Assembly: GCA_035946615.1 (NCBI GenBank)
Contig: DASYZB010000140.1
Span: 1 to 35,000, forward strand
DNA length: 35,000 bases
Direction: 5' to 3'
Origin: Verrucomicrobiia bacterium
GTDB lineage: Bacteria; Verrucomicrobiota; Verrucomicrobiia; Limisphaerales; UBA8199
Below, one piece after another: positions 1 to 35,000 of this stretch; the stretch's first letter is position 1, and each line of letters starts with the position of its first letter. Both the position numbers and the translations under genes were made by a program. The notes under the pieces are model-generated. The model saw only the letters and a list, made by a program, of their open reading frames with translations, was not told the origin of the DNA and ran no database searches.

Positions 1-19
1 GATTTCCTCATTAGCAGCC

Positions 20-358
20 GTGAACAAAGAAATCTTCACATCTGAGAAAGACGATCACGATGAGCTGAATTGTCCTGCCTGCGGAAACGTGCAGATGGAG
101 CATTTCAATTATGCGGACACCAGCGGGATTATTCTGCACAAGTGTCCTGAATGCGGCGGCATTTGGACTGATAAGGACCAGTTGGAAAAAGTTGAGGAAC
201 TGGTGGACGGATGGAAGGCGGACCTTAAACAGGACGCAGCCAAGTATGGCCCGATACTTCAAAAGGTTGAGGTGGAAGAACAGAAGGAGCTTGATCGGGC
301 CGTTTCGATCTCCAGATTTGGATTCGTAAATTGCGTGCTACGGCGGTTTTGCGAGTGA
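20..358 (+). CDS. zf-TFIIB-type zinc-ribbon protein, possibly 5'-truncated by the window edge
   Basis: Small soluble protein of about 112 residues from a GTG at 20. Two CPxC knuckles (Cys18/Cys21 and Cys42/Cys45, the second in CPECGGIWTDKDQLE) form the single zinc ribbon typical of the zf-TFIIB family. The helical middle is followed by a conserved-looking tail, SRFGFVNCVLRRFCE. Family members are uncharacterised; nucleic-acid or protein binding is the usual guess. The frame stays open upstream to the window edge, so the true start may lie outside. The tail looks native, so the 3' end is probably complete. Confidence 0.75.
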   Translation: MNKEIFTSEKDDHDELNCPACGNVQMEHFNYADTSGIILHKCPECGGIWTDKDQLEKVEELVDGWKADLKQDAAKYGPILQKVEVEEQKELDRAVSISRFGFVNCVLRRFCE

Positions 359-476
359 TAGCAACAAAGGGCGAGAGGAGGCCGACTCGTGCTCACCCCT
401 TTTAGACGAGGACAGCCCATGACAAACACGCGCCGATTTCCACGATTGTTGAATCGAGGCGGCCATGCAGGTGGCC

Positions 477-1009
477 TCAGGATGTTCTCTTCTCGGCAAA
501 GAGCCACCACAGAGCAACAATAACTCCCGCTAAAAGAGAGAAGGGGAGCCGTTGCGGAATGTCCCTCCATGGAACGAGGATATCATCGAAATGGTCGAAG
601 CGCTCGGCGCCGGAGCACATGAAGGTAGCAGCTAGCGTCGTGCAGCAGCCCGCAACCGCCGCCCCCCTCATCCGTTTCACATGCTTGTCGTTGACATTTT
701 CTACTTCTGTCAGTGCTCTTCGAGGCCCAACGGATGCCTCAGATGCTGCACCACGGCTCCGGAAGTAGCCATAAGCACAGCCGAGAGCAAGTGAACCGAA
801 TACGAACGCGCTGGACCACATGTGGGGTTGGAACCCCAGGAGCCATATCACCCCACCAAGGGCTATCGCATAGAGGACACCACAAGAAGCGCGCCGATCT
901 CAGAATGGCTCGGTTGCTTACGTTCCCGCAACAAAATCAAAAGCGTGCCGAGCATCAAGCGAGCCATCCAAAAGCGGCGTCGCGCTGCGCTTGCCGCCGC
1001 ACTCCACAT
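477..1009 (-). pseudogene. frameshifted multi-pass membrane protein gene
   Basis: Two minus-strand frames fit together as one membrane protein. The first runs from an ATG at 1009 to a TAG at 863-865 and reads MARLMLGTLLILLRERKQ in its middle and GALLVV near its end. The second ends at 477 and begins LYAIALGGVIWLLGFQP, then continues through further hydrophobic stretches (AFVFGSLALGCAYGYF, AAVAGCCTTLAATFMC, FSLLAGVIVALWWLF). Adding one base near 876-883 would join GALLVV directly to LYAIALGG and complete a transmembrane helix, giving about 177 residues. Read without a shift, the second part alone could start at a GTG at 851 (124 aa). I do not recognise the family. The break may be a real mutation or a sequencing or assembly error. 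Confidence 0.4.
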
Positions 1010-1081
1010 GCAGTGAGCGATAAATCAAACCGCATTCTCTTTCTTTCCCCGTCCTGTATATTTCTGGCTCGTGTTTCTGCC

Positions 1082-1392
1082 TTTTGCCTCTGGTGCAAAA
1101 AATTCAGTGTATCAGGGTGTGGAATTCCATGCGGCGCCAGAGTTCCTTTTGAACGCTCCGGTCTATACGTTTAAGAATCTGTTGGCGTTCCTCCTGAGTG
1201 GCATTTGCCAACTCGGCAGCATGTTTGGTGAGCGCCGCCTTGCGGAGGTCATTTTTGAGGATTCCCAATGCCTCACCTCTCGAAATGATCGGGTGTTTCA
1301 TGCAAATAAGGCCGATGCCAGCATACATCATGGCGAACTCCGCGCCAAATCAACGGGGGCGGCTTTCTGGCTTCTTCATTTTGCCTCTGGTG
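1082..1392. repeat. 14-bp direct repeat bracketing the small gene at 1104-1331
   Basis: TTTTGCCTCTGGTG occurs at 1082-1095 and again, identically and in the same orientation, at 1379-1392. The copies are about 300 bp apart and enclose the small minus-strand gene. Flanking bases differ beyond the 14-mer. It may be a short-homology insertion or deletion footprint, or chance. Confidence 0.35.
1104..1331 (-). CDS. small helical protein of unknown function
   Basis: 75-residue protein rich in charged and alanine residues, predicted almost entirely helical after a short hydrophobic start (MMYAGIGLICMKHPIISR). The start at 1331 is supported by GGAG six bases upstream of the ATG; a second possible start is the ATG at 1301. 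It lies divergent from the lipoprotein gene at 1428. The amino-acid make-up looks like a real protein rather than a shadow frame: the competing plus-strand frame reads as an implausible Cys/Phe-rich extension of the lipoprotein. No family is recognised. Confidence 0.45.
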   Translation of the reverse strand: MMYAGIGLICMKHPIISRGEALGILKNDLRKAALTKHAAELANATQEERQQILKRIDRSVQKELWRRMEFHTLIH

Positions 1393-1427
1393 TGATCGGG
1401 CTTGACGGTTTTGGGGAATGTGGTTGC

Positions 1428-1829
1428 ATGGCGAGCATGAAATTGAAGTTTTTGGCGATGTCGATTGGAGCGGTGCTGCTCCTGGCCGGATGCGTCAGCA
1501 CGGTCAACCAGCGGACCACCCCTGGTATGCCCTTTATCAAAGACCGCGTCGAGGGGCGGTATGAGCGGTCGGTGGATGAGGTCTTTCAAGCGGCCAAGCA
1601 AGTGATCAGCAACAACGGCGTGCTGGTCAACGAGAGCACTCTGTATAATCAAACCAATACGGTCAAAACCGTGGAGGGCAAAGTCAACCAGCGCAATGTG
1701 TGGGTACGCGTCGAGCCGGTGGACCCCAAGATCACCCAGGTCACTGTGCAGACCCGCACACCGGGCGGCGGCGCGGACATCGATTTAGCCCACGAGTTGG
1801 AGAAAGAAATCGCTCTGAAACTAAAGTGA
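1428..1829 (+). CDS. small lipoprotein, DUF3568-like
   Basis: 133-residue exported lipoprotein. The N-terminus MASMKLKFLAMSIGAVLL leads into a lipobox LLAGC, so the mature protein would be lipidated at that Cys. The rest alternates beta strands with one helix (SVDEVFQAAKQVISNNG) and ends in a charged helix, matching my memory of DUF3568-type lipoproteins of unknown role. The open frame continues upstream to 1071, but GGGGA at 1413-1417 sits about 10 bases before the ATG at 1428 and the signal peptide begins there. Its TGA overlaps the GTG of the next gene, which implies translational coupling. Confidence 0.75.
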   Translation: MASMKLKFLAMSIGAVLLLAGCVSTVNQRTTPGMPFIKDRVEGRYERSVDEVFQAAKQVISNNGVLVNESTLYNQTNTVKTVEGKVNQRNVWVRVEPVDPKITQVTVQTRTPGGGADIDLAHELEKEIALKLK

Positions 1830-3340
1830 GCGAAAACAATCCAGCAAACCCGCTGTCCCGGCGCCGGTTTCTGGCGGGGGCGGGCGCGGCGGCGGCGGCG
1901 GTTGCCCTTGTGCCGCGGGAGGTGCTGGGCGGACCGCGTTACGTCGCCCCCAGCGAGCGGATCAATATCGGGTACGTCGGCTGCGGCACCCAAGGGCTGC
2001 GCCAACTCATGCAGGCCCTTGAGAAGCCCGAAATCCGAATTGCGGCGGTTTGCGACCCGAATCGGCGCAGCGACGATTACCCGGAATGGGGCAGAAACGA
2101 GTTAAACGATAAGATTCGCAAGTTCGTCGGAGACCCCAACTGGGCTCAAGGTGCGCGCGGCGGGTTGTGCGGGCGGGAGGTCGGCTTCGAGGTTGTCAAT
2201 CGGCATTATGCCAAACAGAAGAGCGCAGCAACCGCCTGCCGGGCTTACAGCGATTTTCGCGAACTCCTCGAAAACGAGAAGGACCTTGACGCGGTCTATA
2301 TTATGACGCCCGAACACCTGCACGGTGTCATTGCGGTGCGGGCGATGCGGGCGGGCAAACACGTTATCACGCACAAGCCGGTCTCGAATGTGCTCAATGA
2401 AGTGCGTCAGGTGCGCGACACGGCGCGTCAAACGGGGGTGGCGAACCAGTTATTTTGCTCAGCCGGCATGGGGAGCACCCCCACGATTGCCGAATGGCTC
2501 GGGGCAGGGGCCATCGGCCCGGTCCGGGAGGTGCACAATTGGTCATCGCGTCCTTTCTGGCCACAAGGCATGATCGAACCGCCCAAGGACACTCCACCGG
2601 TCCCCGAGGGTTTGGATTGGAATCTGTGGCTGGGACCAGCCAGCGAGCGGCCATATAATCCGGCCTACGCCAATGTGGTGTTCCGAGGGTGGTATGATTT
2701 CGGCACCGGGGCGCTGGGCGACATGGGCCACTACAGTTTTCATCAGATATTCGCCATTCTTAAACTCGGCTCACCCATCAGCGTCGAGTCCACTCGCAGC
2801 CAATTTTGGAAGATAAAAGATTACACGTGGCACAAGGAAGTGAACCGAGTTTCTTACCCGGAGGCCTCGCTCATCCATTGGCAATTCCCCGCGCGGGGAG
2901 GACTGCCGCCGGTCACTCTGCACTGGTATGACGGAGGGTTGCGTCCGCCAATCCCGTCCGAACTCGAGCGTGATGGCGAAGCAATGCCCGAAGAGGGACT
3001 GTTGTTTGTTGGGGATAACGGAAAACTGCTGGCTGGGTTCATGGGTGAGAACCCACGCCTGATACCGCAAGCGCGAATGCGTGACTTTAAACCGCCCCCG
3101 CAAACACTGCCCCGGCCCATTGATGAACTGGACCAATTCATCCGTGCCTGCAGGGGAGGTCAGCCTTCAGACGCTAGTTTCGAAGCCGCCTATCCGTTTG
3201 CCGAGACCATCCTGCTGGGCACCATTGCTCAGCGAGTAAACCAAAAGCTCCAATGGGACACGGCGAAATTCGAATTCAGCAATTCACCCGAAGCGAACGA
3301 GTTGAAGTTTCGCAAAAACCGCGCGGGATGGGAGATTTGA
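1826..3340 (+). CDS. Tat-exported Gfo/Idh/MocA-family oxidoreductase
   Basis: 504-residue NAD(P)-dependent oxidoreductase of the Gfo/Idh/MocA superfamily, probably acting on sugars or sugar-like substrates outside the cytoplasm. A twin-arginine signal (SRRRFLAGAGAAAAA, residues 11-25) precedes a Rossmann fold with the nucleotide-binding motif GYVGCGTQG (49-57). The usual EKP motif appears as HKP (183-185), keeping the lysine but replacing Glu with His. The C-terminal part (about 245-480) has the substrate-domain features GTGALGDMGHY and LIHWQFPARGG. The start is the GTG at 1826, overlapping the previous stop; the longer open frame upstream lies inside the lipoprotein gene. Substrate cannot be told from sequence. 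Such Tat-exported members are abundant in Verrucomicrobiota and Planctomycetota. Confidence 0.88.
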   Translation: MSENNPANPLSRRRFLAGAGAAAAAVALVPREVLGGPRYVAPSERINIGYVGCGTQGLRQLMQALEKPEIRIAAVCDPNRRSDDYPEWGRNELNDKIRKFVGDPNWAQGARGGLCGREVGFEVVNRHYAKQKSAATACRAYSDFRELLENEKDLDAVYIMTPEHLHGVIAVRAMRAGKHVITHKPVSNVLNEVRQVRDTARQTGVANQLFCSAGMGSTPTIAEWLGAGAIGPVREVHNWSSRPFWPQGMIEPPKDTPPVPEGLDWNLWLGPASERPYNPAYANVVFRGWYDFGTGALGDMGHYSFHQIFAILKLGSPISVESTRSQFWKIKDYTWHKEVNRVSYPEASLIHWQFPARGGLPPVTLHWYDGGLRPPIPSELERDGEAMPEEGLLFVGDNGKLLAGFMGENPRLIPQARMRDFKPPPQTLPRPIDELDQFIRACRGGQPSDASFEAAYPFAETILLGTIAQRVNQKLQWDTAKFEFSNSPEANELKFRKNRAGWEI

Positions 3341-3957
3341 GCCCACAAGAGCACCAGCCCGAGGCTAACAGTCTTGCGGCGGGAGCAGGCGCGAGTGGGT
3401 TGCGGGCGTTTTTGAGAGAAATCGCCGCGGTGGCGCTCAAGCTCAAGCAGGTGACCAGGTCCGCAGGAATCCAGGACGCCCCGGGCGCTGGCCTGGGCAT
3501 TCTGGAATTGCTCAACGCGCATGGACCCCAAACCGTGCCGCAGCTTGGCCGGCTCCGATTGACTTCGCGTCAGAACATTCAAATCCTCGTCAACCGGTTG
3601 GCCGCCGAGGGTTATTTGGAATTAACCCATAATCCTATGCACAAAAGGTCTCCCCTGGTGGCCCTCAGTGAGCAGGGCGTGTTAGCACTTGCGGCCTCAG
3701 CGCAATATGAGGGCGAATGGCTGGCGGCCCTGTCGAGCCAAATACCGGACAACGAAATGGCCGCCGCCTGCCGGGTCCTGACAGACCTTCGTCGGCTCCT
3801 GACAACTCAAACCCGAGAAGCGAATGGCCAGGGGCGGAAAGACTCTGAATCTGGCCAGGAAAAGCACAGTGCCAGCCGTAAGGACATGACAGCATCAGAA
3901 GACCGCTTTTCTGACGAGAACCGGGCCGGGAACGAGCTGCCGATCAATCTGCTTTAA
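3328..3957 (+). CDS. MarR-like winged-helix transcriptional regulator
   Basis: 209-residue regulator starting inside the end of the oxidoreductase gene (13-base overlap). Residues 55-120 form a winged helix: GLGILELLNAHGPQTVPQLG, then the recognition region LTSRQNIQILVNRLAAEGYL and the wing region NPMHKRSPLVALSEQG. This pattern is typical of MarR-type repressors, which act as dimers and often respond to small ligands. The last 50 or so residues are charged, low-complexity and probably disordered, which is unusual for MarR. Overlap with the upstream genes suggests it controls or is co-expressed with the oxidoreductase operon. An alternative start within the same frame is the GTG-rich stretch upstream, which I judge less likely. 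Confidence 0.75.
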   Translation: MGDLSPQEHQPEANSLAAGAGASGLRAFLREIAAVALKLKQVTRSAGIQDAPGAGLGILELLNAHGPQTVPQLGRLRLTSRQNIQILVNRLAAEGYLELTHNPMHKRSPLVALSEQGVLALAASAQYEGEWLAALSSQIPDNEMAAACRVLTDLRRLLTTQTREANGQGRKDSESGQEKHSASRKDMTASEDRFSDENRAGNELPINLL

Positions 3958-4043
3958 AGCACCCAGTTCCGTGGTTTTGCCTACGGTTTTGTCCGTAATT
4001 GTTGGTCTTTTCCATTTTGTGCTAAAGTGGTCTGATCTTATTC

Positions 4044-4775
4044 GTGACCAAACAGCGCTATTTGCTTGCCGGAAGGGCTTTGTGTTTTGGCATCCGCCTG
4101 AACCCCAGGTTCTGGGCGGCGGTCGCAATTTCCAGCATGCTCCTGACCGCTCTGGGCCAGAATTTCAGCGACTTGGATTTTGAAGGGATAGGGGCTTCGT
4201 CCATCCCATCGGATGGTATCTGGCTGGGTTGGAGTCTGGCAGCGCCGGGTTGGCAGCATGCCGAGGGGGGGGACTCGGTCTTTGTGTATCACCATAATCC
4301 TCCTCAGGCGAGCATCGCCCAATACTATTTCCTGGTGGACTCCTCATCGACTCTTTGGTCGCCGTTGGCGGGGAATTACTCGCTGGCTTTAGTGAGCGGC
4401 CATTTCAACCGGTATGATCCGAACTCACCCTGGGTCAACGCCTCCATCTCGGAGCAGGGCGTGATTCCAAGCGACGCGAAATCGTTCCACATGCTTGCAG
4501 CCGGGGACTTCACCCTCAGCATCGATTCCAGCGTCATTCCTATGACCTCCATGGGCGGAGACCTGTACAGCGGGGACATCTCAGCCTTTGATGGGCAATT
4601 TGCCACCGTGCAAATCGAGAACGATTCGATGCAAACCCAACAGCCGTTGATCGTGGATAACCTGGGTTTTTCACCTCAACCGGTGCCAGAGCCTTCCTCA
4701 GTTGGGCTGATCAGCCTGGGATTGGGCGCCTTGGCCCTGGGACTGCGGCGCCGGGTGCAATCAACGCTGGATTAG
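4044..4775 (+). CDS. PEP-CTERM sorting-domain protein
   Basis: 243-residue exported protein. An N-terminal signal region (RFWAAVAISSMLLTALGQ, about residues 22-39) is followed by a beta-rich domain with the start FSDLDFEGIGASSIPSDG. The C-terminus has the exosortase-sorting signal VPEPSS, a hydrophobic helix (VGLISLGLGALALGL) and the basic tail RRRVQSTLD. Known PEP-CTERM proteins are cleaved and attached to or released from the cell surface by an exosortase; no exosortase gene is in the window. The start is a GTG with a rather long n-region, so a downstream start is possible. A weak promoter-like pair (TTGTTG, 18 bp, TAAAGT) lies at 3999-4028. The last 15 bases overlap the convergent gene. 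Confidence 0.85.
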   Translation: MTKQRYLLAGRALCFGIRLNPRFWAAVAISSMLLTALGQNFSDLDFEGIGASSIPSDGIWLGWSLAAPGWQHAEGGDSVFVYHHNPPQASIAQYYFLVDSSSTLWSPLAGNYSLALVSGHFNRYDPNSPWVNASISEQGVIPSDAKSFHMLAAGDFTLSIDSSVIPMTSMGGDLYSGDISAFDGQFATVQIENDSMQTQQPLIVDNLGFSPQPVPEPSSVGLISLGLGALALGLRRRVQSTLD

Positions 4776-6293
4776 GCGAAAAACGGTGAGTGGATTGGTT
4801 GGGGCCAGGTCCAGCGTTTGGCTGATGCTTGTTTGCGAGTAATCCAGCAGATCATACCAGGCCAGCGGGTTTAGATTAGTAGCGTACTGCAAACCATAAC
4901 TGGCGCCCACGCTGCCTAAAAGGGTTAACCTCACCACCTGTCCCGACATAAAAGCCGCCTGCAGCAAGGGAACATCCCCAACCAACGCAACCCGGCCTGC
5001 TGCGGTTCCAAAGTTCAGATAAGGCGATTGATTCGCATCGAGGGCGCCGAGGATTTGGACCGGCAGATCGCTAAAGCCGGAGGCTTGCAGCGGAGAGGTC
5101 TGGAAGTTTAACTCACCGATGAGATTGGAGCCTTGAATGGGTTGGAGACCAGTTTGAATCGTGACCAACAGGTTCGTCGCCTGGTTGAGCACGGTGGAAA
5201 GGACACCATTCATGGAAATAGAAGGGGGCGTATCGAACGGCCAGCCTACAGCAAACGTGAGGCTCGACACCCCATCACTCGAAGAGAGATAAATCGGCAC
5301 ATTGGCCGTTTGGCCGGCTTCGACCGAGGTTGCGCCGAGGCTTAGGGTCAATAGGTTTTGCACCACAACAATCACGGCTTGATGCTCAGCGAAATCCGGC
5401 ATGGCAGCATTGGTGAGAATCACATCGATTAGATTGGTTGTTGAGGCCTGGGCAACCGAGGGGGTCCATACGAGGGCCGCAACGCCGTTCCGAGTGAGAA
5501 TTTGCGCGCCTGTTGGCGCCCCGGCATCCAGGCTCAGATTCAACCCTCCGGCGCTTGCAATAGGTGCATTGAGCGCGAACCAAAAAGTCGAGTTGGGCGC
5601 CACGACGGCATTGGTAGCGATCTCCAAAGCAGCCGGATTGGGGTTCACCGTCACGGTAAATGCGCTCGATGCCGTGTTGTTGGAGAGCGAATTATTCCTC
5701 ACAGTGACCGTGAGGAGCGCTGAGCCAAATGTATTCATTGCCGGAGCGAATGTGATGGCACCCGTCGAGTTTGGGCTGGTGTAATCGACAACCGGATTTG
5801 GGAGTAGGTTTGGATTGCTCGAGGTGGCAGTCGCACCAATGAGCTGAGATTGGTTCCCGGCGCCGGCGGATATTCCGGAGAGGCGAAGGATTTGCCGAGC
5901 GGCGTTTTCGCTGATTGTTAAGTCCGCCAGTGGATCGATTGTCGGTGGCGCGGCGGGAGCAGGAACGGTGTAAACAACCTCTCCGGAAAAGGCGCTTTCA
6001 AGTCCAGTATCGGTGTACGACGTGACGGCGAAATAGTAAGTGGTGCCTGCGACCAGATTCGAAACCGTCAGAGAGTCCGCATTACCCGCATCGATCATAG
6101 CTGAGTACTGCTGGCTGACGGTGCCATAATACAACCGGTAACCCGCCACCGTCGGTCCGGTATAAGGGCTGGGGTTCCAAGCCAGAGCCACGTTGCTGGC
6201 CAGGATTGTCGTGGCGGAGAAAAAGATTGAGAGAACTCCTGCGACTGAGGAACGGAAAGCCGCGTGTCGAAACAGATTTGCCGCCGGAACCAT
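4761..6293 (-). CDS. secreted multi-domain protein: fibronectin III, cohesin-like region, C-terminal module
   Basis: About 510 residues from the first ATG at 6293; the frame opens to a TTG at 6368, but the signal peptide (SSVAGVLSIFFSATTILAS) fits the ATG. A fibronectin type III domain follows (WNPSPYTGPTVAGYRLYYG to LVAGTTYYFAVTSYTDTG), then an Ig/cadherin-like stretch beginning PPTIDPLADLTISE. A region starting LTLSLGATSVEAGQTANVPI resembles a cohesin-type beta sandwich, though this is only a resemblance. The end (SYGLQYATNLNPLAWYDLL ... FRLIQR) matches a module on two other secreted proteins in this window. Likely extracellular binding or adhesion. It lies tail to tail with the PEP-CTERM gene and is divergent from the gene at 6492. 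Confidence 0.8.
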   Translation of the reverse strand: MVPAANLFRHAAFRSSVAGVLSIFFSATTILASNVALAWNPSPYTGPTVAGYRLYYGTVSQQYSAMIDAGNADSLTVSNLVAGTTYYFAVTSYTDTGLESAFSGEVVYTVPAPAAPPTIDPLADLTISENAARQILRLSGISAGAGNQSQLIGATATSSNPNLLPNPVVDYTSPNSTGAITFAPAMNTFGSALLTVTVRNNSLSNNTASSAFTVTVNPNPAALEIATNAVVAPNSTFWFALNAPIASAGGLNLSLDAGAPTGAQILTRNGVAALVWTPSVAQASTTNLIDVILTNAAMPDFAEHQAVIVVVQNLLTLSLGATSVEAGQTANVPIYLSSSDGVSSLTFAVGWPFDTPPSISMNGVLSTVLNQATNLLVTIQTGLQPIQGSNLIGELNFQTSPLQASGFSDLPVQILGALDANQSPYLNFGTAAGRVALVGDVPLLQAAFMSGQVVRLTLLGSVGASYGLQYATNLNPLAWYDLLDYSQTSISQTLDLAPTNPLTVFRLIQR

Positions 6294-6454
6294 TGTTGTA
6301 CCCGCTGTGGTGGGCAGAGTTTTGCCAGCGGCGAACCGCGCCGCCTCACTATGCTGGATCGGAGCCAAGGCTTGCTCTGCGGGAATGGTCAGTCAATCAG
6401 GAGTTATTCACCGCTATTCACAACGGCCCGAGTCGATACAACCGGACTTTACGG

Positions 6455-6483
6455 TTGCCGCGCGACCAGAGCCTGGGTTTAAT
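6455..6483 (+). promoter_or_regulatory. candidate sigma70-type promoter of the hydrolase-NamZ fusion gene
   Basis: TTGCCG (6455-6460) and TTTAAT (6478-6483) are separated by exactly 17 bp. Transcription would begin near 6490, almost at the ATG at 6492, so the message would be essentially leaderless; no Shine-Dalgarno is visible before that ATG. Matches are 4/6 and 5/6, so chance is possible. Confidence 0.3.
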
Positions 6484-6491
6484 CCTGCATA

Positions 6492-8864
6492 ATGATGAAT
6501 TGCCGTCGCGTTTCGTTGGGGTCTGCTTCCTTCCTTTGCTGCCTCTGGCTCGCGTTCAATTTCGGTTTGCTCTCAGTGCTGGCTGGCGAGGCGGGTTTTC
6601 GCCCGGAAAAGCTTGCCAAGATGGACGCAGCCATCGAGCAGGCCATAGCCGAGCACCGATGTCCCGGTGGCGTGTTGTGGGTTGAACACCAAGGGCTCAG
6701 CTATCATAAGGCCTACGGCCATCGCGCCCTGGTCCCGGATGTGGAGCCGATGACCGAAGACACGATTTTTGATGCCGCTTCGCTAACCAAAGTGGTTGCT
6801 TGCACCCCAGCGGTAATGCTCCTGGTCGAGCGCGGCTTAATCGGTCTGGATGAGCGCGCGCAAACCTATATCCCGGAGTTCAAGGGCGGGGGCAAGGAAG
6901 CCATTACCGTCCGGCAACTCATGTTGCACCTCTCGGGTTTGCCCGGCGATATCGAGACCCGCACCGACTGGCATGGGTCCGAAACGGCCATTCAAAAGGC
7001 CTGCGCGGCGCAGCTCGTAAGTCCGCCCGGCACAGTCTTCCGCTATAGCGACATCAACTTCTTTCTCCTGGGCGAAATCGTCCAGCGCGTGAGCAAAATC
7101 CCGCTCAATGAATTTGTTGCCCGCGAGATTTACCAACCGCTCAAGATGGTGGATACGGGTTATCTGCCGCCGGAATCGAAGCTGGGGCGCATCGCGCCGA
7201 CGGAGATGGTGGATGGCAAACCCTGGCGCGGAGTGGTGCATGACCCCACGGCGCGCAAGATGGGCGGGGTCGCGGGCCATGCCGGGCTGTTCTTTACAGC
7301 CGCAGACCTGGCGCGGTATGCCCGCATGCTCCTCAATTTGGGTGAGTTGGAGGGCGCGCGCGTGTTGAAACCCGAAACGGTCCGTTTGATGACCAGCGTT
7401 CAAAGCCCTCCTTACATTTCAGACCGTCGTGGGCTGGGATGGGATATCGACTCGGGCTACAGCGGGGCGCGCGGGAAGATTTTCCCACTGGGTTCCTACG
7501 GCCATACCGGCTGGACCGGCACTTCCATCTGGATTGATCCTTTTTCCCAAAGCTTCGTGATTTTCCTGTCGAACCGCAATCATCCGACAGAGGAAGGCAA
7601 TGTCGGGGCACTTCGGGCCCAGCTTGCCACTTTGGCGGCCCAAGCCATCGCGGATTACAATTTTACCTACGTGCCCGGCGCGCTTCCGCCATGGACTAAC
7701 GCAGAGCCCCGCTTGGTGCGGGAAAAACCCGTGGCTCAGTTCAAAACCCTCAATGGGATTGACGTTCTGGTGAAAGAACATTTCGCGCCGCTCAAGGGCC
7801 TGCGGGTTGGCCTGATTACCAACGATACGGGCCATGACCGCCAGCGCAATCCGACCATTGATCTGCTCCTGCACGCTCCGGAGGTTCAACTTAAGGCACT
7901 CTTCAGTCCCGAACACGGCATCCGTGGCCTGAAAGATGAGCCGGTCTCCGATGAGGTGGACGAGCAAAGCGGGTTGCCTGTCTATAGCCTCTACGGCGAG
8001 CATCTCAAACCCAAACCCGAGCAACTTCAGCACCTCGATGCGTTGGTCTTCGATATCCAGGATATTGGCTGCAGGTTTTACACTTACACCGCCACAATGG
8101 CCTTGGCCATGGAAGCCGCCGCCGAGAATGGCAAGAAATACTTTGTCCTGGACAGGGTCAATCCGCTCAATGGCGTGACCATTGATGGGCCGGTCTTAAT
8201 CGGCGAACCTAGTTTCGTTGGATTTCACCGGGTCCCGCTTCGCTATGGGATGACCATCGGCGAGTTGGCGCGGATGTTCAAAGCCGAGCGCAACTGCGCG
8301 GCGGATTTAACTGTCATCCCGCTGGAGAACTGGCGCCGGGATTTGTGGTTCGACCAAACCGGGCTGCCGTGGACGGACCCTTCACCCAATATCCGCAATC
8401 TGACCGAGGCGATTCTATATCCCGGGCTGGGTCTTCTGGAGCGCGCCGTTTCGGTGGGACGCGGCACCGATACCCCTTTCGAGATAGTGGGCGCCCCGTA
8501 CGTCGATGATGTGCGGCTGGCCGATGAATTGAACCATGCCCGCTTACCTGACGTCCGATTCGTGCCCATCCGCTTTACGCCCACCTACAGCACATACCAA
8601 AATCAATTCTGCCGGGGCGTTTACATCCTCCTGACCGACCGCCAAGCCTGCAACGTGGTCGATGTCGGCCTGCAGATTGCCAAAACCTTGTACCGTCTTT
8701 ATCCGCACGACTTCGACCCGGACAAGGTGAGCCACCTGCTGTTGCACCCGCCAACTCTGGAAGCGATTAAGGCCGACAAACCGCTCAGCGAGATTCACCT
8801 GAGCTGGCAAAAGGACCTGGACGAGTTCCAAAAGATACGCGCGAAATATTTGATCTACAGATGA
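6492..8864 (+). CDS. fusion of AmiE/beta-lactamase-fold serine hydrolase with NamZ-type (DUF1343) exo-muramidase
   Basis: 790-residue exported protein with two enzyme domains. A signal peptide (about 1-32) precedes a class C beta-lactamase-fold hydrolase: nucleophile motif SLTK (Ser97, Lys100), YSDIN (Tyr185) and HTG (338-340, in place of KTG). From about residue 415 the rest is DUF1343, the fold of NamZ exo-beta-N-acetylmuramidase, with the conserved SPEHG (Glu474, the expected catalytic acid), VYSLYGEH and VFDIQDIGCRFYTYTATM. In Bacillus subtilis the corresponding proteins AmiE (YbbE) and NamZ (YbbC) are separate and act in turnover of peptidoglycan MurNAc fragments. I infer one periplasmic enzyme that trims peptide and MurNAc from wall fragments; esterase or other hydrolase activity of the first domain is possible. 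A TGA-TAG-like gap of only 8 bases separates it from the convergent gene. Confidence 0.9.
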   Translation: MMNCRRVSLGSASFLCCLWLAFNFGLLSVLAGEAGFRPEKLAKMDAAIEQAIAEHRCPGGVLWVEHQGLSYHKAYGHRALVPDVEPMTEDTIFDAASLTKVVACTPAVMLLVERGLIGLDERAQTYIPEFKGGGKEAITVRQLMLHLSGLPGDIETRTDWHGSETAIQKACAAQLVSPPGTVFRYSDINFFLLGEIVQRVSKIPLNEFVAREIYQPLKMVDTGYLPPESKLGRIAPTEMVDGKPWRGVVHDPTARKMGGVAGHAGLFFTAADLARYARMLLNLGELEGARVLKPETVRLMTSVQSPPYISDRRGLGWDIDSGYSGARGKIFPLGSYGHTGWTGTSIWIDPFSQSFVIFLSNRNHPTEEGNVGALRAQLATLAAQAIADYNFTYVPGALPPWTNAEPRLVREKPVAQFKTLNGIDVLVKEHFAPLKGLRVGLITNDTGHDRQRNPTIDLLLHAPEVQLKALFSPEHGIRGLKDEPVSDEVDEQSGLPVYSLYGEHLKPKPEQLQHLDALVFDIQDIGCRFYTYTATMALAMEAAAENGKKYFVLDRVNPLNGVTIDGPVLIGEPSFVGFHRVPLRYGMTIGELARMFKAERNCAADLTVIPLENWRRDLWFDQTGLPWTDPSPNIRNLTEAILYPGLGLLERAVSVGRGTDTPFEIVGAPYVDDVRLADELNHARLPDVRFVPIRFTPTYSTYQNQFCRGVYILLTDRQACNVVDVGLQIAKTLYRLYPHDFDPDKVSHLLLHPPTLEAIKADKPLSEIHLSWQKDLDEFQKIRAKYLIYR

Positions 8865-8872
8865 GGTTTTGA

Positions 8873-9343
8873 TCAATGTGATTGAGGGACCACCGGTGCG
8901 TGGGCCGCATGCAGGGTAATGGTGCTGTCGGAAAGCCAGGGATGCTCCTGCCGATCGATAATCAGCACGCGAGGCAGCAACTCGATCTCATGATTGAAGA
9001 GCTGGAAAGTGACTGTACCCGGCAGGAATGTCGTGTCCATAAAGATACAGGAGCCGAACGGGACGGGATACGGGACGGGCTGCGGCTGTGCGAAAATGAG
9101 AGAGCCCAAGGCATTGGTTGCCGGAAGCATCTGGTCGGGAAACTCGATTTGGACATTGGTGATGGCGAGCTTGTGCTGGTTGATGACAAGGGCGGGCGCG
9201 CCTGCGGGTGAATTTGTAAAGGTGACGTGCCAAGGCCCTTTGCGTGTCCGCCGATGCTCGATGGCGTGGTAGAACAGGGCGTAACAGCCCAAGGCCAGCA
9301 CAAAGGCGAGGATGAAATGCTTCATCGGATTGTCCGAACTCAT
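8873..9343 (-). CDS. membrane-anchored protein of unknown function
   Basis: About 156 residues from the first ATG at 9343 (the ATG at 9325 is also possible). The N-terminus MKHFILAFVLALGCYALFYH is a signal anchor followed by the basic HRRTRKGPW; the remainder is beta-rich and should face the periplasm (WHVTFTNSPAGAPALVINQ, ITNVQIEFPDQMLP). No cysteine pair or known catalytic motif is seen and I do not recognise the family. It lies about 70 bases downstream of the protease gene on the same strand, so co-transcription is likely; a chaperone or partner of the protease is only a guess. Convergent with the muramidase fusion gene. Confidence 0.65.
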   Translation of the reverse strand: MSSDNPMKHFILAFVLALGCYALFYHAIEHRRTRKGPWHVTFTNSPAGAPALVINQHKLAITNVQIEFPDQMLPATNALGSLIFAQPQPVPYPVPFGSCIFMDTTFLPGTVTFQLFNHEIELLPRVLIIDRQEHPWLSDSTITLHAAHAPVVPQSH

Positions 9344-9415
9344 GTGGGTTCGAGAGTCTGGCAACTCGACCAGTGATGTCAAGCCAGCGAAACACACACT
9401 CGGAAGGCCACCGAG

Positions 9416-10852
9416 TCACTGGCCCGAGGCAGATTTTAGGGCGAAATTGCTTTGGACGAAGGATTGCGCCTGAGCGGTAGTACTGTGATTGACATCCATA
9501 TAGCCAGCGGCCAGACCGCTCGTGAAGGCCGCTGCGGGGGACGTGCCGACCACGTACCATGGTTGGTTTCCGTAAACGATGATACTCGTTCCCGGGGCGC
9601 CGAGTGAGACCCAACTGCCACGATCAGCGTAGGAAGCAATCTGGCCATTGGGGTCCAGGGCGGTCACCGGATTCACCCCGGCGTAAGCGGCCGGATACAT
9701 CGGGAGCGTACCGCCCTGATTTCCCGCCGAAGCAAAAAAGAGGATATTTTGGTCAAGCGCTTGCTGGATTATGTTGTGCAAAAAGGGACTATCCTCTGGA
9801 CTCCCCAAGCTCAAGTTAATAACCCTCGCGCCCGAGTTAATCGCCTGCACAATCCCATTCGCAACGTCAAATGTGCTGGTGCTCTCATTGGGGCCATAGA
9901 CATCGACGGGCAGAATCTGGACCGAAGTCGAGCCTTGGGTGACCGCCTGGATGCTGCGCAGGATGGTTTCGGCCATCGACGTGCCATGTGATGGCGTTTT
10001 GGGATCGAGTTGAGCGTCGCCGGCCACGGAGATTTGTTTCAGCATGAACTGGTCGAGGTTATTTCCTAGAGGCTGCACGGCGGTATCAATCAAGCCCACC
10101 ACCACTTTTCCATTGTCGGGCGGCGGCTTGAGTTGCAGTTGCGGCGCAGCCAGGGTGCTCGCCGCTAACGGGCCGGGCGTCGGGGGAGCATCGACCGAAT
10201 AGTTGCTATCCACGGCGGCGACCTGCGGATTGTCGGCCAATTGCTGCCGTGCCGCATCGGCGGCAGCCGCATCCTCGAACTCCAGCCGATATGCGTTCAT
10301 GCTGTCGATATGGCCAATGACCTTCGCGCCAAGTTGGCGGGCCAAATCCTCGATGTTTGCCCCCGGCTTCAGTCGCACAATCAGTTCATTCGGGATGAGC
10401 TTGCCGTTTGGCGGCGTCGAGGGACGGACCAATTGTGTCGCGTTTTCTCGCCCGGTGCGGAAGACGAACAGGCGCTGGCCCGAGTTGGTGCCGGGCACCA
10501 GCGCGTAATTGAGTTCACCCAACAGCAGGTGGAGGGCCTCACCGGGAGGGACATCGTTAAACTTCGCCGAAACATTATGACTGGCAGAGGGTTCGAGAAA
10601 TACCTGCCAACCGGTGGCTGCGGCAATCTTGGCGAGAAGCTGCTTGAGGTTCCCATTGTCAATGTTGGCCCTGACTCGATTCCGGTTCGTATTCCATTGG
10701 AGTGAGCTGACCAGTAAAGAGTTGCCCGGAAGCACGGCGGAAAATGCCGGCAAAATTCCCAAGCAGGACGCGACGAGACCCACAAACAGCCAGCGTGGCA
10801 GCAACTGGCGCGGGCGCGACAACATCGAGAGCGAAACAACAAAGTCAACCAT
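9416..10852 (-). CDS. secreted subtilisin-like (S8) serine protease with STN-like N-terminal domain
   Basis: 478-residue exported protease. After a signal peptide (about 18-39), residues 55-132 look like an STN (secretin/TonB short N-terminal) domain: NLKQLLAKIAAATGWQVFLE and FNDVPPGEALHLLLGELNYA. Residues 150-222 resemble the fervidolysin-type prodomain (NELIVRLKPGANIEDLARQL ... NPQVAAVDSNY). The peptidase follows with Asp256 (GLIDTAV), His289 (SHGTSMA), Asn378 (ASAGNQGG) as oxyanion residue and Ser438 (VGTSPAAAF, normally GTSMAAP). All catalytic residues are present. The fold is shorter than average but complete. It probably leads a two-gene unit with the membrane-anchored protein downstream. 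Confidence 0.85.
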   Translation of the reverse strand: MVDFVVSLSMLSRPRQLLPRWLFVGLVASCLGILPAFSAVLPGNSLLVSSLQWNTNRNRVRANIDNGNLKQLLAKIAAATGWQVFLEPSASHNVSAKFNDVPPGEALHLLLGELNYALVPGTNSGQRLFVFRTGRENATQLVRPSTPPNGKLIPNELIVRLKPGANIEDLARQLGAKVIGHIDSMNAYRLEFEDAAAADAARQQLADNPQVAAVDSNYSVDAPPTPGPLAASTLAAPQLQLKPPPDNGKVVVGLIDTAVQPLGNNLDQFMLKQISVAGDAQLDPKTPSHGTSMAETILRSIQAVTQGSTSVQILPVDVYGPNESTSTFDVANGIVQAINSGARVINLSLGSPEDSPFLHNIIQQALDQNILFFASAGNQGGTLPMYPAAYAGVNPVTALDPNGQIASYADRGSWVSLGAPGTSIIVYGNQPWYVVGTSPAAAFTSGLAAGYMDVNHSTTAQAQSFVQSNFALKSASGQ

Positions 10853-10917
10853 TCAATGTCCTGTCGAACTATAGCCGCGATTGGCTCCCCGGGCGATAAA
10901 AAGATTTCTACCCGCTT

Positions 10918-11988
10918 TTACTGAAAGCCGAGGGATTCGACTGCGATTCGTCTGGGGTCATTAGTCCCCAGCTCCAGAAGGGCGGCATTGCTGTATAAAT
11001 CCATGTTGGTGTTTACGTTGGGAACCCCCGCTGTTTTGCGCAAGCGCTCCAGTTCCTGGATGGACAGCACATCCAGCGCGACCGGGTCATAGCTCAGGCG
11101 GAGCTGATTCAGGATAGCCGAGTAATGAAGCAGACCGCGTTCCTCTCCTTCGTACTGGCAAATGAGCGCATCCACTATGTTGAGCACCACCCGATCGCTC
11201 AGCTCCGGCTTGGCGTAGATTTCTGGAATTGCTATCGCCAGCCGCGCCGGGTCGGTTTCGAACCGGGCGGTGTTATCCACACTGCCGACCGCCAGGCCAT
11301 ACAGATTGCCCGAGACTCCGGCATAGTTATGGTTCAACAATGGGGTGATGTTGATAATCTTTGTAATCTCTTTGGTGAGTAATTTGGAAATAAAAGATTT
11401 GCGCCCAATACCGGCCCCTTGCCGCCCAAACTCAAGATCGCCCCAAACCAAATTCCCGATCAACGGGCTCTCATAAAACGCATTCTGGTCGTAGCCGGCC
11501 TGAGCGCTTCCTGCGACACGAACCCCATAGCGCTCGGCCAAGTCGAAAAAGCCCGCCAGGCGCAAATCGGTCACCTGCTTGTCCCACACAATGATGTGTT
11601 TGGGTGAGAAACCAGCGGTCAGCAACCCCTCAATGACCCCCGCAACCACGGCTTTGCGGGTACCGCTGTTGGGGCCTGGGACCGAATACACTTTAAGCCC
11701 GACGACTTCTTGGGTTGAGACGATGCTCCGCCACGCGTCAGCCAGTTTGGTTTTGCCCGTTAAGGCCATGATAGCGCGATCGACCATGGGCTTGACCACC
11801 TGCGGACGGGCCTGAAAAGCGTCCGTAGCGTCGGCGCTGCATATCTCAATGACGCGCGCCCTGGGACTTGGACCTGGATTGGGCAAAGGCGCAGCGGCAT
11901 GGGCTTGAACAAATCCCAGCGTGAGCAAGCCGCTCGACAACGCGGCGATGAAGCGGTTTTTGAACTTTGGTTGTGCGTTTCTTGACAC
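10918..11988 (-). CDS. exported DUF362-family protein
   Basis: 356-residue protein with a Sec-type signal (RFIAALSSGLLTLGFVQAHA, about 12-31). The remainder matches the DUF362 pattern: MVDRAIMALTGK, VGLKVYSVPGPNSGTRKAVV, HIIVWDKQVTDLRLAGF, then KIINITPLLNHNYAGVSGNL and VVLNIVDALICQYEGE. DUF362 proteins are of unsettled function; some are linked to metal or ferredoxin-type proteins, but no CxxCxxC cluster is seen here. The GTG at 11988 is the only start that keeps the signal peptide. That start is 12-30 bases from the divergent TPR gene, so the two promoters must overlap coding sequence or each other. Confidence 0.8.
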   Translation of the reverse strand: MSRNAQPKFKNRFIAALSSGLLTLGFVQAHAAAPLPNPGPSPRARVIEICSADATDAFQARPQVVKPMVDRAIMALTGKTKLADAWRSIVSTQEVVGLKVYSVPGPNSGTRKAVVAGVIEGLLTAGFSPKHIIVWDKQVTDLRLAGFFDLAERYGVRVAGSAQAGYDQNAFYESPLIGNLVWGDLEFGRQGAGIGRKSFISKLLTKEITKIINITPLLNHNYAGVSGNLYGLAVGSVDNTARFETDPARLAIAIPEIYAKPELSDRVVLNIVDALICQYEGEERGLLHYSAILNQLRLSYDPVALDVLSIQELERLRKTAGVPNVNTNMDLYSNAALLELGTNDPRRIAVESLGFQ

Positions 11989-12018
11989 TTCGCGGCACCA
12001 ATGTTACCACGACACTCG

Positions 12019-13821
12019 ATGGTGACCACCAAAAACCTGGCGCGAAGTTCGGTCGTAATCCTTCTGGCTGGCGCCCTGCTTGCCGGCTGCAGCCCGCCCG
12101 GCCCTCGCGCGCTATTTCAGGGCAAAAAACTGCTCGAAAACGGCCAATACGCGCAGGCGGTTGAGAAACTCAAAACTGCTGTGCTTTTGCTGGGCAATAC
12201 CAACGCGCAAGCGTTAAACTACCTTGGGGTTGCCTATCATCAGGCTGAGGCGCCGGCAGAGGCGGCGAGGGCTTACCAGCGAGCGCTTTATTTCGATCCG
12301 GACCTGTCCGAGGTCCACTTTAACCTTGGTTGCCTTTGGCTGGAACAGAATCGCGTGGACCAGGCCAAAGCCGAATTAACGGCTTTTACCCTGCGCCGCA
12401 GCAACGCGGTCGAGGGTTGGCTTAAACTGGGGGCAACGCAGTGGCGCGCCCGCGAGTTCACGGCGGCGGAAAGGAGTTTTACCACTGCCCTGAAGCTCAG
12501 CCCGGGCAACGCCGAGGCATTGAATGGCCTGGGTTTGGTTCTCGTTAAACATCAACGCCCGGCCGAAGCGGCGCAGTACTTCCGTCAAGCCCTCAAGGAG
12601 CAGCCGGATTACAGGCCCGCTTTGCTAAATCTGGCCATTGTCTCGCAGGAGGCGTTAAACGACCGTGCCTTGGCTGTCGAACAGTACCGGCAGTACATCG
12701 CGCTCAAGCCCACTCCCGAAAACGCGGAGGCGGTACGGGCTTTGATTCGCGAATTGGAGCAGAGGCCCTCCTGGTTGTCACTGCATTCTTCGGCTTCCGG
12801 CGCAGCGAGCACTAAAACCAACTTCACCGCGCCCGCCAAATCGCCTCCTGCCTCTCCCAGACCGGCTGTCACTAACGCCACTGAACGCATTTTTATGGCC
12901 AAAGCCGATGTCCATGGCGAAGAACATCACACGTCCCCTGCCCAAGGCGCTCCCAAGCCCATGGCCAGAACTCTGGAGACGAATGCGATCGTGCAAGTCG
13001 AGACCATACCGGCAGAGCCAGTGCTCAAAGCAGCTCAAGATTCGCCCTCGCCCAGCCTGGGCTCTCAGGGCTCCCTTGCAAAGCCGTTGAGCGCCCCTCG
13101 GACTGACACCAGAGCTGAAGAGCCATCCAAAAGCTCCAAGCGCGGATTTTTTCGCCGACTGAACCCGCTGACTTTATTTGCCGCTCAGGACAAGACCGCG
13201 ACGCCGACTGCTTTGCCTCAATCGGCGCGCTCCGAGCCCCCGGTGGAGCAAGCGGCTGCGAACGCGGAGCGGGCTGCGGGAGCTTCGGACGCGTCAGTTG
13301 CGCTGTCAGCACGTTATTCTTACAAGAGTCCACTGAAACCAGACAGCGGAGACCGATCCGAAGCGGAATTGCTCTTTGGGCAAGGTGTGAAGGCCCAGCA
13401 AGCCGAACAACTGCCCCAAGCCATCGAGGCCTACCAGCGCTCGGTTAAGGCCGATCCCGCTTTTTACGATTCCTGGTATAACCTTGGGCTTGTAGCTGCC
13501 CAGGCCACAAACACTTCCTTGGCGCTGACAGCCTATGAAGAGGCCTTGGCCATACGCCCCGAATCTCTGGATGCCCGCTATAACTTCGCTTTGTTACTCA
13601 AGCAGGCCAACTTCATTCGAGATGCTGCGGATGAAATGGAAAGAATCCTGGCCCGCTTTCCCAACGAAAGTCGAACTCACCTGGCGCTAGGGAATCTGTA
13701 CGCCCAGCAACTGCACGACCCTGTCCGCGCCCGCGCTCAGTACTTGGCGGTTCTGAAGGTCGATCCGCAAAACCCTCAAGCCCCAGCCATACGCTATTGG
13801 CTTACTGGCAGCGGCCAGTAG
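12019..13821 (+). CDS. TPR-repeat lipoprotein
   Basis: About 600 residues; an earlier in-frame ATG at 12001 is also possible. The signal peptide MVTTKNLARSSVVILLAG ends in the lipobox LLAGC, so the protein should be lipid-anchored. Five or six tetratricopeptide repeats follow (for example AEAARAYQRALYFDPDLSEV and AAERSFTTALKLSPGNAEAL). A Pro/Ala/Ser-rich, poorly conserved linker spans roughly residues 255-440. A second TPR block (QAIEAYQRSVKADPAFYDSW onward) ends near the stop. TPR lipoproteins scaffold envelope complexes; the partner is unknown. TTGACA at 11982-11987 upstream lacks a good -10. Divergent from the DUF362 gene. Confidence 0.85.
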   Translation: MVTTKNLARSSVVILLAGALLAGCSPPGPRALFQGKKLLENGQYAQAVEKLKTAVLLLGNTNAQALNYLGVAYHQAEAPAEAARAYQRALYFDPDLSEVHFNLGCLWLEQNRVDQAKAELTAFTLRRSNAVEGWLKLGATQWRAREFTAAERSFTTALKLSPGNAEALNGLGLVLVKHQRPAEAAQYFRQALKEQPDYRPALLNLAIVSQEALNDRALAVEQYRQYIALKPTPENAEAVRALIRELEQRPSWLSLHSSASGAASTKTNFTAPAKSPPASPRPAVTNATERIFMAKADVHGEEHHTSPAQGAPKPMARTLETNAIVQVETIPAEPVLKAAQDSPSPSLGSQGSLAKPLSAPRTDTRAEEPSKSSKRGFFRRLNPLTLFAAQDKTATPTALPQSARSEPPVEQAAANAERAAGASDASVALSARYSYKSPLKPDSGDRSEAELLFGQGVKAQQAEQLPQAIEAYQRSVKADPAFYDSWYNLGLVAAQATNTSLALTAYEEALAIRPESLDARYNFALLLKQANFIRDAADEMERILARFPNESRTHLALGNLYAQQLHDPVRARAQYLAVLKVDPQNPQAPAIRYWLTGSGQ

Positions 13822-13860
13822 ATGCCCCTTGGCGCCGGTTCGCGTGAACTGTCGCGGACT

Positions 13861-13881
13861 GCGCCAGTGCCCTGGCGCTTT
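13861..13881 (+). terminator. candidate intrinsic terminator after the TPR gene
   Basis: Perfect 7-bp stem GCGCCAG/CTGGCGC (13861-13867 and 13872-13878) with a TGCC tetraloop, 39 bases after the TPR stop. Only three T residues follow, so termination could be weak. Confidence 0.4.
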
Positions 13882-14003
13882 CAAGGCCACACCACGGACG
13901 GGGGAGAGTGTCAAAATGGCACACTTTTAAGCCATGATTTGGCATGAAACTGGCTGTCTCACAACCGGTAGTGAATCGCCATGCCGATTAGTGGGAAAGA
14001 AAA

Positions 14004-14615
14004 ATGAACCTGCATAATCTGCCAATCAACATGTTTGACTGCGTCCTGATTGCAGTCCTGACCCTGGGGCTGCTGGCTGGGCGCAAGCACGGGATGTCCG
14101 AAGAGTTGATGAGCCTGCTGAAATGGCTGGCGGTGTTGATTGGGTGCGCCATTGTCTATGAGCCAGCCGGTCTTTGGTTTGCGCAAGCCAGTCCATTCAG
14201 CCTGCTGGCGTCCTTCTTGATGGCATACATTTTGGGGGCGCTTTTAATCCTGGGGGCCTTTTCTTTCATTAAACACCAGCTTGGGGGGAAGTTGATCGGG
14301 AGCGATATTTTTGGACGGTCAGAGTATTATTTAGGCATGGGGTCGGGCATGGTGCGGGCCGGTTGCATGCTCCTGGTTGGTTTGGCGTTATTGAACGCGC
14401 GCTATTTCAGCCCGGCAGAAGTCCAAGCGATGGACCGGTTCCAAAATGACATGTATGGCAGCAATTATTTTCCCACCTTGCACAGCGCCCAGCAAATCGT
14501 TTTTGAGGAATCGGTCGCTGGGCCCTGGATTCGAGACCATTTTGGCTTCCTGTTGATCAAGCCCACCGAGCCCGAGGACAAGCAATTCCATCAAAAGGAA
14601 GCCAACCTGCCCTAG
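14004..14615 (+). CDS. CvpA/colicin V production-like membrane protein
   Basis: 203-residue inner-membrane protein with about four helices: MFDCVLIAVLTLGLLAGRKHG, LLKWLAVLIGCAIVY, LLASFLMAYILGALLILGAF and MVRAGCMLLVGLALLNARYF. The spacing and the GRKHGMSEELMSLLKW loop fit the CvpA family, whose role in envelope homeostasis is poorly defined. The start is supported by the purine-rich GGGAAAGAAAA just before the ATG. The tail (about 145-203) is soluble. It sits directly upstream of dnaG on the same strand with a 145-base gap. A sigma54-like sequence at 13940-13955 is described in the findings. Family assignment is moderately sure. Confidence 0.75.
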   Translation: MNLHNLPINMFDCVLIAVLTLGLLAGRKHGMSEELMSLLKWLAVLIGCAIVYEPAGLWFAQASPFSLLASFLMAYILGALLILGAFSFIKHQLGGKLIGSDIFGRSEYYLGMGSGMVRAGCMLLVGLALLNARYFSPAEVQAMDRFQNDMYGSNYFPTLHSAQQIVFEESVAGPWIRDHFGFLLIKPTEPEDKQFHQKEANLP

Positions 14616-14749
14616 CCCGGCAACCGGTCTTGGAACGGACCACCTTCGTCGTAGCCTTTGTCATTTTCCCTCATCAATCTGGTTTTTCATTTGTGGGCCT
14701 CGCTTCTGCCCCTTCGGCGCTGGATTAAATCGCGGTTCTACCTCAAAAT

Positions 14750-14776
14750 GCCGGCCAGAGATGTCCGGCTTTTTTT
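14750..14776 (+). promoter_or_regulatory. hairpin plus T-run across the dnaG start codon
   Basis: GCCGG (14750-14754) pairs with CCGGC (14765-14769); the ten-base loop contains the dnaG ATG, and seven T follow at 14770-14776. It has the layout of a weak intrinsic terminator, yet the T-run also encodes Phe-Phe of DnaG. It could attenuate dnaG transcription or limit start-codon access. The short stem makes chance possible. Confidence 0.3.
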
Positions 14777-16596
14777 CTCAGGCAACGCTCGACCAGGTTC
14801 GCGCCGCCAATGACATTGTCGAGGTCATTGGAGGGTACATCCCACTAAAGCGGGCGGGCGCGAATTTTGTTGCTCTCTGCCCTTTTCACAAAGAAAAGAC
14901 GCCCAGTTTCAACGTCAATCCGCACCTGCAAATCTTTCACTGCTTTGGCTGTCACAAAGGAGGGAACGTATTCACGTTCGTAAAGGAGTTCGAGAGCATC
15001 GATTTCCCCGAGGCGGTGCGGCGCCTTGCGGAACGGGCCCGGATTCCGATTGAAACTCAGCAAAACCCGGGCGAGCAGCAGTCGAGGCATTTAAAAGAGA
15101 AACTGCTGCAGGTCCACGAGCAGATAGCGCAACGTTGGCAAAACGCCCTTGCCAATGAAGCCTCCGGCCAGATTGGCCGGGAGTACTTGGCGCGACGCGG
15201 GGTTTCGTCCGAAGCCATCACGCTGTTCCGGCTCGGGTGCGCCCCCGAACTGTGGGATGACACGGTCAATTGGGCCAAAAGCAAAGGCTTCGACATGGCA
15301 TTGGTCGAGAAGGCGGGCCTGATTTTGCGCAAAGAAGGCACAGATCATTATTATGACCGATTTCGTGGACGTTTGATGTTCCCCATCTGCGACGAGCAGG
15401 GCAGGGTGATCGGCTTTAGCGGGCGGGTCCTGTCCGGGGATGAGAAGAGCGCGAAATATGTGAATTCACCGGAAACTCCGATCTTTACCAAGAGCAAAGT
15501 ATTTTTTGGGTTGGACAAGTCCAAGCGAGCGCTGCTGGATGCGGAATGGGCGTTGGTTTGCGAGGGCCAACTTGACCTCATCTCCTGCTTTATGGCCGGC
15601 ATCCAGAATGTGGTCGCTCCACAAGGGACGGCTCTGACCGCCGAGCACGCGCGAGTCCTTAAGCGATATGTCCAGGAGGTCGTTCTCTGCTTTGATTCCG
15701 ATGAAGCCGGGCAAAACGCAACCGTGCGCTCGCTCGACCACCTGCTGGCCTCGGGGTTAGCCGTGCGTGTGGCAGTTGTTTCCTCCCCCCACGATCCGGA
15801 CAGTTTTATCAAGGCCCACGGCGGCAATGCATTCAAAGAGATCGTCCAAGGCGCGGACGGTTTTTTCGATTATTACCTTAAACGGCTGTGCGCGAATAAT
15901 GATGTCAAAACCGATAAGGGCCGCTTGGCGGTCCTTCGCGAGATGGCAGCCGCAGTCCATAAAACCGGCAATAATGTTCTGATCGAGACTGTTGCGCAAA
16001 AGACCGCCCTGCGTCTCGGCGTATCGCCTGAGGCGGTGCGGCGTGAATTCCAAAAGCTCGCATCGAGCAAGGGGGCTTTGGAGCAGAAACCCGAGGAGGT
16101 GAGCCTGGAAAGGGAGCCGCAGCAACAGCCTTCAACGCATGAATTCTGGCTTTTGAAGATATTGCTTCTCCACGAAGAATTAGTGTCCTGGGCGGCCGTG
16201 CACCTGGACATCAACTGGATAATTAATCCATTAATCAAAGGGATCGTGGGTCAACGGCTGGCCACGCATCGGGATGGCACTTGGACCACGCTGGCTTCTT
16301 TTCTCGCCCAAGTCCCGGAGGGTGGCTCGCAAAACCTCATTGCCGAAGCCACGGCCTGCGGAGGGCCTGTGCCTAATCCAGAACAACAGCTCGCAGACGT
16401 ATGTAGCCGGCTCCGTGCCCAGTCCCTTGAAAAGGAAATGGCGGCCTTGATGTATCGCCTCAGCCAACCGGAAATGCCTGAACCGGAGCGAATCGAACTA
16501 TTGCGAAAGAGAGAAGCTTTGCGGACCCTCAAAAGAACCCCAATTGGAGGAAATGCAGACAAAAAAACCGCCGGGGTCGGACCGGCGGTTCCATGA
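14761..16596 (+). CDS. dnaG: DNA primase DnaG
   Basis: 611-residue replicative primase, synthesising RNA primers at the fork together with the DnaB helicase. The CHC2 zinc-binding domain holds Cys40, His43, Cys61 and Cys64 (CPFHKEKTPSF ... FHCFGCHKGGNVF). The core domain has YLARRGVSSEAI, RFRGRLMFPICDEQGRVIGF and the Toprim motifs CEGQLDLI (Glu268, Asp272) and CFDSDEAGQNA (Asp312, Asp314). The C-terminal part (about 455-590) is the helicase-interacting region. Length is typical. The ATG at 14761 gives the standard N-terminus (TLDQVRAANDIVEVIGGYIP). The very end of the gene also carries a hairpin that acts as a terminator in the opposite direction. Confidence 0.98.
   Translation: MSGFFSQATLDQVRAANDIVEVIGGYIPLKRAGANFVALCPFHKEKTPSFNVNPHLQIFHCFGCHKGGNVFTFVKEFESIDFPEAVRRLAERARIPIETQQNPGEQQSRHLKEKLLQVHEQIAQRWQNALANEASGQIGREYLARRGVSSEAITLFRLGCAPELWDDTVNWAKSKGFDMALVEKAGLILRKEGTDHYYDRFRGRLMFPICDEQGRVIGFSGRVLSGDEKSAKYVNSPETPIFTKSKVFFGLDKSKRALLDAEWALVCEGQLDLISCFMAGIQNVVAPQGTALTAEHARVLKRYVQEVVLCFDSDEAGQNATVRSLDHLLASGLAVRVAVVSSPHDPDSFIKAHGGNAFKEIVQGADGFFDYYLKRLCANNDVKTDKGRLAVLREMAAAVHKTGNNVLIETVAQKTALRLGVSPEAVRREFQKLASSKGALEQKPEEVSLEREPQQQPSTHEFWLLKILLLHEELVSWAAVHLDINWIINPLIKGIVGQRLATHRDGTWTTLASFLAQVPEGGSQNLIAEATACGGPVPNPEQQLADVCSRLRAQSLEKEMAALMYRLSQPEMPEPERIELLRKREALRTLKRTPIGGNADKKTAGVGPAVP
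16561..16590 (-). terminator. intrinsic terminator of the minus-strand membrane gene, located inside dnaG
   Basis: Perfect 9-bp inverted repeat AACCGCCGG/CCGGCGGTT (16566-16574 and 16582-16590) with a 7-base loop. On the minus strand it is followed by seven T (the A-run 16561-16567), which is the classic intrinsic terminator layout. It lies about 50 bases beyond the stop of the minus-strand gene at 16642 and within the last codons of dnaG. On the plus strand no T-run follows, so it should act only leftward. Confidence 0.75.
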
Positions 16597-16641
16597 GACA
16601 AGGGGCGCGCGCCATCAGCGCTTGGATTGACTCCAGTGCTT

Positions 16642-17241
16642 TTAACGTTGGACCCAAGAGAGCGATTTAGCTCCAAAAGCCGCCCCGCTGAACAGGGAAG
16701 CAGCTCCCAAGGCTAATAGCCCAACGAGCACCAATGTCAGCGGGTCCAACCCGATAACGGCCAGAATACCAAGCACCAGGGCCGCTAGTCCAACGAGGAC
16801 CTGGCCTCCCACGGTTGCGGGCATGACCGACATAAACGACATGCTACCCAGGAAGAAGCTGGCTCCAAACGTCAGGATTGCGACCGAAAGCAGAGTCATC
16901 TGTGCCACTCCGAGCAGTGCCAGAATGCCTAGCACAATACCCGTTAGTCCACCCAAAAAACCGGCGCTCATTCCGCCGCTCCATTCAGTCCTCTCAGTCA
17001 CGGACGCGGATTCTCGGGTTGTCACGGCCCCAAAAGACCCTCCCTCGATTAAAATGGAAGCCCCAATGACAATGGTGGCGATGGCTGCCATCGTGGGCGA
17101 GAAAACTCCCGCCAATCCGACAATGGCGAGCGCTATGGTCGCTAGAGCGCCAATAGCCTCCACCAGCGAACCTCCGGCCGCCAATTTGAAAGCCGACTCT
17201 CGCATGGATTGATGTTGGATTGTTTCTGTTGCTGTATTCAT
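16642..17241 (-). CDS. multi-pass membrane protein of unknown function
   Basis: 199 residues with about six hydrophobic helices and little else: LVEAIGALATIALAIVGLAG, MAAIATIVIGASILIEGG, FLGGLTGIVLGILALLGV, MTLLSVAILTFGASFFLG, VLVGLAALVLGILAVIGLD and LVLVGLLALGAASLFSG. Helices 1-2, 3-4 and 5-6 repeat a similar pattern (GILAxxG followed by LxLxxxxxLGAS), which suggests internal triplication. The start is the ATG at 17241, because GGTAGG lies six bases upstream; the frame also opens to a GTG at 17247. I do not recognise a named family. A clear terminator follows inside dnaG. Convergent with dnaG. Confidence 0.7.
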   Translation of the reverse strand: MNTATETIQHQSMRESAFKLAAGGSLVEAIGALATIALAIVGLAGVFSPTMAAIATIVIGASILIEGGSFGAVTTRESASVTERTEWSGGMSAGFLGGLTGIVLGILALLGVAQMTLLSVAILTFGASFFLGSMSFMSVMPATVGGQVLVGLAALVLGILAVIGLDPLTLVLVGLLALGAASLFSGAAFGAKSLSWVQR

Positions 17242-17324
17242 ACACACCTACCTTTCTACATTTTCCTAATAAGAACCTATGGCAAAAACAGCTTAATGCT
17301 ATATCGCATGCGGCAGGAGTGGTC

Positions 17325-18311
17325 CTACCTTGACAAACAACGCTGCGCAATGCGGCGCGTTAGCCCGCCCAAACGCGCTCGGCTACGGTTGGCTAACAGG
17401 ATCAAAGTCAGCCGTTCTTGAGGAAATCGTGTGATCCGGCTTGTAAACCCCACGCTGTTGCCGCTGTGCCAAATTTGCACGGTATCCTTGAAAGGAGTGA
17501 TGTACCAACCCATTCCGTAGGCGGTATTGGGCAAGGGAGTGGCTATGGAAGGCGCGAAGGCCATGCCAAGCCACTTCCCCCTCATCAGACCCTCCCTCTC
17601 GAGAGCCTGGTCCCACTTAAACAAATCCGCCACCGACGAATAAATCCCTCCGTCCCCTAAGACCGAACTGGTCAGGCTCTGATCAGTCTGCTCATAGCCT
17701 CGTTGCGTTTTCGTATAACCATATGCGCGATTAGCTATTTGCGCCAAGCCCTCCTGATAAGCCACAGTTTGCCTCATCCCCAACGGTTCGAAGATATTCC
17801 TGCGAAGAAAGGCAGAAAACGTCTGATCCGAACGCGCCTCAACGGCCAGGGCCAGCAACGCATAACCCGAATTGCTGTAGCGAAACCGGGCGCCCGGCGG
17901 GAAGTAAGTCCGCCTCTGGCGCAGGAGCAGCCGCAGCACGTCCAGGTCGTTTAGAGCCAGCTTAAGGTTCTTGGGCATAATCCTCTCATAATCGATCAGG
18001 CCGGAGGTGTGCGTCAGGAGATGTCGAATCGTAACGGCCCGGCCATACGCAGGGAATCCGGGAAAAAGATCGGCCAGGCATTCATCGAGCGAGAGCCGGC
18101 CCCTGTCCGCCAGTATCAGGATAGCCATGGCTGTGAATTGCTTCGTGACGGAAGCGAGGCGGAAATTGGTTCGATTGGTGCAGGGGCTTTGGTGGTCGAG
18201 GTCTGCCAGGCCATAGCTTCGGGCAAAGACCGGTTTGCCGGCGCGGATGACCATGGCGCTGATTCCGGGGGCATTGGGCCTGTCAAATTCCCGTAATAGG
18301 TCTGAAAACAT
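17325..18311 (-). CDS. beta-lactamase-fold serine hydrolase (class C-like)
   Basis: 328-residue hydrolase of the class C beta-lactamase / penicillin-binding family. Motifs are in the right order: SVTK (Ser54, Lys57), YSN (145-147) and HSG (282-284). The segment HLLTHTSGL (about 97-105) is also typical. Substrates of such proteins vary (esters, D-amino-acid peptides, lactams), and resistance should not be assumed. No signal peptide is seen after the ATG at 18311, and the frame upstream runs into a stop without another start. It is therefore cytoplasmic or exported by an unseen route. Same strand as, and upstream of, the membrane protein gene; the gap is about 80 bases. Confidence 0.85.
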   Translation of the reverse strand: MFSDLLREFDRPNAPGISAMVIRAGKPVFARSYGLADLDHQSPCTNRTNFRLASVTKQFTAMAILILADRGRLSLDECLADLFPGFPAYGRAVTIRHLLTHTSGLIDYERIMPKNLKLALNDLDVLRLLLRQRRTYFPPGARFRYSNSGYALLALAVEARSDQTFSAFLRRNIFEPLGMRQTVAYQEGLAQIANRAYGYTKTQRGYEQTDQSLTSSVLGDGGIYSSVADLFKWDQALEREGLMRGKWLGMAFAPSIATPLPNTAYGMGWYITPFKDTVQIWHSGNSVGFTSRITRFPQERLTLILLANRSRARLGGLTRRIAQRCLSR

Positions 18312-18510
18312 GAAGAAAAGAATGAAGGATGGATTATGAAGATGGAAGTGAAATGCTCACGCGATTCCCTGCGCCTTCTCGCATTTGCAGCGTTTCCCTT
18401 GGGGTGTTTGACTACGTGAAATGAAGCATAATTGATGGGAAAGGTGAGGTGGGACTTGCGCCAGCAATCAACAGAATGCCGGACCACACCAGAAAGGGCT
18501 GAACAACATA

Positions 18511-20352
18511 GTGCCAGACGAGAATCGCCGGAAAAGCAGCGGGGAATCGAATAGTCTATTAACCATTCTCGTCGTGGTGACGGTGCTCTATTTTGCCCGC
18601 ACCGTAATAATTCCGTTTGTCTTTGCGATTCTGGTGGCGTTTCTGCTGGCGCCTCTGGCCATCCGATTGCGGCATTGGGGACTTGGCCGCGCGCCTTCAG
18701 CGGTGCTGGTGGTGCTGCTCTCCTTCCTCATTGTGGGGGCCATTGGGGCAACCATGGCAGCTCAGTTGGGGGAGCTGGGGCACAAATTGCCCGAGTACCA
18801 GCAGAACATTCACAAAAAACTTCAATCACTGCGGACATCTGGCGGCGGGCTGATTGCCGGTTTCAGCCGTGTCATCCGCAATTTCGCCGATGAACTCAAT
18901 CCTCCTGCACCTCCAGCCTCCGGCAATCAGCGGACCGAGGAGCGGCCTGTGCCGGTCGAAATCCGCAGGTTGCCCTTTTCGCCCTTGGCGGCAATTCAGA
19001 AGGTCCTGGGCTCCCTGTTGGACATTGTGCTGACGGCGGCCATTGTGGTGGTGTTTGCCATGTTTATGCTGATCGAGCGCGAGGCATTGCGTGATCGATT
19101 AATCCGGCTGGTTGGAACCCGGCGCGTCAATCTCACCACCCGATTGCTTGACGACGCGGCTCACCGTGTCAGCCGCTACCTTCTGGCGCAACTGATCGTT
19201 AACCTGTGTTACGGCACTTTGACAGGCATTGGCCTGTGGCTCATGAAGGTCCCCAACCCCTTTCTTTGGGCCATGCTCGCCGCTCTGCTCAGGTATATAC
19301 CTTATCTTGGCATTTGGGTCGCGGCGGCAATGCCCGCCGCCATTGCCTTTGCTGTCGAACCGGGCTGGGTGAAAGTCCCTCTAATCTTTGGCCTCTATTT
19401 CGGCATCGACTTAATCACCTACAACTTCGTCGAGCCGGTAGTTTACGGCAACTCGACCGGCCTTTCCGGCCTGGCGGTTTTGGTGGCGGCGGTGTTTTGG
19501 ACCTGGCTATGGGGTCCCGTGGGTTTGTTGCTTTCAACGCCCTTAACCGTGTGTGTCGTGGTACTGGGCCGCTACGTCCCCAATCTGGCATTCCTCCAAA
19601 TCCTGCTGACCGACAAACCAGGGTTGCCGCCGCAGGTGCGTTTTTATCAGCGAATGCTGGCTATGGAATTGGTGGAAGCCAGACAAGTTGCCGAGGAATT
19701 TCTCAAGGGCAAATCCCTGGAAGAGCTTTTCGATTCGATGATCATCCCCGCTCTCAGCCTGGCCGAAGAGGACCGCCATCGCGGCAAGCTTGGAGAGAGG
19801 CGGCAGAGGTTTCTGTTCCAAAACACTCGCAAACTGATCGAGGAGTTAGCGCAACGCCCGGAAACGATTGCGAGCGATTCTTCCAAAACTCACGCAAAAC
19901 TTCCCATTCCCGCGCCACAAGACCAGAACGCGCCCCCTGGTGAGAAGCTGGAGATATTCTGCATTCCCGCCCGCGATGAAGCAGACGCAATTGCTGCGTT
20001 GATGATGGTGCAATTGTTGGATAAAAGAAGCATCGCCGCCCGCGCGTTGCCACCGGGACTGGCGGGAGAATCCGTTGAGACCGTGGTCCGCGAGGCCCCC
20101 AAAGTGGTATGTGTCCTGGCCGTGCCGCCGTTCGGCTACATGCACGCGCGTTATCTGTGCAGGCGTCTGCGCGAGCAAATAAAAGGACTTAAAATTGTTG
20201 GGGGTGTTCTCACTGAACAGGATGTGCAGGAGATTAGAGAGCGCCAGCCGTCTCTTGGCGCAGACGAACTGGCTTCGAGCCTGCAGCAAGGATTGGCCCA
20301 AATCCTGGCTTTGCTTCCGCTCCAGGCGGCGCCAACCCATTCCGTATCATGA
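18511..20352 (+). CDS. AI-2E/PerM-family transporter with extra C-terminal cobalamin-binding-like domain
   Basis: 613 residues from a GTG. The first 370 or so are an AI-2E transporter-family (PerM/YdiK type) permease: LLTILVVVTVLYFARTVIIP, FVFAILVAFLLAPLAIRLRH, LLDIVLTAAIVVVFAMFMLI, then PYLGIWVAAAMPAAIAFAV and GLSGLAVLVAAVFWTWLWGP. Members export quorum signals or act as ion antiporters. A helical segment (about 375-460) is followed from about residue 482 by an alpha/beta domain, IFCIPARDEADAIAALMMVQ ... VVCVLAVPPFGYMHARYLCR, similar in pattern to B12-binding domains of light or MerR-type regulators, but no DxHxxG cobalamin histidine motif is seen. The TGA overlaps the ATG of the topoisomerase gene by four bases. 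Confidence 0.85.
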   Translation: MPDENRRKSSGESNSLLTILVVVTVLYFARTVIIPFVFAILVAFLLAPLAIRLRHWGLGRAPSAVLVVLLSFLIVGAIGATMAAQLGELGHKLPEYQQNIHKKLQSLRTSGGGLIAGFSRVIRNFADELNPPAPPASGNQRTEERPVPVEIRRLPFSPLAAIQKVLGSLLDIVLTAAIVVVFAMFMLIEREALRDRLIRLVGTRRVNLTTRLLDDAAHRVSRYLLAQLIVNLCYGTLTGIGLWLMKVPNPFLWAMLAALLRYIPYLGIWVAAAMPAAIAFAVEPGWVKVPLIFGLYFGIDLITYNFVEPVVYGNSTGLSGLAVLVAAVFWTWLWGPVGLLLSTPLTVCVVVLGRYVPNLAFLQILLTDKPGLPPQVRFYQRMLAMELVEARQVAEEFLKGKSLEELFDSMIIPALSLAEEDRHRGKLGERRQRFLFQNTRKLIEELAQRPETIASDSSKTHAKLPIPAPQDQNAPPGEKLEIFCIPARDEADAIAALMMVQLLDKRSIAARALPPGLAGESVETVVREAPKVVCVLAVPPFGYMHARYLCRRLREQIKGLKIVGGVLTEQDVQEIRERQPSLGADELASSLQQGLAQILALLPLQAAPTHSVS

Positions 20353-21557
20353 CCCATTCGCTGCGGAAGAGCCTTACTACTTCTCGGACCAAACCCGTTC
20401 CAAATCGACGAGCGGTCTCAAGCCATTTCACCAACCTGCCCTTGAACGCCGCGGGCGCCCTCGCCGACCCTGTCGCCTCTGCCCACCACGCCGGCTTGCG
20501 CTATGTGAGCGACCAAATGCCCGGAATCCGCCGCCAAAGGACAGGTCAAGGCTTTCGCTATTGTTATCCAACCGGGCAAACCGTGCGCGAGGCTGAGGTT
20601 CTCAGGCGCATCAAGACCCTCGCAATCCCGCCCGCCTGGACCGAGGTTTGGATTTGTACGGACCCTTACGGCCACTTGCAGGTGACTGGACGTGACGCGC
20701 GTCGGCGCAAACAGAGCCGTTACCACCCTCTCTGGCGTGAGGTCCGTGATGAGACCAAATACGCGCGAATGATTGCTTTTGCCAAGGCCCTGCCGCGCAT
20801 TCGCCGGCGGGTCCGAAAAGATCTCGCTCGCTCGGGACTGCCGCGTGAGAAGGTCCTGGCTACCGTTGTGCGGTTGCTCGAGGTCAGTCTCATTCGAGTC
20901 GGCAACGAGGAGTACGCCAGGGAGAATGACTCGTTTGGCCTCACTACAATGCGCAAACGGCATGTGGACGTGAGCGGTTCGACCCTGCGTTTTCATTTTC
21001 GGGGCAAGGCAGGAAAACGGCACGAAGTGGACATCCGCGACCAACGTCTGGCGGCAATCGTCAGGCGTTGTCAGGACCTGCCGGGGCAGGGATTATTTGA
21101 ATACATCGCCACAGCCGGCAGACCGGGGGAAGTGAAATCCGAAGACGTGAACGAGTACCTGCGAGCCATTACAGGAGACGATTTCACCGCAAAGGATTTT
21201 CGGACCTGGGCCGGAACGGTGCTGGCAGCGCAATCCTTGCAGGGGTTTGAAAAGTTTGATTCCCATGCCCAGGCGAGGAAGAATATTCTGCGAGCCATTG
21301 AATCAGTCGCGAAGCGCCTCGGCAACACAGCGGCGGTGTGCCGCAAATGTTATGTTCACCCGGAGGTCCTGAGCGCTTATCTGGACGGCACCCTTGTGCA
21401 AACCCTGAAACAGCGGGCAGAAGAACAACTCGCCGGCTCTTTGAAAGAACTCCAACCTGAGGAAGCATCCATCTTGGCCCTATTGCAACAACGTTTGGCC
21501 ACCGAGGAGCAGCGCCTGGAATATCAACTCAAAGCTTCATTGACGAGAAGCCGGTAA
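20349..21557 (+). CDS. type IB DNA topoisomerase (poxvirus/bacterial type)
   Basis: 402-residue enzyme that relaxes supercoils by transient 3'-phosphotyrosyl nicking. The N-terminal part has IRRQRTGQGFRYCYPTG and IPPAWTEVWICTDPYGHLQ, typical of bacterial TopIB. Candidate catalytic residues are Arg183 (SLIRVGNEEYA), Lys220 (FRGKAGKRH), Arg285 (KDFRTWAGTV) and the nucleophile Tyr335 (CRKCYVHPEV). The tail is a coiled, charged helix (LATEEQRLEYQL). The start shares the ATGA of the preceding stop. The first 35 or so residues are a basic, poorly conserved extension. TopIB is an accessory enzyme found in only some bacteria. Confidence 0.92.
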   Translation: MTHSLRKSLTTSRTKPVPNRRAVSSHFTNLPLNAAGALADPVASAHHAGLRYVSDQMPGIRRQRTGQGFRYCYPTGQTVREAEVLRRIKTLAIPPAWTEVWICTDPYGHLQVTGRDARRRKQSRYHPLWREVRDETKYARMIAFAKALPRIRRRVRKDLARSGLPREKVLATVVRLLEVSLIRVGNEEYARENDSFGLTTMRKRHVDVSGSTLRFHFRGKAGKRHEVDIRDQRLAAIVRRCQDLPGQGLFEYIATAGRPGEVKSEDVNEYLRAITGDDFTAKDFRTWAGTVLAAQSLQGFEKFDSHAQARKNILRAIESVAKRLGNTAAVCRKCYVHPEVLSAYLDGTLVQTLKQRAEEQLAGSLKELQPEEASILALLQQRLATEEQRLEYQLKASLTRSR

Positions 21558-21635
21558 GATGGATGTGTTCGCGCATTATCGACTTGGCGCTATCTGCGTC
21601 CTCCTGGGTGAATTCCCGTTCTTTGCGTTACTCTT

Positions 21636-22622
21636 TTAAGCCGCTGCGGCTTTGGGCTCTTCCGACCTCGTTTTTGCGACGATCAGCAGCACCTCCCGCA
21701 TCAGCGGGTGCTGGTGCTCTGGGAATTTCGCCTGAATCTTGGGGCAGAAAGGGTCCCGGATGATCTTCACAATCGTGCCGTCGTGTGGGCCGTACCTTAT
21801 CGGCTGTCCAACCGCGCAATCGGAAACTGAGAATGGTTTTTCCGGATCGTACCAAAGGCAGCCGGTCCTCTTGGAATCCGGAGTCCGAGTTTTTGGGCTT
21901 TGCACCAATACGGGAGGGTCGTCCAGCTCAACGAATCCGTAATCCTTTCGGGTTAGGATTCGGACTTCAGGCTGCGGAGCGGGAGGCACGATGAAGGGCC
22001 TGCTTTTTGCGGTGAGGCATTTGGCAAATCCGTTGATCGAGTCAAGGCTTGGGGGCAACTGAGCATGAACTATCCGGGCTGGAAGCAGCCGCTTCTTATG
22101 CGGCATCGCCAGTTTCCTTGGGGCTGGCATGTTTATGGCGGCTTCCCGCCGGCCATTCTCAGCCTCTTTGTATTCACCTATTTTGCGCCACCGGGCCTGT
22201 TGGAGTTCGGCGGGATTGATTCTGAGCCTTTTGGTCAGATCGACATGGCCTTCGAGTTGGCCCTTTTCGCATCTGGCCTTGATCGTGCCCGCCCTGATGC
22301 CTGTCAGGCGGCTGGCTTGCTCAAGAGTCGGCCAGCCGGCCAAGGCGTATTTGTGCAACTCGGCCAGTTCGAGCGCCAAATCAACCGGAATAAAATTTGT
22401 CCTGCCAACAGTTGAGGCCGCAATTTGTCGCCTGCGGAAGCGGGCGTTCAAGGTGGTGGTCTTGACACCGATGAGTTTGGAGAGTTCCGGCACGGCGATA
22501 GCGGTCCGCCGCTCGTTCTGGATTGCAGCCAGCACTTGGCTGTAACAATCGAATGTCGCCTCTGCGAAGGATGCCTGCCGGTCACCGTTCAATTTCATAA
22601 GGCTCGAAGTTTCAAACCCCAT
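21636..22622 (-). CDS. tandem helix-turn-helix protein with C-terminal beta domain, unknown function
   Basis: 328 residues. Two copies of a DNA-binding-like motif sit in tandem: VPELSKLIGVKTTTLNARFR (from residue 44) and PTLEQASRLTGIRAGTIKAR (from residue 98), each followed by a short strand pair, as in MerR/excisionase-type helix-turn-helices. A basic linker (145-215) leads to a C-terminal region, SDCAVGQPIRYGPHDGTIVK (267-286), that looks like a small beta barrel with GxxVxY...GTIVKI. Cys268 and Cys293 might bind metal, but the motif is not convincing. I do not recognise the family. The ATG at 22622 is preceded by GGGG six bases upstream; the ATG at 22598 is an alternative. It converges with the topoisomerase and diverges from the aminotransferase. 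Confidence 0.7.
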   Translation of the reverse strand: MGFETSSLMKLNGDRQASFAEATFDCYSQVLAAIQNERRTAIAVPELSKLIGVKTTTLNARFRRRQIAASTVGRTNFIPVDLALELAELHKYALAGWPTLEQASRLTGIRAGTIKARCEKGQLEGHVDLTKRLRINPAELQQARWRKIGEYKEAENGRREAAINMPAPRKLAMPHKKRLLPARIVHAQLPPSLDSINGFAKCLTAKSRPFIVPPAPQPEVRILTRKDYGFVELDDPPVLVQSPKTRTPDSKRTGCLWYDPEKPFSVSDCAVGQPIRYGPHDGTIVKIIRDPFCPKIQAKFPEHQHPLMREVLLIVAKTRSEEPKAAAA

Positions 22623-22796
22623 TTAGCCCCAATCGAGATTTTGGGAACTGTGCGTTTGACTGCACACCCGGGGAAGCACCCACCGAGCTTTTCGAGCCGA
22701 GGGCGCCTCCCCCGGAGCTTGGGAGACAGAATGATGGGAGGGAACAATTGCTTCTGGCGCCCCGCGTCATCTGCGCCTCATACTCGCTCCTGGTTT

Positions 22797-23636
22797 ATGC
22801 TCGTGTTTGTCAATGGCCAATTCGTTGCGGAGGAGCAAGCGACGATTCCGGTTTATGATCGTGGTTTTCTTTACGGCGACGGGCTGTTTGAGACAATTCG
22901 CATCCATAACAGCCGGCCCTTCCAATGGAAGCAGCACTTGGCCCGGCTCGAAGGCGGGGCGGCATGGTTGAAGATAGCGCTCTCCATGACTCAGGAGGAA
23001 TTGCTGCGGGTTGCTCAAGAACTTATCCGCTTGAACGGCAGGCCCGAGGCGCTGTTGCGGCTGAACCTTTCGAGGGGAGTAGGGCTGCGGGGTTATTCGC
23101 CCAAAGGCGCAAACTCGCCCTGCATTGTGCTCTCGCTGCATGATGTTCCCTGGACGGACCCGTTGCGGCCCCCGGGTTGGCGCTTAGTCACCGCTGCTTT
23201 CCCCATGCCGGCCCACGTGCCGCTGACTCAATTCAAAACCTGCAACAAGCTTCTGCAGGTCCTTGCGCGTGCTGAGGCCGATGCGGCGGGAGCACAGGAA
23301 ACGCTCTTGCTGGATAGCGGAGGGTGCGCCTTGGAAACAACTGCCGCCAATATTTTCTGGGTCGATGGCCGGGAGGTCTGCACGCCACCTTCAACTGGCA
23401 GCATTTTACCAGGCATCACCCGCTCATTAATTCTTGAACTCGCCCGTACCCTCGATCTTGTCCCTCAGGAAAAACCTATTGACCGGAACGCCCTTTTTGA
23501 GACGGATGGAGTTTTCCTCACGCTTAGTTCAATGGGTATCGCCGAGGCCGTCTCACTGGACGGACGCAACTTGCCACGCTCGCCTGCCACACAGACACTT
23601 TATGGCGCCTACATTCAGGCGCTGAACTCTTTGTAA
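22797..23636 (+). CDS. class IV aminotransferase / aminodeoxychorismate lyase-like protein
   Basis: 279-residue PLP enzyme of fold type IV, the family containing branched-chain and D-amino-acid aminotransferases and 4-amino-4-deoxychorismate lyase (PabC). Signature segments are VYDRGFLYGDGLFETIRIHN (19-38), the PLP lysine in FKTCNKLLQVLARAEA (Lys147), and ALETTAANIFWV (Glu about 179). LPGITRSLILELA completes the pattern. The KTCN context leans toward PabC-type enzymes that serve folate synthesis, but transaminase activity cannot be excluded. The ATG at 22797 gives the expected N-terminus VFVNGQFV; the open frame upstream (from 22425) is unrelated sequence. Confidence 0.88.
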   Translation: MLVFVNGQFVAEEQATIPVYDRGFLYGDGLFETIRIHNSRPFQWKQHLARLEGGAAWLKIALSMTQEELLRVAQELIRLNGRPEALLRLNLSRGVGLRGYSPKGANSPCIVLSLHDVPWTDPLRPPGWRLVTAAFPMPAHVPLTQFKTCNKLLQVLARAEADAAGAQETLLLDSGGCALETTAANIFWVDGREVCTPPSTGSILPGITRSLILELARTLDLVPQEKPIDRNALFETDGVFLTLSSMGIAEAVSLDGRNLPRSPATQTLYGAYIQALNSL

Positions 23637-23737
23637 CCTTTCCCACTGGCCAAGCGTCCGTCTCTTGTCGGGTCCAGGGACGCTGCTTCGCGGGCGAATC
23701 TGGAAGGCACAACAAACAAACTCAACAAAACACACGT

Positions 23738-24166
23738 ATGCAGTTCAAACACAAACATTTGCTATCAATGGCCGCCCTCTGCGCCGTCGCCACTCTCGGA
23801 TTGGTCTCCTCATCGCAGGCAGAGGATAAGGCTGACCCTACGGGCACATGGACCTGGTCAGTTCCTGGGCGTAACGGTGGGCCAGAGCGTAAGATGACCC
23901 TGAAATTAAAGACCGAGGATGGCAAGGTCACCGGCAGCATTTCGCAGCCGGGACGCCAGGGAGGAGAGCCGCGGGTAACCGATATTAAAGACGGCAAACT
24001 CAAGGGTGACGAGGTCTCCTTTAGCGTTACCCGTGAATTCAATGGGAATTCGTTCACCATGAAGTACAGCGGCAAAGTGAGCGCCGACACGATCAAAGGC
24101 AAAATCGAATTTGAGCGTAATGGTGAGACGCGTTCCCGAGATTGGGAGGCCAAGCGTTCCACCTGA
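23738..24166 (+). CDS. small secreted beta-barrel-like protein
   Basis: 142 residues with a clear signal peptide (HLLSMAALCAVATLGLVSSS, cleavage near SQA/ED). The mature part is a run of strands: GTWTWSVPGRNGGPERKMTL, GKVTGSISQPG, EVSFSVTREFNGNSFTMKYSG, and SADTIKGKIEFERNG. The layout resembles lipocalin-like or fatty-acid-binding-like small barrels that are common, uncharacterised, in Planctomycetota and Verrucomicrobiota. Ligand unknown. It stands alone with its own terminator 57 bases downstream. Confidence 0.75.
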   Translation: MQFKHKHLLSMAALCAVATLGLVSSSQAEDKADPTGTWTWSVPGRNGGPERKMTLKLKTEDGKVTGSISQPGRQGGEPRVTDIKDGKLKGDEVSFSVTREFNGNSFTMKYSGKVSADTIKGKIEFERNGETRSRDWEAKRST

Positions 24167-24222
24167 GACCAAGTAGGTTCCCGCCAAATAAGGCGCCGTT
24201 GAGCTAACCCCAACGCGCCGTA

Positions 24223-24253
24223 GAAGGACGCCTTGATTGGCGTCCTTCCTTTT
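24223..24253 (+). terminator. intrinsic terminator of the small secreted protein gene
   Basis: Perfect 10-bp stem GAAGGACGCC/GGCGTCCTTC (24223-24232 and 24239-24248) with a TTGATT loop, followed by CTTTT. No T-run on the opposite strand, so it serves the gene ending at 24166. Confidence 0.75.
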
Positions 24254-24318
24254 GCCCATGAAATCTCCTTGAGAATCGTTGGGGCGCCAGGACGAGGATG
24301 TTGTGTGGCGCCTATTGT

Positions 24319-24597
24319 TTAAACTTGCCCCGTTCGCACCCACTCCGGGGTCGTCCAGCTTTTACGGCCAATAGGCAAGACCTTCTTGTGAAGTTGGTCA
24401 CTGTGCAGGATAACCACTTCCATATCCCGCAGGTGCCCTCCTCGACTGAACAGCAGCGCGTCTTCCACCGTTTCAAACCGGACGGCCAGCGGAGGGCCAA
24501 CCCACCTCGCTTGGTTTCCGTAATAAAGCTTCGTCCCCTTTTTCCTTAGCACGACCACCACACTTAAAAATAAAAAGCCCGCGCAAGCCAACGCCAA
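24319..24597 (-). CDS. small protein of unknown function, uncertain start
   Basis: Up to 92 residues. The conserved-looking core is KGTKLYYGNQARWVG, AVRFETVEDALLFSRGGHL, DMEVVILHSDQLHKKVLPIG, which reads like a compact alpha/beta domain. The frame begins at a TTG (24597) and the first 17 codons are hydrophobic (FLFLSVVVVL); translation might instead begin at one of the GTG codons just before LRKKGTK, which would remove the hydrophobic stretch. Family not recognised. Convergent with the small secreted protein gene. Confidence 0.5.
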   Translation of the reverse strand: MALACAGFLFLSVVVVLRKKGTKLYYGNQARWVGPPLAVRFETVEDALLFSRGGHLRDMEVVILHSDQLHKKVLPIGRKSWTTPEWVRTGQV

Positions 24598-24872
24598 GTG
24601 GGGATAACACCCCAGGCAAAGCTGCAGGGCCCCTTCCTCCCCCGTCGGGGGTTGTCATCGCGATATTTCGTCCTGACCCATACGTCACATTTCCCTGCCC
24701 AGGAATCTATTCCCCAGACGAGTGGCACACCATGTAGAGTCATTTTGATTTGTCACAGGGATGTTACAAGGATGCCTTCTATTTTTCACATTCCGCTCCT
24801 TTCGTTTGATTGAGGCTCCGCCATATTCTTACCGAGCGGGACTTTGAATTTGCACCGAATGAATCGACCGAC
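24598..24872. promoter_or_regulatory. 275-bp upstream region of the exbB-tonB cluster
   Basis: No convincing gene is seen. It holds an imperfect 20-bp inverted repeat TTGTCAC-AGGGAT-GTTACAA (24750-24769, one mismatch in the arms), about 100 bases upstream of the exbB start, that could be an operator. A small CCCCCGTCGGGGG hairpin lies near 24640. No convincing -35/-10 pair was found. Confidence 0.35.
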
Positions 24873-25820
24873 ATGATGAACTTGATTTCGCCCATAATCG
24901 GCGCAGGCGCGCCTTCCAACGCCATTGGGTTCGCATATGAACATCTGACCGAGGAGGGGTTTTGCACCATTCTTGCCTTGTTCGTGGTCTCCATTTTCAG
25001 TTGGACCGTCATCATCACCAAGGGCCGCCAGCTCTATCGCGCCCGTAAGGCGGGCAAGAGATTCTTCACCGCATACCGCGCCACCCGGGACCCGCTCGAG
25101 ATGTTTCGTTCACAAAAGGAATTCGACGGCGCCCCCGCCTTTGAACTGTACGCTACCGGCGCCGAGGAGATGGCTTATCATTTAAAGAATAACCCCGTGC
25201 AACTCGTCCAGGTAAAACCTTTGGGCGGTTTGAAAAACAACGCGGAATCTTCGGCGGCCACAGACGTGTTGGCGCGCTCGATTCAGACGAAAATAACTCG
25301 CACCTCATTCGAGTCGGTGCAGGTTGCCCTTGAGCGCGCGGCTTCTGCTGAGGCGCTCTCTCTTGAAAAGGGGATGATCATCCTTTCCACGGCGGTTGCA
25401 GGCGGCCCATTTATCGGCCTGTTCGGCACGGTTTGGGGAGTGATGGAGACCTTCTCGGGCATCGGCCGGGCTGGGGCAGCCAGTCTCACGGCCATGGCGC
25501 CCGGAGTTGCTGCGGCGCTGCTTTCAACGGTGGCGGGGCTGTCCGTGGCCATTCCTGCGATGTTCGCTTACAATTATATGGTCACCACCATCCGCGCCAT
25601 CACCCAGGAGTTGGATGGATTTGCGTCCGAGTACGCCACGGCCCTCGAGCACATGTATGTGGATAATCGTTCCCTCGCCGATGAACTGCGCGAGGCATTT
25701 GGCGAGTCCCGCCTCCCGGCGCCGCCGACCAACCCTGGGATGACCGGGGTTCCGCCGTTGCTGGTCAAATCCGCCCCCCGCTCTTCGGAGAAACCGATAG
25801 CCGCCGTTATTGCCGGATGA
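24873..25820 (+). CDS. exbB: ExbB/TolQ/MotA-type proton channel protein
   Basis: 315-residue inner-membrane protein that with ExbD uses the proton gradient to energise TonB (or Tol) machinery. Three helices: FCTILALFVVSIFSWTVIIT (about 30-49), MIILSTAVAGGPFIGLFGTV (168-187) and LLSTVAGLSVAIPAMFAYNY (216-235). The motif GLFGTVWGVMETF (182-194) and TAMAPGVAAALLSTVAGL are the family signature. The frame opens to a TTG at 24810, but the ATG pair at 24873/24876 is the better start. The TGA overlaps the ATG of the next gene by four bases. ExbB versus TolQ cannot be told apart from sequence alone. Confidence 0.9.
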   Translation: MMNLISPIIGAGAPSNAIGFAYEHLTEEGFCTILALFVVSIFSWTVIITKGRQLYRARKAGKRFFTAYRATRDPLEMFRSQKEFDGAPAFELYATGAEEMAYHLKNNPVQLVQVKPLGGLKNNAESSAATDVLARSIQTKITRTSFESVQVALERAASAEALSLEKGMIILSTAVAGGPFIGLFGTVWGVMETFSGIGRAGAASLTAMAPGVAAALLSTVAGLSVAIPAMFAYNYMVTTIRAITQELDGFASEYATALEHMYVDNRSLADELREAFGESRLPAPPTNPGMTGVPPLLVKSAPRSSEKPIAAVIAG

Positions 25821-26245
25821 AAAAGTGTTCCAAGAGCAATCACGCAGCCCTGGCGGAGTTGAACATCACTCCGCTGCTGGACCTGGCGTTTGTGATGCTG
25901 GTCATTTTCATCATCACCACGACCCCGGTTGTGAACGATCTCGATGTGGATTTGCCAAGCGCCGCCAGGAGGCTCAAAGACCCCAAGCCCAAAATCAATT
26001 ACGTAACAGTCGAGAGTAACGGTCAGTTGTATCTGAACAAGGACCCGGTTGACCTGCCGGGGCTGCAGGAAAAGGTCGTGGCCATGCGCATGGATACGCC
26101 CGATCTGGCCATCGTTATCCGCGGCTCGGCGCGCACCAAGTACCAGCGCATCGTCGGGGTCATGGATATGTTGCAACAAGCCAACGTGGGCAAAGTTAAC
26201 CTGGCCACCGAGGCATTCCCCGATGGCCCGGTCAAAAAGGAGTAG
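25817..26245 (+). CDS. exbD: ExbD/TolR-family protein, first copy
   Basis: 142-residue membrane-anchored partner of the channel. The signature LNITPLLDLAFVMLVIFIIT carries the conserved proton-path aspartate (Asp22) at the start of the single helix. The periplasmic domain (about 45-142) includes VVIRGSARTKYQRIVGVMDM. It overlaps exbB by ATGA and is two bases upstream of the TonB gene. A second, slightly different ExbD lies downstream, at 26937. Confidence 0.92.
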   Translation: MKKCSKSNHAALAELNITPLLDLAFVMLVIFIITTTPVVNDLDVDLPSAARRLKDPKPKINYVTVESNGQLYLNKDPVDLPGLQEKVVAMRMDTPDLAIVIRGSARTKYQRIVGVMDMLQQANVGKVNLATEAFPDGPVKKE

Positions 26246-26247
26246 TT

Positions 26248-26940
26248 ATGGAATCACGCAGAAAACGGAACTCTTCAAAAGTCAATCTAACGATCTCGGC
26301 TGTGTTTCACGCGTTGGTGATTGCTGGGTTGATGTACTTTGCTGCCCGCCAGGGAATGCTTGGCAAGAAGCTCAAGGAAATTACCGCCACCATCGAGCCC
26401 AAAGAGAAGAAACCCGAGCCTCCAAAGGAGAAAAGGCTGGAACCGAAGGTCGAGCCGGTCAAACCGGCCGAACTGCCGAAACTCGCGGCAACCGCTCCGC
26501 CGCCACGGGTTGACTCCTCTGCCACCCCGCCTCCAGCCGCTGAGACGGCCCCTGCGGTCGCTCCCGCGCCCGTCAGCATCCCTGCATTTGAATTTGGCGA
26601 CGGCGCCAAGGAGGTGCAAAGTACCAGCGACCCCAACACCGTGTACAAATCTCTGGTCGAGCATGCGCTGCGGTCGCATTGGAACCGGCCTGAGGATATC
26701 GACGACAGCGCCTGTGTTGCAGAAGTCGAGATGCGCGTTGATGCCGATGGCAACGTCTCGGAGTCACGCTGGGTGAAGGGCTCGGGAAACACCCGCTGGG
26801 ATAAGTCAGTCAAGCAAGCCATCGTTGCCACTCCGCTCATCAGCCGCCCGCCGCCCAAGGGATTTCCCTCGGGCTTTATCGTGCGCTTTGATGTCGAGAG
26901 CATGCGCACTGAAGAAGTGCTGAACGTGAGCAGCCGGTGA
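26248..26940 (+). CDS. TonB/TolA-family energy transducer
   Basis: 230 residues. A short cytoplasmic basic start and one helix (VNLTISAVFHALVIAGLMYF) are followed by a Pro/Lys/Glu-rich periplasmic spacer (about 50-110; KEKKPEPPKEK, PPPAAETAPAVAPAP). The C-terminal domain (about 125-225) has the TonB/TolA fold pattern: VEHALRSHWNRPED, VAEVEMRVDADGNVSESRWV, and ISRPPPKGFPSGFIVRFDV. It would transmit force from the ExbB-ExbD motor to outer-membrane receptors. The TGA overlaps the GTG of the second exbD. Confidence 0.88.
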   Translation: MESRRKRNSSKVNLTISAVFHALVIAGLMYFAARQGMLGKKLKEITATIEPKEKKPEPPKEKRLEPKVEPVKPAELPKLAATAPPPRVDSSATPPPAAETAPAVAPAPVSIPAFEFGDGAKEVQSTSDPNTVYKSLVEHALRSHWNRPEDIDDSACVAEVEMRVDADGNVSESRWVKGSGNTRWDKSVKQAIVATPLISRPPPKGFPSGFIVRFDVESMRTEEVLNVSSR

Positions 26941-27347
26941 AGAAGTTTTCCAAAGGCCATCACGGCTCGCTCAACGAGCTGAACATCACGCCACTGCTTG
27001 ACCTGGCTTTCGTTCTGCTGGTGATTTTTATTATCACCACCCCGCAGTTATCGAACGATCTCGAAATGAACCTGCCGTCGCCCAAGAAGACCAAAGCGCC
27101 CTCGCCGCCGCCCAAGATCAATCATATCGTGGTTGAAACCTCCGGACGCATCCTGTTTAACGATCGCCCCTTCGAGTTGGCGGCCCTTAAGCAAACGCTG
27201 GTGGATATGGCCAAGGAGAAGCCGGATACCAGCGTCGTTGTTCGCGGCGCCGCTGAGGTCGATTACCAGAAGGTCATCAGCGTTTTGGATGTTCTTCAAC
27301 AGGCGGATATTACCAATATCGGCCTGGCGACCGAAACGGCACAGTGA
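26937..27347 (+). CDS. exbD: ExbD/TolR-family protein, second copy
   Basis: 136 residues from a GTG overlapping the TonB stop. LNITPLLDLAFVLLVIFIIT repeats the first copy almost exactly, including Asp22, but the loop after it differs (QLSNDLEMNLPSPKKTKAPS, more basic and proline-rich). The periplasmic part ends NIGLATETAQ. Two ExbDs flanking TonB may form a heteromeric motor or serve different partners. The start codon and overlap are unambiguous. Confidence 0.9.
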   Translation: MKKFSKGHHGSLNELNITPLLDLAFVLLVIFIITTPQLSNDLEMNLPSPKKTKAPSPPPKINHIVVETSGRILFNDRPFELAALKQTLVDMAKEKPDTSVVVRGAAEVDYQKVISVLDVLQQADITNIGLATETAQ

Positions 27348-27448
27348 GGGCATTGACTATCGAGCGTTGCCTGCCAGTGGCGGCCAGTCCATCCAGCCCA
27401 ATGGGAAACTTGCAATTCGGATTCGCCAAGCTTAGAGTAGCGCCCAAC

Positions 27449-28075
27449 ATGGCTTTCCGCACACAGAGGTTCTGGCGTGCCTCGTTGTACGTGGCGCCCT
27501 TGATGCTCGCCATTTTTGCGGGCGTTTATTCGGCCCATCCTCGCGGGCTTCCGGCGCAAGAGGGGATTGGCAATTTCGGCAGAGTCAGCGCTGTGCTTTA
27601 CCGAGGGGCGCAGCCCGATGCTATCGGCTTGCAGAGTCTCGATCAGCTCGGGATCAAGAGCGTCATTAACTTGCGCATGGCGGATGATGTCTGGGCCGGG
27701 GAAGAGAGCGAGGCGCGAGCGCACGGGATTCTTTACACCAATGTCCCGATGCATGGAATGGGCCGGCCAGCCGAGCAGCAGGTGCGGCTTATTCTCGAGC
27801 TGATTGACACGCTTCCAGGCCCTGTGTTTATCCACTGCCAGCACGGCTGTGATCGGACCGGCACGGTCGTCGCCTGCTACCGCATCCTTCATGATAAATG
27901 GTCCAATGCCGCCGCTTTGCAGGAGGCCCGCCGTTATGGCATGTCGCCCCTGGAACGCGGGATGCGCCGTTGTGTCCTTGCGTTTGGAACTGGCAAGGTT
28001 CAGCACAAGGGCGTCAAGGTGGCATCCGATAGAGCCCCCCAACCAGCGCTGCCGGCAAAGGCAGGGGGCGTGTGA
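27449..28075 (+). CDS. dual-specificity/tyrosine-type phosphatase with N-terminal membrane anchor
   Basis: About 208 residues from the ATG at 27449. The P-loop HCQHGCDRTGTVVAC has the HCX5R active site (Cys130, Arg136), and YRGAQPDAIGLQSLDQLGIK with VINLR precede it as in dual-specificity phosphatases. The N-terminal RASLYVAPLMLAIFAGVYSA looks like a signal anchor, so the active site probably faces the periplasm or cell envelope. The same frame opens to a GTG at 27344 that overlaps the exbD stop; if that is the true start, the gene is coupled to the cluster. A promoter-like pair (TTGCAA, 17 bp, TAGAGT; 27410-27438) lies just before 27449. Confidence 0.85.
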   Translation: MAFRTQRFWRASLYVAPLMLAIFAGVYSAHPRGLPAQEGIGNFGRVSAVLYRGAQPDAIGLQSLDQLGIKSVINLRMADDVWAGEESEARAHGILYTNVPMHGMGRPAEQQVRLILELIDTLPGPVFIHCQHGCDRTGTVVACYRILHDKWSNAAALQEARRYGMSPLERGMRRCVLAFGTGKVQHKGVKVASDRAPQPALPAKAGGV

Positions 28076-28134
28076 AGAAGCGATTGAAAACGCAGATTTG
28101 GCATTCTTGAGTTGTTGGGCTGGGTCCTCATGCC

Positions 28135-29814
28135 GTGCATCCGCCTCCCCCTTACTGCTCCTTTGCCTGCCTGAGCTTGCTGCTCCTGATGGGGTGCAAC
28201 AAGCCAGCGAGAGAGAACTCTGGATTGGCTCCCCCCGTCACTCGCCCAATTCCTGCCGGACGTGAGGATATATTCGAGGATGTGACCGCCAAGGCAGGCA
28301 TCCGCTTCGTGCATCAGTTCTGTGATACGCAGATTGCCAATATCATCGAATCCAATGGCGCCGGCGGGGCCTGGTTGGACTACGACGGCGATGGGTGGAT
28401 GGACCTTTACCTGGTCAACTCCGGCCCACTGGCGGGTGTAACTCATGAGAGGGCCGGCACTCCCCGCCAACCCAACCGGCTCTTCCGCAATCGCGGCGAC
28501 GGCTCTTTTGAAGATGTGACGCAGAAGGCCGGCGTCGGGGGAGCGGGTTACGCCACGGCAGCGGTGGCAGCGGATTATGATAACGACGGACATACCGATT
28601 TGTTCGTGCTCGGGGTAGGCCGTTGCATTCTGTACCACAACCGCGGCGACGGCACCTTCGAGGATGTGACCGAAAAGGCGGGTGTAGCCAACCTCGGGGG
28701 CACAGCAGTGGGCGCAGTTTTTGTGGATGTGGATAACGATGGGTACCTGGACTTGTTCGTAGCCAATTATCTCCAATTCGACCCGGGTATCCGGGTGTCC
28801 GAAGGCTACCCTGGGCCGCTTTCCTACAAACCGCAGTTTAATAAACTCTACCGCAATCGCGGGGACGGCACCTTCGAGGATGTGAGCCAATCTTCCGGGA
28901 TTCAAATGCGGAATCATCGGGCGATGTCCGTTGCGGTGTTGGACTATAATTACGACGGCGCGCCGGACCTTTATCTGTCGAACGACGGCACGCCCAATGT
29001 GTTGTTGGCCAACGACGGGCATGGGCATTTTCATGACGTCGCTCCCCAAGCAGGAGTCGCCTTCAATGCAATGGGCGAAGCCGCTGGTTCGATGGCCGCG
29101 TGCATCGGTGACTGTAATGGAGACGGTTTCCAGGACATATTCGTGACCCGGCTGGGATACGGTTCGTTGTACCTGGGCTCAGGCAACGGGGCATACGAGG
29201 ACAACATGGGGGCGTCGGGGCTCGGAGCGCTCACGACGCATTCTGTCGGTTGGGGCGGATGCTTTCTTGATTTCAACAACGATGGAGCCCTGGATTTATT
29301 CGTTGCCAACGGCGATGCGGAGGAGTTGAACGGTTCAGAGAGTTCACTCTTCGAGAACCGAGGCAAAGGCATGTACGTGGATGCGAGCAGCAAAGGCGGG
29401 ACTTGGTTCAAGGCTAAAGTGCGCGGGCGGGGCAGCGCGGCGGCCGACTACGACAATGACGGGCGGATGGATATCGTGGTAACGGCGCTGGGCGATCGGC
29501 CCTTCCTGTTGCACAACCGAGACCACTCCGCCAACCACTGGCTTACACTCGATTTGCAGGGTACCCGCAGCAACCGCGACGGCTTTGGCGCCGTGGTAAG
29601 GGTTACTGCGGGGACAAAGACGTGGGTGACCCAGGCGCGCTGTGATTTCGGTTTCTTGATGCAAAGCGATCGGCGTCTGCATTTCGGGTTGGGCAAAGCC
29701 GCCACCGTTGATCAAATCCAAATAGAATGGCCCAGCAAACAGGTCCAGGACTTGACCAATATCAGGGCCGATCAGATTCTAAGAATACGCGAGCCGGGGC
29801 ATGCTCGGCCTTAA
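28135..29814 (+). CDS. FG-GAP/VCBS-repeat lipoprotein with ASPIC/UnbV C-terminal domain
   Basis: 559-residue lipoprotein; signal ends LLLMGC (Cys21). Six or seven FG-GAP-type repeats alternate a calcium-binding-like DxDxDG loop (WLDYDGDGWMDLYLVNSG, ADYDNDGHTDLFVLG, DVDNDGYLDLFVANY) with the phrase FEDVTxKAG. These fold as a beta-propeller blade set. The C-terminal ASPIC/UnbV region is recognisable by NHWLTLDLQGTRSNRDGFGA and SDRRLHFGLGKA, ending DQILRIRE. Such proteins are common in Verrucomicrobiota and of unknown function; surface binding is inferred. The only in-frame start with the signal peptide is the GTG at 28135. Convergent with the dehydrogenase gene. Confidence 0.88.
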   Translation: MHPPPPYCSFACLSLLLLMGCNKPARENSGLAPPVTRPIPAGREDIFEDVTAKAGIRFVHQFCDTQIANIIESNGAGGAWLDYDGDGWMDLYLVNSGPLAGVTHERAGTPRQPNRLFRNRGDGSFEDVTQKAGVGGAGYATAAVAADYDNDGHTDLFVLGVGRCILYHNRGDGTFEDVTEKAGVANLGGTAVGAVFVDVDNDGYLDLFVANYLQFDPGIRVSEGYPGPLSYKPQFNKLYRNRGDGTFEDVSQSSGIQMRNHRAMSVAVLDYNYDGAPDLYLSNDGTPNVLLANDGHGHFHDVAPQAGVAFNAMGEAAGSMAACIGDCNGDGFQDIFVTRLGYGSLYLGSGNGAYEDNMGASGLGALTTHSVGWGGCFLDFNNDGALDLFVANGDAEELNGSESSLFENRGKGMYVDASSKGGTWFKAKVRGRGSAAADYDNDGRMDIVVTALGDRPFLLHNRDHSANHWLTLDLQGTRSNRDGFGAVVRVTAGTKTWVTQARCDFGFLMQSDRRLHFGLGKAATVDQIQIEWPSKQVQDLTNIRADQILRIREPGHARP

Positions 29815-29846
29815 GCGGGAACGATGGACGGCCCCCTCTGAGCCTT

Positions 29847-31466
29847 CTACGGCAGTTTCACTCTGTAAAATCGGATGGGATAATTGCCGGCTCCAGAGTC
29901 AAGGAATTGGAAGGGAGAATTAGTGGCTGGGACGCTTGCCAGAAACGACCAGTTAAGCAAATCGGTCGAGGCATCGATCTCATATTGCTGAATCGCTGTT
30001 CCGCTGATGCTGAAGCTAAAACCGCCAGCCCCCTGCCATGCCGGTTGTGACAGGGTGATCGGTGGCGGCGCGGGCGGGAAAGTGATCTCCCAGATTCCCT
30101 CGTTGCCTCCATATTCGATCACATAGATTTTGTTGCCCAGGATGGCCGCGTCGCTTGGATTGGCAAATCCACCTACAATCCGTGTGATGCGCGCCTGGTA
30201 GTTGGTATCGCCAAGTTTGGTTAACCCCAAGTCCACCATGTCCTGGCTTGGGTCCATGAACGGCCCTGCCAAGGTGTCGCCTGTCGGGTCGCCCGGGGTC
30301 CAACTCAGCATAAAGCCGTGTCCCTGGAATGGGGGTGCCATCGCGCCGGCAGTGTCGAACACCAGCCCGAGAGGAGAACGATGAGCGGTGAGGGTGCTCA
30401 GGGTTTGCCCGAGTTGACTGGCGATATGAACCAAGCCATTGGTCGGATCACGATAGCTGCACGCGTCAGGCCCAAGATTGATGACCGGTTCGGCGAACCC
30501 GCCCGGTGGGGGAGGGGGAAAGGTGGGATCATTATGGTAGTAGCCCGAAGAGACCGCGATGAAGCGCTTGTCGAGCAGAAGGTCGTTTGTAGGGTTGTAG
30601 TCGGGGAACTGCTGTGGGTTGTCCGCACCGCCCAGCCGCCAGGGAAAGCCGTACTGCAGGCCTTGCCTGATCCAGTTTAATTCGTCCGACATGTCGCGAT
30701 CCGGTCCGTTATCAACCGCGAACAAATCGCCGTTCGGGGCGAACGCGAGTGAAAAAGCATTGCGAGTGCCTTCAGCAAAGACATACCCCCCTTGACGCAG
30801 AGCAGAGAGATCGTTAGTCAAAAACAGGTTCGAGGCATCAAGGGGAAGCCGGAGGATTTTGGCCGTCAGTCCCGTATCGCGCAGATTGGGATAGAGGCCG
30901 CCGGTGGATTGCACCTCGCCGTGATCGGTTCTGGAACCACTATTGAGGAAAAGGAAATGTCCATCAGGACTGATGACCAGACCGCTGCAAAGGTGATCGA
31001 ACGCCGTCCGGCTTAGCGGGTAGGGTTGGGTCTGCGCGAGCAGAGACCAGCTCCGCACGCCGTTGGCCCCAGGAACACCTTTCATGATTCGGACCCAATT
31101 GCTGTTGCCCTGATTGGTGAACGTGTTGCCAACAATGTAAATGGTGCCATCAGCGCCAATCGTCATCCCCTCGACATTGCTGGCAAGGCCATGATTAGCC
31201 GCGGAATATACCCGCTGGCTGGTCGAGCCCGAACCGGAGGCTAAAGAGACCTGGAAAATGTCCCCGTTGAGCTTGAGATAGTACAACTGCCCGGTGCGTG
31301 GGTCTTTGGCGATGCGCACCGAGTTGGCGACGCTGTTGATCGTGTTAAGAACCAGCCGGATTTGGAGGTTTGTATTAATCGCAAAAGGGGTCCCTGGCGC
31401 GCGGTTCGGGCAACACAGTGTGCAAACACAAAAAGCGAGCCAGGCGGATATCAAGCGGGGCTGCAT
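29847..31466 (-). CDS. secreted soluble sugar-dehydrogenase-like (PQQ-type beta-propeller) protein
   Basis: 539 residues with a short signal peptide (MQPRLISAWLAFCVCTLCCP). The body resembles PQQ-dependent glucose/sorbosone dehydrogenases: VRIAKDPRTGQLYYLKLNGD, GLVISPDGHFLFLNSGSRTD, EGTRNAFSLAFAPNGDLFAV followed by DNGPDRDMSDELNW, and later YVIEYGGNEGIWEITF. The histidine/arginine/aspartate pattern HGE..., GTRN and DNGPD is the usual active-site signature. Whether PQQ is bound cannot be decided. The C-terminal extra module (QQYEIDASTDLLNWSFLASV ... FYRVKLP) is shared with two other secreted proteins here. The ATG at 31466 is preferred over the TTG at 31472. Divergent from the heme lipoprotein, 34 bases apart. 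Confidence 0.8.
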   Translation of the reverse strand: MQPRLISAWLAFCVCTLCCPNRAPGTPFAINTNLQIRLVLNTINSVANSVRIAKDPRTGQLYYLKLNGDIFQVSLASGSGSTSQRVYSAANHGLASNVEGMTIGADGTIYIVGNTFTNQGNSNWVRIMKGVPGANGVRSWSLLAQTQPYPLSRTAFDHLCSGLVISPDGHFLFLNSGSRTDHGEVQSTGGLYPNLRDTGLTAKILRLPLDASNLFLTNDLSALRQGGYVFAEGTRNAFSLAFAPNGDLFAVDNGPDRDMSDELNWIRQGLQYGFPWRLGGADNPQQFPDYNPTNDLLLDKRFIAVSSGYYHNDPTFPPPPPGGFAEPVINLGPDACSYRDPTNGLVHIASQLGQTLSTLTAHRSPLGLVFDTAGAMAPPFQGHGFMLSWTPGDPTGDTLAGPFMDPSQDMVDLGLTKLGDTNYQARITRIVGGFANPSDAAILGNKIYVIEYGGNEGIWEITFPPAPPPITLSQPAWQGAGGFSFSISGTAIQQYEIDASTDLLNWSFLASVPATNSPFQFLDSGAGNYPIRFYRVKLP

Positions 31467-31500
31467 GGTCAAAACTTAACATATTCATCGCCATTGACGA

Positions 31501-32145
31501 ATGGATTATTCTGCGTGGATGAAGAGTGCCTCCACACAATGGAATAGCGCGACCTCCATTCTCCGGTTTGCGGGTCTCGTGCTCTGCTGCAGCGCACTGG
31601 CAGCATGTGGTCCGAAGCAGGATAGAGCCCCCAACAAACCTGCTGCTTCCAGTGTGACCTTCCAGCCCCGGGAGATGGCCGATGCGCTTCACGCGGTCGT
31701 TGCAGCGGACCGGGAGGTTTATGCTCGCTTGGTTGTGCAACGACTGCATGACGAGAAAACTCTGGAAGCAGCTCCGGATTGGCATGAAGCCAACGCGCTG
31801 CCGCTACCGTCCCAAATGCTGCGACTAGGCTCTGAAGTGGTCCAGCAACAGGGGGCCGAGTTTCATTATGTGCTGCGTTCCTTGTGGGCTATCAATCCTA
31901 AAGGCGTCCCCGAAACAGATACGGAACGGGCCGGGTTGCGTTCTGTTTTGGAACATCCCGATAGAAACTTTTACGCGGAGGAATCGCTCGGTGGCAGACG
32001 CTATTTAACCGCTGTGTACCCCGATATGGCCGTGGTGCCGGCCTGTGCAGATTGCCATAATCGCCAGGCCAGAAGCCCCAAAAGGGACTTTAAACAAGGC
32101 GATGTCATGGGCGGCCTGATTGTTCGCGTTCCACTGCAATTTTAG
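31501..32145 (+). CDS. c-type heme lipoprotein, DUF3365/Tll0287-like
   Basis: 214 residues. Lipobox region VLCCSALAACG (Cys36) indicates lipidation. The C-terminal motif CADCH (182-186) is a single c-type heme attachment site, set in a fold matching the DUF3365/Tll0287 sensor-like family: REVYARLVVQRLHDEKTL, FHYVLRSLWAINPKGVPETD, RRYLTAVYPDMAVVPACADC, and GDVMGGLIVRVPL. Family members sense redox state or small molecules; alone it may carry electrons. Start ATG 31501; ATG 31519 also fits. The divergent partner is the sugar-dehydrogenase-like gene, so a shared redox role is possible but unproven. Confidence 0.85.
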   Translation: MDYSAWMKSASTQWNSATSILRFAGLVLCCSALAACGPKQDRAPNKPAASSVTFQPREMADALHAVVAADREVYARLVVQRLHDEKTLEAAPDWHEANALPLPSQMLRLGSEVVQQQGAEFHYVLRSLWAINPKGVPETDTERAGLRSVLEHPDRNFYAEESLGGRRYLTAVYPDMAVVPACADCHNRQARSPKRDFKQGDVMGGLIVRVPLQF

Positions 32146-32285
32146 AACTTGCTTCTGGAGCGGATTAAGTTAATAAATAGTTAGTTCCATAGCCAGTAAT
32201 TTGGGCCTCCATCCTGCTGTTGGCGCCCAAAGGGCGGCTATCCGAGAACAGGCTTTAAAGAATCAAACTGGCTGCTGATGAGCTT

Positions 32286-32765
32286 ATGAAAACCTGCAGT
32301 TGTCTCTACCGGCTGATGAGCAATTGGCGTGGCTGGTCAGGCCTGATTATGGTCACCTGCCTTTTCCACGCCCACGCGCAGCAATATTCGATTGATTGGT
32401 ACAAGATTTCAGGCGGCGGCGGCGCCAGCAGCAACGGACAGTACGTGGTCAGCGGCACGATTGGCCAGCACGACGCCGGCGGACCGATGACCGGCGGCAA
32501 TTACTCGCTCACGGGCGGATTCTGGAGCCTGGTTGCGGCCGTGCAAACGCCCGGCGCGCCGCTCTTAGGCATTTATCACACAGATACCAACACCGTCGTG
32601 GTTTATTGGCCCGCAGCGGCCAGCAGTTTCACCCTCCAGCAGAGCGCCAGTTTGAGTTCGCCCGGCTGGGGAAACGTGACCGCAACTCAAAACCTGGTGG
32701 GCACCAATATCGAGGTCATCGTCTCTCCGCCGGTCGGCACGGAATTTTATCGGCTGCAACAATAG
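32286..32765 (+). CDS. small secreted 'IDWYKISGGGG' protein with shared C-terminal module
   Basis: 159 residues. Signal peptide LIMVTCLFHAHA (cleavage near 31) is followed by IDWYKISGGGGASSNGQYVV and GGNYSLTGGFWSL, a repeat-like beta domain often multi-copy in Pedosphaera-type genomes. The C-terminal half (SSFTLQQSASLSSPGWGNVT ... GTEFYRLQQ) carries the module that also ends the genes at 4761 and 29847. Function unknown; likely extracellular or surface. The intergenic stretch before it holds an inverted repeat but no clear promoter. Confidence 0.75.
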   Translation: MKTCSCLYRLMSNWRGWSGLIMVTCLFHAHAQQYSIDWYKISGGGGASSNGQYVVSGTIGQHDAGGPMTGGNYSLTGGFWSLVAAVQTPGAPLLGIYHTDTNTVVVYWPAAASSFTLQQSASLSSPGWGNVTATQNLVGTNIEVIVSPPVGTEFYRLQQ

Positions 32766-32820
32766 AACATGGTTTGTCGCAGGGTGGATACACGAAGCCT
32801 TTTTGGAGCTTCTTGTGCTT

Positions 32821-33006
32821 TTAGCGCCGCTTCTTGGCGGGCAACTTCTTGCGCTTGGTTTTTGCAAAGTCCCTGAGCTGACTGCGGCTCATTGAATTGA
32901 ACATGCTCTTCGAAGCGCCACGAAGAGAGGATTTGCTGCGCCGTCCGCGTTTTGCCGCCAAAGCGGATCCGGCGGCCATTTGCTGTTTTTTTGATTTTGC
33001 AGGCAT
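32821..33006 (-). CDS. small basic MPAKSK protein, DUF3008-like
   Basis: 61 residues, rich in Lys/Arg. MPAKSKKQQMAAGSALAAKR, RGASKSMFNSMSRSQLRDFA and TKRKKLPAKKRR match the DUF3008-type small basic proteins. These are of unknown function; nucleic-acid or ribosome association is often supposed from charge. The start ATG at 33006 is clear. Convergent with the secreted protein gene and separated by 51 bases from the aminotransferase gene upstream. Confidence 0.8.
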   Translation of the reverse strand: MPAKSKKQQMAAGSALAAKRGRRSKSSLRGASKSMFNSMSRSQLRDFAKTKRKKLPAKKRR

Positions 33007-33057
33007 ACAGTGAGTCAGCCATTGTTGAAATGCCCCCGCCAGGGGGTGTTTCCCGCC

Positions 33058-34254
33058 TTAAAGCAATGAAAGGGCCTGCCCAAGGTATTCGTATTCAGGG
33101 ATCGAGTTATAGATTTGCGCCGAGATTCGAAAGTAACGCCGCTCGGGCGCACCCAACCGCACCAAAGGCACCTCGATCCCGAACCTATCGTAAAGAGCCA
33201 CTTGCTCGCGGTCTATTTTGCCCTTTCGGGCACGGCCCTGGAACCGTTCCGGGAGAGGCAAAGTCGCCAGCGCCCCCAACATTGACTCCGGACAAGGCGG
33301 CTCGATTTGAAGCAGGTCGCAAAGCAGGCGCCGGGCCTGAATCGCCAGCGCTCTGTTGCGCCTTCGCAGTGCGGTCCAACCGCCGGGCAACAAGCTTCCC
33401 ATCCATTCAACTGCCGCTCCGGCACAAAACCAGGCAGTTGGGTCACAGGTGCCTGCCCAATCAAATCGATCCTGAAACGGGCTGTAGCCATGTCGTGGGG
33501 TGTTGTTCCCGTGGCTGATCACCGCCGGTTGCAGGAACTCTTGCTTGTCTTCGCGAGCCCAGAGAAACGCAGCGCCCTTGGGAGCGCAGACCCATTTGTG
33601 AAGATTGCCGGTGCAAAAAGCGGGGCGCAGACGGCTCAGGTTCATCGGGACCATACCTGGGGCGTGGGCTGCATCAAGCAGGCTGTCCACTCCACGCGCA
33701 TCCAGCGCGTGGACCAGGTCCTCGACGGGAAATACCATTCCTGAATTGCTGGTGACATAATCAATAAGGGCCAGGCGCGTGCGTGGCGTAACCGCCCGCA
33801 GCACCGCCTCGACCACCTGCTCGGGACACTCGAGCGGAAACGGAACATGGGCGAGCCTCAAGCGAGCTGCGGAGCGGCGGGCGGCTTCTGCCAGTACATT
33901 GTGGCAGGCATTGTAATCATGGTTGGTGGTGAGCAATTCATCACCGTGCGAAAGCCTCAGCGAACGGACAACCGCATTGACTCCGCTCGTCGCGTTGGAA
34001 ACGAAAACCATGTCCTGACGGCGAGCGCCAACAAATTTTGCCACTGTTCTGCGTGAAGGTTCCAAACGTTCCTCATAATGCCGCCAGAGAAATTGCACCG
34101 GTTCGGCTTCCATCTGCCGCCGCAGTTCAGATTGCAGGTCCAGAATGGGTTTGGGGCAGGCCCCGAACGAGCCGTGGTTAAGGAAGACGCTGTTGGGCGC
34201 AAGGACCCAGTGGCGCCGGTATTTCGAATGCCTCGGCGGTGTGCTCCGCTTCAT
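33058..34254 (-). CDS. class V aminotransferase / isopenicillin N epimerase-like PLP enzyme
   Basis: 398 residues. The class V fold is shown by FLNHGSFGACPKPILDLQ, VFVSNATSGVNAVVRSL, LLTTNHDYNACHNVL, then ALIDYVTSNSGMVFPVEDL and LLDAAHAPGMVPMNL (Asp194, His197), with the PLP lysine in CTGNLHKWVCAPKGAAFLW (Lys220). The pattern resembles isopenicillin N epimerase-like and cysteine-desulfurase-superfamily proteins. The frame opens to 34503, but the ATG at 34254 begins the recognisable domain and the upstream part overlaps the divergent regulator gene. The substrate is not predictable. Divergent from rrf2 with 88 bases between starts. Confidence 0.88.
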   Translation of the reverse strand: MKRSTPPRHSKYRRHWVLAPNSVFLNHGSFGACPKPILDLQSELRRQMEAEPVQFLWRHYEERLEPSRRTVAKFVGARRQDMVFVSNATSGVNAVVRSLRLSHGDELLTTNHDYNACHNVLAEAARRSAARLRLAHVPFPLECPEQVVEAVLRAVTPRTRLALIDYVTSNSGMVFPVEDLVHALDARGVDSLLDAAHAPGMVPMNLSRLRPAFCTGNLHKWVCAPKGAAFLWAREDKQEFLQPAVISHGNNTPRHGYSPFQDRFDWAGTCDPTAWFCAGAAVEWMGSLLPGGWTALRRRNRALAIQARRLLCDLLQIEPPCPESMLGALATLPLPERFQGRARKGKIDREQVALYDRFGIEVPLVRLGAPERRYFRISAQIYNSIPEYEYLGQALSLL

Positions 34255-34342
34255 TTTTCGGGCAAAGTTTAGGGCCTGGGGAGCACAGAGCAAGAAAAGG
34301 CCATTCTTGACCTTTGTGGTGTGGATTTTAAAATCGGTTCTC

Positions 34343-34804
34343 ATGAAGCTCTCGTTGCGAGGTGAATACGCTCTGCGCGCCCTGCTGGTACTCGGGCTCG
34401 AGTACGGCCAGGAGGTCGTTCGGGTACAAACCATCGCCGAGCACCAGAATATACCCAAACGCTTTCTCGAACAGATTCTAAACGACTTGAAGTCCGCCGG
34501 CATCGTTCAAAGCAAGCGCGGTGTGGCCGGAGGCTACCGCCTGGCAAAGCCGCCCGAGACGATCACCCTGGCCGCCGTTGTGCGCCATATTGAAGGTGCT
34601 CTGGCTCCAGTCAGTTGCGTTAGCGAGCGCTTTTACGAAAAGTGTTCATGCCCTGACGAATCGCGCTGCGCTATCCGTAGCGTTATGGGAGAAATCCGTG
34701 AGGCGATAGTCAAAACAGCCGAACGCGTGACGATTGCCGACTTGTGCGACCGCTCGCGCGCGCTGCAGAAAACGCTGTTGGGCCCTCCGGACTTTATGAT
34801 TTAA
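34343..34804 (+). CDS. Rrf2/IscR-like transcriptional regulator
   Basis: 153 residues. The winged helix MKLSLRGEYALRALLVLGLE, VQTIAEHQNIPKRFLEQILN, then LKSAGIVQSKRGVAGGYRL is the Rrf2 signature. After it come Cys92, Cys101, Cys103 and Cys109 (SCVSERFYEKCSCPDESRCA), similar to the three cysteines that hold the [2Fe-2S] cluster of IscR, so the protein may sense Fe-S, iron, NO or redox state; CymR-type members instead regulate cysteine metabolism. The ATG at 34343 is the natural start; the open frame upstream lies in the divergent gene. Divergent aminotransferase is a plausible target, as is a gene beyond the window. Confidence 0.9.
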   Translation: MKLSLRGEYALRALLVLGLEYGQEVVRVQTIAEHQNIPKRFLEQILNDLKSAGIVQSKRGVAGGYRLAKPPETITLAAVVRHIEGALAPVSCVSERFYEKCSCPDESRCAIRSVMGEIREAIVKTAERVTIADLCDRSRALQKTLLGPPDFMI

Positions 34805-34859
34805 CAGAAGCGCGCTCATCCAACCCAATCTGAGCTTGCACCTGTCTTCCGCTTCTGTT
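34803..34859 (+). terminator. inverted repeat after the rrf2 gene, possible terminator
   Basis: AACAGAAGCG (34803-34812) and CGCTTCTGTT (34850-34859) are perfect 10-bp arms, the left arm overlapping the TAA stop. The 37-base loop holds a nested GCTC/GAGC pair. CTTTC follows the stem, a poor T-run, so termination is uncertain. Confidence 0.35.
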
Positions 34860-34890
34860 CTTTCAAGTTCCTGCGAATTAGGGGTTTATC

Positions 34891-34908
34891 GTCCAGCCGG
34901 TTCTGGAC
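34891..34908. repeat. GTCCAG/CTGGAC inverted repeat, possible operator
   Basis: Perfect 6-bp arms (34891-34896, 34903-34908) around CCGGTT, with a T-run (34917-34923) eight bases further on. Also nearby is the palindrome AAGAATTCTT (34942-34951). Either could be a regulator site next to the promoter-like pair at 34962-34990. Confidence 0.3.
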
Positions 34909-34961
34909 CGAAGAAGTTTTTTTGGTGGGCATAAAAAAGAAAAGAATTCTTCAGAAATCTG

Positions 34962-34990
34962 TTGACCGCCGATTCTCCGGTAGCTAAGTT
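34962..34990 (+). promoter_or_regulatory. candidate promoter of a gene beyond the window
   Basis: TTGACC (34962-34967) and TAAGTT (34985-34990) with a 17-bp gap. The -35 box is a good match and the -10 box weak. The adjacent palindromes and rrf2 gene make regulation by the Rrf2-type protein plausible. Confidence 0.3.
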
Positions 34991-35000
34991 GTTGGTGTTG

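Follow-up and report, generated by a model that had tools for sequence, protein, structure and literature searches.

In the window (the whole stretch of DNA that was analysed, 35,000 nucleotides in length), a single open reading frame at 6492–8864 (+), with an ATG start, encodes a 790-residue protein where a hydrolase of the S12 beta-lactamase fold is fused to a NamZ domain. On balance, and with slightly more confidence than doubt, we take as its best account that of an exported enzyme in which an S12 amidase would be followed by a NamZ exo-muramidase, feeding MurNAc salvage. The fusion would thus be an exported bifunctional enzyme. Its serine hydrolase would strip the stem peptide off the MurNAc that forms the non-reducing end of a wall fragment, i.e. 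it would act as a MurNAc-L-Ala amidase (the AmiE reaction). The NamZ domain would next cut the bared MurNAc off exolytically, and free MurNAc would enter the cell, for the kinase and MurQ steps encoded in the genome. A flexible linker would join the two domains, and no channel would be required. The enzymology of NamZ, including a need for peptide-free MurNAc, is reportedly the subject of a paper published in 2021. That this need holds here, together with the substrate of the S12 half, the bond that it cuts and the order of the steps, is what we infer: because the context is one of salvage, and because NamZ would need bared MurNAc, the S12 half is read as the step that bares it.

The two halves are readily delineated. 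After an N-terminal segment discussed below, the S12 domain spans residues 45–379 (6624–7628, +), as defined by PF00144 and by fold matches. It carries the nucleophile and lysine of the family in S97-L-T-K100 (6780–6791, +), the tyrosine motif in Y185-S-D187 (7044–7052, +; a YSDIN stretch begins at 185) and the third motif in H338-T-G340 (7503–7511, +). A linker of about residues 390–414 (7659–7733, +) leads to NamZ_N (PF07075; residues 439–637, 7806–8402, +) and then to NamZ_C (PF20732; residues 641–789, 8412–8858, +). Glu474, which we take to be the catalytic acid of NamZ, is encoded at 7911–7913 (+), in the SPEHG motif that begins at residue 472. The Pfam scores are 231.3 bits for the beta-lactamase family PF00144 (cut-off 27), 267.5 bits for NamZ_N (cut-off 26.9) and 145.8 bits for NamZ_C (cut-off 25), all at least five times the curated cut-off. 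A PF00144 domain with SxxK, YxN/YxD and K/HxG motifs is what defines a member of peptidase family S12; likewise, both NamZ domains above cut-off, the glutamate of EHG and the fold of the solved members are the marks of the NamZ/DUF1343 family. The NamZ half can be placed with high confidence. A preliminary description of this DNA had proposed that two intact domains, an S12 hydrolase and NamZ, share one frame, that Glu474 lies in SPEHG and that residues 415–790 belong to DUF1343/NamZ. These proposals hold: the catalytic-type residues are present, the position of the glutamate agrees, and it is in that family that Pfam placed these residues.

An AlphaFold2 model (45 aligned fusions) has a mean pLDDT of 91.3 and consists of two well-folded domains. 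Low confidence is limited to residues 1–8 and to residues 403–413 of the linker, where pLDDT falls below 50. Its pTM is 0.54, so that the relative placing of the two domains is not fixed by the model. As modelled, well-defined domains without a fixed mutual placing would fit two tethered enzymes. Matches of the NamZ half in the PDB include two DUF1343 proteins from Bacteroides fragilis, found both at the level of sequence (4k05, E 3.8e-81; 4jja, E 2.5e-47) and of structure. It aligns over its length to both (Foldseek TMt 0.90 and 0.85, respectively), with Z 49.2 over 371 aligned residues and an rmsd of 2.1 for 4k05, and Z 39.3, 335 residues and 1.8 for 4jja. The S12 half meets esterases and beta-lactamase-fold proteins among PDB sequences (EstG at 30% identity, E 5.8e-28), while its fold is matched by the macrolactin acyltransferase 6kjh (Z 41.8), by EstG (Z about 40) and by the family VIII esterase 4ivi (Z 40.0). 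These top matches lie within about two Z units of one another, and the fold alone therefore does not pick the reaction.

Conservation of the motifs was followed in 48 aligned fusions, 38–74% identical to the window protein. In all 48, S97, K100, Y185, S186, D187, H338 and G340 are invariant in the S12 half, and so are P473, E474, H475, G476, D521, Q523, D524 and R555 in the NamZ half. The third S12 motif reads HTG in 46 fusions and HLG in the other two. It also reads HTG in 10 of the 15 non-fused S12 rows of the alignment: E. coli YfeW/PBP4B, the PBP4B of Priestia, proteins from three haloarchaea, Thermomicrobium, Deinococcus, Streptomyces clavuligerus and Gemmatirosa, and a Phocaeicola protein. 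The other five rows are distant and poorly aligned, and in the outgroups of the S12 tree (AmpC, AmpH and the remaining S12 proteins of the genome) the motif columns align poorly too; the residue comparison leaves all of these out. Five further stand-alone S12 proteins are HTG proteins as well. Judging from these alignments, HTG belongs to a wider set of S12 proteins and is not a change that occurred in the fusion. The preliminary description had seen in an 'HTG change' and in the order of the domains the marks of a distinct subfamily, and neither of these marks survives the comparison. In B. subtilis, NamZ is presumably the product of ybbC. The order of the domains is that of the genes, amiE...ybbC, in the B. 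subtilis cluster as given in an excerpt of PMC5061867, and also in two haloarchaeal clusters that we describe below.

How widespread is this architecture? NamZ_N was found in 43 of 58 genomes of the order, the source genome included. The NamZ_N frames were extracted, then searched with the two domains of the window protein: 36 of the 43 genomes (hence 36 of the 58) have S12 and NamZ in the same order and in one open frame. This count includes one genome, G001, where the fusion is cut by a contig edge. The NamZ_N genomes without a counted fusion are G016, G022, G043, G047, G051, G053 and G055. A NamZ frame of 806 residues in G051 was set aside, its N-terminal part having no Pfam family match, and long frames of G322 and G075 were likewise rejected as they have no S12 domain. 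Many genomes of the order also hold a stand-alone NamZ of about 400–520 residues, in a separate clade. There is no such second NamZ in the source genome, where the fusion is the single PF07075 match. In a sample of the phylum, NamZ_N is present in 170 of 288 genomes, and the fusion, among the matches listed, in at least 10 genomes besides the source genome; it was sought there in listed frames of at least about 690 residues with S12-sized room, which gave 12 places including the window. The three named relatives at 73–75% identity are metagenome-assembled genomes of Verrucomicrobia subdivision 3/Limisphaerales, which suggests that the source genome belongs to Limisphaerales as well. A search of plasmids matched 935 records, with 80% or more of the query covered in 12, and three of the plasmids examined, from Burkholderia savannae and two Cupriavidus (L065, L066, L069), carry one-frame fusions. 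The preliminary description had staked its fusion on homologues free of any stop or frameshift between the halves, and the one open frame of the 36 genomes bears it out. As the source genome is a draft in 161 contigs, one could suspect an artefact of assembly or of frame. The same order and frame in these 36 genomes, in the 10 or more others of the phylum sample and in three complete plasmids of another phylum already refute it, and we give this suspicion practically no credence.

The fused S12 domains (n = 48) form one clade, with support 97/99, found in 96% of bootstrap trees. A branch with support 99/99 sets the HTG group apart from AmpC, AmpH and the remaining S12 proteins of the genome, in a tree where very long outgroup branches leave the details unsure. 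In a NamZ tree built by a quick method, with SH-aLRT support only, four label changes are needed: the S12-less proteins of G022, G043, G047 and G055 nest inside the fusion clade. We considered that G043, G022 and G055 might hold frameshifted fusions and rejected the idea, there being no S12 within 6.3, 4.3 and 2.3 kb upstream, respectively. G047 leaves no more than 75 bases of contig ahead of its S12-less NamZ. The simplest reading of the trees is that there was probably one fusion event, with S12 later lost in some lineages. Burkholderiales fusions group with those of the Verrucomicrobiota in both the S12 and the NamZ trees, a pattern which suggests transfer between phyla.

Export had been anticipated in the preliminary description, and the N-terminus of the protein fits it. 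Residues 1–31 (6492–6584, +) are basic at the start and run on into a long hydrophobic segment, according to a crude hydropathy measure, with a modelled helix at 10–29. Of 53 rows, made up of 48 proteins and five duplicates, 52 show by the same crude test a hydrophobic stretch of 13 residues ahead of the S12 domain, and the window protein is among them. A lipobox pattern was matched in 11 of these 53 rows; a pattern search of the N-terminus of the window fusion found none.

At the level of genomes, the fusion goes together with AnmK, which is encoded in 18 of 36 fusion genomes versus none of the 22 without fusion (p 2.3e-5). The figures are 13 of 26 versus 0 of 20 with one genome per family (p 1.4e-4), and 9 of 22 versus 0 of 15 among genomes with a completeness of 90% or more (p 0.005). 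In G031, an AnmK match that is both weak and partial (25 bits) was not counted; including it would bring the first figure to 19 of 36. For MurQ, the difference over all 58 genomes is not significant (28 of 36 with fusion versus 14 of 22 without, p 0.36), and a weak link appears in genomes at least 90% complete (20 of 22 versus 8 of 15, p 0.017). All these statistics, for AnmK as for MurQ, ignore shared descent. The source genome encodes AnmK. It also encodes a protein of 630 residues with a BadF/BadG kinase domain then MurQ (L141:3600-5489, contig C10), the MurQ part of which scores 343.7 bits with PRK05441 (cut-off 168) and 294.5 bits, below the cut-off of 302, with TIGR00274. It has two GH3 proteins as well, both with GH3_C, so that neither is clearly NagZ. 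As a side observation, the kinase–MurQ pair lies in one frame in the three genomes tested (L116, L117 and the source genome), and strong MurQ matches occur in frames of at least 600 residues in 36 of 42 genomes of the order, the kinase having been checked in three genomes.

In the window itself, scans of 10 proteins with Pfam and of 10 with NCBIfam brought up no MurNAc-salvage gene. Convergent with the fusion, a frame at 8873–9397 (−) encodes a small protein with no Pfam match, kept beside the fusion in three of eight distinct family genomes (46–51% identity); this is the only conserved neighbour seen. Two genes away from the fusion lies a subtilase (S8) with a fervidolysin-type prodomain (9416–10852, −). 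Further on, at 17325–18311 (−), is a second, distant S12 protein, close to the L002 S12 of the same genome, which the tree does not put in the HTG group.

Stand-alone relatives of the two halves were examined at their own loci. A murQ, anmK, nagZ or DUF1343 gene lies within 4–6 kb of the gene for a stand-alone HTG-type S12 protein in nine of 13 annotated loci, which are top matches plus the known E. coli yfeW locus, hence not a random draw; two further S12 loci, in unannotated records, lie outside the 13. The nine are from E. coli, Halorussus, Haladaptatus, Thermomicrobium, Deinococcus KNUC1210, Halomontanus, Mariluticola, Deinococcus aetherius and Sphingobium. No such neighbour was found in the 4–6 kb flanks of the loci of Priestia, Streptomyces, Limosilactobacillus and Natrialba, the last of which has genes for wall-peptide breakdown. 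As for DUF1343 loci, genes for MurQ, AnmK and a BadF-type kinase, but none for S12, accompany that of Paenibacillus; that of Deinococcus ficus has a BadF-type kinase; that of Spirosoma has no recognisable salvage gene; and two more are in unannotated records. In two haloarchaeal clusters, S12, DUF1343 and nagZ are individual genes lined up in a series, and anmK lies close by. These peptidoglycan-catabolic clusters are borne by plasmids (L064:2630-11195 and L067:527-8196), and that of Halorussus additionally encodes a hypothetical protein with no Pfam match and a peptidoglycan-recognition protein. The organisms that carry them are not known to make murein themselves.

The S12 fold includes amidases, DD-peptidases and esterases, which counts against any certain reading of the S12 half as an amidase. 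This half may be an amidase (AmiE-like), a DD-peptidase or an esterase, and it is the context that favours a MurNAc-salvage enzyme. The salvage reading draws support from motifs that are both intact and invariant, from the nine of 13 S12 loci next to salvage genes, and from the distribution of AnmK. Counting against it are the missing significant link with MurQ, the absence of a salvage neighbour among the window proteins scanned, GH3_C on both GH3 proteins and the four S12-less homologues, which either lost S12 or never had it. It might be, instead, that the S12 half is a PBP4B-like DD-carboxypeptidase or endopeptidase that trims stem peptides, NamZ freeing MurNAc independently. The best NCBIfam model for this half is indeed PBP4B (NF002968), and E. 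coli YfeW/PBP4B sits in the same wider HTG clade (99/99); however, the score is 142.8 bits, far under the cut-off of 385, so that no named equivalog fits. The excerpt of PMC4916385 places PBP4B among the DD-carboxypeptidases, yet it gives PBP4b a smaller or null contribution among them at acidic pH. Moreover, an enzyme that trims D-Ala would leave an exo-muramidase without bared MurNAc, and the place of yfeW in the murQ operon suits a salvage role at least equally. All in all, we consider a DD-peptidase rather unlikely.

An esterase acting ahead of NamZ, for instance to clear wall sugars of ester groups, would agree with the esterase type of the nearest solved S12 structures (EstG and the family VIII carboxylesterase 4ivi). 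This is to be set against the fact that a fold and 20–34% identity do not fix chemistry, and that the salvage neighbours of the stand-alone S12 genes fit peptide removal more directly, which makes esterase activity improbable. As some relatives lack S12, one may even imagine that this half is a non-catalytic module which binds the wall on behalf of NamZ; with S97, K100, Y185, D187 and H338 kept in every one of the 48 fusions, at identities down to 38%, this idea has very little to recommend it. Returning to the amidase acting before NamZ, a bolder version may be entertained, tentatively and with more doubt than trust. The fusion might be a self-gating exo-enzyme, where removal of the peptide from the terminal MurNAc by S12 licenses the tethered NamZ to take that sugar off. 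It would have been invented once, would have become the standard form of NamZ in the order, would have passed a single time between Verrucomicrobiota and Burkholderiales, and would feed a pathway with a fused kinase–MurQ.

Similar systems have been recorded before. The protein YP_439122.1 presumably belongs to Burkholderia thailandensis. It stands as a one-member entry, DDPept-DUF1343, in the table of a survey of serine proteases published in 2008, with the same two domains as the window fusion, in the same order as named there; as far as the excerpt of this survey goes, the entry is a single protein of untested function, at a time when DUF1343 had no other name (PMC2605481). The S12–NamZ architecture is therefore in print since 2008, and the fusion is conserved in its group. 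The plasmid fusions of Burkholderia savannae and Cupriavidus have the same order of domains in one frame, at 38–41% identity to the window protein; two of them read HLG where the window protein reads HTG. RefSeq names one of them 'exo-beta-N-acetylmuramidase NamZ domain-containing protein' and another 'serine hydrolase'. Unlike the window gene, they adjoin genes for a polysaccharide deacetylase and a putative glycoside hydrolase. On these plasmids (L065:3844-8217, L066:3803-8241 and L069:1678-6358), the fusion comes after these two genes (the hydrolase is DUF4015 in L066), and the set of three may be a mobile wall-glycan cassette.

Among unfused proteins, B. subtilis NamZ (YbbC), 4k05 and 4jja share NamZ_N, NamZ_C and the glutamate of EHG with the window protein, but they stand alone, whereas the window NamZ belongs to a clade of fused ones. 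E. coli YfeW/PBP4B shares SxxK, YSD and GHTGxTG with the window S12 half, and is a separate protein encoded in the murQ operon. The AmiE of B. subtilis (YbbE) is also a separate protein. In the excerpt of PMC5061867, it is a MurNAc-L-Ala amidase, encoded in a cluster of murQ, murR, murP, amiE, nagZ and ybbC, and PBP4B is called a DD-carboxypeptidase in a title cited there.

As the architecture was already catalogued, the gain lies in function and distribution. What the analysis adds is that the fusion is the main form of NamZ in one order, with an apparent single origin and an association with AnmK. The link between S12 hydrolases and exo-muramidases is made explicit, and a role is suggested for those S12 proteins, commonly annotated as serine hydrolase or PBP4B, in which YSD and GHTGxTG occur. 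Should the halves work one after the other, the fusion would offer a compact means of stripping peptidoglycan, starting at the non-reducing end.
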